Positions 1 through 64,000 of a DNA stretch of 64,000 nucleotides are shown piece by piece. Each line of letters begins with the position of its first letter. The stretch's first letter is position 1. The notes under the pieces were generated by a model. The model searched no databases and had not been told where the DNA came from. It saw only the letters and a list, made by a program, of their open reading frames with translations. The stretch covers positions 62,001 to 126,000 of the forward strand of contig JAHCAI010000008.1 of the NCBI GenBank assembly GCA_019634975.1, written 5' to 3'. The position numbers and the translations under genes were made by a program. The DNA is from Burkholderiales bacterium (GTDB lineage Bacteria; Pseudomonadota; Gammaproteobacteria; Burkholderiales; SG8-41).

Positions 1-378
1 GATGCCCAGAGCTCCTCCCGACGCCACCGGCGCCACAGCGGTGACGCCCTCGGTCAGCTCGGTGGCGCGCGCCAGCGCCGGCCAGCCATCGATGGTGGTC
101 AGCCGTTGCGGACGTGCCTGCACCGAGGCCACGCGCGGCTCGCTGTCGCTGCCGGCGAGCAGCGGCGACACGGTTTCCTCCGGCGGCTTCACTACGACAT
201 GGGGCTGCGCGCCGGTAACGCGCCGGATCAGGTCGCCCTGCACGCCGGTCAGCACCGCGGTGATGAAAAAAATCACCGCCACGCCGATGCCGGCGCCGCC
301 GATGATCAGGGCTGTCTGCATGCGGCCTTCGCGCAGGAAGCGCAGCGCGACGGCGAGTTCGAAGCCGAGGCCGCTCAT
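1..378 (-). CDS. ABC transporter permease, MacB/FtsX type (partial, 3' end outside window)
   Basis: Only the first 126 codons are present; the gene runs off the left edge. The translation opens with MSGLGFELAVALRFLRE, followed by one strong membrane segment (about residues 20-45) and then a soluble periplasmic stretch. This is the N-terminal architecture of MacB/LolC-type permeases, which move substrates out of the inner membrane using energy from a separate ATPase. The ATG overlaps the TGA of the adaptor gene (ATGA), so the two are translationally coupled. The ATPase is probably further left, outside the window. Substrate unknown. Confidence 0.8.
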   Translation of the reverse strand, partial: MSGLGFELAVALRFLREGRMQTALIIGGAGIGVAVIFFITAVLTGVQGDLIRRVTGAQPHVVVKPPEETVSPLLAGSDSEPRVASVQARPQRLTTIDGWPALARATELTEGVTAVAPVASGGALGI

Positions 379-1562
379 TCCCGCCCGCGCACGCGGGCAC
401 CGGGCTCGACATCGCGGGCGAGGATCACACGCTCGCCCGCCTGTATGCCTTCGCTGACGAGCACGCGCCCCTGGGTCTGCAGTCCGGTTTTCACCGGCAT
501 CCGCACGGCCCTGCCCTCGCGCTCGACCAGCACCCAGGGCGCATCGGTCTGCAGCTGGCGGATGGCCTCGGCCGGCAGCATGATGGCCTGCTTGAGGACG
601 GGACCCGGCACATCGATCGCCACCGTCATGTCGGATTTCAGAGAGGCCGGCGGATCGGCGACGTCAAGGCGCAGTTCCACGGTGCCGCGGGCGGGATCTA
701 TGCCCGGCGATATGTAATTCACGACAGCCCGGAAACGCTCTTCGGGAAAGGCATCCGCTGCGGCAGTGGCCACCGCGCCGGTCCTGATCAGCGGCAGGTT
801 CTTTTCATCGACCTGCACGATCAGGCGCGCGGCGCCGTCGAGCGCCAGCGTCATCATCCGCCGGCCGGGCTGGGCGATGTCGCCGGGTTCGACCAGACGC
901 TCGAGCACCACGCCGGCAGCCGGAGCCCGGATCAGCGCCTGCGCCAGCCTCGCCTGCGCCAGCTGCAAGGCCGCCTCGGCCTCGATCCGCTGGCTCTGCG
1001 CCTGCTGCGCCTCCGCGCCGCCGCTGCCCTGCGCCGCGGACTGGGCGCTTGCGCTGGCCAGCGCGCTGCGCGCCACCTCCAGCTGGCGCTCGGCGTCGTC
1101 GACGCGGGACTGGCTGACAAAACCCTTCGCCAGCAGCTCGCGCGCGCGCTGCGCTTCACGCTCGGCCAGTGCAAGATTGGCGCGCGCCTGCTGCTGGGCT
1201 GCCAGCGCCGTCGGCAAAGCCAGCGTGCTCACCGAAGCCACCCGCGCCTGTGCCCGCTTCAACGCCGCCTCGGCCTGTGCCACGGCGGCCTTCAGCTCGC
1301 GCTGCTCGAGCTCGACCAGCAGCTCATCGGCCGCAACCCGCGCGCCCTCGCGCACCCGCACCGCCTCGACCCGACCGGTAATCGTCGCACCGATGTCGAC
1401 CCGGGCCGGCGGCAGCACGCGGCCGCTGGCAACGACGCTGGTCTGTATGTCCGCGGCGGTGGCGGTGACCAGTTGCACCGCCACAGGTTTCGGGCGCGCG
1501 ATGAAAAAGACCACCGCCGCTGCGATCAGCGCAACGATGAGGAACGGCAGGAAACGGCGCAC
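375..1562 (-). CDS. HlyD/MacA-family efflux periplasmic adaptor
   Basis: 395 aa membrane-fusion protein that would link an inner-membrane transporter to an outer-membrane channel. A single N-terminal membrane anchor (residues 5-22) has no lipobox. The first half of the lipoyl-like domain is at about 54-90 (DIGATITGRV, then REGARV), an alanine- and glutamine-rich coiled coil spans about 88-208, and the second half of the lipoyl domain follows (IRAPAAGVV near 211, VEPGD near 224). It precedes and overlaps the ABC permease gene, which makes a MacAB-like export system likely. The start is GTG with no clear Shine-Dalgarno, so the exact N-terminus is uncertain. Confidence 0.85.
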   Translation of the reverse strand: MRRFLPFLIVALIAAAVVFFIARPKPVAVQLVTATAADIQTSVVASGRVLPPARVDIGATITGRVEAVRVREGARVAADELLVELEQRELKAAVAQAEAALKRAQARVASVSTLALPTALAAQQQARANLALAEREAQRARELLAKGFVSQSRVDDAERQLEVARSALASASAQSAAQGSGGAEAQQAQSQRIEAEAALQLAQARLAQALIRAPAAGVVLERLVEPGDIAQPGRRMMTLALDGAARLIVQVDEKNLPLIRTGAVATAAADAFPEERFRAVVNYISPGIDPARGTVELRLDVADPPASLKSDMTVAIDVPGPVLKQAIMLPAEAIRQLQTDAPWVLVEREGRAVRMPVKTGLQTQGRVLVSEGIQAGERVILARDVEPGARVRGRE

Positions 1563-1588
1563 TTGCTGTCGGCCCGGGGGTATGGGGA

Positions 1589-2986
1589 TCAGCGTCCCGC
1601 GAGGAAATCACGGACGCCGGCTTCATCGCGCAGGCGCCAGATACGCGCAATGATGGCCTTCAGCTCCTCCGGCGTCGCCGCCTGCGAGTATCCGACGAGG
1701 CGCTGCGCCTTGTCCTCCAGTTCGCCGCGCGACAGCGTGTTGCCGGGGTCACCCTTGGGTGTGTCGACGCGACACTCGAGACTGCGGCCATCCCGGGTCT
1801 GCACCGAGACCCGGCCCAGCCAGCGCCGCGGATACGCGCCATCGACCTCGGGATCGAGGACCATGCTCACCCTGTCATGAAAATCTCTTAACTCTTTGTT
1901 TTTTAATGATTTTTCCGTAAAATCTGCAAGCGCCGCACGTCCCAGCACCGCAATCTGCGCCAGCACGAAACCCATCGAAAACTTCGACTGGTGGATGGTC
2001 TGCGGATCGGTCACCGGCCCCAGCACGTCGATCGCGCCCTGGTGCACATGCGCGGTGACCTTGACGATGTCATCGGCCTTGAGCCCGTGCTGCTGCATCA
2101 GCGCCAGCAGCGCATCGGCGGCAGGATGGGTATGGCGGCAGGACGCATGGAACTTGAACGAGGTCTCGGCCGTGGCCCAGCGCGTGCCGAGGCCATCGGT
2201 CAGCCAGCGCTCGTCGGCATCGCTGGACATTCCCGCCGCCATGCCCTGCCTGCCCTCGAAAATCGCATGCGCACCGGTGAAACCGTCACGCGCGATATAA
2301 GCCGCCATCAGGCCGTCGGCCGCCGCCTTCGCGGTGTGCAATTGTTTAGAATCCGCGGCATCACGCAGGAATTCCCACAGGCCCGCCGCCATCGTGCCGG
2401 CCGAGCCCAGCGCATGCTGCATCCTGCGCGCATCGAGCTTGAGGACATGCGCCACACCCGCCGCCGCCGCCAGCTTGCCCGCGGTGCCGGTGGTGTGGAA
2501 CACGGTGTAGTGCGAGCGGCCCAGGAACTCGCCGACGCGCACGCCGCATTCGTAGCCGGCCACCGCGGCGGCAATCAGTTCCTTCCCCGTGGCGCCGACA
2601 TCCTGCGCCGCGGCCAGCACCGCCGGAAACACCACCGTGCCCGGATGCAGCACCGAACTGTTGTGCAGGTCGTCCTGCTCGACGAAATGCGAGGCCGCGC
2701 CGTTGACCAGAGCCGCGAAGAACGGCGATGTGCGTTTGCGTGTCAGCAGGTTCTCGGCGCGGCCGTCCTGCGGCCCCATTGCCGCGGCAAAGGCATTGAT
2801 CGTCTCCACCGGCCGCGCACCCTTGCCCGCCAGCGCCGAAGCAAACCAGTCGAGGAACAGCTCCTCGGTGCGCGCCACCACAGGCGCAGGAATGTCCTCG
2901 TAACGGATGGCCGCGAGAAACTCGCTGAGAGTCTGTGTCGGGCTGACTGCCGAGGCCGCAGCTGATTTTTTTACCGCCATTTGCAT
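1589..2986 (-). CDS. MmgE/PrpD family protein
   Basis: 465 aa member of the family that includes 2-methylcitrate dehydratase and cis-aconitate decarboxylase. Family features seen are LFLDWFASALAGKG near the N-terminus, the segment GAASHFVEQDDLHN, SCRHTHPAADALLAL in the middle and the C-terminal small domain. It is clearly distinct from the true PrpD encoded at 22.2 kb, so its substrate is open. Start: an ATG at 2986 has a GGAG six bases upstream; an ATG 36 bases further upstream would add 12 residues without a good site. An unusually AT-rich stretch (1887-1918) lies inside the gene and encodes a lysine-rich loop; it matches the dispersed AT-rich motif described separately. Confidence 0.82.
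   Translation of the reverse strand: MQMAVKKSAAASAVSPTQTLSEFLAAIRYEDIPAPVVARTEELFLDWFASALAGKGARPVETINAFAAAMGPQDGRAENLLTRKRTSPFFAALVNGAASHFVEQDDLHNSSVLHPGTVVFPAVLAAAQDVGATGKELIAAAVAGYECGVRVGEFLGRSHYTVFHTTGTAGKLAAAAGVAHVLKLDARRMQHALGSAGTMAAGLWEFLRDAADSKQLHTAKAAADGLMAAYIARDGFTGAHAIFEGRQGMAAGMSSDADERWLTDGLGTRWATAETSFKFHASCRHTHPAADALLALMQQHGLKADDIVKVTAHVHQGAIDVLGPVTDPQTIHQSKFSMGFVLAQIAVLGRAALADFTEKSLKNKELRDFHDRVSMVLDPEVDGAYPRRWLGRVSVQTRDGRSLECRVDTPKGDPGNTLSRGELEDKAQRLVGYSQAATPEELKAIIARIWRLRDEAGVRDFLAGR
1887..1918 (+). repeat. AT-rich dispersed motif, copy 8 (inside the MmgE/PrpD gene)
   Basis: TTAACTCTTTGTTTTTTAAT followed by GATTTTTCCG on the plus strand. It is the only copy inside a coding region, antisense to the gene. 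The most diverged copy; it could be coincidence of a lysine-rich codon run. Confidence 0.45.
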
Positions 2987-3113
2987 GATGGACTCCGGAT
3001 AGTACGCGGAAGGAAGCGCCATTTTAAAATGATTCGGCCCGCCCCGACCCCGAAAATCCCGCGCCGGCGGGGCTTTCCTGCGGGGCCTTGACCCACATCA
3101 ACCGGAATCCGCC

Positions 3114-3893
3114 ATGCCCAAACGCAAATCCATCCGCACCGACATCGCCTGGAGCGCAGTCGACCGCATCACCGTCAAGGGCCACGACCTGTGCACCGAC
3201 ATCCTCGGCAAGCTGTCGCTGGGCGACATGGCCTTCCTCGAAATGACCGACCGCCTGCCGACGCCGCGTGAATCCGTGATGTTCAACGCCATCGCCGTGA
3301 CGCTGGTCGAGCATGGCCTGACGCCGAGTTCGATTGCCGCGCGCATGACCTATACCGGTGCCCCGGAAGCGATGCAGGCTGCGGTGGCCGCCGGACTCTG
3401 CGGGCTGGGCAGCGTCTTCGTCGGCAGCATGGAGACCGCGGCGCGCATGCTGCAGGAAGCCCTCCCCGACCCGAAGGCCGGCGCCGATCTCGACGCGCTG
3501 GCTGCACAGATCGTCGAGCGCTTCAAAAGCCGCAAGCAGATCGTCCCCGGCATCGGGCACACGCTGCACAAGCCGGTTGATCCGCGCGCGCCGCGGCTGT
3601 TCCAGATCGCCGCGGAACAGGGCTATGACGGCCCCTACGTCAAGTTGATGCAGAAGGTCGGCGAGCACGCGGAAAAAGCCTACGGAAAGTCGCTGCCGGT
3701 CAATGCCACGGGTGCCATCGGCGCCATTGCCAGTGAACTGCAGCTGCCCTGGAAAATCGTGCGCGGGATCGGCGTGCTGGCGCGGGCGATCGGCCTGGTC
3801 GGCCACATCCTCGAGGAAATGAAGAACCCGATGGCCTATGAAATCAAGCAGCGCGCGGAGGAGGAAGCGACTGCGCATCTGCGCGGAGCCTGA
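3114..3893 (+). CDS. Citryl-CoA lyase-like protein (short citrate synthase fold)
   Basis: 259 aa protein of the short citrate-synthase superfamily branch usually called citryl-CoA lyase, related to the C-terminal lyase domain of ATP-citrate lyase. It has MTYTGAPEAMQAAVAAGLCG in the CoA region and PGIGHTLHKPVDPRAPRLFQ, whose His matches the CoA-side catalytic His of citrate synthases (GFGHRVYK in GltA). Where ATP-citrate lyase has the catalytic Asp in NVDG, this protein reads NATG, so the usual acid is absent; from memory this is typical of the proteobacterial subgroup. It is divergent from the MmgE/PrpD gene. The reaction is therefore uncertain; cleavage or condensation of a CoA ester is an inference from the fold. 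Confidence 0.75.
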   Translation: MPKRKSIRTDIAWSAVDRITVKGHDLCTDILGKLSLGDMAFLEMTDRLPTPRESVMFNAIAVTLVEHGLTPSSIAARMTYTGAPEAMQAAVAAGLCGLGSVFVGSMETAARMLQEALPDPKAGADLDALAAQIVERFKSRKQIVPGIGHTLHKPVDPRAPRLFQIAAEQGYDGPYVKLMQKVGEHAEKAYGKSLPVNATGAIGAIASELQLPWKIVRGIGVLARAIGLVGHILEEMKNPMAYEIKQRAEEEATAHLRGA

Positions 3894-3919
3894 TGCCCCG
3901 ACTCTGCCGGCCTGCGCGA

Positions 3920-4423
3920 TCAGCCGTTGCGGGTGGCCAGTATGAACGCGGGGATGATGCCCAGCCTGCGGTAACGCCGCAGCACGGCCTCAGGCAGCCT
4001 CGATACGTTCCGCACCACCCGCCGGCAGGCAGGCGCCCCGCAATTGCACTTCATCGTCCACAGGTCGTCGGCGCCGAGCAGCGTCGAATAGTCGTGGGTG
4101 ATTTCCTCGCCAGCAGAGACCCGCCGGATCGCGACCAGCTTCAGGCCGCGGGCATCCTTGACGATGCCGGTGTTCGGATCACAGGCATGGTTGGCATAGG
4201 CGCCGATCTCGCCCTCGGGATCGAGATAGCGGTCGGCATCGAAACGGAAACAGTTCTCGCCGCGGCGGATGTTGCCGCTCCGCCAGTAGCCCCAGACGGC
4301 ATCGGCACTGACAATGCAGCCACGGATGCGGCAAACGGTGGCGCCGCGCCCGAATCCGCGCAGCGCGACGAGGCCCCTGCCGTTGCGCACCGGGCGCACG
4401 GCCAGATCCCCGCGGATTTTCAT
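3920..4423 (-). CDS. SET domain-containing protein
   Basis: 167 aa, a compact SET-fold protein. The hallmark motifs are all present: NHACDPN (78-84) and GEEITHDYS (105-113), which form the S-adenosylmethionine and substrate pocket with its pseudoknot and catalytic Tyr, and a post-SET cysteine cluster CNCGAPAC (126-133) that would bind zinc with another Cys. Such proteins methylate lysine in eukaryotes; bacterial targets are mostly unknown. The start at MKIRG has no Shine-Dalgarno and is preceded, about 100 bases upstream, by a copy of the AT-rich dispersed motif. Convergent with the citryl-CoA-lyase-like gene. Confidence 0.8.
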   Translation of the reverse strand: MKIRGDLAVRPVRNGRGLVALRGFGRGATVCRIRGCIVSADAVWGYWRSGNIRRGENCFRFDADRYLDPEGEIGAYANHACDPNTGIVKDARGLKLVAIRRVSAGEEITHDYSTLLGADDLWTMKCNCGAPACRRVVRNVSRLPEAVLRRYRRLGIIPAFILATRNG

Positions 4424-4522
4424 GAAAAAACAATCGGGAAAAACATAAAGCGCGGATGGTGCCCGCCTCCGGCGGTCGAGTCCAGTGGCGCCACAGCGGA
4501 AAGCAGGCGGAAACTGCAAAAT

Positions 4523-4557
4523 CAAAAAAAATATCAATAAAAACAAATATTTATTTG
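4523..4557 (-). repeat. AT-rich dispersed motif, copy 6
   Basis: Read on the minus strand this contains AAATATTTGTTTTTATT followed by GATATTTTTTTTG. It matches, in the same register, the copies at 1.9, 23.6, 38.9, 43.7, 52.8, 58.1 and 61.6 kb. It lies in the 157-bp gap between the SET gene and prpE and points toward the SET gene. Confidence 0.7.
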
Positions 4558-4580
4558 ATATCGCAATGGCCTTGCCATAT

Positions 4581-6476
4581 TCACCGGCCCAATACGCCGC
4601 GGATCTGCTCCAGCGCCGCCGGATCTTCGATGGTGGTAAGGTCGCCCGGATCTCGTCCTTCCGCCAGCGCCTGCAGCGAACGGCGCAGCAGCTTGCCCGA
4701 ACGCGTCTTCGGCAGCAGGGTGACGAACAGCACGCGCTTCGGCCGCGCGATGCCGCCGAGGTGATGGTTGACCGCAGCCAGAACCTCATTCTCCTGCTGC
4801 GCACGGCCTTCGTCGCTGTCAATTTTCGCGGGATCCTTGACCACCGCGAAGGCGAGCGGCATCTGACCTTTCACCGGGTCGGCAACGCCGACCACGGCGA
4901 CTTCGGCGATGTTGGCATGCGACTGCACGGCTTCCTCGATCTCGCGCGTGCCGATGCGATGACCGGCGACGTTGATGACATCGTCGGTGCGGCCGAGGAT
5001 GAAGGTGTATCCCTCGGCGTCGCGCAGGCCCCAGTCGAAGGTTGAATACAGCAGTTGCTTCGGAAAAGTGCGGAAATAGGTGTTGACGAAACGATCGTCG
5101 TCGCCCCACACCGTGCTCATGCAGCCCGGCGGCAGCGGCGGCGCGATGGTCAGCACGCCCTTTTCGTCGGCCGCGGCCTCGCTGGCATCGGTCTCGCGCA
5201 ACAGCTTCAGGTCGTAGCCGTAGACCGGAAAACCGGGGCTGCCGTATTTCACCCGCGCCGGCTCGATGCCTGGCGCCAGCGACAGGATCGGCCAGCCGGT
5301 TTCGGTCTGCCAGTAGTGATCGATCACCGGCTTGCCGATGGCCTCGTGCAGCCAGCGGTGGGTCGGCTCGTCGAGCGGCTCGCCGGCCAGGAACAGGTGG
5401 CGCAGCGAGGACAGGTCGTATTTCTTCAGGTACGCGGGATCCTGTTTCTTCAGCACCCGCGCCGCGGTCGGCGACGAGAACATCACGCTGACCTTGCGGT
5501 CCTCGACGATTTTCCACCAGATGCCCGCATCGGGCCGGACCGGCAGGCCTTCGTAGAGGATGGTCGTCATGCCGTGGATCAGTGGACCGTAGACGATGTA
5601 GGAATGGCCGACGACCCAGCCGACATCGGAGGTCGTGAACATCGTTTCGCCGGGTTTGCCGGCGTAGAGGTAGTCCATCGAGGCCGCCAGCGCCACCGCG
5701 TAGCCGCCGGTGTCGCGCTGCACGCCTTTGGGTTTGCCGGTGGTGCCCGAGGTGTAGAGGATGTAGGACGGCTCGTTCGATTCCAGCCAGGCCACCGGGA
5801 CCTGCGCACCGGCATGCTGCCCCGCCAGCGTCGCGTAATCGAGGTCGCGGCCGGCGACCGGGCGCCAGTCCGGATCGATGCCGCGGTTGACCACCAGCAC
5901 CTTCTGCGGCGGATGCTGCGCCAGCCGCAGCGCCTCGTTGACCAGCGGCTGGTAGTGGATGGCCCTGCCGCCGCGCAGGCCGGCATCCGCGGTCACCAGC
6001 AGCTTCGGCTTCGCGTCGTCAATGCGCGAGGCGCAGCTCGCCGCGGCAAAGCCGCCGAACACCACCGAATGCACGGCGCCCAGCCGCGCGCAGGCGAGCA
6101 TCGCGAATACCGCTTCGGGGATCATCGGCATGTAGAGCAGCACGCGGTCGCCGCGGCCGACACCCTGCGCGGCGATCACCGCCGCCATCACGTTCACCGC
6201 GGCATGCAGCTCGCGGTAAGTCCAGGTTTTTTCGGCGCCGGTCTCGGTGGAAATGTAGACCAACGCCGGCTGCTCGCCGCGGGCCGCGAGGTGGCGGTCG
6301 ACCGCGTTGTAACAAAGGTTGGTCTCGCCGTCGACGAACCAGCGCGCGAACGGCGGCCGGCCGTAGTCGAGCACCTGGTCGAAGCGCCGGTGCCAGTGGA
6401 TGCGCCGCGCTTCTTCGGCCCAGAAGGCCTCGCGGTCCCGGATCGAGCGGCGGTGCAGTTCGGCGTACGCGCCCAT
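4581..6476 (-). CDS. prpE: Propionyl-CoA synthetase
   Basis: 631 aa acyl-adenylate synthetase, full length for PrpE, which activates propionate with ATP and CoA to propionyl-CoA. The adenylation P-loop SYILYTSGTTGKPKG (about 237-251) is followed by VQRDTGGYAVALAASM, typical of PrpE rather than acetyl-CoA synthetase. Other matches are WVVGHSYIVYGPL, DHYWQTETGWP and FDWGLRDAEGY, and the C-terminal motif KTRSGKLLRR (about 590-599) carries the catalytic Lys. It starts at ATG after a strong AGGAGGAG. Together with prpC and prpD at 21-23.6 kb it provides entry into the methylcitrate route for propionate, although they are not in one operon. Confidence 0.93.
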   Translation of the reverse strand: MGAYAELHRRSIRDREAFWAEEARRIHWHRRFDQVLDYGRPPFARWFVDGETNLCYNAVDRHLAARGEQPALVYISTETGAEKTWTYRELHAAVNVMAAVIAAQGVGRGDRVLLYMPMIPEAVFAMLACARLGAVHSVVFGGFAAASCASRIDDAKPKLLVTADAGLRGGRAIHYQPLVNEALRLAQHPPQKVLVVNRGIDPDWRPVAGRDLDYATLAGQHAGAQVPVAWLESNEPSYILYTSGTTGKPKGVQRDTGGYAVALAASMDYLYAGKPGETMFTTSDVGWVVGHSYIVYGPLIHGMTTILYEGLPVRPDAGIWWKIVEDRKVSVMFSSPTAARVLKKQDPAYLKKYDLSSLRHLFLAGEPLDEPTHRWLHEAIGKPVIDHYWQTETGWPILSLAPGIEPARVKYGSPGFPVYGYDLKLLRETDASEAAADEKGVLTIAPPLPPGCMSTVWGDDDRFVNTYFRTFPKQLLYSTFDWGLRDAEGYTFILGRTDDVINVAGHRIGTREIEEAVQSHANIAEVAVVGVADPVKGQMPLAFAVVKDPAKIDSDEGRAQQENEVLAAVNHHLGGIARPKRVLFVTLLPKTRSGKLLRRSLQALAEGRDPGDLTTIEDPAALEQIRGVLGR

Positions 6477-6554
6477 GTCTCCTCCTGAGGTTGGCGCGGC
6501 CCCCGCGGTTGTTATGCTGGGGTTCCGCGCAGGGTCATTATGACCCGCCGGCGC

Positions 6555-7544
6555 TTACGAAATCCTGACCACCGCGCGGCCGCGAATCTCACCCTTCAGC
6601 ATGCGCTGGAAATAGCCGGGCAGCTCCTCCAGCGTGATGGTGTGCGCAATGTCGGCGAGGTGGCGCGGCTTGAGGTCGCTCGCCAGGCGCGCCCACACCC
6701 GCTGCCGCAGCGGCATCGGTGTCGCCGCCGAATCGACGCCGATCAGGCGCAGCCCGCGCAGGATGAAGGGCAGCACCGTGGTCTTCAGTTCGATGCCGCC
6801 GGCATTGCCGAAGCTCGCGATCAGGCCCTGCGGTGCCAGCGTGCGCGTCAGCCAGCCCAGCTGTTCGCCGCCGACCGAGTCGAAAGCGGCGGCCCACAGC
6901 GGTTTTTCCAGCGGGCGGCTGCCGTAATCGATGGTCTTGCGATCGAGGATTTCCGCAGCGCCCAGTTTCTTGAGGAAGTCGTGCTCCCCCGCCTTGCCGG
7001 TGACCGCGGTGACGCCATAGCCCTTGGCCGCCAGCATGTCGATGACGAGGCTCGCCACGCCGCCGGTGGCGCCGTTGACCAGCACCTTGCCGTTGTTCGG
7101 CGCGAGACCGTTCAGTTCGAGCAGCTCGACGGCAAGGCCTGCGGTGTAACCCGCGGTGCCCAGCGCCATCGCATCGAACAGCGTCAGTCCCTGCGGCAGC
7201 GGCACCACCCAGTCGGCCGGCACGCGGCAGATTTCGGAGAACCCGCCGTCGTGGGCGACACCCATGTCGTAGCTGGTGCAGATGACCTCGTCGCCGGCCT
7301 TGAAGCGGGCGTCTCCGGAACTGATCACCGTGCCCGCGGCATCAATGCCGCCGATCAGCGGATAGTTGCGGATGATCTTGCCGCCGGTTCCGGTGGCGGC
7401 AAGCGCATCCTTGAAATTGACGCTGGAATAAGCGGTGCGGAACAGCACTTCGCCGCGGCCGATGTCGGCGACCGGCACGTCCTCGACGCGGCCGGAGATG
7501 CTGTTGTTGTCGTTGTAAATGCGGTAGGCCCTGCAGCGATCCAT
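6555..7544 (-). CDS. acuI: AcuI/YhdH-type NADPH-dependent oxidoreductase (acrylyl-CoA reductase family)
   Basis: 329 aa zinc-free medium-chain dehydrogenase/reductase. Family signs: SSVNFKDALAATGTGGKI near the N-terminus, YPLIGGIDAAGTV, the nucleotide-binding stretch VLVNGATGGVASLVIDMLAA, AAFDSVGGEQLGWLTR and a long C-terminal GLRLIGVDSAATPM. YhdH/AcuI proteins reduce acrylyl-CoA to propionyl-CoA with NADPH. Its place just downstream of prpE on the same strand (78-bp gap) fits a role feeding or detoxifying C3 acyl-CoA intermediates. Start ATG with GGAGGAGG upstream. Could also be a general quinone or enoyl reductase; the family call is firm, the substrate is inferred. Confidence 0.85.
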   Translation of the reverse strand: MDRCRAYRIYNDNNSISGRVEDVPVADIGRGEVLFRTAYSSVNFKDALAATGTGGKIIRNYPLIGGIDAAGTVISSGDARFKAGDEVICTSYDMGVAHDGGFSEICRVPADWVVPLPQGLTLFDAMALGTAGYTAGLAVELLELNGLAPNNGKVLVNGATGGVASLVIDMLAAKGYGVTAVTGKAGEHDFLKKLGAAEILDRKTIDYGSRPLEKPLWAAAFDSVGGEQLGWLTRTLAPQGLIASFGNAGGIELKTTVLPFILRGLRLIGVDSAATPMPLRQRVWARLASDLKPRHLADIAHTITLEELPGYFQRMLKGEIRGRAVVRIS

Positions 7545-7591
7545 GTTGCCTCCTCCGGAATTCCGGTTGCCAGACCGGATGTTACGACCAA

Positions 7592-8692
7592 TCAGGGCAG
7601 GTGCGGCTGCGCCAGGTACTGGCGGGTCTGCATTTCGGTAAGCCTGCTCGCCAGGCGCTCCTTCAGAGACGCATTGAGGTGGGCCTGGAAGCCGTCGCTG
7701 TCGGTGGCGTCCGCGACCAGTTCGTCGACCGGCACCGCCGCGCCCAGCATCAGCTTGACCCGCCGGTCATAGAACTCGTCAACCAGCCAGACGAAGCGGC
7801 GCAGGGTATCGCCGTCGTTTTCGGTGAAACGCGGCACGCCGGAGATCAGCACCGTGTGGTAGCGCCGCGACAGCTCGATATAATCCGGTTTTCCGCGCGG
7901 TCCGGCGCAGAGTTCGGGAAAGTCGAACCAGGCCACGCCCGGCGCCTGGCGGCGCACGCGGATCAGCCGGTCCTCGATGTCCAGCGGCGCGTCGTCGCCG
8001 GCCTCGCTTGCAATGTGGCCGAAGGCATCGCCGAGGTGGCGGTCGGCGTCGGGCCCGAGGTGGTAGGTGCCGGCCTTTTCCAGCTCGCGCAGCCGGTAGT
8101 CGATGCCGGTATCGACATTGACCACGGCCATGCGCTCGAGGATGAGGTCGATCGCCGGCAGGAACATCACCCGCTGCAGGCCATGCCGGTAGAGTTCCTG
8201 CGGCTCGAAGTTGGAAGTCGTCAGTAGCACCACCCCCTCGTCCATCAGGCCTTCGAGCAGGCGCCGCATCAGCATCGCATCGGTGATGTCCGTGACATGG
8301 AATTCGTCGAGGCAGAGAATCCGCGCCCGCGCGGCGATGTCGCGCGCGACCAGTGCCATCGGCGACTCCTTGCCCTGGTGGGCGAGCAGCGCCTTGTGGA
8401 TCTCCTGCATGAAGCGGTGGAAATGCACGCGCTTCTTGGTCACATCCGGGACGAAGGCAAAGAAGCTGTCCATCAGGAAGCTCTTGCCGCGTCCGACCCC
8501 GCCCCACAGGTAGACACCGCGCACGCTGCGGTTGCGGTTGAGGAAGCTCAGCAGGCCGCGCCGCTGCTGGGCACGGTCGAAGTCGTCATGGACGCGTTGC
8601 AGTTCCCGTGCCGCGGCAAGCTGGGCCGCGTCGGGCGTGAAGCCGTGCTCGGCGGCGCGGGCGCGCAGGAACTGTAGAAAATCGGCGGCCAA
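7592..8692 (-). CDS. zapE: Cell division protein ZapE (AFG1-like ATPase)
   Basis: 366 aa ATPase that in E. coli associates with the division ring and affects FtsZ polymers. Walker A is GGVGRGKS (64-71), preceded by GVYLWG as in the family; Walker B is ILCLDEFHVTDI (about 125-136); the sensor region VVLLTTSNFEPQELY follows. The downstream location after lpd is the usual one in Burkholderiales. The reading frame has no upstream ATG; the first plausible start is TTG with no Shine-Dalgarno, and the frame is closed by a stop about 45 bases further upstream. It may be expressed as the last cistron of the 2-oxoglutarate dehydrogenase operon. Confidence 0.92.
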   Translation of the reverse strand: MAADFLQFLRARAAEHGFTPDAAQLAAARELQRVHDDFDRAQQRRGLLSFLNRNRSVRGVYLWGGVGRGKSFLMDSFFAFVPDVTKKRVHFHRFMQEIHKALLAHQGKESPMALVARDIAARARILCLDEFHVTDITDAMLMRRLLEGLMDEGVVLLTTSNFEPQELYRHGLQRVMFLPAIDLILERMAVVNVDTGIDYRLRELEKAGTYHLGPDADRHLGDAFGHIASEAGDDAPLDIEDRLIRVRRQAPGVAWFDFPELCAGPRGKPDYIELSRRYHTVLISGVPRFTENDGDTLRRFVWLVDEFYDRRVKLMLGAAVPVDELVADATDSDGFQAHLNASLKERLASRLTEMQTRQYLAQPHLP

Positions 8693-8734
8693 GTTAAAAA
8701 CCCGGGGACCGGCGCGGCTCGCCCGCGCCGTGAA

Positions 8735-10159
8735 TTACAGGTTGAGCGTGCGGTTGTCGACCGCCAGCGCCGCCTCCTTCATCGCCTCCGACAGCGAGGG
8801 ATGGGCATGGCAGATCAGCGCGATGTCCTCCGAGGCGGCGCCGAACTCCATCGCCACCACGGCTTCGGCGATCAGTTCGGAGGCCATCGGGCCGATGATA
8901 TGCACGCCGAGGATGCGGTCGGTCTTCTCGTCGGCCAGGAATTTGACGAAACCGGTGGTGTCGCCCAGCGCCCGTGCGCGGCCGTTGGCCATGAACGGGA
9001 AGGAGCCGGCACGGTATTTGATGCCCTCCTGCTTCAGCTGCTGCTCGGTCTTGCCCACCCAGGCGATCTCCGGCGAGGTGTAGATGACCCAGGGAATGGT
9101 GTTGAAGTCGACGTGGCCGTGCTTGCCGGCGATGCGCTCGGCCACCGCGACGCCCTCTTCCTCGGCCTTGTGCGCGAGCATGGGGCCGCGCACGACGTCG
9201 CCAACCGCCCAGACGTTGCCGAGATTGGTCTTGCAGTCGCCGTCGACGACAACAAAGCCGCGTTCGTCGATCTTGAGCCCCACCGCGTTGCCGTTGAGAC
9301 CATGGGTATTGGGCACGCGGCCGATCGACACGATCAGCCTGTCCACGGTCAGCGTCTGCGCCGCGCCTGCGCTGTCGGTGTATTCGACGCTGACGTTCTT
9401 TTTGGCGGTGATCCTGCCGACCTTGACGCCGGTGTGGATCGCGAGGCCCTGCTTGGTGAAAACCTTCAGCGCTTCCTTCGCCACCTGTTCATCGACCGCG
9501 CCGAGGAAAGCCGGCAGCGCTTCGAGCACTGTGACTTCGGCGCCCAGCCGCCGCCAGACGCTGCCCATCTCGAGGCCGATGACACCGGCGCCGATGACGC
9601 CGAGCTTTTTCGGGGTCTCGCCGATCGCCAGCGCGCCGGCATTGTCGAGGATCAGCTTGTTGTCGAAGGGCACGTCGGGCAGCGCGCGCGGATTGGAACC
9701 GGTGGCGATGACCACGTGTTTCGCGGTCAGCACATCGGCGGTCTTGCCCGACACCTGGATCTGCCAGGCCCCGGCCGAGCCGCCGGCGAAAGCGCCGCGG
9801 CCGTGGAAGAAGGTCACCTTGTTCTTCTTGAAGAGATACAGGATGCCTTCGTTGTTCTGCTTCACCACCTTGTCCTTGCGCTTCAGCATCTGCGCGACAT
9901 CGATGGCGAGCCCCTTGACCTGGATGCCGTGGTCGGCAAAGGCATGGCCGGCGTGTTCAAAATTCTCCGAGGACTGCAGCAGCGCCTTCGACGGGATGCA
10001 GCCGACGTTGGTGCAGGTGCCGCCGGGCGCGGGTTTGCCCTCGGGCGTGCTCCACTCGTCAATGCAGGCGACCTGCATCCCCAGTTGTGCAGCACGGATC
10101 GCGGCAATGTATCCGCCGGGGCCGGCGCCGATGACCACTACGTCGAATGATTTGGACAT
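8735..10159 (-). CDS. lpdA: Dihydrolipoyl dehydrogenase, E3 of the 2-oxoglutarate dehydrogenase complex
   Basis: 474 aa flavoprotein that reoxidises the dihydrolipoyl group of E2 using FAD and NAD. FAD site [14 protein letters not shown] near residue 11; redox pair [16 protein letters not shown] with Cys49 and Cys54; NAD-binding [20 protein letters not shown] contact [18 protein letters not shown]-terminal HAHPSLSE (His at about 453, Glu at about 458) completing the active site across the dimer. The reading frame continues upstream, but [13 protein letters not shown] is the family start. Its leader contains the 7-base-unit inverted repeat at 10171-10249, and only a weak Shine-Dalgarno is present. 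Third gene after sucA and sucB. Confidence 0.95.
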
Positions 10160-10170
10160 GATCTTTAAAC

Positions 10171-10249
10171 CGGTGATTGGTGACTGGTAATTGGTGACTG
10201 GTGGGCAATGACGCTGCGCGCCATTTGCCAATTACCAATCACCATTGAC
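10171..10249. repeat. Inverted repeat built of 7-base units (GGTGAYT), in the sucB-lpd gap
   Basis: The left arm is four consecutive 7-base units, GGTGATT GGTGACT GGTAATT GGTGACT. The right arm holds the complement, CCAATTA CCAATCA CCATTGA, after a spacer of about 25 bases. The whole can fold into a long hairpin in the 94-bp gap between sucB and lpd. Similar heptad repeats occur between genes in other betaproteobacteria, as far as I recall. A role in messenger stability or differential expression of lpd is possible but not shown. Confidence 0.75.
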
Positions 10250-10253
10250 TGCC

Positions 10254-11486
<1,233 letters not shown>

Positions 11487-11521
11487 GATTACTCCGTAAC
11501 CTGTTGATTAAATTGATTAAT

Positions 11522-14398
11522 TTAGAATTCCTCGCCCTCGGCGAGCGGCCGCGGCTTGAAGGCCCGCGGCTGGCTGCCGCCGGACAGCGTCAGCGCCTGG
11601 TCAACGAGTTCCTTCTGCTGCTTTTCGTGCAGCGACTTGTAACCGGCCGCCGGCGAGGCCGAGGAATCGCGGCCCGCGTAGTAGAGCTTCTGGTGCGGCA
11701 GCAGGTGCCGCATCAGGTAATGCTGGATGTGCCTCCAGGCGCCCTGGTTGCGCGGCTCTTCCTGGCACCAGACGATTTCCTTCGCGTTCTTGTAGCGCAC
11801 GATCTGCGCGCGGAACTCCTCGTGCGCGAAGGGATAAAGCTGGGCGATGCGCACCAGCGGCAGGTTCTCGATGCCACGGTTGCGGCGCTCGGCGCGCAGG
11901 TCGTAATAGACCTTGCCGCTGCAGAAGATCACCCGCTCGACCTTCTCCGGATCGATCTCTCGCGCATCCCAGTCCTCGTTGACCGGATTGAATTTGTCGT
12001 TGGCAAACTCTTCCAGCGGCGACACCGATTCCTTGTGGCGCAGCAGGCTCTTCGGCGAAAAAATGACCAGCGGCTTGCGGTACGGGCGAACCATCTGGCG
12101 GCGCAGCAGGTAGTACATCTGAACAGGCGTCGCCGGCACGCAGACCTGCATGTTGTAGTCGGCGCAGAGCTGCAGGAAACGCTCGATGCGGCCGGAAGAG
12201 TGTTCCGGGCCGGCGCCTTCGTAGCCGTGCGGCAGCATCATGGTCAGGCCGCACATGCGGCCCCACTTCACCTCGCCGGAGGCAATGAACTGGTCAATGA
12301 CCACCTGCGCGCCGTTGACGAAGTCGCCATACTGGGCTTCCCAGATCACCAGTTCCTTCGGGCTGGACGTGGCATAGCCGTATTCGAAACCGAGCACGCC
12401 CTCTTCCGACAGCACCGAGTCGATGACGACGAAATCGCCCTGGTTGGTCGACAGGTGCTGCAGCGGCACCCAGGTGCCCTGGTCCCAGCGCTCGCGGCTC
12501 TGGTCATGCAGCACGGCGTGGCGGTGAAAGAAGGTGCCGCGTCCCGAATCCTGGCCTGACAGGCGCACCGAGTAGCCCTCGGTCAGCAGCGACGCATAGG
12601 CCAGCGTCTCGGCCATGCCCCAGTCCAGCGGCAGCTTGCCTTCCGCCATCAGCCGGCGGTCCTGCATGATCTTCTCGACCCTGGGGTGCAGCTTGAAGTT
12701 GGCCGGCACCTCGCACACCTTGCGCGCCAGCGCCTGCAGCTTCTCCAGCGGCAGCCGGGTGTCGTCGTTCTCGTTCCACTTGCTGCCCTTGTACGGGCTC
12801 CAGTCGGTCTCGAACGGCGGCCGGTAGTTCGAAAGGATGGTCTTGTTGGTGTGGTAACCGCGGTCGAGCGCATCGCGGAACTCGGCGACCATCTGGTCGG
12901 CCTCGGCCTCGGTGACCACGCCTTCCCCGATCAGGCGGTCGGCGTAGACCTTGCGCGGCGTCGGATGGCTGTGGATGCGCCGGTACATCAGCGGCTGCGT
13001 GACCATCGGCTCGTCCTGCTCGTTGTGGCCCAGCCGCCGGTAGCAGATCAGGTCGATCACCACGTCCTTCTTGAACTTCATGCGGTACTCGAGCGCGATC
13101 TCGGTGGCGAAGCAGATCGCCTCCGGGTCGTCGCCATTGACGTGGAAAATCGGCACCTCCAGCATTTTCACCACGTCGGAGCAGTACAGCGAGGAGCGCG
13201 AGTCGCGCGGATCCGAGGTCGTGAAGCCGATCTGGTTGTTGATGATGATGTGCACCGTGCCGCCGGTGCCGTAGCCCCGTGTTTCAGCGAAATTCAGCAC
13301 TTCCTGGATCACGCCCTGCCCCGAGAACGCGGCATCGCCGTGGATCAGCACCGGCAGCACCTGCGAGCCGTCATGGTCCCGGCGCCGGTGCTGGCGCGCG
13401 CGCACCGAACCCTCGACCACCGGGTTGACGATCTCGAGGTGGGAAGGGTTGAAGGCGACGGTGACGTGCATCGGCCCGCCGGGAGTCATCACGTTCGACG
13501 AGAAGCCGTCGTGGTACTTGACGTCGCCGGCGAGCACGTCGGGCTGCTGCTTGCCTTCGAAGGACGAAAACAGGTCCTTCGGCATCTTGCCCAGCGTGTT
13601 GACCAGCACATTGAGCCGGCCGCGGTGGGCCATGCCGATCACCAGTTCCTGCACGCCTGCGGTGCCCGCGCGCTGCAGCAGGTGGTCGAGCATGGGAATC
13701 AGGCCGTCGCCGCCTTCCAGTGAAAAGCGCGTCTGGCCGACATATTTGGCGTTGAGGTACTTCTCCAGCGTCTCGGCCGCGGTCAGGCGGTCAAGCAGGT
13801 GCTTCTTGTAGGCGGCGTCATAGGTCGGACGCCCGCGGGTGGGCTCGAGCTTCTCCGACATCCAGCGCTTCTGCGGGATGTCGGATATGTACATGTATTC
13901 GACGCCGATGGTGCGGCAATAGGTGTCGCGCAGAAACTGCAGGATCTCGCGCAAGGTGGCTTTCGCAGGACCATGCAAGGTCCCGGTATCGAAGACCCGG
14001 TCCATGTCGCCTTCGGTCAGGCCGTAATGCGCCGGATCGAGTTCCGCGATGGGCGGCTTCTCGATGCGCTGCAGCGGATCGATGTCGGCGATGCGGTTGC
14101 CCTGGAAGCGGTAGGCGGAAATGAGCTGCATGACCGAGAACTGCTTCTGCAGGCTGCGCTGGGCGGCAGCGCCTCCGCCGCCGGGGCGCTGGCTGCGCGC
14201 GAGGTCGATGAAGCGCTGCTGCACCTCGGAGTGCGCGACGTCAGCGGGTCCGTCGTCGAGCTTCTGCAGTTCGTCGAAGTAGCCGCGCCAGCGCGGCTCC
14301 ACCGACTGCGGATCCTTGAGATACTGTTCGTAGAGGCCCTCCACGAAAGGCGCGTTGGCACCGAACAGCAGGGAGGTTCCGCGGGATTCCTTGATCAT
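11522..14398 (-). CDS. sucA: 2-oxoglutarate dehydrogenase E1 component
   Basis: 958 aa thiamine-diphosphate enzyme that decarboxylates 2-oxoglutarate and succinylates the lipoyl group of SucB; length as expected for the family. Motifs: LFGANAPFVEGLYEQYL at the N-terminus (the segment that docks E2), GMAHRGRLNVLVN (about 255-267), HGDAAFSGQGVIQEVLNF and GDDPEAICFATEIALEYR around the cofactor site, and the C-terminal transketolase-like region with LPHGYEGAGPEHSSGRIERF. The frame is open further upstream, but MIKESRG follows an AGGTG at normal spacing. A perfect 9-bp hairpin lies between gltA and this start. Confidence 0.97.
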   Translation of the reverse strand: MIKESRGTSLLFGANAPFVEGLYEQYLKDPQSVEPRWRGYFDELQKLDDGPADVAHSEVQQRFIDLARSQRPGGGGAAAQRSLQKQFSVMQLISAYRFQGNRIADIDPLQRIEKPPIAELDPAHYGLTEGDMDRVFDTGTLHGPAKATLREILQFLRDTYCRTIGVEYMYISDIPQKRWMSEKLEPTRGRPTYDAAYKKHLLDRLTAAETLEKYLNAKYVGQTRFSLEGGDGLIPMLDHLLQRAGTAGVQELVIGMAHRGRLNVLVNTLGKMPKDLFSSFEGKQQPDVLAGDVKYHDGFSSNVMTPGGPMHVTVAFNPSHLEIVNPVVEGSVRARQHRRRDHDGSQVLPVLIHGDAAFSGQGVIQEVLNFAETRGYGTGGTVHIIINNQIGFTTSDPRDSRSSLYCSDVVKMLEVPIFHVNGDDPEAICFATEIALEYRMKFKKDVVIDLICYRRLGHNEQDEPMVTQPLMYRRIHSHPTPRKVYADRLIGEGVVTEAEADQMVAEFRDALDRGYHTNKTILSNYRPPFETDWSPYKGSKWNENDDTRLPLEKLQALARKVCEVPANFKLHPRVEKIMQDRRLMAEGKLPLDWGMAETLAYASLLTEGYSVRLSGQDSGRGTFFHRHAVLHDQSRERWDQGTWVPLQHLSTNQGDFVVIDSVLSEEGVLGFEYGYATSSPKELVIWEAQYGDFVNGAQVVIDQFIASGEVKWGRMCGLTMMLPHGYEGAGPEHSSGRIERFLQLCADYNMQVCVPATPVQMYYLLRRQMVRPYRKPLVIFSPKSLLRHKESVSPLEEFANDKFNPVNEDWDAREIDPEKVERVIFCSGKVYYDLRAERRNRGIENLPLVRIAQLYPFAHEEFRAQIVRYKNAKEIVWCQEEPRNQGAWRHIQHYLMRHLLPHQKLYYAGRDSSASPAAGYKSLHEKQQKELVDQALTLSGGSQPRAFKPRPLAEGEEF

Positions 14399-14417
14399 GT
14401 CTGCACCTGATGAAAGA

Positions 14418-14440
14418 GCGCCCCGCTGCATGCGGGGCGC
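14418..14440 (-). terminator. Hairpin between gltA and sucA (possible partial terminator)
   Basis: A perfect 9-bp GC-rich stem GCGCCCCGC with its complement closes a 5-base loop (TGCAT on the plus strand). In the direction of transcription (minus strand) it is followed by the pyrimidine-rich TCTTTC rather than a full U-run, and the sucA Shine-Dalgarno follows within about 15 bases. It could attenuate readthrough from gltA or protect a processed mRNA end. Confidence 0.5.
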
Positions 14441-14452
14441 CAGCCACACTTT

Positions 14453-15751
14453 TTACTTGCGCTTGCCCATCGGCAGGAATTCGCGCTTTTTCGCGCCGGT
14501 GAACAGCTGGCGCGGACGCCCGATTTTCTGGTCCGGATCGGCAATCAGCTCCTTCCACTGCGCGATCCAGCCCACGGTGCGCGCCAGCGCGAAGATCGCG
14601 GTGTACATGCTGACCGGGATGCCCAGCGCCTTGTAGACGATGCCCGAGTAGAAATCGACGTTCGGGTAGAGCTTGCGCTTGATGAAGTAATCGTCATTCA
14701 GCGCGATCTTTTCGAGCTCCATCGCCAGCTTGATCAGCTTGTTGTCCTTCATGTCGAGCTCTTCCAGAACCTCGTGGCAGGTGCGCTGGATGATCTTCGC
14801 GCGCGGATCGTAGTTCTTGTAGACGCGGTGGCCGAAGCCCATCAGCATCGCGTGCCCGTCCTTGTCCTTGACGCGCTTGATGAAGGCCGGGATGTTCTTC
14901 ACGTCACCGATTTCGTCGAGCATCTTCAGCACCGCCTCGTTCGCGCCGCCGTGCGCGGGACCCCACAGGCTGGCGATGCCGGCCGAAATGCAGGCAAAGG
15001 GGTTGGCGCCGGTCGAACCCGCCAGGCGCACCGTCGAAGTCGAGGCATTCTGCTCGTGGTCGGCGTGCAGGATCAGGATGCGGTCCATCGCGCGCGAGAT
15101 CACCGGGTTAGGCTTGTATTCCTCGCAGGGCGTGGCGAACATCATGTGCAGGAAGTTCTCGGTGTACGACAGGTTGTTCTTCGGATACACGAACGGCTGT
15201 CCCATGTTGTACTTGTAGGCCATGGCCGTGATCGTCGGCAGCTTGGCGATCAGGCGGAAAGCCGAGATTTCGCGACTGCGCTCGTCGTAGATGTTGATCG
15301 AATCGTGGTAGAAGGCAGACAGCGCGCCGACAACCCCGCAAAGCACCGCCATCGGGTGCGCATCGCGGCGGAAGCCGCGGAAGAAAAAGGTCATCTGGTC
15401 GTGCACCATCGTGTGCTTGGTGACGATGTCATCAAATTCCTGTTTCTGCTGCTTGTTGGGCAGTTCGCCGTTGAGAATCAGGTAGGCGACCTCGAGGAAG
15501 TCGCATTTCTCCGCGAGCTGCTCGATCGGATAGCCGCGGTATAGCAGCACGCCCTCGTCGCCGTCGATGTAGGTGATGTTCGAGCGGCAGCTCGCAGTCG
15601 ACATGAACCCGGGGTCATAGGTGAACTTGCCGGTCTTGGCATAGAGGCTGCGCACGTCGATGACATCGGGGCCTATCGTGCCGCCGAAAATCGGGAAATC
15701 CACCGAGGGGGTGCCATCGCTGAATGACAGGGTTGCCAGTTTTTCCTTCAT
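14453..15751 (-). CDS. gltA: Citrate synthase (type II, hexameric)
   Basis: 432 aa, normal length. It condenses oxaloacetate and acetyl-CoA. Active-site residues are visible: His in GPAHGGANE (about 269), His in [15 protein letters not shown] (about 308) and Asp in [15 protein letters not shown] (about 366). The N-terminal small domain with [11 protein letters not shown] and MFFRG-type segments is that of Gram-negative NADH-sensitive enzymes. Start ATG preceded by GGAGAGAG; a longer frame upstream is not supported. Lies between sdhE and sucA in one directional block, so it is probably cotranscribed with sdh. Confidence 0.96.
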
Positions 15752-15819
15752 AACTCTCTCCGTAAGTTCGATCGCTCGTGTTCTTGGCAGCAGGTCAGGC
15801 TCGCCCCCGCCACCGCGTT

Positions 15820-16050
15820 TCACCGCTGCTGCAACTGCCGGACCAGGCCCGTGTATTGCGCAGGCGGCTCCTCCTGCCCCATGACCCAGGCGAGCAGCAG
15901 GGTGTCATTCTCGGCCAGAAAGGCCCTGAAGACACCCAGCTGTTCGGGGGACAAGCCTTCCAGCTCGGCCTCGACGAACCGGTTCAGCACCAGGTCCAGT
16001 TCGAGCATTCCTCGCCGGCACTGCCAGCGGATACGGTCCAGGTCTCCCAT
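15820..16050 (-). CDS. sdhE: FAD assembly factor SdhE
   Basis: 76 aa small helical protein. The [13 protein letters not shown] stretch (residues 13-25) contains the RGxxE motif required for helping covalent FAD attachment to SdhA. Size and the position directly after sdhB are typical. Only 13 bases separate it from the sdhB stop, which indicates cotranscription with sdhCDAB. Confidence 0.93.
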
Positions 16051-16063
16051 ATCCGCCCCTTTC

Positions 16064-16759
16064 CTAGACCGTGCGCTTGACGAGCAGATCCTTGATCTTG
16101 CCGATCGCCTTCGTCGGGTTGAGGCCCTTCGGGCAGACGTCCACGCAATTCATGATCGAATGGCAGCGGAACAGCCGGTAAGGGTCTTCAAGGTTGTCCA
16201 GCCGCTCGTTGGTGGCCTGGTCGCGAGTGTCGGCGATGAAGCGGTAGGCCTGGAGCAGTCCCGCGGGACCGACGAACTTGTCAGGGTTCCACCAGAACGA
16301 CGGGCAGGAAGTCGAGCAGCAGGCGCACAGGATGCACTCGTAGAGGCCGTTCAGCTCCTCGCGGTCCTCCGGCGACTGCAGGCGTTCGGTTTCGGGGCGC
16401 GGCGCATCGTTGACCACGTATGGCGTCACCGAGTGGTACTGCTTGAAGAACTGCGACATGTCGACGATCAGGTCGCGGATCACCGGCAGGCCGGGCAGCG
16501 GCCGGATCACCACCGGCTCCTTCAGATCGGCGATCTTGGTGATGCACGCCAGCCCGTTCTTGCCGTTGATGTTCATCGCGTCGGAACCGCAGACGCCCTC
16601 GCGGCAGGAGCGGCGGAAGGCAAAGGTGTCATCGACCGATTTCAGGCGCACCAGCGCATCGAGCAGCATGCGGTCCGTCGGCTCCAGCTCGATGTCGTAA
16701 TCCTGCATGTATGGCTGGGCATCGACGTCGGGGTTGTAGCGGTAGATGGAAAGGCGCAT
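16064..16759 (-). CDS. sdhB: Succinate dehydrogenase iron-sulfur subunit
   Basis: 231 aa electron-transfer subunit of complex II. Ligands for three clusters can be read: the [2Fe-2S] site with [21 protein letters not shown] split over residues 52-72, and two further cysteine groups, [14 protein letters not shown] and [17 protein letters not shown], for the [4Fe-4S] and [3Fe-4S] clusters. [16 protein letters not shown] precedes the second group as in the family. Start ATG after AGGAAACAG. Follows sdhA in the operon. Confidence 0.96.
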
Positions 16760-16792
16760 TTCTGTTTCCTGGTTTTCAGTCAGTGGAGCCGG

Positions 16793-18553
16793 TCAGTAGA
16801 CACGGGCCTTGGGCTCGAAGGATTCAACCGTCAGCGGCTTGAGGTTCACCGGGCGGTACTCGAGGCGGTTGCCCTCCTTGTACCAGAACGTGTGCTTCAT
16901 CCAGTTCGCATCATCCCGGTTCGGAAAATCGCTGCGGTCGTGGGCGCCGCGCGACTCCTGCCGCGCATGCGCCGACACCATTGTCGAAACCGCGACTTCG
17001 ACCAGGTTTTCCAGCTCCAGCGCCTCCACCCGCGCGGTGTTGAACACCTTGCTCTTGTCCTTGAAATAGAGCCTGCCGGCACGCTCGGCAACCTCGTTGA
17101 TCTTGCGCACGCCTTCCGCAAGGCTGTCGGGGAAGCGGAACACGCCGCAGTGCAGCTGCATCGTGCGCCGCAGCTCGGCGCCGACTTCATGCACGCTTTC
17201 ACCCGACTTCGCGGAGTCCAGGCGCGCCAGACGCGCCAGCGCGCGGTCGGCGGCATCCTTCGGCAGGTCCTGGTGGGCAATGGCGTCGGCCCTGAGGTCC
17301 TTGACCACCTGCTCGCCCGAGGCCTTGCCGAAAACCAGCAGGTCGAGCAGCGAATTGGTGCCGAGGCGGTTCGCGCCATGCACCGACACGCAGGCGCACT
17401 CGCCGGCAGCGTAGAGGCCCTTGACGATGGCGTTGCCGGAATGGCCCGCCAGCACCTGGCCGTGCATGTTGGTCGGAATGCCGCCCATCTGGTAATGGCA
17501 GGTCGGCACCACGGGAATGGGGTCCTTAGCCGGGTCGACATTGGCGAACTTCTTGGCGATCTCGCGGATCCCGGGCAGCCGCTTGTCGATGACGTCGGCA
17601 CCGAGGTGGTCGAGCTTGAGCAGGATGTGGTCGGCATCCTTGCCGGCGCCCCGGCCTTCCTTGATCTCGGTCGCCATCGCGCGCGCAACGACGTCACGGC
17701 TTGCCAGGTCCTTCACCGTCGGCGCATAGCGCTCCATGAAACGCTCGCCGTTCTTGTTGAGCAGGAACCCGCCCTCGCCGCGCACGCCCTCGGTGATCAG
17801 CACGCCCGCGCCGGCGACACCGGTCGGGTGGAACTGCCAGAACTCCATGTCTTCCAGCGGGATGCCCGCGCGCGCGGCCATTCCCAGGCCGTCGCCGGTG
17901 TTGATGAAGGCATTGGTGCTGGCGGAATAGATGCGCCCCGCACCGCCGGTGGCGAGCAGCGTCGCCTTGGCATGAAGGATGGCCACTTCGCCGGTTTCCA
18001 TCTCCATCGCCACCACGCCGAGCACGTCGCCCGCCTGGTTGCGCACCAGGTCGAGCGCCATCCACTCGACGAAGAACTGGGTCTTCGCGCGCACGTTGCG
18101 CTGGTACAGCGTGTGCAGCATCGCATGTCCGGTGCGGTCGGCAGCGGCGCATGCGCGCTTGACCGCGCGCTCGCCGTAGTTGCTGGTGTGTCCGCCGAAC
18201 GGACGCTGGTAGATCTTGCCGTTGTCGAGGCGGTCGAAGGGCATGCCGAAATGCTCGAGCTCGATCACCGCCTCGTTGGCCTTGCGGCACATGAATTCGA
18301 TCGCATCCTGGTCGCCGAGGTAGTCGGATCCCTTGACCGTGTCATACATGTGCCAGTGCCAGTTGTCCGGCTCTTCATTGCCCAGCGAAGCGGACACCCC
18401 GCCCTGCGCCGCCACGGTATGGGAACGCGTCGGAAAAACCTTCGACAGCACCGCCACCCTGAGATTGGCCTCGGCGAGCTGCAGTGCCGCACGCAGCCCC
18501 GAACCGCCGGCGCCGACGACGACGGCATCAAATTGTCTGGTTGTAATTGCCAT
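16793..18553 (-). CDS. sdhA: Succinate dehydrogenase flavoprotein subunit
   Basis: 586 aa. It oxidises succinate to fumarate with covalently bound FAD. Dinucleotide motif VVVGAGGSGLRAALQLAEA (11-29); covalent FAD His45 in SHTVAAQGG; substrate-site segments GRIYSASTNAFINTGDGLGMA, HPTGVAGAGVLITEGVRGEGG and ACVSVHGANRLGTNSLLDL; C-terminal helical domain. It starts three bases after the sdhD stop. Length is normal. Confidence 0.97.
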   Translation of the reverse strand: MAITTRQFDAVVVGAGGSGLRAALQLAEANLRVAVLSKVFPTRSHTVAAQGGVSASLGNEEPDNWHWHMYDTVKGSDYLGDQDAIEFMCRKANEAVIELEHFGMPFDRLDNGKIYQRPFGGHTSNYGERAVKRACAAADRTGHAMLHTLYQRNVRAKTQFFVEWMALDLVRNQAGDVLGVVAMEMETGEVAILHAKATLLATGGAGRIYSASTNAFINTGDGLGMAARAGIPLEDMEFWQFHPTGVAGAGVLITEGVRGEGGFLLNKNGERFMERYAPTVKDLASRDVVARAMATEIKEGRGAGKDADHILLKLDHLGADVIDKRLPGIREIAKKFANVDPAKDPIPVVPTCHYQMGGIPTNMHGQVLAGHSGNAIVKGLYAAGECACVSVHGANRLGTNSLLDLLVFGKASGEQVVKDLRADAIAHQDLPKDAADRALARLARLDSAKSGESVHEVGAELRRTMQLHCGVFRFPDSLAEGVRKINEVAERAGRLYFKDKSKVFNTARVEALELENLVEVAVSTMVSAHARQESRGAHDRSDFPNRDDANWMKHTFWYKEGNRLEYRPVNLKPLTVESFEPKARVY

Positions 18554-18556
18554 TGC

Positions 18557-18904
18557 TCAGTTGCCCCACAGAATCTGCACCGCCCAGGCGCCATAGGCGA
18601 TCAGGGCAAAAATCACCACCACATAAAGCGTCAGCCGGATCCCGGTGGCCTTGATGTAGTCCATGAAAATATTGCGCACGCCGACCCAGGCGTGGTACAG
18701 CAGGGCGACGAGGAAAATCACCGTCGCATAACGCATCAGGTCGAGCTGCCACAGCGCTTTCCAGTGCCAGTAGTCAAATCTGGGCAGCATCGCAAGAGCC
18801 AGCAGCACCAGCAGCGTGTAGGCGATCATCACCACCGCGGTGGCGCGCTGCGCGATCCAGTCGCGCAGGCCGTAGTGCGCTCCAACCACCTGGCGGTTCA
18901 CCAT
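18557..18904 (-). CDS. sdhD: Succinate dehydrogenase membrane anchor SdhD
   Basis: 115 aa with three predicted membrane helices (about 18-40, 50-72, 88-112). LLYHAWVGVRNIFMDYIK holds the conserved His/Arg/Asp region near the quinone site. The start ATG overlaps the last seven bases of sdhC, so translation is coupled. With SdhC it binds haem b and ubiquinone in the inner membrane. Confidence 0.92.
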   Translation of the reverse strand: MVNRQVVGAHYGLRDWIAQRATAVVMIAYTLLVLLALAMLPRFDYWHWKALWQLDLMRYATVIFLVALLYHAWVGVRNIFMDYIKATGIRLTLYVVVIFALIAYGAWAVQILWGN

Positions 18905-19284
18905 AGCGCCACCCCCACAGCCAGAGTCAGAACAATGCCTGCGACCAGAACGATCATGCTGGTCAGCCGAGCGGTTTCGAGCTCAACGCCGATGTGCAGG
19001 TCAAGAAACAGGTGCCGGAAACCGGCCAGCAGATGATGCAGGTAACCCCAGAGCAGGCCCAGCAGCACGATCTTCATCAGCGGATTCGACACCACGGACT
19101 GGAAAGCCGCAAAGGACGCCTGCGACGCCAGGGTCGACTGGAACAGCCACAGCAGCAGCGGCAATGCCAGGAACAGGATCGCGCCGCTGATGCGGTGCAT
19201 GATGGATATGAGGGCCGGCACAGGCAGCCGGATCTGCATCAGGTTGAGATGCTTGGGACGAGGTTTGGCAACTGTCGATGACAC
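18898..19284 (-). CDS. sdhC: Succinate dehydrogenase cytochrome b556 subunit SdhC
   Basis: 128 aa membrane protein with three helices. The conserved SIMHRISGAILF (quinone site Ser/Arg) and the haem-ligand region LLAGFRHLFLD are present. The open frame extends upstream, but the best start is GTG at 19284, five bases after AAGGAG, giving MSSTVAKPRPKHLNL; this KPRP-HLNL start is common in beta- and gammaproteobacterial SdhC. First gene of the sdhCDAB-sdhE-gltA block. Confidence 0.93.
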   Translation of the reverse strand: MSSTVAKPRPKHLNLMQIRLPVPALISIMHRISGAILFLALPLLLWLFQSTLASQASFAAFQSVVSNPLMKIVLLGLLWGYLHHLLAGFRHLFLDLHIGVELETARLTSMIVLVAGIVLTLAVGVALW

Positions 19285-19827
19285 GCGCTCTCCTTGATTG
19301 CGGGTTTGTTTCAACTTGCCGGCCGGCTGGCAGATGCCTGGAAACCGGTGTTGCAAATCCGGCCTCCCCGATCCGCCACGAGGACCGCGATGCTGCGCTG
19401 CACGCGCAGAACATCAGTTGAGAGTTTTTAGCACCAGTGAAATCGGGTTGAGGCTTCAATTAAACGCATGAAATACTACCAGCTTTCACGAATCGACGGA
19501 ACGTCGCGCACAGCCTTTCATCAGCAAAAACCGTTCATGTGAGACGCTCGCCTTGACGTGCGCGTAAAGCGCATTCGTCACGCGTTCCACATGCCGTCAT
19601 GCAATGCCGCAATGTTCAACCCCCCGCGCAGGAACCGGTCGGCAGTTTCGCCAGCGCTGTCGCGGACAAACGCCGGTGCAGGGCATTGTCATGGACGCCG
19701 TGTTGACCGTAATTCCTGCGGTTGGCTATCATCCCGGGGCTATTCCGGTGCTGGCCATGCCGCAATCCAGGCATCCAATCGCACCGTCGCCCCTCCCCAA
19801 AAACCAAGGAAATTCAGGAGCTTCCAG
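19285..19827. promoter_or_regulatory. Divergent sdhC-mdh intergenic region
   Basis: A 543-bp gap with no convincing gene, only readthrough of the mdh frame. It should carry the promoters of the sdh operon (minus) and mdh (plus). The mdh promoter is annotated separately. For sdhC I see only a weak extended -10 (TGGTAGTAT, minus strand, near 19481-19473). In many Burkholderiales a gntR gene sits here, as I recall; it is absent in this window. Confidence 0.5.
19703..19732 (+). promoter_or_regulatory. Sigma-70-type promoter for mdh
   Basis: TTGACC (19703-19708), an 18-base spacer, then TATCAT (19727-19732). This gives a 5' leader of about 90 bases before the mdh start. It matches the consensus at 5 of 6 and 4 of 6 positions and is correctly placed and oriented. 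Confidence 0.6.
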
Positions 19828-20817
19828 ATGAAACAACCCATGCGCGTAGCGGTCACGGGCGCCGCCGGCCAGATCGGCTACAGCCTGCTGTTCCGCATTG
19901 CCAGCGGCGAAATGCTCGGCAAGGACCAGCCGGTCATCCTCCAGATGCTGGAGATCCCGGATGAACGCGCACAGAAGGCGCTGAAAGGCGTCATGATGGA
20001 ACTCGACGACTGCGCCTTCCCGCTGCTGCACGGCATGGTCGCAGCTTCGGACCCGATGACCGCATTCGCCGATGCCGACGTGGCCCTGCTGGTCGGTGCA
20101 CGCCCGCGCGGGCCCGGCATGGAACGCAAGGACCTGCTTGAAGCCAATGGCAAGATTTTCGCGCCGCAGGGCAAGGCCCTGTCGGAAGTCGCCAAGCGCA
20201 GCGTCAAGGTGCTGGTGGTCGGCAACCCCGCCAACACCAACTGCCTGATCGCCATGAACAATGCGCCGAACCTGAAGCCCGAGAATTTCTCGGCAATGAT
20301 GCGGCTGGACCACAACCGCGCGTTGACCCAGGTTGCGCAGAAAATCGGCAAGCAGGTCACCGACATCAAGAAGATGGTGGTCTGGGGCAACCACTCCGCC
20401 ACCCAGTATCCGGACATCTTCCACGCCACCTGCGGGGGAAAGAAGGTCTGGCCGATGATCCGCGACAAGGCCTGGCTCGAAAACGACTTCATCCCGACCA
20501 TCCAGAAACGCGGCGCGGCGATCATCGACGCACGCGGCCTGTCCTCGGCAGCCAGCGCCGCCAATGCCGCCATCGACCATGTCCGCGACTGGGTGCACGG
20601 CACCCGCGCCGGCAACTGGGTCAGCATGGGCATTCCTTCGGATGGCAGCTACGGCATCCCGCAGGGCATGATTTACGGCTTCCCGGTGACCTGCAAGGAC
20701 GGCAAATACAGCATCGTCCAGGGCCTCAAGCAGAGCAGCTTCAGCGAGGCCCGCATGCAGGCGACACTGAAGGAACTGCAGGAGGAGCGCGATTCCATCC
20801 GTGACCTGCTCGCCTGA
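19828..20817 (+). CDS. mdh: Malate dehydrogenase
   Basis: 329 aa NAD-dependent enzyme interconverting malate and oxaloacetate. N-terminal [19 protein letters not shown] (NAD site, 9-27), [14 protein letters not shown] with the Asp/Glu selecting [18 protein letters not shown] (the mobile loop with substrate Arg), [11 protein letters not shown], and [12 protein letters not shown] with the catalytic His near 188. This is the cytosolic-type MDH of betaproteobacteria. ATG start seven bases after CAGGAG; the longer open frame upstream is not used. A strong terminator follows the gene. Confidence 0.96.
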
Positions 20818-20837
20818 ACGGAGCTGACGGAATCCGG

Positions 20838-20877
20838 AAAAAACGGACCCTGCCCCGGAGCAGCGTCCGTTTTTTTT
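20838..20877 (+). terminator. Rho-independent terminator after mdh
   Basis: AAAAAACGGAC and its complement GTCCGTTTTTTTT flank a 16-base loop region, ending in eight T residues (20870-20877). It isolates mdh from prpC. Confidence 0.85.
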
Positions 20878-20908
20878 CGCACCCGGAGTTGAACACGAGG
20901 AACTGCAC

Positions 20909-22060
20909 ATGACCGACCCCATTAACACCGGCCCCAAGCCCAAAAAATCCGTGGCCCTGTCGGGCGTTCCCGCCGGCAGCACGGCGCTGTGCACCGTCGG
21001 CCGCAGCGGCAACGACCTGCACTACCGCGGCTACGACATCCTCGACATTGCCGAAACCTGCGAGTTCGAGGAGATCGCCCACCTGCTGGTGCACGGCAGG
21101 CTGCCCAACGCCGCCGAACTCAAGTCCTACAAGGCGAAGCTCAGGTCGCTGCGCGGCCTGCCGGCAGTGGTGCGCGGTGTGCTCGAACAGCTGCCGCCCG
21201 GCGCGCACCCGATGGACGTCATGCGCACCGGCTGCTCCGCGCTGGGCGCGGCCATGCCCGAGCGCGAGGACCACAACATTCCCGGCGCGCGCGACATCGC
21301 CGACCGGCTGATGGCCTCCTTCGGCTCGATGCTGCTCTACTGGCATCACTACGCCGTCAACGGCCGGCGCATCGAGGTCGAGACCGACGACGACTCGATC
21401 GGCGGCCACTTCCTGCATCTGCTGCACGGCAGGCCGGCGCCGGATTCCTGGGTGCGCGCGATGCACACCTCGTTGAACCTCTACGCCGAACACGAATACA
21501 ACGCCTCGACCTTCACCTGCCGCGTCATCGCCGGCACCGGCTCCGACATCCACTCCGCGATCACCGGCGGCATCGGCGCGCTGCGCGGGCCCAAGCACGG
21601 CGGCGCCAACGAAGTCGGTTTCGAGGTGATGAACCGCTACGAAACCCCGGACGACGCCGAGAACGACATCGTCACCCGCCTGTTCAACAAGGAGGTCGTC
21701 ATCGGTTTCGGCCACCCGGTCTACACCATCGCCGACCCGCGCAACAAGATCATCAAGGAAGTCGCGCGCCGGTTGTCGCAGGAGGCCGGCGACATGAAGA
21801 TGTTCAACGTCGCCGAGCGCATCGAGACCGTGATGATGCGCGAGAAAAAGATGTTCGCGAACCTCGACTGGTATTCGGCGGTGTCCTACCACCGCATGGG
21901 CGTGCCGACACCGATGTTCACTCCGCTGTTCATCATCTCGCGCACCAGCGGCTGGTCGGCGCATGTCATCGAGCAGCGCATCGACAACAAGATCATCCGT
22001 CCGACCGCGGTCTACACCGGGCCGGAGAATCGCAGCTTCGTGCCGCTGTCAAAACGCTGA
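20909..22060 (+). CDS. prpC: 2-methylcitrate synthase
   Basis: 383 aa, the short type of citrate synthase. It joins propionyl-CoA and oxaloacetate. [19 protein letters not shown] at the N-terminus is typical of PrpC, as is the length about 50 residues below GltA. Active-site segments: [26 protein letters not shown] (His near 269) and [19 protein letters not shown] with the catalytic acid. Start ATG after GAGGA. Followed by prpD, forming the first two steps of the methylcitrate cycle; methylisocitrate lyase (prpB) is not in the window. Confidence 0.94.
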
Positions 22061-22079
22061 AAAACCGGATCAATACGTT

Positions 22080-22150
22080 GCCGCAGAGATCACCTAGAAA
22101 ACCCGATGTCCGATTTTGAAGTCCTCTGTGCTCTCTGTGACCTCTGTGGC
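22080..22150. repeat. CACAGAG-type inverted repeat, copy A
   Basis: Left arm (22080-22100) is degenerate, GCCGCAGAGATCACCTAGAA. Right arm (22122-22150) is CCTCTGTGCTCTCTGTGACC followed by TCTGTGGC, three units with about 9-base spacing. It lies between prpC and prpD and is a shorter relative of the elements at 52.7, 54.3 and 58.0 kb. Confidence 0.75.
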
Positions 22151-22184
22151 TAAACGCTTTTAAGCCTTTATCAGGATTCTCGCC

Positions 22185-23627
22185 ATGTCCGCCCACATCT
22201 CCAACGTCCGCCCCAAACCCGATCCCGTCCTCGCCGACATCGCCGACTACGCCGCGAAGGCGAAAATCAGCAGTCCCGAGGCCTACAACACCGCGCGGCT
22301 GTGCCTGATGGACACCCTGGGCTGCGGCTTCGAAGCCCTGTCCTACCCCGCCTGCACCAAGCTGATGGGCCCGGTGGTGCCGGGGGCGGTGATGGCCGGC
22401 GGCGCCAAGGTGCCGGGCACCGCCTTCCAGCTCGATCCGGTGATGGCCGCCTTCAACATCGGCTGCATGATCCGCTGGCTCGACTTCAACGACACCTGGC
22501 TCGCCGCCGAATGGGGTCATCCCTCCGACAACCTCGGCGGCATCCTCGCCATGGCCGATTACCTCTCCCGCCAGGCCGTCGCTGCTGGCAAAAAGCCGCT
22601 CACCATGCGCGACGTGCTGACCGCCATGATCAAGGCCCACGAGATCCAGGGTGTCATCGCGCTGGAGAACAGCTTCAACCGCGTCGGCCTTGACCACGTG
22701 GTGCTGGTGAAGGTCGCCTCCACCGCCGTGGTGTCAGCGATGCTGGGACTCTCCCGCGAGGAGATCATCAATGCGGTATCGAATGCCTGGGTCGACGGCC
22801 AGTCGCTGCGCACCTACCGTCATGCCCCCAACACCGGCTCGCGCAAGTCCTGGGCGGCCGGGGATGCCACCAGCCGCGCGGTGCGCCTCGCACTGATGGC
22901 GGCCAAGGGGGAGATGGGCTATCCCTCGGTGCTCTCGGCCAAGGGCTGGGGTTTCTATGACGTGCTGTTCAAGGGCAAGCCCTTCACCTTCAGCCGCAAG
23001 TACGGCTCCTACGTCATGGAGAACGTGCTGTTCAAGATCTCCTTCCCGGCGGAGTTCCACGCCCAGACCGCAGTCGAGTGCGCGATCCAGCTGCACCCAC
23101 AGGTGAAGGACCGCCTCGACCAGATCAAGAAAGTCGTCATCACCACCCACGAATCGGCGATCCGCATCATCGACAAGAAGGGTCCGCTCAACAATCCCGC
23201 CGACCGCGACCACTGCATCCAGTACATGGCCGCCATCGGACTGATCAAGGGCAATCTGACGGCAGCCGATTACGAGGACAACGTCGCCCGCGACCCGCGC
23301 GTCGACGCCTTGCGCGACAAGATGGAATGCGTCGAGAACAGGCAATGGAGCAAGGACTACCTCGATCCGCAGAAGCGCTCGATCGCCAACGCAATCCAGG
23401 TGTTCTTCAAGGACGGCAGCAAGACCGCGAACATTGCCGTCGAATACCCGGTCGGCCATCGCCGCCGGCGCAAGGAGGGCATCCCGCTGCTTGAGGCCAA
23501 GTTCCGCACCAACCTCGCGCGGCGCTTCCCGGAGAAACAGCGCGCCGCCATCGAGGCCCTGTGCCGGGACCAGAAAAAACTGGAGGCGACACCGGTGCAT
23601 GAATTCGTTGATATGATGGTGATCTGA
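22185..23627 (+). CDS. prpD: 2-methylcitrate dehydratase
   Basis: 480 aa, full length for PrpD, an iron-sulfur-free dehydratase forming 2-methyl-cis-aconitate. Features: [19 protein letters not shown]-like N-terminus ([11 protein letters not shown]), [39 protein letters not shown], and the C-terminal [19 protein letters not shown] with [12 protein letters not shown], all matching the PrpD subgroup. Start ATG after AGGATTCTCGCC. Cotranscription with prpC is likely, although a repeat element lies between them. Confidence 0.93.
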
Positions 23628-23632
23628 TATTA

Positions 23633-23664
23633 TTACAAGTATTTGATTTAATTGATATTTATAT
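23633..23664 (+). repeat. AT-rich dispersed motif, copy 5 (overlaps a start codon)
   Basis: Contains CAAGTATTTGATTTAATTG and then ATATTTATATG, ending at the ATG of the thioredoxin-fold gene. There is no Shine-Dalgarno in between. Same register as the other copies. Confidence 0.75.
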
Positions 23665-24205
23665 GAAAACCCTGCGTAACCTGCTGCTCACCCTGCTGCT
23701 GGCATTCGGCAGCGGCATGGCCGGCGCGCAGGAGGTGGTTACCCGTGATGCGATGACGCATTTCTTCGATGCGAACACGGGCGACCTGCGCGCCGAGCTT
23801 GCCGATGCCAAGGCCGCCGGCAAAAAGGGCATCCTGCTGATGTACGAGCAGGAGGGCTGCCCGGCGTGCATTTACATGAAACAGAATGTGCTCAACCGCA
23901 GCGACGTACAGGCCCTCTACAAAAAACATTTCGTCAATTTCACGATTGATCTGGTCGGGGCCATACCATTGAAAGACTTCAGGGGCCGTGACATCACCGA
24001 AAAAGCCCTTGCTACTGAAGCCAAGGTGCGTGCCACCCCGACCTTTGCCTTCCACGACCTCAGCGGCACCGAAGTCGTGCGCATCACCGGCGCCGTCCGC
24101 GACGTCAACGAGTTCAAGCTGCTGGCCGAGTTCGTCGTCAGCGGCGCCTACAGGACCCGCAGCTTCGCCGAATACCTCAAGCTGCCGCGCAAACCGGCGT
24201 CCTGA
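23663..24205 (+). CDS. Periplasmic thioredoxin-fold protein (CPAC active site)
   Basis: 180 aa with a signal peptide (MKTLRNLLLTLLLAFGSG, cleavage probably after AGA-Q near 23). The thioredoxin-like active site is EGCPACIYMKQ with Cys66 and Cys69; the cis-Pro segment is RATPTFAFHD (about 121-130). Similar to SoxW/DsbC-like or thioredoxin_2-type periplasmic reductases; exact family uncertain. It sits between prpD and the aconitase pair, where a redox protein is unexpected. The ATG has no Shine-Dalgarno but is directly preceded by the AT-rich motif. A link to protecting or maturing proteins in the periplasm is inference. Confidence 0.8.
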   Translation: MKTLRNLLLTLLLAFGSGMAGAQEVVTRDAMTHFFDANTGDLRAELADAKAAGKKGILLMYEQEGCPACIYMKQNVLNRSDVQALYKKHFVNFTIDLVGAIPLKDFRGRDITEKALATEAKVRATPTFAFHDLSGTEVVRITGAVRDVNEFKLLAEFVVSGAYRTRSFAEYLKLPRKPAS

Positions 24206-24243
24206 TTCCGCATCGCGAACGTCGCCGCGCCCGGCCGCGACGA

Positions 24244-24272
24244 TTTCTTCCTCCCTCGTGAAGCCTTATAAT
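24244..24272 (+). promoter_or_regulatory. Candidate promoter for the aconitase pair
   Basis: A perfect -10 TATAAT (24267-24272) lies 53 bases upstream of the first aconitase start. The -35 (TTTCTT at 24244-24249 with a 17-base spacer) is poor. Confidence 0.4.
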
Positions 24273-24325
24273 TTAGGGCTTTTCGGCACCCTTTTATTCG
24301 GCACCCACTTCCAAGGAGCATCCGC

Positions 24326-27016
24326 GTGGCCAACAATGCATTCAACTCCCTCCGCGAATTCAAACTGAAGTCCGGCAAGACCGGAAAATACTACTCGCTG
24401 GCCGCGCTGGAAGAAGCCGGTCTCGGCAAGACTTCCCGGCTGCCGGTGAGCTTGCGCGTGGTGCTCGAGTCCGTATTGCGCAACTGCGACGGCAAACGGA
24501 TCACCGAGGATGCCGTGAAGGCCCTCGCCGGCTGGAAACCCAATGCGCCGCGGACGCAGGAAGTGCCCTTCGTGCTCGCCCGCATCATGCTGCAGGACAT
24601 GGCCGGCTTCCCGGCGCTGAACGATTTCGCCGCGATGCGCGCCGAAGCCAAGCGTCAGCAATTCGAACCGACCAAGATCGAGCCGCTGGTGCCGGTGGAT
24701 CTGGTGGTCGACCACTCGATCGTCGTCGACGTGCACAACTCGAAGGATGCGCTGCGCCGGAACATGGAAATCGAGTTCGAGCGCAACGGCGAGCGTTACA
24801 CCTTCCTCAAGTGGGCGAAGCAGGCCTTTTCCGGCATCCGCGTCGTGCCGCCGGGCAATGGCATCTGCCACCAGGTCAACCTCGAATACCTGTCGCGCGG
24901 CGTCTGGGAAAAGGACGGCATCTACTACCCCGACTCGACGGTCGGCACCGATTCGCACACGACGATGGTCAACGGCATCGGCGTGCTGGCCTGGGGTGTG
25001 GGCGGCATCGAGGCCGAGGCCGGCATGCTTGGCCAGCCCTACTACTTCCTCGAGCCCGATGTCGTCGGCGTGCACATGACCGGCAAGCTCAAGCCCGGCG
25101 TCACCGCCACCGACCTCGTGCTGACCGTCACCGAACTGCTGCGCAAGACCAACGTCGTCAACAAGTTCGTCGAATACTTCGGCGAGGGCGCCGCCTCGCT
25201 GTCGCCGACCGACCGCGCCACCGTGGCCAACATGTCGCCCGACTACGGCGCGACCTGCGGCTTCTTCGCGATCGACGACAAGGCCCTCGAGTACTACCGC
25301 ATGACCGGCCGCGAGCAGCACTGCGACGCCATCGAGTCCTACCTCAAGGCCCAGGGCATGTTCGGCATCCCGAAAAAAGGCGAGATCGACTACTCGCAGG
25401 TCGTCGAACTCGACCTCTCGACCGTGCGTCCCAGCGTCTCCGGGCCGAAACAGCCGGAAGAGCGCATCAACCTCGAAGGCATAGGCGCGCGCTTCACCGA
25501 ACTGTTCTCCAAGCCGGTGGCCGAAGGCGGCTACAACAAGCCCGCCGCCGACCTCGGCAAGCGTTTCCCGGTCGCGAACAGCGCCATCGGCGACGTCGGC
25601 CACGGCGACATCAGCATCGCAGCGATCACCTCCTGCACCAACACCTCGAACCCCTGGGTGCTGCTGGCCGCCGGCCTGCTGGCGAAAAAAGCCGTGGAAA
25701 AAGGCATGAAGCCGCATCCGCGCGTGAAGACCTCGCTGGCGCCGGGCTCCAAGGTGGTCACGGCCTATCTCCGCGACTCCGGCCTTCTGCCCTATCTTGA
25801 GCAACTCGGCTACCACGTCGTCGCCTACGGCTGCACCACCTGCATGGGCCTCGCCGGTCCGCTGGACAAGGATCTGGAGGAATCGATCGTCAAGAACGAC
25901 GTCATTTCTGCCGCCGTACTTTCGGGCAACCGCAACTTCGAAGCGCGCGTGCATCAAAACCTGAAGGCCAACTTCCTGATGAGCCCGCCGCTGGTCGTCG
26001 CCTTTGCGCTCGCCGGCACGGTCCTCAAGAACGTCGAGACCGACCCGATCGGCAAGGACAAGGACGGCAAGCCGGTGTTCCTGAAGGACCTGTGGCCGAC
26101 CCCGGAAGAAGTCGATGCCGTGATGAAGTTCGCCACCAATGCGGAAAACTTCAAGCGCGAATACGGCGACCTGTCAGGCGCCAAGGACCTGTGGGATGCC
26201 ATCCCCGAGGCCAAGGGCGCCCTCTTCCAGTGGGATCCGAAATCCACCTACATGCTCGAGCCGCCGCTGTTCGAGGGCTTCAAAAAGGAACTGCCCAGGG
26301 TCAACGACGTCAAGGGCGGCCGCGCCCTCGGCATCTTCGGCAACAAGCTGACCACCGACCACATCAGCCCGGTGGCGCCGATCCGCAAGGGCACGCTCGC
26401 AGGCGACTGGCTGGTGGCGGCCGGCAGCACCGACCTGTCGAGCTTCGGCTCGCGCCGCACCAACCACGAAGTCATGGTCCGCGGCGCCTTCGCCAATCCG
26501 CGCATCAAGAACCTGATGATTCCGGGCAGCGAGGGCGGCGTCACGCTGCACCAGCCGAGCGGCGACAAGATGCAGATTTTCGACGCCTCGATGCGTTACC
26601 AGAAGGACGGCGTGCCGCTGTTCGTGTTCGGTGGCGAGGCCTACGGCACCGGCTCCTCGCGCGACTGGGCCGCCAAGGGCACGCAGATGCTGGGCATCAA
26701 GGTCGTTGTCGCCCGCGGCTTCGAGCGCATCCACCGCTCCAACCTGATCGGCATGGGCGTGCTGCCCTGCCAGTTCAAGGGCGACGACAGCGTGCAGTCG
26801 CTGAAGATCGACGGCACCGAGACCTTCGACCTGCTCGGCGTGGCCGGCGGCAACGTCAAGCCGATGCAGGACGTCACGCTGGTCATCCACCGCAAGGACG
26901 GCAGCACCCAGAATGTCACTGTGACGCTGCGCGTGGATTCCCCGATCGAGGTCGAGTACCTGAAGCACGGCGGCATCCTGCCGTACGTGCTGCGCGAAAT
27001 CATGGCAGCCGCCTAA
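24326..27016 (+). CDS. acnA: Aconitate hydratase A, first tandem copy
   Basis: 896 aa aconitase. Iron-sulfur ligands: SCTNTSNP (Cys near 436) and YGCTTCMG (Cys near 501 and 504). Other active-site segments: [67 protein letters not shown] and the swivelling domain [12 protein letters not shown] with [18 protein letters not shown]. Start is GTG seven bases after AAGGAG. The SRRTNHE form in the fourth domain is the more canonical of the two copies, so this may be the TCA enzyme. The next gene is a paralogue about 60-70% identical by eye. Confidence 0.92.
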
Positions 27017-27039
27017 ACCCACGCCAAGGACACAAAGAC

Positions 27040-29742
27040 ATGGCACAAGACACCTTCAAGGCCCTGCGCGAGTTCAGCCCCGCGCCGGGCAAGACCGGCA
27101 AGTACTACAGCCTCGCCGCGCTGGAAGAAGCCGGCCTCGGCAAAATCTCCCGCCTGCCGCGCTCGATCCGCGTCGTGCTGGAAGCCCTGGTCCGTCACTG
27201 CGACGGCAAGAAAATCACCGCCGACCAGGTCAAGGCGCTCGCCGCCTGGCAGGCCAAGGGCGCGCGCACGACCGAGATCCCGTTCATCGTCGTACGCATC
27301 GTGCTGCAGGACCTGATCGGTTTCGGCGCGCTCAACGACCTGTCGGCGATGCGTGCCGCCGCCCAGCGCCTCGGCGTGCCGCCCGGCAAGATCGAGCCGC
27401 TGGTGCCGGTGGACGTGGTCGTCGACCACTCGGTCGAGATCGACGTGCACAACGCGCCGGACGCGGTGCAGCGCAACCAGGAAATCGAATTCAAGCGCAA
27501 CGCCGAGCGTTACCGCTTCGTCAAGTGGGCGCAAGGCGCCTTTGAAACCGTCCGCGTCGTGCCGCCCGGCAACGGCATCATCCACCAGATCAACATGGAG
27601 TACCTGTCGCAGGGTGTGTGGCAGAAGGACGGCATCTGGTATCCGGACACCGTGTTCGGTACCGACTCGCACACGACCATGGTCAACGGCATCGGCATCG
27701 TCGGCTGGGGCGTGGGCGGCATCGAGGCCGAAGCCGCGATGCTCGGCCAGCCCAACGCCTTCCTGACCCCGGACGTGGTCGGCTGCCACATGACCGGCAA
27801 ATTGCGCGAAGGCGTCACCGCGACCGACCTCGCGCTGACCGTCACCGAACTGATGCGCAAGGCCAAGGTCGTCGGCAAGTTCGTCGAGTTCTTCGGCGAA
27901 GGCGCCGCCGCACTGACCGCCGCCGACCGCTGCACGGTGGCCAACATGGCACCCGAATACGGCGCGACGATGGGCTACTTCCCCTTCGACGACAAGACCA
28001 TCGACTACTTCCGCACCACCGGCCGTTCGCCGGAGCTCGTGTCGGCGATCGAGGCCTACTACAAGGCCCAGGGCCTGTTCGGCATGCCGAAAAAAGGCGA
28101 CATCGACTACACCGAAGTCATCGAACTCGACCTCGGCAGCATCGTCCCCAGCCTCTCCGGCCCGAAACGCCCGCAGGACCGCGTCAACCTCGCCGACCTC
28201 GGCCGCGGCTTCGATGCGCTGTTCTCGGCGCCGCCGGAGAAAAACGGCTACGGCCGCCCGGCTGCTGACCTCAACCGCCGCGTGCCCTCCGGACACCCGG
28301 AATTCGACGTCGGCCACGGTGACGTGCTGATCGCCTCGATCACCTCCTGCACCAACACCTCGAACCCGGCGCTGCTGCTCGCTGCCGGCCTGCTCGCGAA
28401 AAAAGCCGCCGACAAGGGCCTGACGGTCAGCCCGCGGGTGAAGACTTCGCTCGCCCCCGGCTCCAAGGTCGTTACCGCCTACCTGCGCGACGCCGGCCTG
28501 CTGCCGTCGCTGGAAAAGCTTGGCTTCGGCGTCGTCGCCTATGGCTGCACCACCTGCATGGGCGCCTCCGGCCCGCTCGACGCCAAGATCGAGGAAGCCG
28601 TGGTGTCACAGGACCTCGTCACCTGCGCCGTGCTCTCGGGCAACCGCAACTTCGAGGCCCGCGTGCACGCCAACCTGCGCGCCAACTACCTCGCCAGCCC
28701 GGCGCTGGTCGTCGCCTACGCGATCGCCGGCACCGTGCGTACGGATCTGACCAAGGACCCGCTGGGCAAGGGCAAGGATGGCCAACCAGTCTACCTGAAG
28801 GATGTCTGGCCCTCGGACGCCGAAGTTGCGGCGCTGCTGAAATTCGCCGCCAACTCCGAGCACTTCCGCCGCGAATACGGCGATCTCTCCGGCAACAAGA
28901 AACTGTGGGAAGCGATCCCGACCATCGAGGGCGCGGTTTACCAGTGGGATCCCAAGTCGACCTTCATCCGCGAACCGCCGTTCCTCGAAGGCGTCACGCG
29001 CGAGCTGGGCAAGGTCACCGACATCCAGGGCGCGCGCGCGCTGGCCATCCTCGGCGACTCGATCACGACGGACCACATCAGCCCCTCGACCAAGATCAAG
29101 CCGGGTACGCCCGCCGGCAAATGGCTGGAGCCGTACAAGGAAAATCATCCGCCCTCGGAATGGGGCCACTTCGGCGTGCGCCGCTGCAACCATGAACTGA
29201 TGGTGCGCGGCACCTTCGCCAATGTGCGCCTGCGCAACGCCATCGCCCCCGGCACCGAAGGCCCGGTCACGAAGCACATGCCCGACGGCGCCCAGATGAC
29301 CATTTTCGAAGCCTCCGAGCTCTACCAGAAGGCCGGTACCCCGCTGGTCATCTTCGGCGGCGAAGACTACGGCATGGGTTCCTCGCGCGACTGGGCGGCC
29401 AAGGGCGTGCAGCTGCTGGGCGTCAGGGCGGTCATCGTCAAGAGCTTCGAGCGCATCCACCGCGCCAACCTGATCGGCATGGGCGTCGTGCCCCTGCAGT
29501 TCAAGCCGGGCGAGGACGTCAAGACGCTGGGCATCGACGGCACGGAAACCTTCACCATCGAAGGCCTTGAGGGCGGCAACGTCAAGCCGATGCAGGATGT
29601 CACAATGACCATCACCCGTGCCGACGGCAGCACGAAAAAGGTCACGCTGACGCTGCGCATCGACACCGCGATCGAAGTCGACTACCTCAAGCACGGCGGC
29701 ATCCTGCCGTACGTGCTGCGCGATCTCCTCGCGGCAGCCTGA
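27040..29742 (+). CDS. acnA: Aconitate hydratase family protein, second tandem copy
   Basis: 900 aa, collinear with the preceding aconitase over its full length. Cluster ligands SCTNTSNP (near 437) and YGCTTCMG (near 502 and 505) are intact, as are [11 protein letters not shown] and [12 protein letters not shown]. It differs in the fourth domain: FGVRRCNHELMVRG instead of GSRRTNHE, with a short insertion (PYKENHPPSEWGH). The frame is open upstream into the first gene, but MAQDTF follows AAGGA and a 23-base gap. Neighbouring prpC and prpD make 2-methyl-cis-aconitate hydration a reasonable alternative role, as AcnB or AcnD provides elsewhere. Function assignment between the two copies is inference. 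Confidence 0.9.
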   Translation: MAQDTFKALREFSPAPGKTGKYYSLAALEEAGLGKISRLPRSIRVVLEALVRHCDGKKITADQVKALAAWQAKGARTTEIPFIVVRIVLQDLIGFGALNDLSAMRAAAQRLGVPPGKIEPLVPVDVVVDHSVEIDVHNAPDAVQRNQEIEFKRNAERYRFVKWAQGAFETVRVVPPGNGIIHQINMEYLSQGVWQKDGIWYPDTVFGTDSHTTMVNGIGIVGWGVGGIEAEAAMLGQPNAFLTPDVVGCHMTGKLREGVTATDLALTVTELMRKAKVVGKFVEFFGEGAAALTAADRCTVANMAPEYGATMGYFPFDDKTIDYFRTTGRSPELVSAIEAYYKAQGLFGMPKKGDIDYTEVIELDLGSIVPSLSGPKRPQDRVNLADLGRGFDALFSAPPEKNGYGRPAADLNRRVPSGHPEFDVGHGDVLIASITSCTNTSNPALLLAAGLLAKKAADKGLTVSPRVKTSLAPGSKVVTAYLRDAGLLPSLEKLGFGVVAYGCTTCMGASGPLDAKIEEAVVSQDLVTCAVLSGNRNFEARVHANLRANYLASPALVVAYAIAGTVRTDLTKDPLGKGKDGQPVYLKDVWPSDAEVAALLKFAANSEHFRREYGDLSGNKKLWEAIPTIEGAVYQWDPKSTFIREPPFLEGVTRELGKVTDIQGARALAILGDSITTDHISPSTKIKPGTPAGKWLEPYKENHPPSEWGHFGVRRCNHELMVRGTFANVRLRNAIAPGTEGPVTKHMPDGAQMTIFEASELYQKAGTPLVIFGGEDYGMGSSRDWAAKGVQLLGVRAVIVKSFERIHRANLIGMGVVPLQFKPGEDVKTLGIDGTETFTIEGLEGGNVKPMQDVTMTITRADGSTKKVTLTLRIDTAIEVDYLKHGGILPYVLRDLLAAA

Positions 29743-29765
29743 TCGCCAGCCATTGCGTCAAATTG

Positions 29766-29796
29766 ACGGGACGGGCCCTGCCCGTCCCGTTTTTTT
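29766..29796 (+). terminator. Rho-independent terminator after the aconitase pair
   Basis: An 11-bp stem ACGGGACGGGC / GCCCGTCCCGT with a 3-base loop, followed by seven T residues. It ends the prpC-to-aconitase transcript. Confidence 0.9.
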
Positions 29797-29858
29797 CTGT
29801 ACGGCCGGCATGCTAGCCTCTCGCGATCACGACTTGTCGCAGATGCCTGCACACCTGG

Positions 29859-30617
29859 ATGACGCGCCCGCCGCTCCTGCTGTCACTGCTGCTGCCCGTA
29901 CTCGCCCAAGCGGCGACGCCCGCGGAACAGTACACCGCCTTCTGTGCCTCCTGCCATTTGCCGGGCATACACGGCGCCCCCAGGGTCGGTGACACGGCCG
30001 AATGGGCGCGCCGCCTGCGCGGCGGATTCAGCCTGGTTTACCGCAATGCGATCGAAGGCGTGCCGAACACCGCGATGCTGCCTCTCGGTGGCGCCAGCCT
30101 GTCGGCGGCCGAGGTGCGCGCAGTGACGGAATACATGATCGCCGCTTCCGCGTTACCCGCTGCCGCACTGAAGGAAGCCGCGCGCTACGACCGCCTCGGC
30201 ATCAGCGACCGCGATTTCATCCGCCAGGACGCAAATTACGACGGCAGGCTGTCGCGCGCGGAGCTGGCGCAGGATCCGGTGCTGGGGCGGAACCTGGGGC
30301 GCTTCGACATTGACCGCGACGGTGCGCTCAGCGAAAAGGAATACCTGCAGGCGGAAGCGGTGCTGGCCAGGGAACGCGCCGCAGTGCGCGTCGACGATGC
30401 CGCCATCAGGACCGCGGTGCGCAAGGCGCTGGCCGGTATCCGTGAAATCGACCCGCAATACGCAAACGTCGAAGTCAGAAACGGCGTCGTCGTGCTAAAA
30501 GGCATCGTCAGCCATGCCGTGGTGGCGCTGCGGGCCGGAGACGCGGTCAAGCGCATCCCCGGCATCCGGCGCATCGACAACCGGCTGGTCTCCGGCGACC
30601 AGATCGGCTGGGACTGA
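29859..30617 (+). CDS. Secreted cytochrome c / EF-hand / BON fusion protein
   Basis: 252 aa with a signal peptide (about 1-19, cleavage near AQA-A). Three parts follow. A c5-like cytochrome domain has haem site CASCH (29-33) and a probable axial Met in TAMLPLGG (near 73). A calcium-binding EF-hand pair has loops DANYDGRLSRAE (124-135) and DIDRDGALSEKE (150-161). A C-terminal BON domain (about 180-246: DAAIRTAVRKAL, VEVRNGVVVLKGIVSH, IPGIRRIDNRL) is of the type that binds membrane or peptidoglycan. It would act in the periplasm as an electron carrier tethered or tuned by calcium. This combination is not one I recognise. It stands alone, convergent with the malic enzyme gene. Confidence 0.85.
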   Translation: MTRPPLLLSLLLPVLAQAATPAEQYTAFCASCHLPGIHGAPRVGDTAEWARRLRGGFSLVYRNAIEGVPNTAMLPLGGASLSAAEVRAVTEYMIAASALPAAALKEAARYDRLGISDRDFIRQDANYDGRLSRAELAQDPVLGRNLGRFDIDRDGALSEKEYLQAEAVLARERAAVRVDDAAIRTAVRKALAGIREIDPQYANVEVRNGVVVLKGIVSHAVVALRAGDAVKRIPGIRRIDNRLVSGDQIGWD

Positions 30618-30621
30618 CCGC

Positions 30622-32259
30622 TTACTGGTGCGGGTCGTACATCTGCGCTTCGATTTCCTTCAGCATCTCCTGCCCGGCAAGCCGGCCGGCAATGCCGCTG
30701 TCCTTCGCCGCGGTGGCGATGGCCGCCGCGATATGCGCCGACACCTCGCGGATGCGCGGCAGCGCCGGATAGAGGCTGCCCTGCGCCAGGTCGGATTCGG
30801 TGACCAGCTGTGCAAGCGTATGCGCCGATTTCATGAACATGTCGTCGGTGATCACCTTCGCCTTGCAGGCAATGGCACCCAGCCCGATGCCGGGGAAGAT
30901 GTAGCTGTTGTTGCCCTGCCGCGGCACGAAAGTCTGGCCGTGGACCGTCACCGGGTCGAAAGGGCTGCCGCAGGCGAACAGCGCACGGCCGCCGCTCCAG
31001 CGGTAAGCCTCCTCGGCCGTGCATTCGGACTGCGAAGTCGGATTCGACAGCGCGAAAATGATCGGCCGTTCGTTGAGTTTTGCCATCTCCTCGATGATCT
31101 CGCGGGTGAAGGTGCCGCCGACTGCCGACACGCCGATGATCGCCGTCGGCTTCAGTTTGCGGACCGCCTCGAGGAAATCCGTCACCGGCGGATGGTCATG
31201 GGCATAGTTCAGCTTGTGATGGGCGAGATCCTTGCGGCTTTTCACCACCAGCCCCTTCGAGTCCACCAGCCAGCAGTTGCGCCGCGCCTGATCGAGCGCC
31301 ATCCCCTGCGACACCATCGCCGAGGCGATCAGGTCGGCAATGCCGGTCGCTGCCTCGCCGGCGCCGAGGAACAGCACGCGCTGGTCGGTCAGGGGCTGGC
31401 CAGTGATGCGCAGAGCCGAAAAAATGCCGGCCAGCGCGACCGCGGCCGTGCCCTGGATGTCATCGTTGAAGCTGCTCACGCGGTCACGGTAGTTTTCAAG
31501 CAGGCGGAAGGCATTGTGATTGGCGAAATCCTCCCACTGGATGACCACGCCCGGAAACACCTCCTGCGCCGCGGTGACAAACTCCTCGATGAAATCGTCA
31601 TACTCCTTGCCGGTCACCCGTTTCTGGCGCAGCCCGACATAGAAAGGATCATTGCGCACGGCCTCATTGTTGCAGCCCACGTCCAGCGTCACCGGCAGGC
31701 ACTGCGTCGGGTGGATGCCGGCACAGGCGGTGTACAGCGACAGCTTGCCGACGGGAATGCCCATGCCATGGGCGCCGAGGTCACCCAGGCCGAGGATGCG
31801 CTCGCCGTCGGTGACGACGATGATGCCGGCCTGGTAGGGCCAGTTGCGCAGCACCTTGGCGATGTTGCCGCGATCCCTGATGCTGATGAACATGCCGCGC
31901 GGACGCTGGAAAATCTGCCCGAACTTCTGGCAAGCGAGGCCGACGATCGGCGTGTAGACAATCGGCTGCATCTCGTCGATGTGGTCGACGAGTATCTGGA
32001 AAAACAGGTCCTCGTTGCGGTCATGCAGGGCATTCAGCGCGACAAACTTGTCGAGCGGGTCGGCCAGCTTGCGAAAAGTGATCAGGAAACGCTCCGCCTG
32101 CTCGGACTGCGTATGCACATGCGGCGGCAGCAGCCCGCGCAATCCCAGCTCGTCGCGCTCGGCCTCCGTGAACGCGGTACCCCGGTTAAGCACCGGATCG
32201 CGCAGTACATCCAGCCCCCGCGGCGCCCTGTCGGCGCCGTTCCTGCCTGCCTTGGCCAT
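30622..32259 (-). CDS. maeA: NAD-dependent malic enzyme
   Basis: 545 aa enzyme that decarboxylates malate to pyruvate. PIVYTPIVGLACQKFGQIF and RGMFISIRDRGN are the malic-enzyme N-domain signatures; ERILGLGDLGAHGMGIPVGK includes the metal and substrate site; LFLGAGEAATGIADLIASAM is the nucleotide fold; IFALSNPTSQSECTAEEAY follows. Length and sequence match the large SfcA/MaeA type, not the phosphotransacetylase fusion type. The start MAKAGRNG lies after AGGAG; the longer frame is not supported. It ends five bases from the convergent cytochrome gene. Together with the TCA genes it gives an anaplerotic outlet. Confidence 0.93.
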   Translation of the reverse strand: MAKAGRNGADRAPRGLDVLRDPVLNRGTAFTEAERDELGLRGLLPPHVHTQSEQAERFLITFRKLADPLDKFVALNALHDRNEDLFFQILVDHIDEMQPIVYTPIVGLACQKFGQIFQRPRGMFISIRDRGNIAKVLRNWPYQAGIIVVTDGERILGLGDLGAHGMGIPVGKLSLYTACAGIHPTQCLPVTLDVGCNNEAVRNDPFYVGLRQKRVTGKEYDDFIEEFVTAAQEVFPGVVIQWEDFANHNAFRLLENYRDRVSSFNDDIQGTAAVALAGIFSALRITGQPLTDQRVLFLGAGEAATGIADLIASAMVSQGMALDQARRNCWLVDSKGLVVKSRKDLAHHKLNYAHDHPPVTDFLEAVRKLKPTAIIGVSAVGGTFTREIIEEMAKLNERPIIFALSNPTSQSECTAEEAYRWSGGRALFACGSPFDPVTVHGQTFVPRQGNNSYIFPGIGLGAIACKAKVITDDMFMKSAHTLAQLVTESDLAQGSLYPALPRIREVSAHIAAAIATAAKDSGIAGRLAGQEMLKEIEAQMYDPHQ

Positions 32260-32435
32260 TGTCACTCCTGTCGGTTTGATCGCGCGTCCCCGGGACGCGG
32301 CGCCGGCGGGCCCATGGACCCGCCACATGAAATTTCCCTGATGAAGCGGATTTCCGCTTTTGTTATGGACCGCATTGTACGTTTTCAGGCGCTGATCGGC
32401 CAGCGCGGCAGGGCTTCACGTCCACGACAAAACCC

Positions 32436-34946
32436 TCACGACCTCGGCGTCTGCAGCGGCAGGTCGAAATAAAAGGTCGATCCCTTGCCCGGTTCCGAAT
32501 CGAAACCGATGTTGCCGTTCATGCGCTCCACCAGCGCCTTGCAGATCGACAGCCCCAGTCCGGTTCCTCCCTTCTTGCGGGTGTCCGAATTGTCCGCGCG
32601 TTCAAAACGGCGGAAAATCGTTTCGCGGAAGCCGGCAGGTATGCCCGGCCCGTGGTCACGCACGGCCACCCGAACGGCACCGTCACGCTGCAAGGCGCTG
32701 ACCTCGACCTCAGCGTTCTCCGGCGAAAACTTGGCCGCGTTCGAGATCAGATTGGTCAGCACCTGCAGCAGCCGGTCATGATCGGCAGCCACCGTGAACT
32801 CAGGTCCCGGCAGCAGTTTCAGCCGCGCATGGTGCATGTCTGCATAAGGCCGGTTGATCCGGACCGCGTGCTCGAGAATCCCGCGCAGCTGCAGGGGTTT
32901 GAGATCCAGCGTCATCTGTCCGGAATCGATTTTCTCGAGATCAAGCACGTCATTGATCAGCGCCGACAACCGTTCGCCGTTCTGGTAGGCCATGTCGATG
33001 AAGTTCTCGGTGTGCGGATCAAGCCCCCTGGCTGACTCACGCACCAGGCCCAGCGCACCGATGATCGCCGTCAACGGAGTGCGCAGCTCGTGGCTGACGG
33101 TCGAAATGAACTCGTTTTTCAGCCGCTCCACTTCCTTCATCGCCGTGATGTCGGCGTTGGTGCCGGTCATGCGCAATGCCTGGCCCGATGCGTCGCGCTC
33201 CGAAACCTTGGCGCGGCTGTGGATCCAGCGCCACTCACCAAGTTTGTTCCGGACGCGGTGCTGGACCTCGTAGAAACGGGCGTTTCCCTTGAGCACCGGC
33301 AGCAGGCACTGCTGCAGCCGGGCCAGGTCGTCGGGGTGCACCATCTGCTGCAGTTCCTCAAACGTGGTCACTGTCTCGACGTTGTCGCCGCCCAGCATCA
33401 GCTGCCACTGCTCGCTGAGCCGAACCTCGCCACTCGGAATGTCCCAGTCGAACAGCGCGAGGTTCGAGCCCTCCAGCGCCATGCCGAGGCGTTCCCGGCT
33501 TTTCAGCAGCGCATCCGTGGCGTTCTTGCGCTCGGTGACATCCTCGACAATGCCGACATACCCGGCAAGGCCGTCATCCTCACGGATGACGCCCGCCAGC
33601 ACCGTCACCCAGATCACCGTTCCGTCTGCCCTCAGCAGGCGATAGCTGCCTGCAGTTTCGCTCCTGCGGTCGCGCAGCACGGCCTGCCAGCCCTCACGCA
33701 CGCGCTCACGGTCTTCGGGATGGACAGCCGCCAGCCAGCCCTCGCCCATGGCCGCAGCCGCAGACAGTCCCGACAGGCTTTCATAGCGCGGATTGACGTA
33801 GGTGTAGGCGCCGGCGACGTCGGTGCGAAAAATGCCCAGCGGCGAAGCATCGCTCATCGCCTGCCATTCCGCCTCCCGGCGCCGGACTTCGCGCGTCATC
33901 TGGCCTGCGATCCTGAGCGCGCGGCTGCGGGTATTCCAGAGCGACCACAGCATCGCGAGCAGCAGCAGGTGTATGGACACTCCGCCGAGCAGCACCAGCC
34001 GCGGCGTGTAGCGGTCCACTGATGCCTCGAAATCCGGTGTTGACGCCATGTGCAGGGTCCAGACCTGCCCCAGCACCGGCAACTCGGTCTTCCATACGAA
34101 ACGCGGTGAGTCACCGCCCTGCGTCCGGCTGGAAAACATCAGGGTTTCCGGTGCGACGACCCGGCCGTCATGCAGGGTCAAGGCCACGCTGCGCTCATTG
34201 CCGAGTACGCGTCGCATCAGATCGCCAATGCGAAAATGGGCAAACACGAAGCCTTCGACGGCCTGGCGGCGCTGCGCAGCCGTCTCCGGAGACAGGCTCA
34301 GGTGGCTGACGGGCACGTACATCGCGACGCCGGCCTGGACGTCTTCGTCGGTTTCCTGCAGCAGCCGGAGCCGGCCCGACATGGCCGGACCGCCGCTGAC
34401 GATCGCCCGCTCGAGGGCGGCGCGGCGCACCGGATCGGACAGCGCGTCGAAGCCTACCGCGCGCAGGTTGCGGCCGGAAAACGGCTCGATATAGGCGACC
34501 GGCACGTACTCGTCGCGCTCACCGGGAGGCTGTATCCGGTATCCCGAATATCCGGCCTCGCGGATGCGCGCGACGAAGGCATTAACACCGCCGGAACTCA
34601 CTCGCGGCGCGTAGCCGATCGCCTGGATGCCCGGGTAGTATGCATCCAGCTTGAGGCTGTCGACATAGCTGCGCCACTCGTCCCGGCCCACCGCCCGCGA
34701 AGCCGCGAACAGACCAGCGCCGCCGCGCAATACCTGTTCGTAATCCAGCAGACGGCCGGCTATGGTATTGCGGATCTGCTGCGCACGTGCCTCGAAATCG
34801 GCATGGGCCGCACTCGCGGCCTTGTCCACCTCGGCCTGCCAGGCCTGCATGACCAGCACCGCGGGAAGGACCACCGCCAGCGCGATGGCAATCGCGTTGT
34901 ACACCGGCTCCTTCAGGACGGACAGCCGGTTGCGCAAGCCGCTCAT
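32436..34946 (-). CDS. CHASE-PAS-PAS sensor histidine kinase
   Basis: 836 aa membrane kinase. Membrane helix 1 (about 15-36), periplasmic CHASE domain (about 75-265; GIQAIGYAPRV, RRAALERAIVSGGPAMSGRL), helix 2 (about 313-335), a PAS domain beginning at ASPLGIFRTD, a second PAS/PAC (LALFDWDIPSGEV), the HisKA box STVSHELRTPL (His near 616) and a HATPase with LTNLISNAAKFSP, DHGPGIP and GTGLGLSICKALVERMNG. No receiver domain, so phosphate must pass to a separate regulator; a single-domain response regulator opens the same gene set. ATG overlaps the stop of the glycosyltransferase gene. Ligand of the CHASE domain unknown. Confidence 0.93.
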   Translation of the reverse strand: MSGLRNRLSVLKEPVYNAIAIALAVVLPAVLVMQAWQAEVDKAASAAHADFEARAQQIRNTIAGRLLDYEQVLRGGAGLFAASRAVGRDEWRSYVDSLKLDAYYPGIQAIGYAPRVSSGGVNAFVARIREAGYSGYRIQPPGERDEYVPVAYIEPFSGRNLRAVGFDALSDPVRRAALERAIVSGGPAMSGRLRLLQETDEDVQAGVAMYVPVSHLSLSPETAAQRRQAVEGFVFAHFRIGDLMRRVLGNERSVALTLHDGRVVAPETLMFSSRTQGGDSPRFVWKTELPVLGQVWTLHMASTPDFEASVDRYTPRLVLLGGVSIHLLLLAMLWSLWNTRSRALRIAGQMTREVRRREAEWQAMSDASPLGIFRTDVAGAYTYVNPRYESLSGLSAAAAMGEGWLAAVHPEDRERVREGWQAVLRDRRSETAGSYRLLRADGTVIWVTVLAGVIREDDGLAGYVGIVEDVTERKNATDALLKSRERLGMALEGSNLALFDWDIPSGEVRLSEQWQLMLGGDNVETVTTFEELQQMVHPDDLARLQQCLLPVLKGNARFYEVQHRVRNKLGEWRWIHSRAKVSERDASGQALRMTGTNADITAMKEVERLKNEFISTVSHELRTPLTAIIGALGLVRESARGLDPHTENFIDMAYQNGERLSALINDVLDLEKIDSGQMTLDLKPLQLRGILEHAVRINRPYADMHHARLKLLPGPEFTVAADHDRLLQVLTNLISNAAKFSPENAEVEVSALQRDGAVRVAVRDHGPGIPAGFRETIFRRFERADNSDTRKKGGTGLGLSICKALVERMNGNIGFDSEPGKGSTFYFDLPLQTPRS

Positions 34947-36370
34947 TTCGCGCCCCCGCCACTGCCGGTCTGCCAGCTGGCACTGCGCGTCATCTCGCCC
35001 CAGCGCGCCTTCGAGCGGGCCATCCACAGCAGCAATCCCCACAGGCGCCACAGCGAATTGAGCTGCCGGTAGCCGAAATTCTCGATGACCACCATCAGCA
35101 GCAGCACGGCCACCTGGCCGGGCTTGGGGTAGATGTGGAAGGACATTTCCTCCAGCAGCAGGGAACTGACCGACAGCACCAGGCCGAAGCCGAAAGCGAC
35201 CAGCATGAAGGTCAGGAATGCCTCGCCGGACACCAGGCCGAGCACGAAAGCCGTGATCATGAAAGCATAGCCCGCGACTTCCAGCAGCGGTCCCAGCCAC
35301 TCGAAGACCACCATGAACGGAAAGGCCAGCCAGCCGGCCGCCCCGCCGCGGCGGTGGAACAGCAGGCCGATGTTCATCGTCAGGCTTTCGGACAGGCCAC
35401 GCTGCCAGCGCACGCGCTGGTTTTTCAGCACGCGCAGCGACTCCGGCGCCTCGGTCCAGCAGATCGGGTCCGGCACGAACACGATGCGATAGGGAATGCG
35501 CCGGGTCCGGTGCAGGCGATGCAGGCGCACCACGAGTTCCATGTCCTCGCCGACGGTATCCCGCCGGTAGCCGCCGGCGGCAACGACCACGTCCTTGCGG
35601 AACAGGCCGAAAGCCCCGGAAATGATCAGCACCGCGTTGAGCGGCGACCAGCCCATGCGCCCGAACAGGAAGGCGCGCAGGTACTCCACGATCTGCAGCA
35701 GGGCCAGCGGGTTGCGCGGCAGGCCCACGCTGGCAAGGAAGCCGTTGTCGACCCTGCAGCCGTTGGCGATGCGCACGGTGCCGCCCGAAGCAATGGTCCG
35801 CGGATCCTCGAGGAAGGGCTCCACCACCCGCTTCAGGCTGTCGCGCTCGAGCACGGAATCCGCATCCACGCCGCAGAACAGCGGATAGCGCGAAGCATTG
35901 ATGCCCGCGTTCAGCGCATCGGCCTTGCCGCCGTTTTCCTTGTCGATCACGCGCAGAGAGGGATGCGTGGCCGAGCGGTATATGCCGCGCAACGGCTGTG
36001 CCGGCAGCCTCTGCCAGTAGGCCTCGGGAAACGGCAGCAGCGCGAATTCGCGGCGCAGCGCTTCCATCGTCCCGTCCCGCGAGCCGTCGTTGATGACGAT
36101 CACCTCGTAGTCGGGATAGTTGAGCTGCAGCATGGAGCGAACGGATCCCGCGATCGTGGCTTCCTCGTTGTAGGCGGGCACCAGCACCGACACCGGGGGT
36201 TCAAGTCCGCTGATGCCGCGCGGCAGGTCGTCAAGGCTGTGCGATTCGATGTAGCGCTTCAGGCTCCCCAGAGACAGCAGGTTGAGCATCAGGTAGCCAC
36301 TGTTGATGCCGACGAAATACAGCATGAAAAACCACTGCAGCCCGACAGCCCAGTCGAATCCCGCGCTCAT
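34943..36370 (-). CDS. Membrane glycosyltransferase family 2 (polysaccharide synthase-like)
   Basis: 475 aa processive-type GT2. N-terminal helix (about 10-32), cytosolic catalytic domain with VLVPAYNEEATI, INDGSRDGT (94-101), CGVDADSVL (DXD at 169-171), TVGEDMELVVRLHR (ED, 275-276) and the product-channel motif QRVRWQRG (318-325), then three or four C-terminal helices. This is the layout of PgaC, hyaluronan and cellulose synthases. It would polymerise a sugar from a nucleotide donor and push it through the inner membrane. Start and stop overlap both neighbours by four bases. Polymer identity unknown. Confidence 0.92.
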   Translation of the reverse strand: MSAGFDWAVGLQWFFMLYFVGINSGYLMLNLLSLGSLKRYIESHSLDDLPRGISGLEPPVSVLVPAYNEEATIAGSVRSMLQLNYPDYEVIVINDGSRDGTMEALRREFALLPFPEAYWQRLPAQPLRGIYRSATHPSLRVIDKENGGKADALNAGINASRYPLFCGVDADSVLERDSLKRVVEPFLEDPRTIASGGTVRIANGCRVDNGFLASVGLPRNPLALLQIVEYLRAFLFGRMGWSPLNAVLIISGAFGLFRKDVVVAAGGYRRDTVGEDMELVVRLHRLHRTRRIPYRIVFVPDPICWTEAPESLRVLKNQRVRWQRGLSESLTMNIGLLFHRRGGAAGWLAFPFMVVFEWLGPLLEVAGYAFMITAFVLGLVSGEAFLTFMLVAFGFGLVLSVSSLLLEEMSFHIYPKPGQVAVLLLMVVIENFGYRQLNSLWRLWGLLLWMARSKARWGEMTRSASWQTGSGGGAK

Positions 36371-37467
36371 CGGCTGCGTGCCTCGGCCATGACCTGGTCC
36401 AGCATGTCAGCCGCATAGCGGTCGTCCAGCGTGGACCGGATTCTGTCGATGTCACCGGGCGCGGTGGCCGGCAGCGCAACAAGGGCACGTGCCGCGTGGT
36501 ACCGCACCCACCAGTGCGCATCCTTCAGCATGCCGACCAGCAACTGGCGGTCGCCCGCCTCGCCGATCCGCGAAAGCAGCCTTGCGGCCGCGACACGCAC
36601 CACCCAGGATTCATGCGCGGCGGCGGATCGCGCGAGGCCGAGCTCGCGGGGATCGCCCAGCAGGCGCAGCCCCGCCGCCTTGACCTCGGGATCATCCGAT
36701 TCGCGCACGACGCGCGCCGCGGCTTCTCCGGCACCTGCCGTGTGTGCCACTTCCATCATGCGCAGCAGGCGCACCGTCTGCCGCGGATTTCCGGCGGCTT
36801 TCAGTGCCGCCACCAGGGGGAGCGTCACCCGGTCAGGCCCCGCCTCCTTCAGCATCGCAACCAGCCGCGCCAGCGGCCAGTCCTCCCGCGCGGCCATGAC
36901 CATCACCAGCCAGGCCAGCGTGGCCTCGGCGTCAATATCGAGAAGGGCGCGCGCCGCCGCCAGGGACAGCAGCGGCGAGGGATGCGCAACCAGCGCGCGC
37001 AGCTCCTGCCAGCGCTCGCGGTCTCCGAGGTGGCCCAGCGTGATGATGGCAATCATGCGCTCGCGCAGGTCGCTGCTCTGCAGCATGTTCCGGGCCACTT
37101 CGTCGATGCCCATTCTCCGCGCCAGCGTCTCCAGGTTGCCGCGCGCGCTGCCCTCAAGGGATTCATGGTGATGATTCCACAGCTTCATGAAGTGATAGCG
37201 CATCGAACGGGGGACGACCGGCAGCGCCTGCGGAACATCGAACACGCACTCTGCAAGAAGGGGGCGCCATTGCGCGGCGTAGCGGTGCTCGCGCCGGGTC
37301 CGCAAAACCAGGCGCATGCGCAGCAGGAATACGGCGACCAGCATCAGCAGCGAAAAGGCGATGATGCCGAGGCCCGCCTGGAACACCACTGCGAGCAGGG
37401 GATCATGCGGCAGCCAGGACACGACAGCGTGTTCCGGCGGCGGCGAAAACCCGGTATCGAGACGCAA
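36367..37467 (-). CDS. HEAT-repeat membrane protein
   Basis: 366 aa. One membrane helix near the N-terminus (about 24-48), followed by a long alpha-helical solenoid of about eight HEAT-like repeats (for example MIAIITLGHLGDRERWQELR, VRVAAARLLSRIGEAGDRQL and VRYHAARALVALPATAPGDI). HEAT repeats bind proteins, so it probably serves as a scaffold for the glycosyltransferase that follows it, with which it overlaps by four bases. Start is TTG, seven bases after the barrel gene, with a poor Shine-Dalgarno. No catalytic motif seen. Confidence 0.88.
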   Translation of the reverse strand: MRLDTGFSPPPEHAVVSWLPHDPLLAVVFQAGLGIIAFSLLMLVAVFLLRMRLVLRTRREHRYAAQWRPLLAECVFDVPQALPVVPRSMRYHFMKLWNHHHESLEGSARGNLETLARRMGIDEVARNMLQSSDLRERMIAIITLGHLGDRERWQELRALVAHPSPLLSLAAARALLDIDAEATLAWLVMVMAAREDWPLARLVAMLKEAGPDRVTLPLVAALKAAGNPRQTVRLLRMMEVAHTAGAGEAAARVVRESDDPEVKAAGLRLLGDPRELGLARSAAAHESWVVRVAAARLLSRIGEAGDRQLLVGMLKDAHWWVRYHAARALVALPATAPGDIDRIRSTLDDRYAADMLDQVMAEARSR

Positions 37468-37474
37468 GACGCGC

Positions 37475-38338
37475 CTAGAAACTGTGGCGGATGCCCAGCC
37501 GCAGACCCTGGCGGCGGTAGAGGCTGCCCTGCTCGTGGTTCACCAGGTCGTAGGTCAGCGCCCAGGCCGGTGTCAGCCAGTGCTGGCCGCTGAGCGTCCA
37601 GTTGCGCACGTCGCTGGACAACAGCCCGCGCGGCGGGCCGACGTTCTCGACCTCGCGGCCATCGCTGAAGGAAATGCCGACGGAGCTGCGGTCTGCGTAG
37701 TAGTAGCTGAGCTGGACCCGGTGGCTGGCACCCGAAGAGCCCCCCTCGGGCCTGCCGGAATACAGGGTGTAGGCACCGCGGAAATTGCCCCAGTAGCGCT
37801 CCGCCAGCAACGACACGACATTGCTGGCGGACAGCGTGTACTCGTTATGCCGCAGACCGACACCGACACCCCAGCCGCCGGGCAGGCTTTTTTGCAGCTG
37901 GCCATAAATCGAATGCTTGGCCAGCACCTCGTGCGTGGGACTCAGGCTGCCCTCGACCTGCGCCGTCCAGCTGGCGCCGAGCGGGTAATACAGCCCCGCA
38001 TGGACCTCGCTGTCGTCGAGGCCGAAGCGCCGGGTCTCGCGCAGGCCGCCGTACAGCACCCGGCGTTCGCCGAAACGGTGTGAGCCCAGAAGGTAGGTGC
38101 TGGTCCAGTCCGGCAGGCTGTTGCTCAGATTCTCCCGGCTGTAGCCGGCTTCAACTTCGGTGCGGGCAGGCTTGAGTCCGATCGCGCCGCCAGCCGCCTT
38201 CAGCCCGCTACCGGCCGGCTCGGGCTGCGCCTGCAAGGAAAAGGAACACCAGCCCAGGACTGCCGCCAAGGCACAGGAGGCCGCTCTCGCCCCCGGTGAC
38301 GGCCGGGACAGGTGGTTCGACGGATGGGAATAAGTCAT
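37475..38338 (-). CDS. YaiO-family outer-membrane beta-barrel protein
   Basis: 287 aa with a signal-like N-terminus (hydrophobic ASCALAAVLGWCSFSLQA near 20-37). The rest is alternating short strands rich in Tyr, Arg and Gly, ending in LRLGIRHSF, a C-terminal Phe typical of barrels inserted by BamA. Segments such as VEAGYSRENLSNSLPDW and GGLRETRRFGLDDSEVHAGL resemble YaiO. It is a likely pore or docking protein for the product of the adjacent glycosyltransferase. ATG overlaps the response regulator stop (ATGA). Confidence 0.82.
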   Translation of the reverse strand: MTYSHPSNHLSRPSPGARAASCALAAVLGWCSFSLQAQPEPAGSGLKAAGGAIGLKPARTEVEAGYSRENLSNSLPDWTSTYLLGSHRFGERRVLYGGLRETRRFGLDDSEVHAGLYYPLGASWTAQVEGSLSPTHEVLAKHSIYGQLQKSLPGGWGVGVGLRHNEYTLSASNVVSLLAERYWGNFRGAYTLYSGRPEGGSSGASHRVQLSYYYADRSSVGISFSDGREVENVGPPRGLLSSDVRNWTLSGQHWLTPAWALTYDLVNHEQGSLYRRQGLRLGIRHSF

Positions 38339-38733
38339 TTCTTTCGTCCCTTGACCAGGCGCTTGATGCGGGCACGCAGTTCCTCGGGCTTGAACGGCTT
38401 GACGAGGTAATCGTCAGCGCCGCTGTCCAGCGCCCGCACGATGTCCTTCTCCTGCGACTTGGCGGTCAGCATCAGCACCGGCACACCACGCCAGGCTTCC
38501 TGCGCGCGGATCGCGCCCAGCAGCTGGTAACCGTCGGCATGCGGCAGCATCACGTCAAGCATGGTCAGTGCCGGCGGCGCAATGCGGCCTATCAGGTCCA
38601 TCGCTGCACGCCCGTCGTTGGCCAGTTCGACCCGATAGCCCTCGCGCTCGAGTATGAATCGCAGCAGATAGGCAATCTGATCATCATCCTCGACCACCAG
38701 CGCGACATCCGGGAGCGGATTACCCGTATCCAT
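38335..38733 (-). CDS. Single-domain response regulator (CheY-like)
   Basis: 132 aa receiver domain only. Acidic pocket VVEDDDQ (13-19), phosphoacceptor Asp60 in LTMLDVMLPHADGY, signalling Thr in VLMLTAKS and Lys in DYLVKPFKPEEL. With no output domain it must act by protein contact, perhaps with the HEAT-repeat scaffold or glycosyltransferase. First gene of the five-gene coupled set; the kinase is the last. No other regulator of that set is visible. Confidence 0.92.
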   Translation of the reverse strand: MDTGNPLPDVALVVEDDDQIAYLLRFILEREGYRVELANDGRAAMDLIGRIAPPALTMLDVMLPHADGYQLLGAIRAQEAWRGVPVLMLTAKSQEKDIVRALDSGADDYLVKPFKPEELRARIKRLVKGRKK

Positions 38734-38890
38734 TCACTGTTTTCCGGCCATATTCACCGGGCTTTTTGACAACATGAACCGGCATTTTACCGAATGCCCG
38801 CGCAGCCCCGGTACAGACTTGCCTCAGGAATCTTGAGCTCCGATTCAGTCCGACCGGGACCCAAGCAGTGCCGGCTGTCACACGAAAATA

Positions 38891-38923
38891 TTTAAGTTAT
38901 TGTTTTTAAACAGTTTTTTTAAA
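38891..38923 (+). repeat. AT-rich dispersed motif, copy 2
   Basis: Contains TAAGTTATTGTTTTTAAA, identical over 18 bases to copy 1 at 61.6 kb, followed by CAGTTTTTTTAAAG. It lies in the 230-bp gap upstream of the response regulator set and downstream of the TauD gene. The rest of this gap shows no gene or clear promoter. Confidence 0.75.
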
Positions 38924-38963
38924 GTGGTCTACCCATCACCGCCGATACCGGGTGCCCCCACGC

Positions 38964-39896
38964 TCAGGCCAGCCGTGCCCGCGGATGGCCCTCGCGTCCC
39001 TGCGGCGATAACGCCGGCACATCGCCTGCGCACTGGATCCGGTGCATCACCCGCCGGTAGCCCCCGTCAAAGGGGTCGCGGTGGTGCATCACGCAGCGGT
39101 TGTCCCAGATCAGCAGGTCGCCAGGCTGCCACTCGTGGTGCCAGGTGAAGCGCTCCCGGGTGGCATGAGCCCACAGCGCATCGAGCAGTTCCTCCGACTC
39201 GGCAACGGAAAGGCCGTTGATGTAGGCATTCGGCCGCCGGCCGAGGTACAGCGCATTGCATCCGGTCTCCGGATGGGTGCGGATGACGGGGTGACTGGGA
39301 CCCGGCGCCTCGCGCACGTCGTGGACCGGACTGAAGCCCTCGCGCAGGTCACCGGCGCTGTTGTAGGTCATGTCGTGCTTCAGCGTGCGGCCCTCGATGC
39401 GTTTGCGCAGCGCCGGATCCAGGGTCTCCAGCGCCAGGTACATGTTGGCGAAGCCGGTGTTGCCCCCCTGCGGCGGCACCTCCAGCGAATACAGCGCGCT
39501 GTACGACAGCGGGCGGTCGCGATAGGAGTTGTCGGAATGCCAGACCACCTCGGCGTCACGCAGCACGCCGATCGCCTCGCCATTCTCGGTGACATTGGAA
39601 ACGACGACGATCTCCGGATGGGGGCGCGCCTTTTCCCTGCCTGTCTTTGCGAGAGGCGCGAAATCCAGTTCGCCCAGCCGCTTGCCGAAAGCGATCAGTT
39701 CGGGATCAGTCAGCGCCTGTCCGCGGATGCGGATGACCAGGTGATCGAGCAGCGCCCGGTAGACCGCGGCAAACGCCGTCTCATCCAGTTGCCGCAGATC
39801 GCCGCAGGACACTTCCGCGCCCAGCGCCGGCGCCATCGGCCGGACTGTCACCCCCCCTTCACCCCGCAGCACACCGGATTCCGCCTTACCCATCAT
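38964..39896 (-). CDS. TauD/TfdA-family 2-oxoglutarate-dependent dioxygenase
   Basis: 310 aa non-haem iron oxygenase. Metal facial triad: HSDNSY (HxD) near 118 and the distal His in RVMHRIQ; the 2-oxoglutarate Arg lies shortly after. The GALVIRIRGQ-like segment (DHLVIRIRGQALTDPELIAF) and YNSAGDLREGFSPVHDV fit the family, which hydroxylates taurine, phenoxyacetates, sulfates or other small acids. Two adjacent ATG codons after AGAGGA; the first is used here. Seven bases after the FAH gene, last of a three-gene operon (VOC, FAH, TauD). Substrate unknown. Confidence 0.9.
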   Translation of the reverse strand: MMGKAESGVLRGEGGVTVRPMAPALGAEVSCGDLRQLDETAFAAVYRALLDHLVIRIRGQALTDPELIAFGKRLGELDFAPLAKTGREKARPHPEIVVVSNVTENGEAIGVLRDAEVVWHSDNSYRDRPLSYSALYSLEVPPQGGNTGFANMYLALETLDPALRKRIEGRTLKHDMTYNSAGDLREGFSPVHDVREAPGPSHPVIRTHPETGCNALYLGRRPNAYINGLSVAESEELLDALWAHATRERFTWHHEWQPGDLLIWDNRCVMHHRDPFDGGYRRVMHRIQCAGDVPALSPQGREGHPRARLA

Positions 39897-39903
39897 TCGT
39901 CCT

Positions 39904-40773
39904 CTATTTCAGTTTGACCCTGTTGACGATGCGGCCGATGTCCTCGACCTCGCATTCGCAGACATCGCCGTGCTTCAGGAACACGGGCGGGGTGCGCGAG
40001 AAGCCGACGCCGAAGGGCGTGCCCGTCGGAATCAGGTCTCCCGGCATCAGCGTCGTGCCCTGCGAGGCATAGGCGATGATCTGGTTGATATTGAAAATCA
40101 GGTTCTTCGTGTTCGACTTCTGCATTTCCCTGCCGTTGAGCACGGTGCGCACCTCGAGCTTGTGCGGGTCACTGATTTCATCGCGGGTGACGATGTAGGG
40201 CCCCCAGGGACAGAAGGTGTCCAGCGACTTGCCGCGGTCCCACTGCTTGGCATTGGCGAACTGCAGGTCGCGCGCGGAGACGTCGTTGACCACGCTGTAG
40301 CCGCAGACATAGTCGAGCGCGTCCTTCTCCGGAATGTTGCGGCCGCGGCGGCCGATGACCACCGCGAGCTCCACCTCGTAGTCAACTTCCTTCGTCACGC
40401 CCTCCGGCCAGCTCAGTTCATCGAAGGGTCCGGTGATGGAGTTCGGAAATTTGCTGAACAGCACAGGCTCAGTCGGCACCGGCAGATTGGCTTCCTTGCA
40501 GTGGTCGATGTAGTTGAGGCCGACTGCGATGATCTTCGAGGGCGCGAGCAGCGGCGCCGTCAGGCGCACGTCGTCGAGATCGAAGGTGCGTCGTGTCGGG
40601 CTGTCGATCGCCTCGCGCACGCGCTCCAGCATCGCGTCGCCGCCGCGCACGATCTGCAGCAGATCCCCCTCTTCGCCCACCGGCAGGCCGGCGGCCTTGA
40701 GATCGACCACCGAGTCGCCGTCGAGAACGCCGGGGCGGATTTCATTGTTCGCAATAAATGTCAGCAGTTTCAA
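39904..40773 (-). CDS. Fumarylacetoacetate hydrolase family protein
   Basis: 289 aa FAH-fold hydrolase or decarboxylase. FAH motifs: VGLNYIDHCKEANLPVP, EVDYEVELAVVIGRRGRNI (metal-binding Glu pair), YSVVNDVSARDLQ with Asp, and GTPFGVGFSRTPPVFLKHGD. Members cleave C-C bonds in beta-diketo acids or tautomerise ring-cleavage products. It starts with TTG (LKLLTF), with a weak site upstream; no in-frame ATG is near. Middle gene between the VOC and TauD genes, so a small catabolic route for an aromatic or other acid is probable. Confidence 0.9.
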   Translation of the reverse strand: MKLLTFIANNEIRPGVLDGDSVVDLKAAGLPVGEEGDLLQIVRGGDAMLERVREAIDSPTRRTFDLDDVRLTAPLLAPSKIIAVGLNYIDHCKEANLPVPTEPVLFSKFPNSITGPFDELSWPEGVTKEVDYEVELAVVIGRRGRNIPEKDALDYVCGYSVVNDVSARDLQFANAKQWDRGKSLDTFCPWGPYIVTRDEISDPHKLEVRTVLNGREMQKSNTKNLIFNINQIIAYASQGTTLMPGDLIPTGTPFGVGFSRTPPVFLKHGDVCECEVEDIGRIVNRVKLK

Positions 40774-40811
40774 TTATCGGGCTCATCCGGTGAATGGCGG
40801 AACAGAGACGC

Positions 40812-41264
40812 TCAGCGCGACGTGGCCTGTTCCGGGAATTGCAGGGCTGACAGCGTGCCGCGGGCCACATCCGCGGGCGCCTCTTCATTCGGGAAATTCA
40901 GTTCCACCTTGTTGCCGACCGGGTCGCGCATGAACATCTGGAAACCCGCGCCGGGCACGTTCTGCTCGTCGAAGTGGATGCCGAGTTTCTGCAGGCGCTC
41001 GCGGAACTGCGGCACACCGGAGACCTCGTAAGCGGTGTGGTCGTAGCTGCTGCGCTTTTCATCCAGCCCCGGCCAGTCCGGCTTGAAGCGCACGACGACG
41101 TGGATCAGCGGGTGATCGCCGCAGTACAGCCACAGGCCCTTGTTGGGGAAATCCGGCCGCGGACCCACGGTCAAGCCGAGTCCTTCGCAGTAAAACTTTT
41201 CGATCGCCGGCAGATCGCTGTCGCGACAGCCGATGTTGATATGGTGTATTCCGCGAGTCTTCAT
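40812..41264 (-). CDS. VOC-family (glyoxalase/extradiol dioxygenase-like) protein
   Basis: 150 aa with two vicinal-oxygen-chelate half-modules. IHHINIGCRDSDL starts the first, with a metal His; HTAYEVSGVPQFRERLQKLG starts the second; RDPVGNKVELNFP gives the terminal Glu ligand. Start at MKTRG after AGGAGGAG; the upstream ATG 69 bases away is not supported. First gene of the VOC-FAH-TauD operon. Could be a dioxygenase, isomerase or lyase; not decidable from the sequence alone. Confidence 0.85.
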   Translation of the reverse strand: MKTRGIHHINIGCRDSDLPAIEKFYCEGLGLTVGPRPDFPNKGLWLYCGDHPLIHVVVRFKPDWPGLDEKRSSYDHTAYEVSGVPQFRERLQKLGIHFDEQNVPGAGFQMFMRDPVGNKVELNFPNEEAPADVARGTLSALQFPEQATSR

Positions 41265-41405
41265 GGGCGACACTCCTCCTGGCTTTTTTTCACGATCCGG
41301 ACTGACGATGCACAGGCTTGTATTTTGACGCATCCCGGCCCCGATTGCCTACGACACCGGAGCGCCGCTTGCCAGCGCACAGCGCTTCATGCTTTGCTCC
41401 GCGCC

Positions 41406-42179
41406 ATGACTTACCTGATTGTCTGCTCGGTTGCCGGGCTGGCCGCGCTGCTGACGTTTTTTTCCGGCTTCGGCCTCGGCACACTGCTGCTGCCGGCCTT
41501 CGCGCTGTTCTTCGCCATCGAGAAGGCTGTGGCGCTGACCGCCATCGTCCATTTCCTGAACGGCGTCTTCAAGCTCGCGCTGGTGCACCGGCACATCGAC
41601 CGCGGCGTCGCGCTGCGTTTCGGCCTGCCGGCGGCCCTCGGCGCGCTGGCCGGCGCCTGGCTGCTGGTGCGCATCGCGGAAAGCGGCATGCGCATTGAAT
41701 ACGCCCTGCTCGGCCACGCCGTCGCCATCACGCCGGCGCAGCTGATCATCGGCCTGCTGCTGCTGGCCTTTGCCGTCTCCGAGATGCGACCGGCGTCAAA
41801 AAAGATGACTTTCGAGCCGCGTTACCAGATCCCCGGGGGGCTGCTCTGCGGCTTTTTCGGCGGACTCGCCGGCCTGCAGGGTGCGCTGCGCTCGGCTTTT
41901 CTGATCAAGGCCGGCCTCGACAAGGCGGCCTATGTCGCCACCGGCGCGGCGGTGGCCTTTTTCATCGACCTGTCGCGGCTGTCGATGTATGCGGCGCTGA
42001 TCTCGAAACACCATGCCGAATTCGACTACGTGCTGCTCGGCGCCGCGGTGCTCGCCGCGCTGGCGGGCTCGGTCGCCGGCAACCGTTTCCTGCACAAGGC
42101 CACGATGCCCGGCATCCAGAAGCTGGTCGCGGTGCTGCTGTTCGCCGTCGCGCTGGGCCTGATCACCGGCCTGCTCTGA
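41406..42179 (+). CDS. TauE/SafE-family membrane transporter
   Basis: 257 aa with about eight membrane helices. The N-terminal GLAALLTFFSGFGLGTLLLP and the second-half GGLLCGFFGGLAGLQGALRS are the paired glycine-rich motifs of the family, which exports sulfite, sulfoacetate or other organic anions. The start at MTYLIV is the first that begins with a membrane segment; the open frame reaches much further upstream but is the shadow of the opposite gene. Divergent from the VOC operon. A sulfonate link with the TauD gene nearby is only suggestive. Confidence 0.85.
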   Translation: MTYLIVCSVAGLAALLTFFSGFGLGTLLLPAFALFFAIEKAVALTAIVHFLNGVFKLALVHRHIDRGVALRFGLPAALGALAGAWLLVRIAESGMRIEYALLGHAVAITPAQLIIGLLLLAFAVSEMRPASKKMTFEPRYQIPGGLLCGFFGGLAGLQGALRSAFLIKAGLDKAAYVATGAAVAFFIDLSRLSMYAALISKHHAEFDYVLLGAAVLAALAGSVAGNRFLHKATMPGIQKLVAVLLFAVALGLITGLL

Positions 42180-42201
42180 CCCACTCCACCACGGAATCCC
42201 C

Positions 42202-43119
42202 ATGCCCCCAGTCCTCTTCCGCCTCGGCGGTTACCAGAAACCCGCCTCCATCCACACCCGCGCCTGCCTGCTTTTCGGCGAAGTGCTGCAGCGTGAAGCC
42301 GGCAACGCCGTGCGCTTCGAATTCGTGCCCGACGTGCTGTCCCTTGGCCACAAGTCGGGCGAACTCCCGGGCATGGTCGAACGCGGCGAACTCTCGGCCT
42401 GCTACATCTCGTCGCTGAGATACGCCAAGTGGGTGCCGGAACTGGCGCTGTTCGACCTGCCTTTCCTGTTCCCCGACCGGGCGGCGGCCTACAGGGTGCT
42501 CGACGGCCGCCTCGGCCAGTCACTGAGGGACAAGGTCGCGCAACAGTCGCCGTTCCACCTGCTCGCCTACTGGGACAACGGTTTCCGCCATTTCAGCAAC
42601 AAGGTCCGCCCGATCCGCAGGCCAGCCGACTGCAGGGGCATCCGCATCCGCATCCAGATGAGCGAGCTGCAGGCCAAGTCGCTGCGCCTGCTCGGCATGG
42701 AACCGATACTCGAAGATATCAAGATCTTTGTCGAACAGATCGGCGGCGACCGTTTCGACGCCCAGGACAACCCGCTGACCAACATCGTCAACTTCGACAT
42801 CCACAAGCACCACCGCCACATCACGCTGTCAGGCCATGTCTACGGCGTCGCCTGCCTGATGGCCAACCGCGCGCAGTATGAATCCTGGCCGGCCGCAGTG
42901 CAGCGTGCGGTGGGCATTGCTGCGGCCGAAGCCACCGTGTTGCAACGCCAGCTTGCAGCGGCGGAAGATGAGGAAATGCTCAAGCGTCTCGACCCGGCGC
43001 AGAACGATGTGGTGAAACTCAGCGCGGAAGAACACCGCGCCTTCGCCGAAGCCGTGCGGCCGGTGACCGACCGATACCGCAAGGACTACGCGGAGAGTTT
43101 TTTCTCGCTGCTCGACTGA
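42202..43119 (+). CDS. DctP-type TRAP substrate-binding protein without signal peptide
   Basis: 305 aa homologue of TRAP extracytoplasmic solute receptors. Matching segments: FRLGGYQKPASIHTRACLLF, GELSACYISSLRYAKWVPEL, FDLPFLFPDRAAAYRVLDG and YWDNGFRHFSNKVRPIRRP (the substrate-Arg region), plus a C-terminal helical tail. The start MPPVLFRLGG leads straight into the first strand, with no hydrophobic leader, and no DctQ/DctM membrane genes are nearby. Either it acts in the cytoplasm or it has lost export. It follows the TauE gene by 22 bases. Its 3' end overlaps the convergent P-loop gene by 34 bases. Confidence 0.82.
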   Translation: MPPVLFRLGGYQKPASIHTRACLLFGEVLQREAGNAVRFEFVPDVLSLGHKSGELPGMVERGELSACYISSLRYAKWVPELALFDLPFLFPDRAAAYRVLDGRLGQSLRDKVAQQSPFHLLAYWDNGFRHFSNKVRPIRRPADCRGIRIRIQMSELQAKSLRLLGMEPILEDIKIFVEQIGGDRFDAQDNPLTNIVNFDIHKHHRHITLSGHVYGVACLMANRAQYESWPAAVQRAVGIAAAEATVLQRQLAAAEDEEMLKRLDPAQNDVVKLSAEEHRAFAEAVRPVTDRYRKDYAESFFSLLD

Positions 43120-43682
43120 GACGCCAAAGCCCCATCACCCCGCAGCAGGTGGTCGAGCAGGCTTTGCGGCGATGATTCGAGATCGAGCGGCGAACTGAAT
43201 GCCGCCTTGGGACCGCGATAGCTTTTGAAGCAGGCGCGGTGGGCCGCCAGTGAAAATTCGTCGTCCCGGCTGTAGTAGCCGCGCACCCAGTCCAGCAGCA
43301 TCGGCAGTTGCCGGTCCTGCGCCTGCGGGGTGTCGTACTTGTGCGCCTCCCAGGGGCGCTGGCGGCAATGGGCCAGGCACTGCGCTTCGCCCGGATTAAG
43401 GAATATCAGCCTCGGCTTGAATGACAGGGCCTCCCCGATCAGGCCGGGATAACAGCCCTCGACAATCCACCGCTCGTGACTCCGGCAGAACGACGCCACC
43501 GCCTCGCGCGAATCCGCCTCCGCTCGGCGCAGAGCTTCGGAACCGGGCAGCCAGGCGACGGTATCGAGGTCGAGTATCGCGGCATTGAGCCGGCTCGCGA
43601 GCCAGCGCGCCAGCGTCGATTTCCCCGAACCGGCGTTGCCGAGTATGGCGAAACAGGCGGACTGCCACGCGATGTCAACCAT
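43086..43682 (-). CDS. P-loop NTPase, adenylate-kinase-like
   Basis: 198 aa with Walker A GNAGSGKST (15-23) right after the first strand, LDLDTVAWLP (a lid/base-binding region seen in small nucleotide or shikimate kinases), and ERWIVEGCYPGLIGEAL followed by LIFLNPGEAQCL. It resembles AAA_17/adenylate-kinase-like proteins of unknown substrate. No Shine-Dalgarno; the ATG is immediately preceded by a copy of the AT-rich motif. Overlaps the TRAP protein gene tail to tail. Confidence 0.82.
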   Translation of the reverse strand: MVDIAWQSACFAILGNAGSGKSTLARWLASRLNAAILDLDTVAWLPGSEALRRAEADSREAVASFCRSHERWIVEGCYPGLIGEALSFKPRLIFLNPGEAQCLAHCRQRPWEAHKYDTPQAQDRQLPMLLDWVRGYYSRDDEFSLAAHRACFKSYRGPKAAFSSPLDLESSPQSLLDHLLRGDGALASQSSSEKKLSA

Positions 43683-43712
43683 AACTATATGATTTTATTT
43701 ATTATTTTTATC
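43681..43712 (+). repeat. AT-rich dispersed motif, copy 7
   Basis: Contains ATAACTATATGATTTTATTT and then ATTATTTTTATC. It fills most of the 40-bp gap between the P-loop gene start and the deacetylase stop, and touches the P-loop gene ATG. More diverged than copies 1-6. Confidence 0.6.
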
Positions 43713-43722
43713 TGGGCAGCGA

Positions 43723-44625
43723 TCAGCGTTTGCGTCGCACCACCGTAGCACCATCGCCTGGGGCTGCCCGACGGTACCAGTCGAGGATCCGGTCACCGGT
43801 CCAGAACACCACGCCCCTCTCGTCGCGCAAGCGGCGGAACACGTTCTCGAAATACTTGATCCGGTGCGGCACCCCGGAGATGTAGGGATGCACGGCAATG
43901 GCCATCACCTTGACCCGCTTCGCGCCCTCCTCGTACAGCCGCTCGAACTGGTCCATGCAGCGCGACTCGAACTCCGCAGCCGCGTGATGCTGCACCATCA
44001 TCATCGCGATGTCGTTGAGCTCCACTGAGTATGGCATCGCCACCACCTTGCCGTGCCGGGTCTGGATGTCGCAGGGTTCGTCATCGACCACCCAGTCGGC
44101 GATGTACCGGATGCCGGCCTCGGCCAGATAGTCCGGCGTGAACAGGGTTTCGGTCAGCCCCGGCGCGAGCCAGCCCACCGGCGCCTTGCCGGTGAACGAT
44201 TTGATCTGCTTCACGGTGCGCTTGATCATCGCGCGCTGGTCGCGCTCGACATGGGTCGGCTGCTGGTCCCAGGAATGGCCGACAAACTCCCAGCCCGATT
44301 TCAGCGATTCCTCGGCAATGCGTGCATAGTCGACGCAGATGCGGCCGTTGGTGAACAGCGAGGCCTTGATGTCCAGTTCGTCCAGTGCCTGCTTGATACG
44401 CCAGAACCCGACACGGTTGCCGTATTCATGCCAGGCCCAGTGGGCAAAGTCCGGCAGCCGGGTGACATGCGTCGGCGGCGGCAGCACCTGCCGCGGCATC
44501 GGGCGGCCGATGTCCCAGACCTCGACGTTGACCACCGGCCACACGATCAGGCGCACGCCGGGCGGCGGTTTCAGCGGCGGGCGGTCAATGATGGGCACGT
44601 AGGGCAGACGCTTCGACGGGATCAT
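43723..44625 (-). CDS. Polysaccharide deacetylase / PuuE-like family protein
   Basis: 300 aa NodB-fold protein. SLFTNGRICVDY and GWEFVGHSWDQQPTH (metal-binding histidines), VGWLAPGLTETLFTPDYLAEAG and YIADWVVDDEPC match the allantoinase-PuuE/xylanase-type branch of the deacetylase family. This branch often acts on small amides rather than on polymers, so the substrate is unclear. Start at MIPSKR six bases after GGAG; a start 36 bases upstream is possible. No secretion signal, so probably cytoplasmic. It lies downstream of gntR on the same strand. Confidence 0.83.
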   Translation of the reverse strand: MIPSKRLPYVPIIDRPPLKPPPGVRLIVWPVVNVEVWDIGRPMPRQVLPPPTHVTRLPDFAHWAWHEYGNRVGFWRIKQALDELDIKASLFTNGRICVDYARIAEESLKSGWEFVGHSWDQQPTHVERDQRAMIKRTVKQIKSFTGKAPVGWLAPGLTETLFTPDYLAEAGIRYIADWVVDDEPCDIQTRHGKVVAMPYSVELNDIAMMMVQHHAAAEFESRCMDQFERLYEEGAKRVKVMAIAVHPYISGVPHRIKYFENVFRRLRDERGVVFWTGDRILDWYRRAAPGDGATVVRRKR

Positions 44626-44705
44626 GCGGTGCTCCGGGAATAATGTGGGCAACCTTTGCATTATATCGGCGGCCCCGCGTCTGAACCTCAGATCACACTG
44701 ATGGA

Positions 44706-45410
44706 TCAGGTCGTGCTGGATGCCCGATTCTTCGGGATCTGGTCTGGACCTGCATCAGGACTGCCGGCACGTACCCAGCGTAGTGCGGCATCACGTGTGG
44801 ACATCGATTGCGTCGATGCGAGGGATTGCGCCAGCTGGCCATCTCCCGCACGCATCGCCGCAAATAGTCGAGTCCAGGCATGCGCCGATTCGCGCCTGCG
44901 CTCGGGCGCCTCGAAGGACATGCGGGTATACCGGCTGGTCTGCAGGGTCAGTGCCTGCAACGTCGAGCGCAACCAACGATTACTGACACCCTCGGTCAGG
45001 AAATTGCTGATGGCGAGTGCGGCAGCGGCGTACTGTTCCTTGGCCTCGGGCTCGTCGGCCAATCGCGAGAGCCGCGCAATGGGTTCCTCGACTTGGGTCA
45101 GGATTTCCTCGCGCGCCGGATCCTGCGCCAGCCAACGTGCGCGCAAACCAACCAGCGCGGAACGGACTTCGTAGAGTTCCTCGATTTCACGCGCCGAGTA
45201 CTCAGTGACATAAGCGCCACGGTAAGGGCTGATGGTCACCAACCCGGCGTTTTGCAACTGGCGCAGGGCATCGCGGATGGGACCGTGGCTGACTCCCAGT
45301 TCCTTTGCCAAGGTGGCCTCCATGAGCCGGTCACCGGGTCGGTACGCCCCTGAAACAATCCGTTCCGCGAGAGCATGGGCAATTTTCTCGGAGAGAGTCT
45401 GAGTCAACAC
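44706..45410 (-). CDS. GntR-family transcriptional regulator (FadR/FCD type)
   Basis: About 234 aa. N-terminal winged helix: LSEKIAHALAERIVSGAYRPGDRL, split here as IVSGAYRPGDRLMEATLAKE, then LGVSHGPIRDALRQLQNAGLV. C-terminal FCD ligand domain: EIEELYEVRSALVGLRARWL, then a helical bundle with histidine-poor metal region. The frame stays open for 46 codons upstream, but that part is AT-rich leader and holds the operator; GTG at 45410 (TTG at 45422 possible) is the likely start. Divergent from the TctC operon, which it probably represses in the absence of its acid ligand. Confidence 0.88.
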   Translation of the reverse strand: MLTQTLSEKIAHALAERIVSGAYRPGDRLMEATLAKELGVSHGPIRDALRQLQNAGLVTISPYRGAYVTEYSAREIEELYEVRSALVGLRARWLAQDPAREEILTQVEEPIARLSRLADEPEAKEQYAAAALAISNFLTEGVSNRWLRSTLQALTLQTSRYTRMSFEAPERRRESAHAWTRLFAAMRAGDGQLAQSLASTQSMSTRDAALRWVRAGSPDAGPDQIPKNRASSTT

Positions 45411-45507
45411 AAGTGTATTCAAAATGAGAGAAAGCGAGCTAATTACCTGAAAATAATGACGAATTATGCATTGATCAAGAAGAAATTCAAAATAATTTAT
45501 TAAAAAT

Positions 45508-45535
45508 TGATAATTGTCGACAATTAATATATAGT
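45508..45535 (+). promoter_or_regulatory. Promoter of the tctC operon with embedded operator palindrome
   Basis: -35 TTGATA (45508-45513), 16-base spacer, -10 TATAGT (45530-45535). Lying between and over them is a perfect 16-base palindrome TAATTGTCGACAATTA (45511-45526). The TTGTCGACAA core resembles sites of FCD-type GntR regulators as I recall them. A repressor here would block RNA polymerase. The region 45411-45619 is markedly AT-rich. Confidence 0.7.
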
Positions 45536-45619
45536 TGACCGAGTTCACTCAATCATCAAGGCCACAGCCTGATCCGGCCCAAAACGGCGTAAGTCCGCTT
45601 CAACCAAAAGGAGACTCAG

Positions 45620-46642
45620 ATGCATGCATCAATCCCGCCGGCAGTCCATCGGCACTCCTTCATCCAATCTGTCACCCATCGCCTTGCCTTAGTGGCCGCA
45701 TCACTCGCCTTGGCAGCCATACCGGTTCATGCCTCCGAATGGCCCTCGGGTACCGTCGAACTGGTGGTGCCGTCCGGACCCGGAAGCGGCATGGACACCG
45801 CCACGCGCACAATGAAACAGATACTCGACGCTGCAAAACTCCTGTCCGCACCGAGCGTAGTGATCAACAAGCCCGGGGCCGGCGGGGCAATCGCCTATCA
45901 GTACCTGAACCAGAATCCCGGTAGCGGACGCCACCTCGCACTGGCATCGCCCAGCCTGATCACCAATCGGCTGATGGCAATAGGTGATACCGATCCCCGC
46001 GACGTCACCCCGGTAGCCACCCTGTTCTCCGAGAACATCGTGTTCATGGTTCGCACTGACTCGTCGATCACCGACGGCAAGGCGCTGATCGCGCGCCTTA
46101 AGAAAGATCCAGGCTCCGTGGCGTGGGGGATTGCGACCGCGCTTGGCGGAGCCAACCACATTGCCGCCGCTTCAGTCATGAAAGCAGCCGGCATCGACCC
46201 GGGCGCGGCACATAACGTGATCTACAAGGCCGGCTCTGCCGCGCTTGTCGGGCTGCTGGGCGGCGAAGTGGAGGTGGTGCCGGTAGCGACGCTGGTGTCA
46301 TTGCCGCAGCTCGCCGCAGGCAAGGTGCGCGTCATCGCCATCTCATCCCCCGAAAGACTGGGCGGCGCTCTGGCGAACGTGCCAACCTGGACCGAACTCG
46401 GAGTGAATGCCATCTATACCTCGTGGCGCATGATCATTGCGCCGCGAGGCACAAATTCCGCCGACGCACGCGCCGCCGCGGCCACGCTCGAAAAAATGGC
46501 CGCAACCCCGCAATGGAAAGCCGAAGTCGGCAAGAACTACTGGATCAGCCGGTTCCTCGGGCCAGAGGCAACTCAAAAATTCCTTGCGGATCAAATGACC
46601 ATGCACGCAGCCCTGCTCGGCCAGCTCAAGCTTTCCAAGTGA
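45620..46642 (+). CDS. Bug/TctC-family tripartite tricarboxylate transporter substrate-binding protein
   Basis: 340 aa periplasmic receptor. A signal peptide (about 14-38, ending PVHA) is followed by VELVVPSGPGSGMDTATRTM, NKPGAGGAIAYQYLNQNPG, LASPSLITNRL, and a C-terminal domain with LGGEVEVVPVATLVSLPQLA. Strong AAAGGAGAC site before ATG. It opens the operon controlled by the adjacent GntR protein. No TctA/TctB genes lie in this operon, so it may share the TctAB pair at 59-61 kb or work with other membrane units. Confidence 0.92.
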   Translation: MHASIPPAVHRHSFIQSVTHRLALVAASLALAAIPVHASEWPSGTVELVVPSGPGSGMDTATRTMKQILDAAKLLSAPSVVINKPGAGGAIAYQYLNQNPGSGRHLALASPSLITNRLMAIGDTDPRDVTPVATLFSENIVFMVRTDSSITDGKALIARLKKDPGSVAWGIATALGGANHIAAASVMKAAGIDPGAAHNVIYKAGSAALVGLLGGEVEVVPVATLVSLPQLAAGKVRVIAISSPERLGGALANVPTWTELGVNAIYTSWRMIIAPRGTNSADARAAAATLEKMAATPQWKAEVGKNYWISRFLGPEATQKFLADQMTMHAALLGQLKLSK

Positions 46643-46655
46643 CCGGAACTGCCGC

Positions 46656-48263
46656 ATGACAGAAATCGTCGACCCACGGGGGCGAGTTGCAGGCATCTGC
46701 ACGCAACCTGCCCCCGCCGCCACATGGCCAGCAACCCCAGAGGGGATCGCGATTGGCGTACTCGGCAACGGCAAACCAAATGTCGATGCGTTGCTTGAGC
46801 GGCTTGTCCGGGCACTCCAGGCTGATGGCGCTCACATAGCCTGCTCGCTGATCAAGCCGGGCCCGATGACCCCCGCCGGTGCAGAGCGGATTGCACAGCT
46901 ATCGGCCATGTCGGACCTGGTAATCACCGGTGTCTGCGACGGCGGCACCGCGACCTCCTGGGGTGTTCACGACGCAATTCAACTTGCAAACCGCGGCAAA
47001 CCGGTCGTGCTGGTATGCACCGAGGCCTTCGTGGCTCTTGCAAATAGCATGCTGCCCGACAAGTTTGCATCCGTGCGCATGCTGGTCGTACCCCACCCGC
47101 TGTCCTCGCTTACCGACACGCAGGTCGAAATGCTCGCCACCGAATCCGCACCGAGGCTGACGGGATTGCTTCAAACCGGCACAGATTGCGGCGACAGCAA
47201 AGCCTCCACTACTCAGCAGATGATTGTTGAAGACAGCGACTGCAACGATCCGGACGGCTCGCAGCGCATGTATGACGCCGGCTGGACAGACGGACTTCCA
47301 GTCTTTCTGCCGACGCGTGAGCGCGTGAAACGCCTGCTCGAAAGCTGGAACTTGGGCTCGGCCGCATATTCAGGCGTCGCGGTTCCGCCGCGCAATGGAA
47401 TGGCTACTGCAGAAACGCTCGCAGCCAATGCCGTCATGACCGGCCTGCCGGCAAGGCTGCTGCCGTATTTGGCCGCCGCCGTCGAGGCAAGCTGCAAACC
47501 CGAGTTCAACCTTTTTGGCATCCAGACCACGACCAATCCCGCAACACCGGCCATTATCGTCGGAGGGCCTCGGCGCCGAGCTTACGGCTTCAATGACGGT
47601 CTAGGGGCCCTGGGCCCGGGCAATCAGGCGAACGCGGCGCTGGGGCGGGCGGTCCGCCTGTGCCACCAGAACCTAGGCGGCGTATCGGCACAGAATGGCA
47701 CGGATCCGGCGACGCTCGGCCAGCCCGGAAAATACCTGTTCTGTCTCGCCGAGAACGAGGATGCCAATCCATGGCTGCCGTTGCGCATGCAGATCGATCC
47801 CGGACTGTCTAGAAGCGATGATGCAGTTAGCGTGACGGCCGCGACCGGCAGCACCAACCTGATCATCAAGAGCCGCAGCGGCAATGAACTGCTCGACATG
47901 CTGGTAAGCAGCCTAAGCTGCACCGGCAGCAACGACTACATGTTCGGTGGTCATCCTTTGCTGATCTTGTGCCCCGAGCATGCCGCCACCCTTGAACGCG
48001 ATCGCTGGACCCTGGAGTCCTTCCAACAGCAGTTGTTCGAGCGCACGAAGATCCCGTTCAGGGAATTTTTGCCGAAAAACCGCGAAATGACGGTTGCACC
48101 ACGCCGGCATGAATTCGAACATCTGGACCTCGATACGCCGCTCCCGATGACGGAAAAGCCGTCCGACATCCTTGTCTGTGTCGCAGGCGGACCGAGCATG
48201 CACTCGACATTCGTTCCCTCCTTTGGAGGATTCCGTCCGGCAGCAGCCCGGGTCATTTTTTGA
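46656..48263 (+). CDS. UGSC-like domain fused to an uncharacterised DGLPV domain
   Basis: 535 aa. The N-terminal part (about 28-172) matches the UGSC (seleno)protein family as I remember it: IAIGVLGNGKPNVDALLERL, ITGVCDGGTATSWGVHDA, VVLVCTEAFVALA and VVPHPLSSLTDTQVEML. In that family a Sec/Cys-Gly-Ser-Cys motif follows the Asp; here the same place reads DGGTATS, so both redox residues are missing. After a linker (172-203) comes a long domain beginning WTDGLPVFLPTRERV and containing VPPRNGMATAETLAANAVM, FGIQTTTNPATPAIIVGGP, LGQPGKYLFCLAENEDANPW and GSNDYMFGGHPLLIL; I recall it as a separate uncharacterised family often next to UGSC proteins. Function unknown. Overlaps the next gene by four bases. 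Confidence 0.75.
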   Translation: MTEIVDPRGRVAGICTQPAPAATWPATPEGIAIGVLGNGKPNVDALLERLVRALQADGAHIACSLIKPGPMTPAGAERIAQLSAMSDLVITGVCDGGTATSWGVHDAIQLANRGKPVVLVCTEAFVALANSMLPDKFASVRMLVVPHPLSSLTDTQVEMLATESAPRLTGLLQTGTDCGDSKASTTQQMIVEDSDCNDPDGSQRMYDAGWTDGLPVFLPTRERVKRLLESWNLGSAAYSGVAVPPRNGMATAETLAANAVMTGLPARLLPYLAAAVEASCKPEFNLFGIQTTTNPATPAIIVGGPRRRAYGFNDGLGALGPGNQANAALGRAVRLCHQNLGGVSAQNGTDPATLGQPGKYLFCLAENEDANPWLPLRMQIDPGLSRSDDAVSVTAATGSTNLIIKSRSGNELLDMLVSSLSCTGSNDYMFGGHPLLILCPEHAATLERDRWTLESFQQQLFERTKIPFREFLPKNREMTVAPRRHEFEHLDLDTPLPMTEKPSDILVCVAGGPSMHSTFVPSFGGFRPAAARVIF

Positions 48264-49150
48264 GCGTGCGCGGACCACATTCCGGCTATCTGCCCCCGCG
48301 CCCCGTACTGTCCGCGCCGCGTGTTGCGGCACCGGCCGGGGCATGCGATGCACACCTCCACGTCATCGGCCCACAGGCGCTATTTCCTTTAGCCGAAGGC
48401 CGTGCCTTTACGCCGCAGGACGCGCCGCTGGAGGCCTTGCTGCACCTGCATGACACGTTAGGCATCGACAGGGCCGTCGTAGTGCAGTGCAACCCCCATG
48501 GCACCGACAACCGCGCCCTGCTCGACGCGCTGCGACGCGAACCCACTCGACTGCGCGGCGTCGCCATCGTCGCGCCCGGTATCACCCGCGGCGAACTGCA
48601 GCGCATGGCCGAAGGCGGTGTGCGCGCGCTGCGTTTCCACCACATGCCGGATGCCGGCAGCTTCAGCCCGCAGGGCATGGCAGCCTTCACCCTTCTTGCG
48701 CCGGTCATGGCTGAACTGGACCTGCATGCGCAGTTCATGCTCGACGCCAACGCGCTCGACGAGGTGCTGCCCCATTTCAGGCACTGGAAGTTGCCAGTGG
48801 TCATCGATCACATGGGCAATGTCGATGCCGCGCGTGGCACGGACCAGCCGGCCGTACGTCAGCTGTGCCGGCTGCTGGCGGAAGAACGCATCTGGGTCAA
48901 GGTCTCTGCCGCCTACCGCATCTCGGCCCGCCCTCCGGACTACCCGGACGCCCGCGCGGTGCACGAGGCGCTGATCCGGGCCAATCCCGACCGCATCCTC
49001 TGGGGCAGCGACTGGCCGCATACGCGGCTGGAGCACGACATGCCTGACGACACTCGCCTGCTCGACCTGTTCAATGAATGGACTCCCGATCCGGCAATGC
49101 GCCGCGCGATCCTTGTGGACAATCCGGCACGGCTCTACGGCTTCGGGTAA
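48260..49150 (+). CDS. Amidohydrolase, LigI-like (2-pyrone-4,6-dicarboxylate lactonase family), copy 1
   Basis: 296 aa TIM-barrel hydrolase. GACDAHLHVIGP gives the HxH metal site after strand 1; VVIDHMGNVDA and ILWGSDWPHTRL supply the later His and Asp. The closest named family is LigI, which opens the lactone of 2-pyrone-4,6-dicarboxylate without needing metal. It starts at TTG overlapping the stop of the fusion gene (TTGA); a GTG two codons later is an alternative. Tandem with a paralogue 69 bases downstream. Confidence 0.86.
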   Translation: MSVRGPHSGYLPPRPVLSAPRVAAPAGACDAHLHVIGPQALFPLAEGRAFTPQDAPLEALLHLHDTLGIDRAVVVQCNPHGTDNRALLDALRREPTRLRGVAIVAPGITRGELQRMAEGGVRALRFHHMPDAGSFSPQGMAAFTLLAPVMAELDLHAQFMLDANALDEVLPHFRHWKLPVVIDHMGNVDAARGTDQPAVRQLCRLLAEERIWVKVSAAYRISARPPDYPDARAVHEALIRANPDRILWGSDWPHTRLEHDMPDDTRLLDLFNEWTPDPAMRRAILVDNPARLYGFG

Positions 49151-49218
49151 GCGCTGGCATCGTTGAGCGGGGCGCGGACTTGCACTACCATCGCGGCTCA
49201 CCCGAGGAAAACAAAGCC

Positions 49219-50094
49219 ATGGATCTGCCCTGCCTGCCTCCGATCGCCGATACCCGCCCGCCGAAAATCCCCTCGCCGGCAGGCGCCTGCGACACCCATT
49301 TCCACATCTTCGGGCCGGTCGCGAAATTTCCCTTTGCCGAGAAGCGCTCGTACACCCCGGACGACGCGCCTTTGGAAAATTTGCTGAAACTGCTCGATAC
49401 GCTGGGCATGGCCCGCGGGGTGGTCGTGCAGGGCCATCCCTACGGCACCGACAATAGCGTCGTGCTCGACGCGCTGAAGCGCGAGCCGAGACGCCTGCGC
49501 GCCGCCGCCATCGTCAAGCCCGACACCGGCCGCGACGAACTGAAAAAAATGGCCGATGCCGGCGTGCGCGCGCTGCGCTTTCATCACATGCCCCACGGCG
49601 TCGGCTTCAGTCCGCTGGGCATGCAGTCCTTCGAAAAGCTCTCGCCGATCATGGCCGAGCTCGCCCTGCACGCGCAGTTCATGATGGACGCCAATGCCCT
49701 CGACAGCGCGATGCCTTTTTTCAGAAACTGGAAACTGCCGATCGTGCTCGACCACATGGGCAACGTCGACGCCACGAAGGGCGCGAACCAGCCCGGCGTT
49801 CAGCAGATGTGCCGGCTGCTCGGCGAAGGCAGGATCTGGGTCAAGGTCTCCGGCGCCTACCGAGTGTCGACGCAGTATCCGGACTACCCCGACGCAAGGG
49901 CCATCCATGAAGCGCTGGTCAGGGCCAATCCCGATCAGGTGCTCTGGGGCACTGACTGGCCGCATCCGCGACTGGAGCAGGACATGCCCGAGGACGGGCA
50001 TCTGCTCGACCTGTTCAATGCCTGGACGCCGGACGAGGCGCTGCGCAGGAAAATCCTCGTCGATAATCCGCAGAAGCTGTACCGCTTCGATTAG
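49219..50094 (+). CDS. Amidohydrolase, LigI-like, copy 2
   Basis: 291 aa, collinear with the preceding gene and about 60% identical by eye. Same site residues: GACDTHFHIFGP, IVLDHMGNVDA, VLWGTDWPHPRL. The start MDLPCLPP follows GAGGAAA; the frame is open further upstream but there it overlaps the first copy. The duplicates may act on two lactones or amides of one pathway, or one may be a spare copy. Probably the last gene of the GntR-controlled operon. Confidence 0.86.
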   Translation: MDLPCLPPIADTRPPKIPSPAGACDTHFHIFGPVAKFPFAEKRSYTPDDAPLENLLKLLDTLGMARGVVVQGHPYGTDNSVVLDALKREPRRLRAAAIVKPDTGRDELKKMADAGVRALRFHHMPHGVGFSPLGMQSFEKLSPIMAELALHAQFMMDANALDSAMPFFRNWKLPIVLDHMGNVDATKGANQPGVQQMCRLLGEGRIWVKVSGAYRVSTQYPDYPDARAIHEALVRANPDQVLWGTDWPHPRLEQDMPEDGHLLDLFNAWTPDEALRRKILVDNPQKLYRFD

Positions 50095-50100
50095 GCGTTC

Positions 50101-50119
50101 CCATGCGGAGCATGGTTTT
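50101..50119 (+). terminator. Small hairpin after the amidohydrolase pair
   Basis: CCATGC-GGA-GCATGG followed by four T residues, six bases after the stop codon. Short stem and short T-run, so only a weak candidate. Confidence 0.4.
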
Positions 50120-50161
50120 GCTGCGCAAATTGCCCCTGAGGCAGCACAGCGCGACCAGGCA

Positions 50162-50857
50162 TCAGGCCACGGCGTCAAACAGAATGCCGGCCATCGCGGT
50201 CAGCGCCATGGCCAACGCTCCCCAGAAAGTCACGCGCCAGGCACCGAGCAGGGTACTGGCACCGCCGACCTTGGCAGCCAGCCCTCCGAGAAGCGCCAAA
50301 AACACCAGAGATAACCCGGATACCCACGGAATCAGCATGGCCCCCGGCGCCAGCGCGGCTGCGAGCAGGGGCAGCGCGGCCCCAACCGCAAAACTCGCGG
50401 CCGAAGCCAGCGCAGCCTGCACCGGCCGTGCGCTGAGCGTGTCGGTGATGCCCAGTTCATCGCGCGCATGTGCGGCCAGCGCATCGTGGGCCATCAACTG
50501 CTCGGCGACCTTCCGGGCCAACGCCGGATCCAGCCCGCGGCTGACGTAAATCGCGGTCAGTTCCCGCAGCTCGCCGGGGGTGTCCGTCTCCAGTTCCCTG
50601 CGCTCCAGGTCGAGTGCCGCCTTTTCCGAATCGGCCTGCGAGCAGACCGACACGTATTCACCTGCGGCCATCGACATCGCGCCGGCAACGAGCCCGGCAG
50701 TCCCGGCAACCATGATGCTGCCATGAGCGGCATTGGCCGCGGCGACGCCCAGGATAAGGCTCGCCGTCGACACAATGCCGTCATTGGCGCCAAGCACGGC
50801 CGCGCGCAGCCAGCCGATGTGGCTGATGCGGTGGCGCTCCTTGTGGCGTGGCGTCAT
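50162..50857 (-). CDS. VIT1/CCC1-family metal transporter
   Basis: 231 aa. HIGWLRAAVLGANDGIVSTA followed by SLILGVAAANA is the family signature, and GAMSMAAGEYVSVCSQ marks helix 2. Five membrane helices are expected; the cytoplasmic loop (about 75-150, rich in Glu and Asp) binds metal. The family moves Fe2+ or Mn2+ out of the cytosol. It starts 19 bases after the stop of the TctC gene on the same strand. An association with iron-sulfur hydratases in this cluster is possible but may be chance. Confidence 0.9.
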   Translation of the reverse strand: MTPRHKERHRISHIGWLRAAVLGANDGIVSTASLILGVAAANAAHGSIMVAGTAGLVAGAMSMAAGEYVSVCSQADSEKAALDLERRELETDTPGELRELTAIYVSRGLDPALARKVAEQLMAHDALAAHARDELGITDTLSARPVQAALASAASFAVGAALPLLAAALAPGAMLIPWVSGLSLVFLALLGGLAAKVGGASTLLGAWRVTFWGALAMALTAMAGILFDAVA

Positions 50858-50876
50858 GCCGCAGACGGCCCCCGGG

Positions 50877-51872
50877 TCATGGCTTGGCCTTCACCAGTTC
50901 GAGTTCCGTCAAAAACCCCCTCAGCTCCGCATACTCGGCATCCATGTATTTCCTGGTCTCCGCCGCCGGCTTGTATTCGTTGTCCCAGTTGTTGTCGGCG
51001 AGTTCCTTCTTCCAGGCATCAGCCTGGGAGAGCTGGCTCAGAACCCTGTCCCAGTAGGCAATCTGCGCCGGTGTCATGCCGGGCGGTCCGATCAGACCGC
51101 GCCAGTTCGACACTACGGCATTGGCACCCTGCTCCTTCCATGTCGGCACACTGGCATAAATGCCGGTGAGCCGTTGCGGTGCGGCGACGGCAATGACGCG
51201 GATGGTTCCGGCCTCCAGGTGCTTGCGCATCAGGCCGACCGAGCCCGGCACGGCATCGACGTGGCCGCCAAGCAGCGCGGTGACGGCCTGGCCGCCGGAC
51301 TGGAACACGGGGGTGCGCGTCTTGCGCAGATCGATGCCGGCATCCTTCAGTGCCATCGCAATACCCTGGTGGTTGGGATTACCGAGGCTGGTGGCCACGC
51401 CGAAGCTCAGCGCGCCCGGGTCCTTCTTCATGCGTTCGAGCAGTTCGCGCCCATTCTTGATCGGCGAATCGGCCTTCACCGCGACGGTGATGTATTCATC
51501 GAAGAGTATCGCCAGCGGCGTCAAATCGCTGTAAGTGACCTTGGAGCGGCCCGAAATGTGGTTGGTCAGCAGGCTTTTTGATGCGATCGACACGAAATGG
51601 CCGTTGCCCGCCTGGCTCTGCAGATAACCGTAGGCGATCGCGCCGCCGCCGCCGGGCTTGTTGACCACGGTGATCGAGGTCGGCACCGCCTTCTGGTCCT
51701 GCAGGATTTTCTGGATCAGCCGGCCCGTCGAGTCCTGGCCGCTGCCCGGCGCGGTGTTGATGACGATTTCGACGTTCTTGTCGGGTTGCCAGGACTGCGC
51801 CTGTGCGAACGTGCCCGACACCGCCAGCGTGAATCCCGCCAGCACCACTGCCATCCCGCGTGTTGCGCTCAT
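50877..51872 (-). CDS. Bug/TctC-family substrate-binding protein
   Basis: 331 aa. Signal peptide (about 1-25, ending FAQA-Q), VEIVINTAPGSGQDSTGRLI, VVNKPGGGGAIAYGYLQSQAG, FVSIASKSLLTNHISGRS and SGGQAVTALLGGHVDAVPGS are family segments. GGAGGAG before ATG. Lies downstream of the leuD-like gene in the minus-strand carboxylate cluster. It is the second of three such receptors in the window, each with distinct pocket residues, so separate ligands are likely. Confidence 0.92.
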   Translation of the reverse strand: MSATRGMAVVLAGFTLAVSGTFAQAQSWQPDKNVEIVINTAPGSGQDSTGRLIQKILQDQKAVPTSITVVNKPGGGGAIAYGYLQSQAGNGHFVSIASKSLLTNHISGRSKVTYSDLTPLAILFDEYITVAVKADSPIKNGRELLERMKKDPGALSFGVATSLGNPNHQGIAMALKDAGIDLRKTRTPVFQSGGQAVTALLGGHVDAVPGSVGLMRKHLEAGTIRVIAVAAPQRLTGIYASVPTWKEQGANAVVSNWRGLIGPPGMTPAQIAYWDRVLSQLSQADAWKKELADNNWDNEYKPAAETRKYMDAEYAELRGFLTELELVKAKP

Positions 51873-51888
51873 TGTTGCTCCTCCGTTG

Positions 51889-51978
51889 TGGTTGCTCCGG
51901 CGAAAACCGGAACCAGATTTCCGGCTGCCGCGCGACCGCCGCCGTTTTTTTTGATGCCGGCCTGCGTGGCCGGCATGA
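51889..51978. repeat. Short palindromes between tctC and the leuD-like gene
   Basis: CCGGCGAAAACCGGAACCAG (51889-51908 region) and a 9-bp hairpin ATGCCGGCC / GGCCGGCAT (51954-51976) next to a T8 run. They resemble REP-like intergenic palindromes common in this order. The T-run is on the wrong side for a minus-strand terminator. Confidence 0.45.
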
Positions 51979-52013
51979 CGGTTCGGATCGGTCGCGACAG
52001 CCTTGAATCGTCG

Positions 52014-52628
52014 TCAGGCCCGCGCCGTCAGCCAGGGCCGGTCCTTGTAATACCCTTTCTCGAAGCCTTCGATCTTCGCCGCGTACTGCTGGGTGCGGGC
52101 GATGTCATCCAGGCCTTCCAGCAGGCAGCGCTTGCGCACCTCGTGGATCTCGAATTTGTGCACCTTGCCGGCGACGTCGGTCACCGTCTGGGCGGCGAGG
52201 TCGACGCTGATTTTCGCCCCCGGCTGGTCCTGCAGCTGGCGGCGGATGTCGGCGCACTCCTGCTCGGAAAGCGTCAGCGCCAGCAGGCCGTTCTTGGCGC
52301 AGTTGGCGGCGAAGATGTCGCCGAAACTCGGCGCGATCACGCAGCGGATGCCGAACTCGTAGAGCGCATAGACCGCGGTCTCGCGCGAGGAGCCGCAGCC
52401 GAAGTTGCGGTCGGCGACGATGATGCCCGACTGGTCGTAGGGCGCGGCATTGAGCATGAACTCGGTCTGGGTGCCGTCCGGGCGGAAACGCGAGTCATAG
52501 AACAGGATCTCGCGGTACTTGGGCCCGCGCGGCACCTTGTTGAAGCGCGTCGGGCACAGCTGGTTGGTGTCGATGTTCGCCTCGTGCATCGGCACGGCAA
52601 TCGCGTTGAGTGTGGTGAAGGGTTGCAT
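52014..52628 (-). CDS. leuD: 3-isopropylmalate dehydratase small subunit-like protein
   Basis: 204 aa swivelling domain of an aconitase-family hydro-lyase. Key segments: NIDTNQLCPTRFNKVPRG, then VADRNFGCGSSRETAVYALY (the substrate-contacting GSSRE loop) and VIAPSFGDIFAANCAKNGLL. It must pair with a LeuC-type large subunit; two such genes lie just upstream. Context with a TctABC transporter, an isocitrate-dehydrogenase-like enzyme and a PanE-like reductase suggests a catabolic hydratase rather than leucine synthesis. AGGAG six bases before ATG. Separated from the nearest leuC-like gene by repeat element B. Confidence 0.88.
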   Translation of the reverse strand: MQPFTTLNAIAVPMHEANIDTNQLCPTRFNKVPRGPKYREILFYDSRFRPDGTQTEFMLNAAPYDQSGIIVADRNFGCGSSRETAVYALYEFGIRCVIAPSFGDIFAANCAKNGLLALTLSEQECADIRRQLQDQPGAKISVDLAAQTVTDVAGKVHKFEIHEVRKRCLLEGLDDIARTQQYAAKIEGFEKGYYKDRPWLTARA

Positions 52629-52656
52629 GGTTGCTCCTGAAAGCTGAAAGCGTTTA

Positions 52657-52818
52657 GCCACAGAAGTCACCGAGAACTGCAAAATCAATTAACAGGATGT
52701 GCAGGAAAAACAGGATTAAAAACCGGAACATCGCTGTCCAGCACATCGGCCAGCGGGTTTTATCCTGAATATCCTGCCCATCTTGTTAAATCGTTTTTTC
52801 TCTGTGAACTCTGTTGTC
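52657..52818. repeat. Nested CACAGAG/ACAGGAT inverted repeat, copy B
   Basis: Outer arms: GCCACAGAAGTCACCGAGA (52657-52675) against TTCTCTGTGAACTCTGTTG (52799-52817). Inner arms: AACAGGATGTGCAGG... (52691 onward) against TATCCTGAATATCCTGCCC (52761 onward). Core 52723-52756 begins CCGGAACATCGCTGTC. The core matches the reverse complement of the core in copy C at 29 of 34 positions. Fills the gap between the leuD-like gene and the first leuC-like gene. Confidence 0.88.
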
Positions 52819-52847
52819 AAGTATTTGATTTTATTTAATTATTTCTC
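52816..52847 (+). repeat. AT-rich dispersed motif, copy 4 (contains a stop codon)
   Basis: Contains TCAAGTATTTGATTTTATTT followed by AATTATTTCTC. It joins directly to repeat B and includes the TAA stop and last codons of the leuC-like gene that ends at 52831. Confidence 0.75.
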
Positions 52848-54243
52848 GAACGTCGGTCAAGTGCCCCTTGATCGCCGCCGCCGCGGCCATCGCCGGGCTG
52901 ACGAGATGGGTGCGACCTCCCGGTCCCTGGCGGTTGCGGAAATTGCGGTTGGAGGTCGACGCACAACGCTCACCCGGCTGCAGATAATCGCCGTTGATGG
53001 CAGTGCACATCGAGCAGCCGGGATCACGCCATTCGAAGCCGGCCTCGGTGAACACCTTGTCGAGGCCCTCGGCTTCGGCCTGGCGCTTGACGGCCATCGA
53101 GCCGGGCACGACCCAGGTCGTCACTTTCGCCTTGCCGTGTTTCGCCACTTCGGCGGCGGCGCGCAAGTCCTCGATACGGGCATTGGTGCAGGAGCCGATG
53201 AACACGCGGTCGAGCTTGATGTCCTGCAGCGCCATGCCGGGCCGCAGCGCCATGTAGTCGAGCGCGGTTTCCAGCTCGGCGCGCTTCTTGTCATCCTTGA
53301 CCACTGACGGATCGGGCACGACCCCGTCGATCGGCAGCGCGTGTTCCGGCGTGATGCCCCAGGTCGCCGTCGGCGCGATCTGCGCGGCATCGAGCGTGAC
53401 TTCCCGATCGAATGTCGCGCCCTCATCGCTGGCCAGCGCACGCCAGCCGTCAAGCGCCTGCTCCCAGGCCTTGCCCTTGGGCGCATACGGCCTGCCTTCG
53501 ACATAGGCATAGGTCTTGTCATCGGGCGCGATCAGGCCGACGCGGCCGCCAGCCTCGATCGACATGTTGCAGACGGTCATGCGGCCTTCCATGCCCAGCT
53601 TGCGGATCGTCGATCCGGCATATTCGATGGCATGGCCGGTGGCGCCGTCGACGCCGATTTTCGCGATCAGCGCCAGGATGAGGTCCTTCGCGCTGACGCC
53701 GAAGCCGAGTTCGCCGTCGATGGTGATGCGCATCGCCTTCGGTTTGCGCTGCCACAGCGTCTGGGTCGCCATCACATGCGCGAATTCCGAGGCGCCGACG
53801 CCGTAGGCGAGGCAGCCGAAGGCGCCGTGGGTCGAGGTGTGCGAATCATTGCCGATGACGAACAACCCCGGCTGGATGATGCCCTGCTCCGGCGGCACGA
53901 TGTGCATGATGCCCTGCTGCTCGTGCGCCATGCCGAACAGCGTGACGCCGAACTTGTTCGCCATGTCCTGCAGGTCGATCACCATGTTGCGGATGCCGGC
54001 ATCGGGTATGCCCGCCGGTCCTTTTGCGCGGCCGGTGGTCGGCACATAGTGGTCGGTGAAGGCGAAGATCTGCCGGGGCTTGCGTGCCTTGCGGCCGGTC
54101 TTGTCGAGCGCGGTGAAGGCATGCAGCGTGTTTTCCTGTGCCAGCGCGACGTCGACGTACATCAGCGACTCGCCCTCGTCGGTGAGGATATGGTGGGAAT
54201 CCCAGAGTTTCCCGATGATCGTTTGCGGGGTGTTGCCGGTCAT
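52831..54243 (-). CDS. leuC: 3-isopropylmalate dehydratase large subunit-like protein, copy 1
   Basis: 470 aa aconitase-family catalytic subunit. NDSHTSTHGAFGCLAYGVGA, GSCTNARIEDLRAAAEVAK (cluster Cys near 350) and CSMCTAINGDYLQPGE (Cys near 411 and 414) provide the [4Fe-4S] ligands; RNFRNRQGPGGRTHLVSP is the substrate loop. About 65% identical by eye to the next gene upstream. Flanked on both sides by inverted copies of the CACAGAG/ACAGGAT element (B and C). The C-terminal residues EIIK and the stop are inside the AT-rich motif. Partner is probably the single leuD-like subunit downstream. Confidence 0.9.
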   Translation of the reverse strand: MTGNTPQTIIGKLWDSHHILTDEGESLMYVDVALAQENTLHAFTALDKTGRKARKPRQIFAFTDHYVPTTGRAKGPAGIPDAGIRNMVIDLQDMANKFGVTLFGMAHEQQGIMHIVPPEQGIIQPGLFVIGNDSHTSTHGAFGCLAYGVGASEFAHVMATQTLWQRKPKAMRITIDGELGFGVSAKDLILALIAKIGVDGATGHAIEYAGSTIRKLGMEGRMTVCNMSIEAGGRVGLIAPDDKTYAYVEGRPYAPKGKAWEQALDGWRALASDEGATFDREVTLDAAQIAPTATWGITPEHALPIDGVVPDPSVVKDDKKRAELETALDYMALRPGMALQDIKLDRVFIGSCTNARIEDLRAAAEVAKHGKAKVTTWVVPGSMAVKRQAEAEGLDKVFTEAGFEWRDPGCSMCTAINGDYLQPGERCASTSNRNFRNRQGPGGRTHLVSPAMAAAAAIKGHLTDVREIIK

Positions 54244-54282
54244 GATGCGGTGCTTCCTTGTAAAACAAGTTCAAAAACTTTT

Positions 54283-54460
54283 GGCCACAGAGCGCACAGA
54301 GAAAAACCAGAACCGATTTAACAGGATGGACAGGATTTTCAGGATAAAAACCGCTGGTTGATGTGCCAGACAGCGATGTCCCGGTTTGTAATCGTGCTTA
54401 TCCTGCACATCCTGTTAATGGATTCTGCAGTTCTCTGTGCCCTCTGTGTCCTCTGTGGCT
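54283..54460. repeat. Nested CACAGAG/ACAGGAT inverted repeat, copy C
   Basis: Outer arms: GGCCACAGAGCGCACAGAG (54283-54301) against AGTTCTCTGTGCCCTCTGTG and one more unit (54429-54460). Inner arms: TAACAGGATGGACAGGATTT plus CAGGAT (54319-54345) against TTATCCTGCACATCCTGTTA (54398-54417). Core 54351-54384. It is the inverted counterpart of copy B. Fills the gap between the two leuC-like genes. Confidence 0.9.
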
Positions 54461-54478
54461 GCTTTTGGCTTTTCACTG

Positions 54479-55885
54479 TCACTTCAATATCTCCCGCACA
54501 TCCGCAAAGTGCCCCTTGATCGCCGCCGCCGCGGCCATCGCCGGGCTGACGAGGTGGGTGCGGCCGCCGGGACCCTGGCGGTTGCGGAAATTGCGGTTGG
54601 AGGTCGAGGCGCAGCGTTCGCCCGGCTTCAGCTGGTCGCCGTTGATCGCGGTGCACAGCGAGCAGCCCGGATCGCGCCATTCAAAACCTGCTGTGGTCAG
54701 GATCCTGTCCAGGCCCTCGGCTTCGGCCTGGCGCTTGACGGTCTGCGAACCCGGCACGACCCAGGCCGGCACCACGGCCTTGCCGCGTTTCGCCACCTCG
54801 GCGGCGGCGCGGATGTCCTCGATGCGACTGTTGGTGCAGGAACCGATGAACACGCGGTCGATCCGGATGTCCTGCAGCGCCATGCCGGCCTTGAGGCCCA
54901 TGTAGTCGAGCGCCATCGCCCAGTCGCTGCGGCGGCGTTCGTCGGGCGCGTTCTTCGGATCGGGCACGCTGCCGCCGACGGCGCCTGCCATTTCCGGATT
55001 GACGCCCCAGGTCACCATCGGTTCGATCTGCGCGGCGTCCAGCATGACTTCGCGGTCGAATTCCGCGCCGGCGTCACTGGGCAGGGACTGCCACAGCGCC
55101 ATCGCCGCATCCCACTCGACACCCCGCTTCGGCGCCCAGGGGCGGCCGTCCAAGTAGGCAAAGGTGGTGTCGTCGGGCGCGATCATGCCGCAGCGCGCAC
55201 CGGCCTCGATCGACATGTTGCACACGGTCATGCGGCCTTCCATGCTCATGCGGCGGAAAGTGCTGCCGGCGTATTCGATGGCATGGCCGACACCGCCGGC
55301 AGCGCCGATTTTCGCGATCACCGCAAGAATGATGTCCTTGGGGGCGACGCCGAAACCCAACTCGCCATCGACGGTGATGCGCAGCGTCTTCGGCTTGCGT
55401 TGCCAGGTCGCCTGCGTCGCCAGCACGTGGGTCATGTCGGAGGCGCCGATGCCGAAGGCGATGCTGCCGAAGGCGCCGTGGGTCGAAGTGTGGGAGTCGG
55501 CACCGCAGATCAGCATGCCGGGCTGGGTGATGCCCTGCTCCGGCGGCACGATGTGCAGGATGCCCTGCGCCGGGTCGTCGAAACCGAAGAGGCGGATGCC
55601 GTGCAGCTTCGTATTCTCGTGCTGGGCGATCACCATGTTGCGGATTTCGTCGACGGCGATGCCGGCGATGCCCCTGTCGCGCCCGCTGGTCGGCACATAG
55701 TGGTCGGTGAAGGCGAAAACCTGATGCGGCCTTGCGACCTTCTGCCCGCGGCGCTTCAGCGCGGCAAAAGCGTGCGAGGAACCTTCATGGATCAGCGCAC
55801 GGTCGACATAGAGCAGGATCTCGCCCTCCTCCTCGGCCACCACGTGGGCTTCCCATATCCTGTCGAACATCGTGCGGGCGGTCAT
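54479..55885 (-). CDS. leuC: 3-isopropylmalate dehydratase large subunit-like protein, copy 2
   Basis: 468 aa. Same active-site set as copy 1: ADSHTSTHGAFGSIAFGIGA, GSCTNSRIEDIRAAAEVAK (Cys near 347), CSLCTAINGDQLKPGE (Cys near 408 and 411), RNFRNRQGPGGRTHLVSP. The C-terminal 60 residues are nearly identical to copy 1, while the N-terminal halves differ more. ATG at 55885 follows GGTGAG; a GTG nine bases upstream is possible. Begins 12 bases after the TctC stop. With only one leuD-like gene here, the two large subunits may share a small subunit or define two hydratases. Confidence 0.9.
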   Translation of the reverse strand: MTARTMFDRIWEAHVVAEEEGEILLYVDRALIHEGSSHAFAALKRRGQKVARPHQVFAFTDHYVPTSGRDRGIAGIAVDEIRNMVIAQHENTKLHGIRLFGFDDPAQGILHIVPPEQGITQPGMLICGADSHTSTHGAFGSIAFGIGASDMTHVLATQATWQRKPKTLRITVDGELGFGVAPKDIILAVIAKIGAAGGVGHAIEYAGSTFRRMSMEGRMTVCNMSIEAGARCGMIAPDDTTFAYLDGRPWAPKRGVEWDAAMALWQSLPSDAGAEFDREVMLDAAQIEPMVTWGVNPEMAGAVGGSVPDPKNAPDERRRSDWAMALDYMGLKAGMALQDIRIDRVFIGSCTNSRIEDIRAAAEVAKRGKAVVPAWVVPGSQTVKRQAEAEGLDRILTTAGFEWRDPGCSLCTAINGDQLKPGERCASTSNRNFRNRQGPGGRTHLVSPAMAAAAAIKGHFADVREILK

Positions 55886-55897
55886 GGCGCTCACCGG

Positions 55898-56866
55898 TTA
55901 CTTTGCCAGGCCGAGATCGCCGAGAATCGCGCGGAAATCCTTGTACTCCCGATCCAGGTAGGCCTTCGCCTGGCTGCTGCCGAGATAATTGTCACCCCAG
56001 TAATTCTTCGCCAGATCCTGTTTCCAGGCTTCGGAACGGGTCATCGCCGCAAAGGCGGAGTCCCAGAAGGCGGTCTGTGCCGGCGTCATGCCCCTGGGGC
56101 CCACCATGCCGCGCCAGGTGTCAAAACTCGCATCCACACCGAGGTCGCGCCAGGTCGGCACCGCCGCCAGGTCTCCGCCCAGCCGTTGCGGCGAGGAAAT
56201 CGCCAGCGCCCTCAGCTTGCCGGCCTTGATGTGAGGCAGCAGGTTGGCCACCGGTGCCGGCACGACGTCGACATGGCCGCCCAGCAGCGCGCCGGTGACT
56301 TCACCGCCGGACTTGAACACCACCATCTTCAGGCGTTTCGCGTCACCGCCGGCCTTGCCGATCACCTGGCCCACCACCATGTGGCTGGTGCCGCCGATCG
56401 CGGTGACGCCGAAGCTCAGCGACTGGGGATCCTGCTTCAGGCGTGCCACCAGGTCGCGGCCGTCCTTGACCGGCGAATCGGCGCGCACCGCGAACAGGAT
56501 GTATTCGCTGAACAGCTGTGCCAGCGGCGTCACATCGGTATAGGTCAGATTGCTCGCGCCGGTGATGTGGTTGGTCAGCAGCGGCACGGTGCTCACCGAC
56601 ACGAAATGACCATCGCCCGCATGCTGGTTCAGATAAATCATGCCCAGCCGGCCACCCGCTCCGGGCTTGTTGACCACCACGCTGCGGTCAATCAGCTTGA
56701 GGTTCTGCAGCAGGGCCTGCACCGCACGCCCGGTTTTGTCGGTCCCGCCGCCGGGCCCCGAGGGCACAATGACCTCGACATTGCGCTCCGGCTTCCACTC
56801 CTGTGCCCATGAGGGCATCGCTGCCAGCAGGCCTGCGATGAAGCCTGCGCGAAAAATGCTCTTCAT
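55898..56866 (-). CDS. tctC: Bug/TctC-family substrate-binding protein of the TctABC cluster
   Basis: About 322 aa. Signal peptide (FRAGFIAGLLAAMPSWAQ, cleavage after WAQ), then VEVIVPSGPGGGTDKTGRAV, VVNKPGAGGRLGMIYLNQHA, SVSTVPLLTNHITGASN and ALLGGHVDVVPAPVANLLPH. Of the three receptors here this is the one inside the cluster that also holds tctA and tctB, so it is the likely partner. Start taken at MKSIF; an ATG three codons upstream is also possible. Confidence 0.9.
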   Translation of the reverse strand: MKSIFRAGFIAGLLAAMPSWAQEWKPERNVEVIVPSGPGGGTDKTGRAVQALLQNLKLIDRSVVVNKPGAGGRLGMIYLNQHAGDGHFVSVSTVPLLTNHITGASNLTYTDVTPLAQLFSEYILFAVRADSPVKDGRDLVARLKQDPQSLSFGVTAIGGTSHMVVGQVIGKAGGDAKRLKMVVFKSGGEVTGALLGGHVDVVPAPVANLLPHIKAGKLRALAISSPQRLGGDLAAVPTWRDLGVDASFDTWRGMVGPRGMTPAQTAFWDSAFAAMTRSEAWKQDLAKNYWGDNYLGSSQAKAYLDREYKDFRAILGDLGLAK

Positions 56867-56920
56867 TGTGATCATCCTTTGCCTGCGGCGGAACTTGCAT
56901 CCCGCCGCGCTTCGTTTCAA

Positions 56921-57973
56921 TTACCAGCCTGCGATGAGTTCGGCACCGGGCTTGGCCTCGCCGCGTTCGACGCGGCGCACCAGGTCATTCATTTTCGCGT
57001 GCAGCGGTGCCGGCACGCCGATGAACTGGCCGCGCTCGGCGACATAGCCGTTGATGAAATCGGTCTCGGTGCGACGCCCCTTGAACATGTCCTGCGCCAT
57101 CGAGGGACGCTGCTCGTCGGAACGCTTTTTCGCGCCTTCGCGCAGGATGTCCTCGATGCCGGCAAGCGCATCCTTGTTGCCCTCGCCCGCCAGCGCCAGC
57201 ATCTCCGGCTCCATGCCGAGCATCCGCTCCAGGGAGTAGCCCAGTGCCTGGCCGACGCGCACGGCCTGCGAACCCAGGCGGATCGACACCCAACGCGGGC
57301 CATCGGCGGCGTCGCGCTGGTTGCCCGACAGTCCCGTCGCCGCGCACAGCCCGTTGCGCATCGAGTTGATGACCAGCTTGGACCAGCGCTCGCCCCACAG
57401 ATTGGTGGTGACCTTGGCGCTGTCGGCGGAGCGCAGCAGTGCCGCGATCTCCTCCGCCCGCGGCGTGACGCGGCCGTGAGGCTCGCCGACGCGGAACACG
57501 GTGTGCTTGTCGCCGCCCAGCGGCACGGTGCGCTTGATGCGGCCCGGCGCATACAGTTCGGCCGCCACCAGGCTGGCGATGCAGCCCAGCGTCTTGCCCC
57601 AGCCGACGATGGCCGCGATGCGTTCCTCGTTGATGCAGTTCTGCAGCGACACGCAGTAGCCGTCCGGCGCGAGGTAGGGCTTGATCAGGTGGGTGGCCCA
57701 CTCGGTGTCGTAGGACTTCACGCAGATGAAGGCGATGTCCACCGGGCGTTCCTTGCAGAAGCGCTGCACCTCGGTGATGTGGAGGGCGTTGACCTTGATC
57801 GTGTGCTCCTCCTGCGGCGTCAGGCCCGACAGGTGCAGGCCCTTTTCGCGCATGGTTTCGACATGCTCGGGCCAGGGATCGATCAGCGTGACGTCATGTC
57901 CGGCGCGGGTCATGTGGCCACCTGCAATGCCGCCGATGGCGCCGGCGCCGACTACTACGATGCGTTTATCCAA
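56921..57973 (-). CDS. Ketopantoate reductase (PanE/ApbA)-family oxidoreductase
   Basis: 350 aa. Rossmann motif VVVGAGAIGGIAGGHMTRAG at the N-terminus, DIAFICVKSYDTEWA and LQNCINEERIAAIVGWGKTL in the first domain (catalytic Lys and Asn region), and a C-terminal helical domain with LVINSMRNGLCAATGL. PanE reduces 2-dehydropantoate with NADPH; catabolic paralogues act on other 2-oxo/2-hydroxy acids, which suits this cluster. TTG start seven bases after GGAGA. Expressed with the neighbouring transporter and hydratase genes. Confidence 0.87.
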   Translation of the reverse strand: MDKRIVVVGAGAIGGIAGGHMTRAGHDVTLIDPWPEHVETMREKGLHLSGLTPQEEHTIKVNALHITEVQRFCKERPVDIAFICVKSYDTEWATHLIKPYLAPDGYCVSLQNCINEERIAAIVGWGKTLGCIASLVAAELYAPGRIKRTVPLGGDKHTVFRVGEPHGRVTPRAEEIAALLRSADSAKVTTNLWGERWSKLVINSMRNGLCAATGLSGNQRDAADGPRWVSIRLGSQAVRVGQALGYSLERMLGMEPEMLALAGEGNKDALAGIEDILREGAKKRSDEQRPSMAQDMFKGRRTETDFINGYVAERGQFIGVPAPLHAKMNDLVRRVERGEAKPGAELIAGW

Positions 57974-58015
57974 GGAAATTCTCCAGAAAGCAGATCAGAA
58001 TCAGATTCAAAAACA

Positions 58016-58135
58016 GCCACAGAGGTCACAGAGAACACAGAGAACTTCAAAAACCACACATTGCCGGGGTGTGATACTTTCATAAGTATTTGTTTTTATT
58101 ATATTTTTTATGCTTTCTCTGTGCCCTCTGCGGCC
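58016..58135. repeat. CACAGAG-type inverted repeat, copy D, interrupted by the AT-rich motif
   Basis: Left arm GCCACAGAGGTCACAGAGAA and one more unit ACACAGAGAA (58016-58045) is the cleanest set of 9-base units. Right arm TTTCTCTGTGCCCTCTGCGG (58114-58133). The ACAGGAT inner arms and core are missing; instead there is a short palindrome (58054-58072 region) and AT-rich motif copy 3. Lies between the PanE-like and IDH-like genes. Confidence 0.85.
58081..58112 (+). repeat. AT-rich dispersed motif, copy 3
   Basis: CATAAGTATTTGTTTTTATT followed by ATATTTTTTATG. It matches the consensus almost perfectly. Sits inside repeat D. Confidence 0.8.
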
Positions 58136-58150
58136 AAAGGGTTTCTGCCT

Positions 58151-59197
58151 TTACAGCTTCGCGACGATCGCGTCCGTGAAGGCGCGGGTGCCGGCGGTGC
58201 CGCCGAGGTCGCGGGTGACGTGTTTTTTCTCGGCCAGCACCTTCGTCAGCGCGGCGTCGATGCGGCCCGCCGCGTCGTTCTCGCCGATGTGGCGCAGCAT
58301 CAGCACGCCGGAGAGGATCACCGCCATCGGATTGGCGATGTCCTTGCCGGCGATGTCCGGCGCCGAGCCGTGCACCGCCTCGAACATCGCGCATTTCTCG
58401 CCGACGTTGGCGCCGGGCGCGACACCGAGACCGCCGACGAGGCCCGCGGCGAGATCGGAGACGATGTCGCCAAAGAGGTTGGCGAGCAGCAGGCCGTCGA
58501 AGGACTCGGGCTTGATCACCAGTTCCATGCACAGCGCGTCGATCACGCGGGCGTCACACTCGATGTCCGGATATTCCCTTGCGACATCCTGCCCCGCTTT
58601 CAGGAACAGGCCGTCGGTCATTTTCATGACATTGGCCTTGTGGCCGATGGTCATCTTCCTGCGGCCGGTCTTTTTCAGGTATTCGAAGCCGTAGCGCGCG
58701 GTGCGCTCTGTGGCGCCGCGGGTGATGCGCTTGATGGCTTCCGCCGTGTCATCGTCGATCATGCGCTCATTGCCGACGTAAAGGTCCTCGCTGTTTTCGC
58801 GAAAGATCACCAGGTCGACGTTGTCGTAGCGCGAAGCGACGCCGGGATAGTTCTTCACCGGGCGCACGTTGACGTAGAGGCCGAGTTCCTTGCGCAGCGC
58901 GATGGCGATGCTGGGATAGTCGGCGCGCCACTCCTTGCCGCCGCGCATGCGCTCGATGTAGATGCGGTAATTGCCGCCGAAGGGCGTCTGGGTGGGCCCC
59001 TTCAGCGCGAGGCCGTTGCGCTCGATCGACTCCAGCACGCTGGCTGGCAGCGGCGTGCCGAGTTCCTTCTCGGCGCGCAGGCCGACCAGCACTTCCTCGA
59101 ATTCCACCTTCGCGCCCGATGCCTTGATGATGGCGCAGGCCGAACCCACGACTTCCGGGCCGATGCCGTCACCCGGTACCACAGTTACCTTTTTCAA
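58151..59197 (-). CDS. Isocitrate/isopropylmalate dehydrogenase family protein
   Basis: 348 aa beta-decarboxylating dehydrogenase. PGDGIGPEVVGSA at the N-terminus; NVRPVKNYPGVASRYDNVDL and VIFRENSEDLYVGNE near the substrate phosphate/gamma-carboxylate pocket are closer to NAD-dependent isocitrate dehydrogenase than to LeuB; KANVMKMTDGLFL gives the catalytic Lys; NLFGDIVSDLAAGLVGGLG and FEAVHGSAPDIAGKDIANP complete metal and NAD sites. TTG start after GGAG. With the LeuC/LeuD-like enzymes it forms the isomerise-then-oxidatively-decarboxylate pair known from leucine synthesis and the TCA cycle. Actual substrate unknown. Confidence 0.9.
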   Translation of the reverse strand: MKKVTVVPGDGIGPEVVGSACAIIKASGAKVEFEEVLVGLRAEKELGTPLPASVLESIERNGLALKGPTQTPFGGNYRIYIERMRGGKEWRADYPSIAIALRKELGLYVNVRPVKNYPGVASRYDNVDLVIFRENSEDLYVGNERMIDDDTAEAIKRITRGATERTARYGFEYLKKTGRRKMTIGHKANVMKMTDGLFLKAGQDVAREYPDIECDARVIDALCMELVIKPESFDGLLLANLFGDIVSDLAAGLVGGLGVAPGANVGEKCAMFEAVHGSAPDIAGKDIANPMAVILSGVLMLRHIGENDAAGRIDAALTKVLAEKKHVTRDLGGTAGTRAFTDAIVAKL

Positions 59198-59231
59198 TCC
59201 TGATTCTCCGAAACGTCGTTAGAAAAGCGGG

Positions 59232-60740
59232 TCAACTCTCGTCGCCCTTGCTGCCCATGGCGCGCAGGCGCGGAATGATGAACGGCAGCAGCACCGAGAT
59301 GGCGGACATCGCCAGCAAGGTCACGGTGATCACGCTGCCGTAGAAAATCTTCAGGTCGCCGCCGGAAATGGTCATCGCCTGGCGGAAGGACTGCTCCATC
59401 ATGCCGCCCAGCACCAGCGACAGCACCAGCGGCGCCACCGGTATGTCGACCTTGTCGAAGATGTAGCCGATGACGCCGAAGAGCAGGATCAGCCAGAGAT
59501 CGACGACGCTGCCGTTGATGGCATAGGCGCCGATCGCGGAAATCGCGACGATCATCGGATAGAGGATGCCCTGCGGGATGTAGAGCAGCCGCACGAACAG
59601 GCCGATCAGCGGCAGGTTGAGGATGACCAGCATCACGTTGCCGATGTACATGCTGTTGATCAGCCCCCACACCAGGTCGGGCCTGTTCTGGAACAGCAGG
59701 GGACCGGGCTGCACGCCGTACATGATGAAGGCGCCGAGCATCACCGCAGTGGCGCCGCCGCCGGGAATGCCCAGGGTCAGCAGCGGTACCAGCGCGCCGG
59801 CGGTGTCGGAATTGTTCGCCGCCTCCGGCCCCGCCACGCCCTCGATTGCGCCATGCCCGAATTCCTCGGGATGCTTGGACATGCGCTTTTCGGTGGTGTA
59901 GGACATGATCGATGCAATGGTGCCGCCCGCACCCGGCAGCACGCCGACGACGAAACCGATGACACCGCCGCGCCAGATCGGCCCGATCGACCTCCTCCAT
60001 TCCTCGCGCGTCAGCCACAGCTTGCCCCGGATTTTCATCGCCTCGGCCGAGGTGCCGCGGAAAATCCCCTCCAGCCCGCGCAGCACTTCCGCCATGGCAA
60101 ACAGGCCGACCACGACCACCACGAAACCGACGCCGTCCTGGAATTCCGGGATGCCCATCGTGAAGCGCGCCTGACCGCTCTGCAGGTCGATGCCGATGGT
60201 GGCGATCATCAGTCCGAGGATGGTCGCGATCACGCCTTTTGCCGGCGACTTCCCCGTCAGCGTCGATACCGCGGTCATCGCGAACAGCATCAGCGTGAAA
60301 TACTCGGCTGGCCCGAACTTCAGCGCCATCGAGGTCAGCGGCACCGCGAACAGCGTCAGCCCGATCACGCCGATGGTGCCGGCGATGAACGAGCCGATTG
60401 CAGACACCGCAAGCGCGGCTCCGGCCCTGCCCTTCTTCGCCATCTCGTAACCGTCGATGGATGTCATCACCGAAGCTGCTTCACCGGGCGTGCGGATCAG
60501 GATCGCCGTGGTCGAGCCGCCGTACTTGGCGCCGTAATAGATGCCGGCCATCATGATCAGCGCCGACGTCGGATTCATGCCGTAGGTGATCGGGATCAGC
60601 AGCGCGATGCCGGCCGAGGGCCCGATGCCCGGCAGCACGCCGATGATGGTGCCCATGAACACGCCGAGGAAGGTGTACCACAGGTTGATCGGCTGGGTCG
60701 CAACCGCGAAACCGTTGAGGATATGGGTCAGGGTTTCCAT
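59232..60740 (-). CDS. tctA: Tripartite tricarboxylate transporter large membrane subunit TctA
   Basis: 502 aa with about 11-12 membrane helices. The family signature GMNPTSALIMMAGIYYGAKY followed by GGSTTAILIRTPGEA occurs near 55-90, and its second-half counterpart VGVLPGAGGTIASIMSYTTE near 260, showing the internal duplication. Sodium- or proton-coupled import of carboxylates. ATG at 60740 follows GAGG; a GTG two codons earlier is less likely. Starts a few bases after tctB. Confidence 0.95.
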   Translation of the reverse strand: METLTHILNGFAVATQPINLWYTFLGVFMGTIIGVLPGIGPSAGIALLIPITYGMNPTSALIMMAGIYYGAKYGGSTTAILIRTPGEAASVMTSIDGYEMAKKGRAGAALAVSAIGSFIAGTIGVIGLTLFAVPLTSMALKFGPAEYFTLMLFAMTAVSTLTGKSPAKGVIATILGLMIATIGIDLQSGQARFTMGIPEFQDGVGFVVVVVGLFAMAEVLRGLEGIFRGTSAEAMKIRGKLWLTREEWRRSIGPIWRGGVIGFVVGVLPGAGGTIASIMSYTTEKRMSKHPEEFGHGAIEGVAGPEAANNSDTAGALVPLLTLGIPGGGATAVMLGAFIMYGVQPGPLLFQNRPDLVWGLINSMYIGNVMLVILNLPLIGLFVRLLYIPQGILYPMIVAISAIGAYAINGSVVDLWLILLFGVIGYIFDKVDIPVAPLVLSLVLGGMMEQSFRQAMTISGGDLKIFYGSVITVTLLAMSAISVLLPFIIPRLRAMGSKGDES

Positions 60741-60747
60741 GGACACC

Positions 60748-61215
60748 TCAGAACGGGATGATGCCGCGCGCGAGATTCACGCCGAGCAGCTTGGTGAAGG
60801 CCGAGTAGCTGATTGCGACAAACAGGACGCAGCTCAGCCCGTTCATCAGGTGGCGGCCGCGGTTGAAATATCCCGTCAGCCCCAGCAGATAGATGAGTGT
60901 CGCCAGCATGTAGCCGAGCGGCTCGAACAGCACCACGTAGAGGGCCGTCCATGCGACCACGGCCACCACCACCCAGTGATGCGGCTCCCAGGACAGCGCG
61001 CCGGAATCCCCCTCCCCGGCCTTCGTTTTCTTGCGATCACGCAGGATCTCGGCCAGCAGCATGGCCGCGCCCACCAGCAGGCCCACCCCCAGCATCTGCG
61101 GGAAAGCCTTGGGACCCAGCGGATCACCGAGTTCCAGGCTCGGGATCTGCGCGGTTCCCCAGAAATACACGCCCGCAAGCAACAGCACACAGACGAAAAT
61201 GATGCGGTCTGTCAT
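60748..61215 (-). CDS. tctB: Tripartite tricarboxylate transporter small membrane subunit TctB
   Basis: 155 aa with four membrane helices (about 5-22, 38-58, 78-110 as two, 125-145) and a short cytoplasmic charged loop (EILRDRKKTKAGEGD). IPSLELGDPLGPKAFPQMLG is the typical TctB segment after helix 1. GGAGGAG before ATG; the long open frame upstream is not used. First gene of the minus-strand carboxylate cluster, so its promoter should lie in the gap to 61647. Confidence 0.9.
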   Translation of the reverse strand: MTDRIIFVCVLLLAGVYFWGTAQIPSLELGDPLGPKAFPQMLGVGLLVGAAMLLAEILRDRKKTKAGEGDSGALSWEPHHWVVVAVVAWTALYVVLFEPLGYMLATLIYLLGLTGYFNRGRHLMNGLSCVLFVAISYSAFTKLLGVNLARGIIPF

Positions 61216-61646
61216 GATGAACAACTCCTCCCGGTGATTGGATGCGGCGGACTGGCGTTGCCGCGTGATGCCCGTTTTGAAATGGCGCGCTGCGCTCATC
61301 GCACGGTTTTCGCAGGCTGAAATCTTAACCGAGAACCCGCGGGCTTGTAAGGATTTGACGGCATCCCGACCGGATCGTGGAACTCGGCGAGCCGCTTCGT
61401 CGGCGGAAGTTTTCGCGCCCGATCGGCCTGTGCGGAATGATCGGCTGCATGCGAGTTTCAGATCCGGGTAATCCGCATCCCCGGCCCTTGCCATTGCGTG
61501 GACACAGCGCTGCGGATTCCTGCAGTGAGCCCATACGGTGCGGCAACGACATTCCTGTTGACCTCGTCGATGCAGCACTGAACAATGCGCAGCAGGCCCG
61601 CATTGAGTCCATCACATAAGTTATTGTTTTTAAAGATTATTTTATA
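61216..61646. promoter_or_regulatory. Divergent intergenic region tctB / FAD oxidase
   Basis: A 431-bp gap without a convincing gene. It must hold the start signals for the carboxylate cluster (minus) and the FAD oxidase (plus). I see no good -35/-10 pair with normal spacing for tctB. For the oxidase, a TATAAT hexamer overlaps its own ATG (61642-61647), which is too close to serve that start codon in the usual way. Confidence 0.4.
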
Positions 61647-61648
61647 AT
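61615..61648 (+). repeat. AT-rich dispersed motif, copy 1 (overlaps a start codon)
   Basis: CATAAGTTATTGTTTTTAAA followed by GATTATTTTATAATG, where the final ATG is the oxidase start. No Shine-Dalgarno lies between the motif and the start. Confidence 0.8.
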
Positions 61649-63059
61649 GACCTCGAACATCGTTTCCGCATTGCAGTCTTTGCTTGGACCCCAGGGCGTG
61701 CTGACCGGCGCCGCTGATCTCGAACCCTATGTTGTCGACTGGCGCGGCGTCTACCGCGGCAATGCGCTCGCTGTCGTACGACCTGCGAACACCGCGCAGG
61801 TCGCCGCCGTCGTCAAGCTCTGTCACGAAAGCGGAACACCGCTGGTGCCGCAGGGCGGCAACACCGGCATGTGCGGCGCCTCCGTGCCGCTGCCCGAAGG
61901 GCGCGAGATCGTACTGTCGCTGGCGCGGATGAACAGAATCCTTGACGTCGATCCCCTCAACAACACGATGACCGTGGAGGCCGGTTGCGTGCTGGCCAAC
62001 ATCCAGCAGGCCGCGGCTGAGGCCGGCCGCCTGTTTCCGCTGAGCCTCGGCGCCGAGGGCAGCTGCCAGATCGGCGGCAACCTGTCGACCAACGCCGGCG
62101 GCGTCAATGTGCTGCGTTACGGCAACACCCGCGACCTGGTGCTGGGACTCGAAGTGGTGCTGCCCGACGGCCGCATCTGGAACGGCCTGCGCGGCCTGCG
62201 CAAGGACAACACCGGCTATGACCTGAAGCAGCTCTTCATCGGCGCCGAGGGCACGCTGGGCGTCATCACCGCGGCGACGCTGAAGCTGTTTCCCCGCCCT
62301 GCCGCGAATGCCACCGCCTGGATGGCGGTGCGCGATCCGCAAGCGGCGCTGCAATTGCTGGCACTGATGCGGCGGCACTGCAACGACCGCATTACCGCCT
62401 TCGAGCTGATCTCGCGGCACAGCCTCGAGCTGGTATGGCGCCACATACCGGGAACCCGCGATCCGCTTGCGGAGCCGCATCCGTGGATCGTCCTGACCGA
62501 GCTGGGCGACGCCGGCGACGAAGCCTCGCTGCGCGCCGATCTCGAGCAGGCGCTGGAGGCGGCCTTCGGCGAGGATCTGGTGGTCGATGCCGTGATCGCG
62601 GAAAGCCGCAGCCAGGCACAGGCGCTGTGGCACATGCGGGAGTCGATTCCCGAGGGCGCCCGCCAGGAGCCGGTGATGGTCTACCGCCACGACATCGCGG
62701 TGGCGGTCGGCCGCATTCCGGAATTCATCCGTGAGGCGCAGGCGGCACTGGAGGCAAAATTCCCCGACGTGCGCCTGATCTGCTTCGGCCACCTCGGGGA
62801 CGGCAACCTGCACTACAACGCCTACATTCCGTCCCGGCTGCGCACCGACGCCGCCGCCCGCGAGGCGCATGATGTCACGGAAACGGTGTATGACATCGTG
62901 CAGCGCTATGGCGGCAGCTTCAGCGCCGAGCACGGCATCGGGCTGTCGAAAGTGGCCGAACTCGCGCGTTACAAGAGCACGGTGGAACTGGACCTGATGC
63001 GGACAGTGAAGAAAGCGCTGGACCCGCAGGGACTGTTCAACCCGGGCAAGCTGTTTTGA
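61647..63059 (+). CDS. FAD-linked 2-hydroxyacid oxidase (GlcD/D-lactate dehydrogenase type)
   Basis: 470 aa. FAD_binding_4 domain: VVRPANTAQVAAVVKLCHES, VPQGGNTGMCGASVPLPEGR, LGAEGSCQIGGNLSTNAGG and FIGAEGTLGVITAATLKLFP. C-terminal oxidase domain: CFGHLGDGNLHYN (metal/substrate His) and GGSFSAEHGIGLSKV. It oxidises D-2-hydroxyacids (lactate, glycolate, 2-hydroxyglutarate type) and passes electrons to the respiratory chain. Divergent from the carboxylate cluster and plausibly linked to it. No Shine-Dalgarno; preceded by the AT-rich motif. Confidence 0.92.
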   Translation: MTSNIVSALQSLLGPQGVLTGAADLEPYVVDWRGVYRGNALAVVRPANTAQVAAVVKLCHESGTPLVPQGGNTGMCGASVPLPEGREIVLSLARMNRILDVDPLNNTMTVEAGCVLANIQQAAAEAGRLFPLSLGAEGSCQIGGNLSTNAGGVNVLRYGNTRDLVLGLEVVLPDGRIWNGLRGLRKDNTGYDLKQLFIGAEGTLGVITAATLKLFPRPAANATAWMAVRDPQAALQLLALMRRHCNDRITAFELISRHSLELVWRHIPGTRDPLAEPHPWIVLTELGDAGDEASLRADLEQALEAAFGEDLVVDAVIAESRSQAQALWHMRESIPEGARQEPVMVYRHDIAVAVGRIPEFIREAQAALEAKFPDVRLICFGHLGDGNLHYNAYIPSRLRTDAAAREAHDVTETVYDIVQRYGGSFSAEHGIGLSKVAELARYKSTVELDLMRTVKKALDPQGLFNPGKLF

Positions 63060-63065
63060 TCCGGC

Positions 63066-63437
63066 TCAGGCGGCGACAACAAACAGTCCGATTACGCACA
63101 GCAGCCCGCCGGTCCACAGCAGCGAACGCAGCGTTGGCTTGTCGTACAGATAAGCCAGCGTGTAGAGCACGCGACACGCGACGAATGCCACCGCCAGCGC
63201 GTCCACCCGCGGCTGAACAGCACCCGCGAGCTGTGCGATGATCACCGCTGCAGCGAACAGCGGAAATGCCTCGAAGGCATTGAGCTGGGCCCAGTAGGCG
63301 CGCTGCTGCCGGGGCGGCAGCCGGTCGGTGCCTGCCCGGGGAGCGGCGTTGTCGTAGTCACGACGCAGCTTCGATGCGACCGTTGGCCAGAAGGGCAGCA
63401 GTCCGGCGACGAGGACCATCCAGTAGGCAGTGGTCAT
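63066..63437 (-). CDS. MAPEG-family membrane protein
   Basis: 123 aa with four membrane helices. N-terminal [20 protein letters not shown], the loop with [20 protein letters not shown] (conserved N-x-FE-FP motif of the family) and [18 protein letters not shown] are typical of small bacterial MAPEG proteins. Role unknown; eukaryotic relatives act on glutathione and eicosanoids. The start MTTAYW is chosen because the helix starts there; the frame is open upstream opposite msrB. Convergent with the oxidase gene. Confidence 0.86.
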
Positions 63438-63482
63438 GGCATTGGGAACCAAATTGCGGGCTTTGCAGCCCAAAGGTGCATT

Positions 63483-63881
63483 ATGAGCGAAAAAATCGAG
63501 AAAACCGACGCCGAGTGGAAAGCGCAGCTGACGCCGCAGCAATTTGAGGTTACGCGGCGCAAGGGTACGGAACGGGCGTTCACCGGGGAATACTGGGACA
63601 ACCATGAGGAAGGCGTTTACCGCTGCATCTGCTGCGGCGCCGAGCTTTTCCGCTCGAAGGAAAAATTCGACTCCGGAACCGGCTGGCCCAGCTTCTGGCA
63701 GCCCGCGGTGCCCGAGCATGTGGCCACCGAGGCCGACCACGGCTTTTTCATGACGCGCACCGAGGTCCTCTGCAGCCGCTGCGACGCCCACCTCGGCCAT
63801 GTCTTCGAGGATGGCCCGCCGCCGACCGGCCTGCGCTACTGCATCAATTCGGCATCGCTGAGGTTCGAGAAGAAGAAGTGA
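63483..63881 (+). CDS. msrB: Peptide-methionine (R)-S-oxide reductase
   Basis: 132 aa. Zinc cysteines in CICCGAELF and [11 protein letters not shown], substrate pocket [11 protein letters not shown], and the catalytic Cys in [12 protein letters not shown]. It repairs the R form of oxidised methionine using thioredoxin. No signal peptide, so cytoplasmic. Divergent from the MAPEG gene with a 45-bp gap. The stop overlaps a GTG of a following open frame. Confidence 0.95.
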
Positions 63882-64000
63882 ACCGGGCGGCGCGGCGCGC
63901 CCTGGAGCGTGCGGCACAAAGCGTGATTCCGGCTTTCGAGCAGGCGGGCCCCTTTCCCGGCCAGGAGGTGACGCCTCCGCTGCTCGTCGACGCCCTCCGG
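63878..64000 (+). CDS. Possible next gene, N-terminal fragment (cut by window edge)
   Basis: An open frame begins with GTG overlapping the msrB stop (GTGA) and runs to the edge, 41 codons: [20 protein letters not shown] and onward. Codon use is like its neighbours and the four-base overlap suggests coupling, but 41 residues are too few to recognise a family. A later start is possible. Confidence 0.35.

Follow-up and report, generated by a model that had tools for sequence, protein, structure and literature searches.

What does a response regulator that lacks an output domain do in an operon for glycan synthesis? The question is raised by the minus strand of the window, the 64,000-nucleotide stretch of DNA analyzed here, where five consecutive ORFs follow one another in the order response regulator, YaiO barrel, HEAT protein, GT2 and CHASE kinase. 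They encode a receiver-only response regulator of 132 residues (38335..38733, ATG start; Pfam Response_reg, 1.4e-28), a YaiO-family outer-membrane β-barrel of 287 residues (37475..38338, ATG start; Pfam YaiO, 2.9e-20), a HEAT-repeat protein of 366 residues (36367..37467, TTG start; Pfam HEAT_2, 1.7e-20), a membrane GT2 of 475 residues that is a putative polysaccharide synthase (34943..36370, ATG start; Pfam Glycos_transf_2, 5.7e-25), and a membrane histidine kinase of 836 residues (32436..34946, ATG start) with the Pfam make-up CHASE-PAS-PAS-HisKA-HATPase_c (CHASE, 8e-59; HisKA, 3e-20; HATPase_c, 9.5e-31). The span given in the initial annotation, 34943-38733, excludes the kinase, though its text names it. 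Four-base ATGA overlaps join the response regulator to YaiO, HEAT to GT2 and GT2 to the kinase, and 7 bases separate YaiO from HEAT, so that the ORFs and Pfam bear out the five genes, three overlaps and single gap described there.

Because these closely packed genes are flanked by gaps of 230 bases, to a TauD-family gene at the upstream end, and of 107 bases, to a malic-enzyme gene downstream of the kinase, the five genes look like one operon. The intergenic region 5' of it (38734..38963, minus strand) is partly AT-rich and is the probable promoter region; a scan of these positions found no promoter-like site and no sigma-70 consensus. The overlaps had also been read as setting a fixed ratio of the products. 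That reading goes too far, as 14% of background same-strand pairs have a 4-base overlap (56/411, from the same loci), compared with 70 of 146 HEAT-to-GT2 junctions, and the overlaps suggest translational coupling.

The arrangement is not confined to the window. A congeneric genome (locus L186) carries the identical five genes in identical order, with a kinase of matching domain make-up, while a third genome of the genus is devoid of the GT2. The order response regulator-YaiO-HEAT-GT2 was found again in many Pseudomonadota, and since gene order is seen across families and phyla, the arrangement is not due to chance. Searches with a GT2 profile (E<=1e-70) returned matches in 14/349 Pseudomonadota genomes and 9/120 genomes of the window's order, in 19/196 genomes in the class of one clostridial locus, and in 34/149, 40/148 and 28/148 genomes in the phyla of loci L037 (titled Acidobacteria), L092 (Bacteroidota) and L026 (Nitrospira), respectively. 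The GT2 is thus patchy among proteobacteria and common in some other phyla. Of 53 GT2 relatives on viral contigs, the two closest (40% and 38%) were checked for cassette genes, and one of these two has a weak HEAT match.

We then took 172 GT2 loci with their flanks, three genomes being counted twice. A HEAT gene is present in 161 of them: 145 have it directly upstream, 4 as a fusion with GT2 and 12 at another place in the locus. It was not seen in the remaining 11. Among the 151 loci assessable for a receiver, that is, those in which the upstream side is not cut off, 117 have a receiver gene beside HEAT-GT2, in 106 loci upstream of HEAT at a distance of no more than two genes and in 11 immediately following GT2, compared with a background rate of 9/236 among genes far from the cassette. 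About 23% of the assessable HEAT-GT2 pairs have no adjoining receiver, and the pair can therefore work receiver-free or uses a distant receiver. The Gram-positive versions have no YaiO gene and carry a large protein instead, which in one instance gives a weak GH72-like match, and plasmids of the haloarchaea Salinirubellus and Haloarcula hold, according to the annotation of others, response regulator-HEAT-GT2 without any other gene of the set. As these loci do without YaiO and the kinase is interchangeable, the conserved unit is receiver-HEAT-GT2. The refuting condition named in the initial annotation, that the five genes do not occur together elsewhere, does not hold, given L186; the unit shared across phyla is smaller.

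The barrel and the kinase vary accordingly. The window barrel scores 134.7 bits against NCBIfam TIGR04390 (cut-off 32; 4.7e-39, residues 60-287, the whole barrel) and 73.4 bits against PF19413 (cut-off 23.9), placing it by profile in the YaiO family, and it is likely the export pore. It lacks a TPR part; in several relatives the barrel is preceded by an N-terminal stretch that resembles TPRs. As an addition specific to diderms, YaiO belongs to cells with an outer membrane. Kinases elsewhere are CHASE3 hybrids or have dCache, GAF, MASE1 or 5TMR domains, and lie before, after or opposite the cassette, such that both type and position are interchangeable. In the window the kinase and receiver genes are coupled within one operon, and this pair is repeated in L186.

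What does the GT2 make? Its motifs comprise D95, D169/D171, E275-D276 and QRVRW at 318-322; QxxRW and the acidic motifs are invariant among 36 diverse relatives, and the predicted fold of a fused relative matches hyaluronan, cellulose and chitin synthases. On motifs and modeled fold, the protein thus has the features expected of an inner-membrane processive synthase, and we consider it highly likely that the system is a polysaccharide synthase. The neighboring genes give conflicting clues to the polymer, which probably differs between lineages: a polysaccharide deacetylase lies near cassettes of Nitrospira and Elusimicrobia, UDP-glucose dehydrogenase near those of Paenibacillus, and VTC-DUF4956-CotH near those of Clostridia and Planococcus, while a sulfatase-type domain is fused to GT2 in Bacteroidota and stands beside it in Stenotrophomonas.

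We compared the operon with known systems, following the definition of synthase-dependent exopolysaccharide systems in PMC7112194. It has the predicted synthase and the outer-membrane barrel, here without the TPR domain that the definition couples to the pore, but no recognizable c-di-GMP-binding regulatory domain or co-polymerase (Pfam, E<=0.01) and no periplasmic modifying enzymes, deacetylase or sulfatase-type genes occurring only in some relatives; it would function as those systems do, and whether it counts as a member depends on whether c-di-GMP control is regarded as a defining feature. Like pgaABCD of E. coli, which makes PNAG, it combines an outer-membrane export protein with a processive GT2, and E. 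coli PgaC is 27% identical to the window GT2 over 350 aa (E 6e-34). It has, however, no PgaB- or PgaD-like gene, and receiver-HEAT control is proposed where PNAG has PgaD and c-di-GMP. A PNAG synthase of the PgaC/IcaA type was ruled out, the window GT2 reaching 147.3 bits against the NCBIfam equivalog cut-off of 422.3. With BcsA it shares the D,D,D,QxxRW motifs and, judging from the fused relative (Z about 25), the synthase fold class, but the operon is without the PilZ domain, BcsB and BcsC of bacterial cellulose synthase. CelA/BcsA was likewise rejected, at 49.9 bits against an NCBIfam cut-off of 699.1 and without PilZ. The yaiS-yaiP-yaiX-yaiO cluster of E. coli also pairs a GT2 with a YaiO-family barrel, but has no HEAT protein, receiver or kinase; its GT2 resembles that of the window weakly (27%, E 7e-10), and the barrels are alike only at profile level. 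NfrB, the NGR glycan synthase that serves as phage N4 receptor, is a GT2 under local signaling control, exerted through c-di-GMP (PMC8669469); a HEAT protein and a response regulator, both present in the window operon, go unmentioned in that paper. For the R. ilealis mixed-linkage glucan synthase, also considered, the passages found name no HEAT or receiver partner.

The AlphaFold2 model of the HEAT protein (pLDDT 94.9) shows an N-terminal membrane helix (residues 23-73) followed by an α-solenoid, predicted to be cytosolic, with PDB matches to alphaRep binders and the PP2A scaffold, folds used for protein binding. Natural HEAT-GT2 fusions occur in two genomes (four loci, each genome being counted twice). 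One was modeled over 947 aa (pLDDT 85, pTM 0.80); for this, neighboring HEAT and GT2 genes were joined by reading past the stop codon, for use as alignment rows only. By VIA-align, its GT2 part matches hyaluronan synthases with Z about 27 and BcsA with Z about 25, and several of the BcsA alignments begin at residue 1 of the HEAT helix, a hint in the model that this helix is located in the synthase membrane bundle. We consider it very probable that the HEAT protein is a subunit of the GT2.

We then turned to the receiver. The window protein carries an acidic pocket (E15-D16-D17), the phospho-acceptor D60, T90 and K112, all conserved across cassettes, and thus, as far as sequence tells, has the pocket, Asp, Thr/Ser and Lys of a phosphorylatable receiver. 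Pfam finds only Response_reg in it, in line with the description in the initial annotation of a receiver without output domain. The protein stops at residue 132, with no C-terminal winged-helix DNA-binding domain, and is hence not an OmpR/PhoB transcription factor. Of 115 cassettes, 80 have a stand-alone receiver; the other 35 have longer proteins, of which 33 end with the receiver as C-terminal domain, so that in 113/115 cassettes no output domain comes after it. In the longer proteins, Hpt, REC or GGDEF parts precede the terminal receiver, and one multidomain receiver has an N-terminal HTH. The statement that no c-di-GMP domain is present holds for the five window proteins, in which no DNA-binding, GGDEF, EAL, PilZ or MshEN domain was found (Pfam, E<=0.01), but not for the cassettes at large, since 15 of 34 multidomain cassette receivers contain a GGDEF domain.

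Cassette receivers cluster in a tree of 294 receivers and 128 columns, in which few deep forks are resolved (22 label changes, versus 91 when shuffled). The rows nearest to the window receiver are cassette receivers from other taxa, Lysobacter and Massilia among them, rather than the 29 further receivers that its own genome encodes. Its best family matches are PhoB-like receivers. Five cassette-specific positions (E95, I98, D108, E118 and R122) map to the α4-β5-α5 face, which is no proof of HEAT binding because the same face is the OmpR/PhoB dimer signature. Nitrospira loci in which other genes split off the GT2 bear on the partner: the receiver adjoins HEAT in 7/12 of them and GT2 in 0/12, an arrangement that favors HEAT as the receiver's partner. 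Among the loci scanned, a search for receiver-HEAT fusions came up empty.

The phospho-acceptor position gives a further indication. It is Asp in 95 of the 115 cassette receivers, Glu in 18 and Asn in 2, and Glu is enriched relative to other receivers (3/179; Fisher 8e-6), with at least 7 Asp-to-Glu changes on the tree. None of the 18 Glu cassettes has a scored kinase within five genes, whereas 35/94 Asp cassettes do (p 7e-4), a correlation that does not amount to 18 independent cases because the Glu receivers are mostly from Paenibacillus and relatives. One Glu cassette (L359) has a weak kinase-like neighbor, at 32 bits, below the cut used. In some receivers a change from Asp to Glu can mimic phosphorylation, yet a Glu is unable to hand phosphate on, and the pattern is therefore in keeping with an output receiver rather than a relay.

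These observations can be assembled into a working model. The CHASE kinase would sense an external ligand and phosphorylate D60 of the stand-alone receiver, which would then dock on the HEAT solenoid and thereby switch the synthase, in whichever sense, a role that c-di-GMP has in cellulose and PNAG systems. The HEAT protein would be an accessory subunit, its N-terminal helix embedded in the bilayer alongside GT2 and its solenoid flanking the catalytic domain on the cytosolic side. At the inner membrane, GT2 would polymerize a nucleotide sugar and thread the chain outward, and YaiO would provide the outer-membrane exit for the polymer. Stand-alone receivers of the CheY, Spo0F and DivK type also have no output domain and act through protein contact or relay, but here the proposed partner is a membrane polysaccharide synthase complex. 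The view that the locus is a glycan synthesis and export operon with its own two-component input gains support from the widely conserved gene order. That the receiver's output is contact and not DNA binding is in turn supported by its terminal position, its linkage to HEAT in split loci and the Asp/Glu-kinase pattern. We think it rather probable that the receiver acts through contact with HEAT-GT2, and we favor, with similar confidence, a synthase-dependent polysaccharide operon that a two-component system controls at the level of proteins, the phosphorylated receiver binding HEAT and gating the synthase.

Other readings have to be weighed against this one. Receiver-only proteins are often relays, and Hpt genes and second receivers adjoin several alphaproteobacterial cassettes, so the receiver might be a phosphorelay intermediate, or a phosphate sink, for a regulator elsewhere, its place in a glycan operon being incidental. 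We regard this as unlikely: 18 cassette receivers have a Glu where a relay needs its Asp, the receiver keeps to HEAT where the locus is split, and it also occurs in cassettes without a nearby kinase. It is no more plausible that the receiver acts on transcription or another process via an outside partner and that HEAT is a constitutive assembly factor for GT2. This would account for the retention of the OmpR/PhoB-type α4-β5-α5 signature, the PhoB-like family matches and the HEAT-GT2 pairs that lack a receiver, but no DNA-binding domain follows the receiver in 113/115 cassettes, and association with HEAT-GT2 across bacteria and haloarchaea is unexpected for a transcription partner.

The two remaining alternatives concern the synthase itself, and we give each a small chance. 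A site invisible to Pfam could place the enzyme under the control of c-di-GMP or another nucleotide, with the receiver only tuning this control, as the Hpt-REC-GGDEF-REC lineages might suggest. S. meliloti BgsA, which has no PilZ domain, reportedly binds c-di-GMP all the same (PMC10374906), the GGDEF-bearing cassette receivers fit such a scheme, and in one clostridial locus an EAL protein directly follows GT2. Against it, the five window proteins show none of the c-di-GMP domains sought, the GGDEF part lies upstream in the receivers that have one, the common element being the C-terminal receiver, and haloarchaeal loci have the receiver alone. Alternatively, GT2 could add single sugars to a lipid or protein without making a polymer, the barrel having another role; indeed, a DALI-like comparison of the fused relative gives a mannosyltransferase as best match. 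That match is tied with hyaluronan synthase, however, and the invariant motifs, the match to the hyaluronan, cellulose and chitin synthase fold and the neighbors of the relatives (TPR-barrels, polysaccharide deacetylase, sulfatase-type modifiers, UDP-glucose dehydrogenase and the weak GH72-like match) all speak for a polymer.

Searches of the open literature, which covered few subscription papers and preprints, turned up no description of the receiver-HEAT-GT2/YaiO set, and a receiver-switched HEAT-GT2 synthase appears to be previously undescribed. There is an even chance, in our estimation, that receiver-HEAT-GT2 constitutes an ancient, undescribed class of polysaccharide synthases, present in many bacterial phyla and in haloarchaea, in which a phosphorylated receiver, or its built-in Glu phosphomimic, docks on HEAT and serves as the direct allosteric input. 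The synthase-dependent systems usually listed (cellulose, PNAG, Pel and alginate) are built round c-di-GMP. If the receiver-gated reading is true, a widespread synthase wired directly to two-component signaling would represent a second solution to the problem that the c-di-GMP systems solve, and a rare case of a receiver with a membrane enzyme as its output. With Asp/Glu variants and HEAT-GT2 fusions both occurring naturally, the idea is directly testable. It would also mean that an unnamed matrix polymer is made in about one-fifth to one-quarter of the sampled genomes of Bacteroidota, Acidobacteria and Nitrospirota.

Among loci of Paenibacillus and Neobacillus (L074, L080, L082, L085-L087, L093, L094 and L097), the receiver lies downstream of the GT2 gene, where an approximately 270-aa protein carries it as its C-terminal domain, and a Glu replaces the receiver's phospho-acceptor Asp. 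In most of these loci, the next gene belongs to a cluster whose tested member is a UDP-glucose dehydrogenase, and a protein of approximately 305 aa without clear family is also encoded downstream. HEAT-GT2 pairs without an adjoining receiver gene were found in Clostridia and on a Planococcus plasmid (L215-L219, L221, L409); their neighbours, where tested or annotated, are VTC, DUF4956, CotH and a large protein with a weak GH72-like match. The Nitrospira loci (L020, L022, L333-L341) are split, with opposite-strand genes intervening between HEAT and GT2. These genes include one for a polysaccharide deacetylase, an assignment tested in L022, and one for a protein labelled YaiO/TPR. The receiver adjoins HEAT in some of these loci, while others have no receiver. 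The Gemmatimonadetes genome G598 carries two cassettes, L224 and L351, in each of which a long multi-receiver protein precedes HEAT-GT2.

In the Bacteroidota loci L369 (6752-10186), L370 and L371, the C-terminus of the cassette GT2 is fused to a domain of the sulfatase superfamily (for L369, Pfam 2.4e-32), which is possibly a polymer-modifying transferase. The window itself encodes a polysaccharide-deacetylase family protein (43723-44661, Pfam 1.4e-9) located 5 kb from the operon; judging from its surroundings, this gene is more likely metabolic than part of the operon's system. A small BON-domain protein of the window (29859-30617) displays an apparent N-terminal haem-binding motif (CASCH) and apparent EF-hand-like motifs.

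Finally, archaeal copies of the receiver-HEAT-GT2 core, with the phospho-Asp retained, are present on haloarchaeal plasmids (L403, L404), suggesting that this core has passed between domains by gene transfer.
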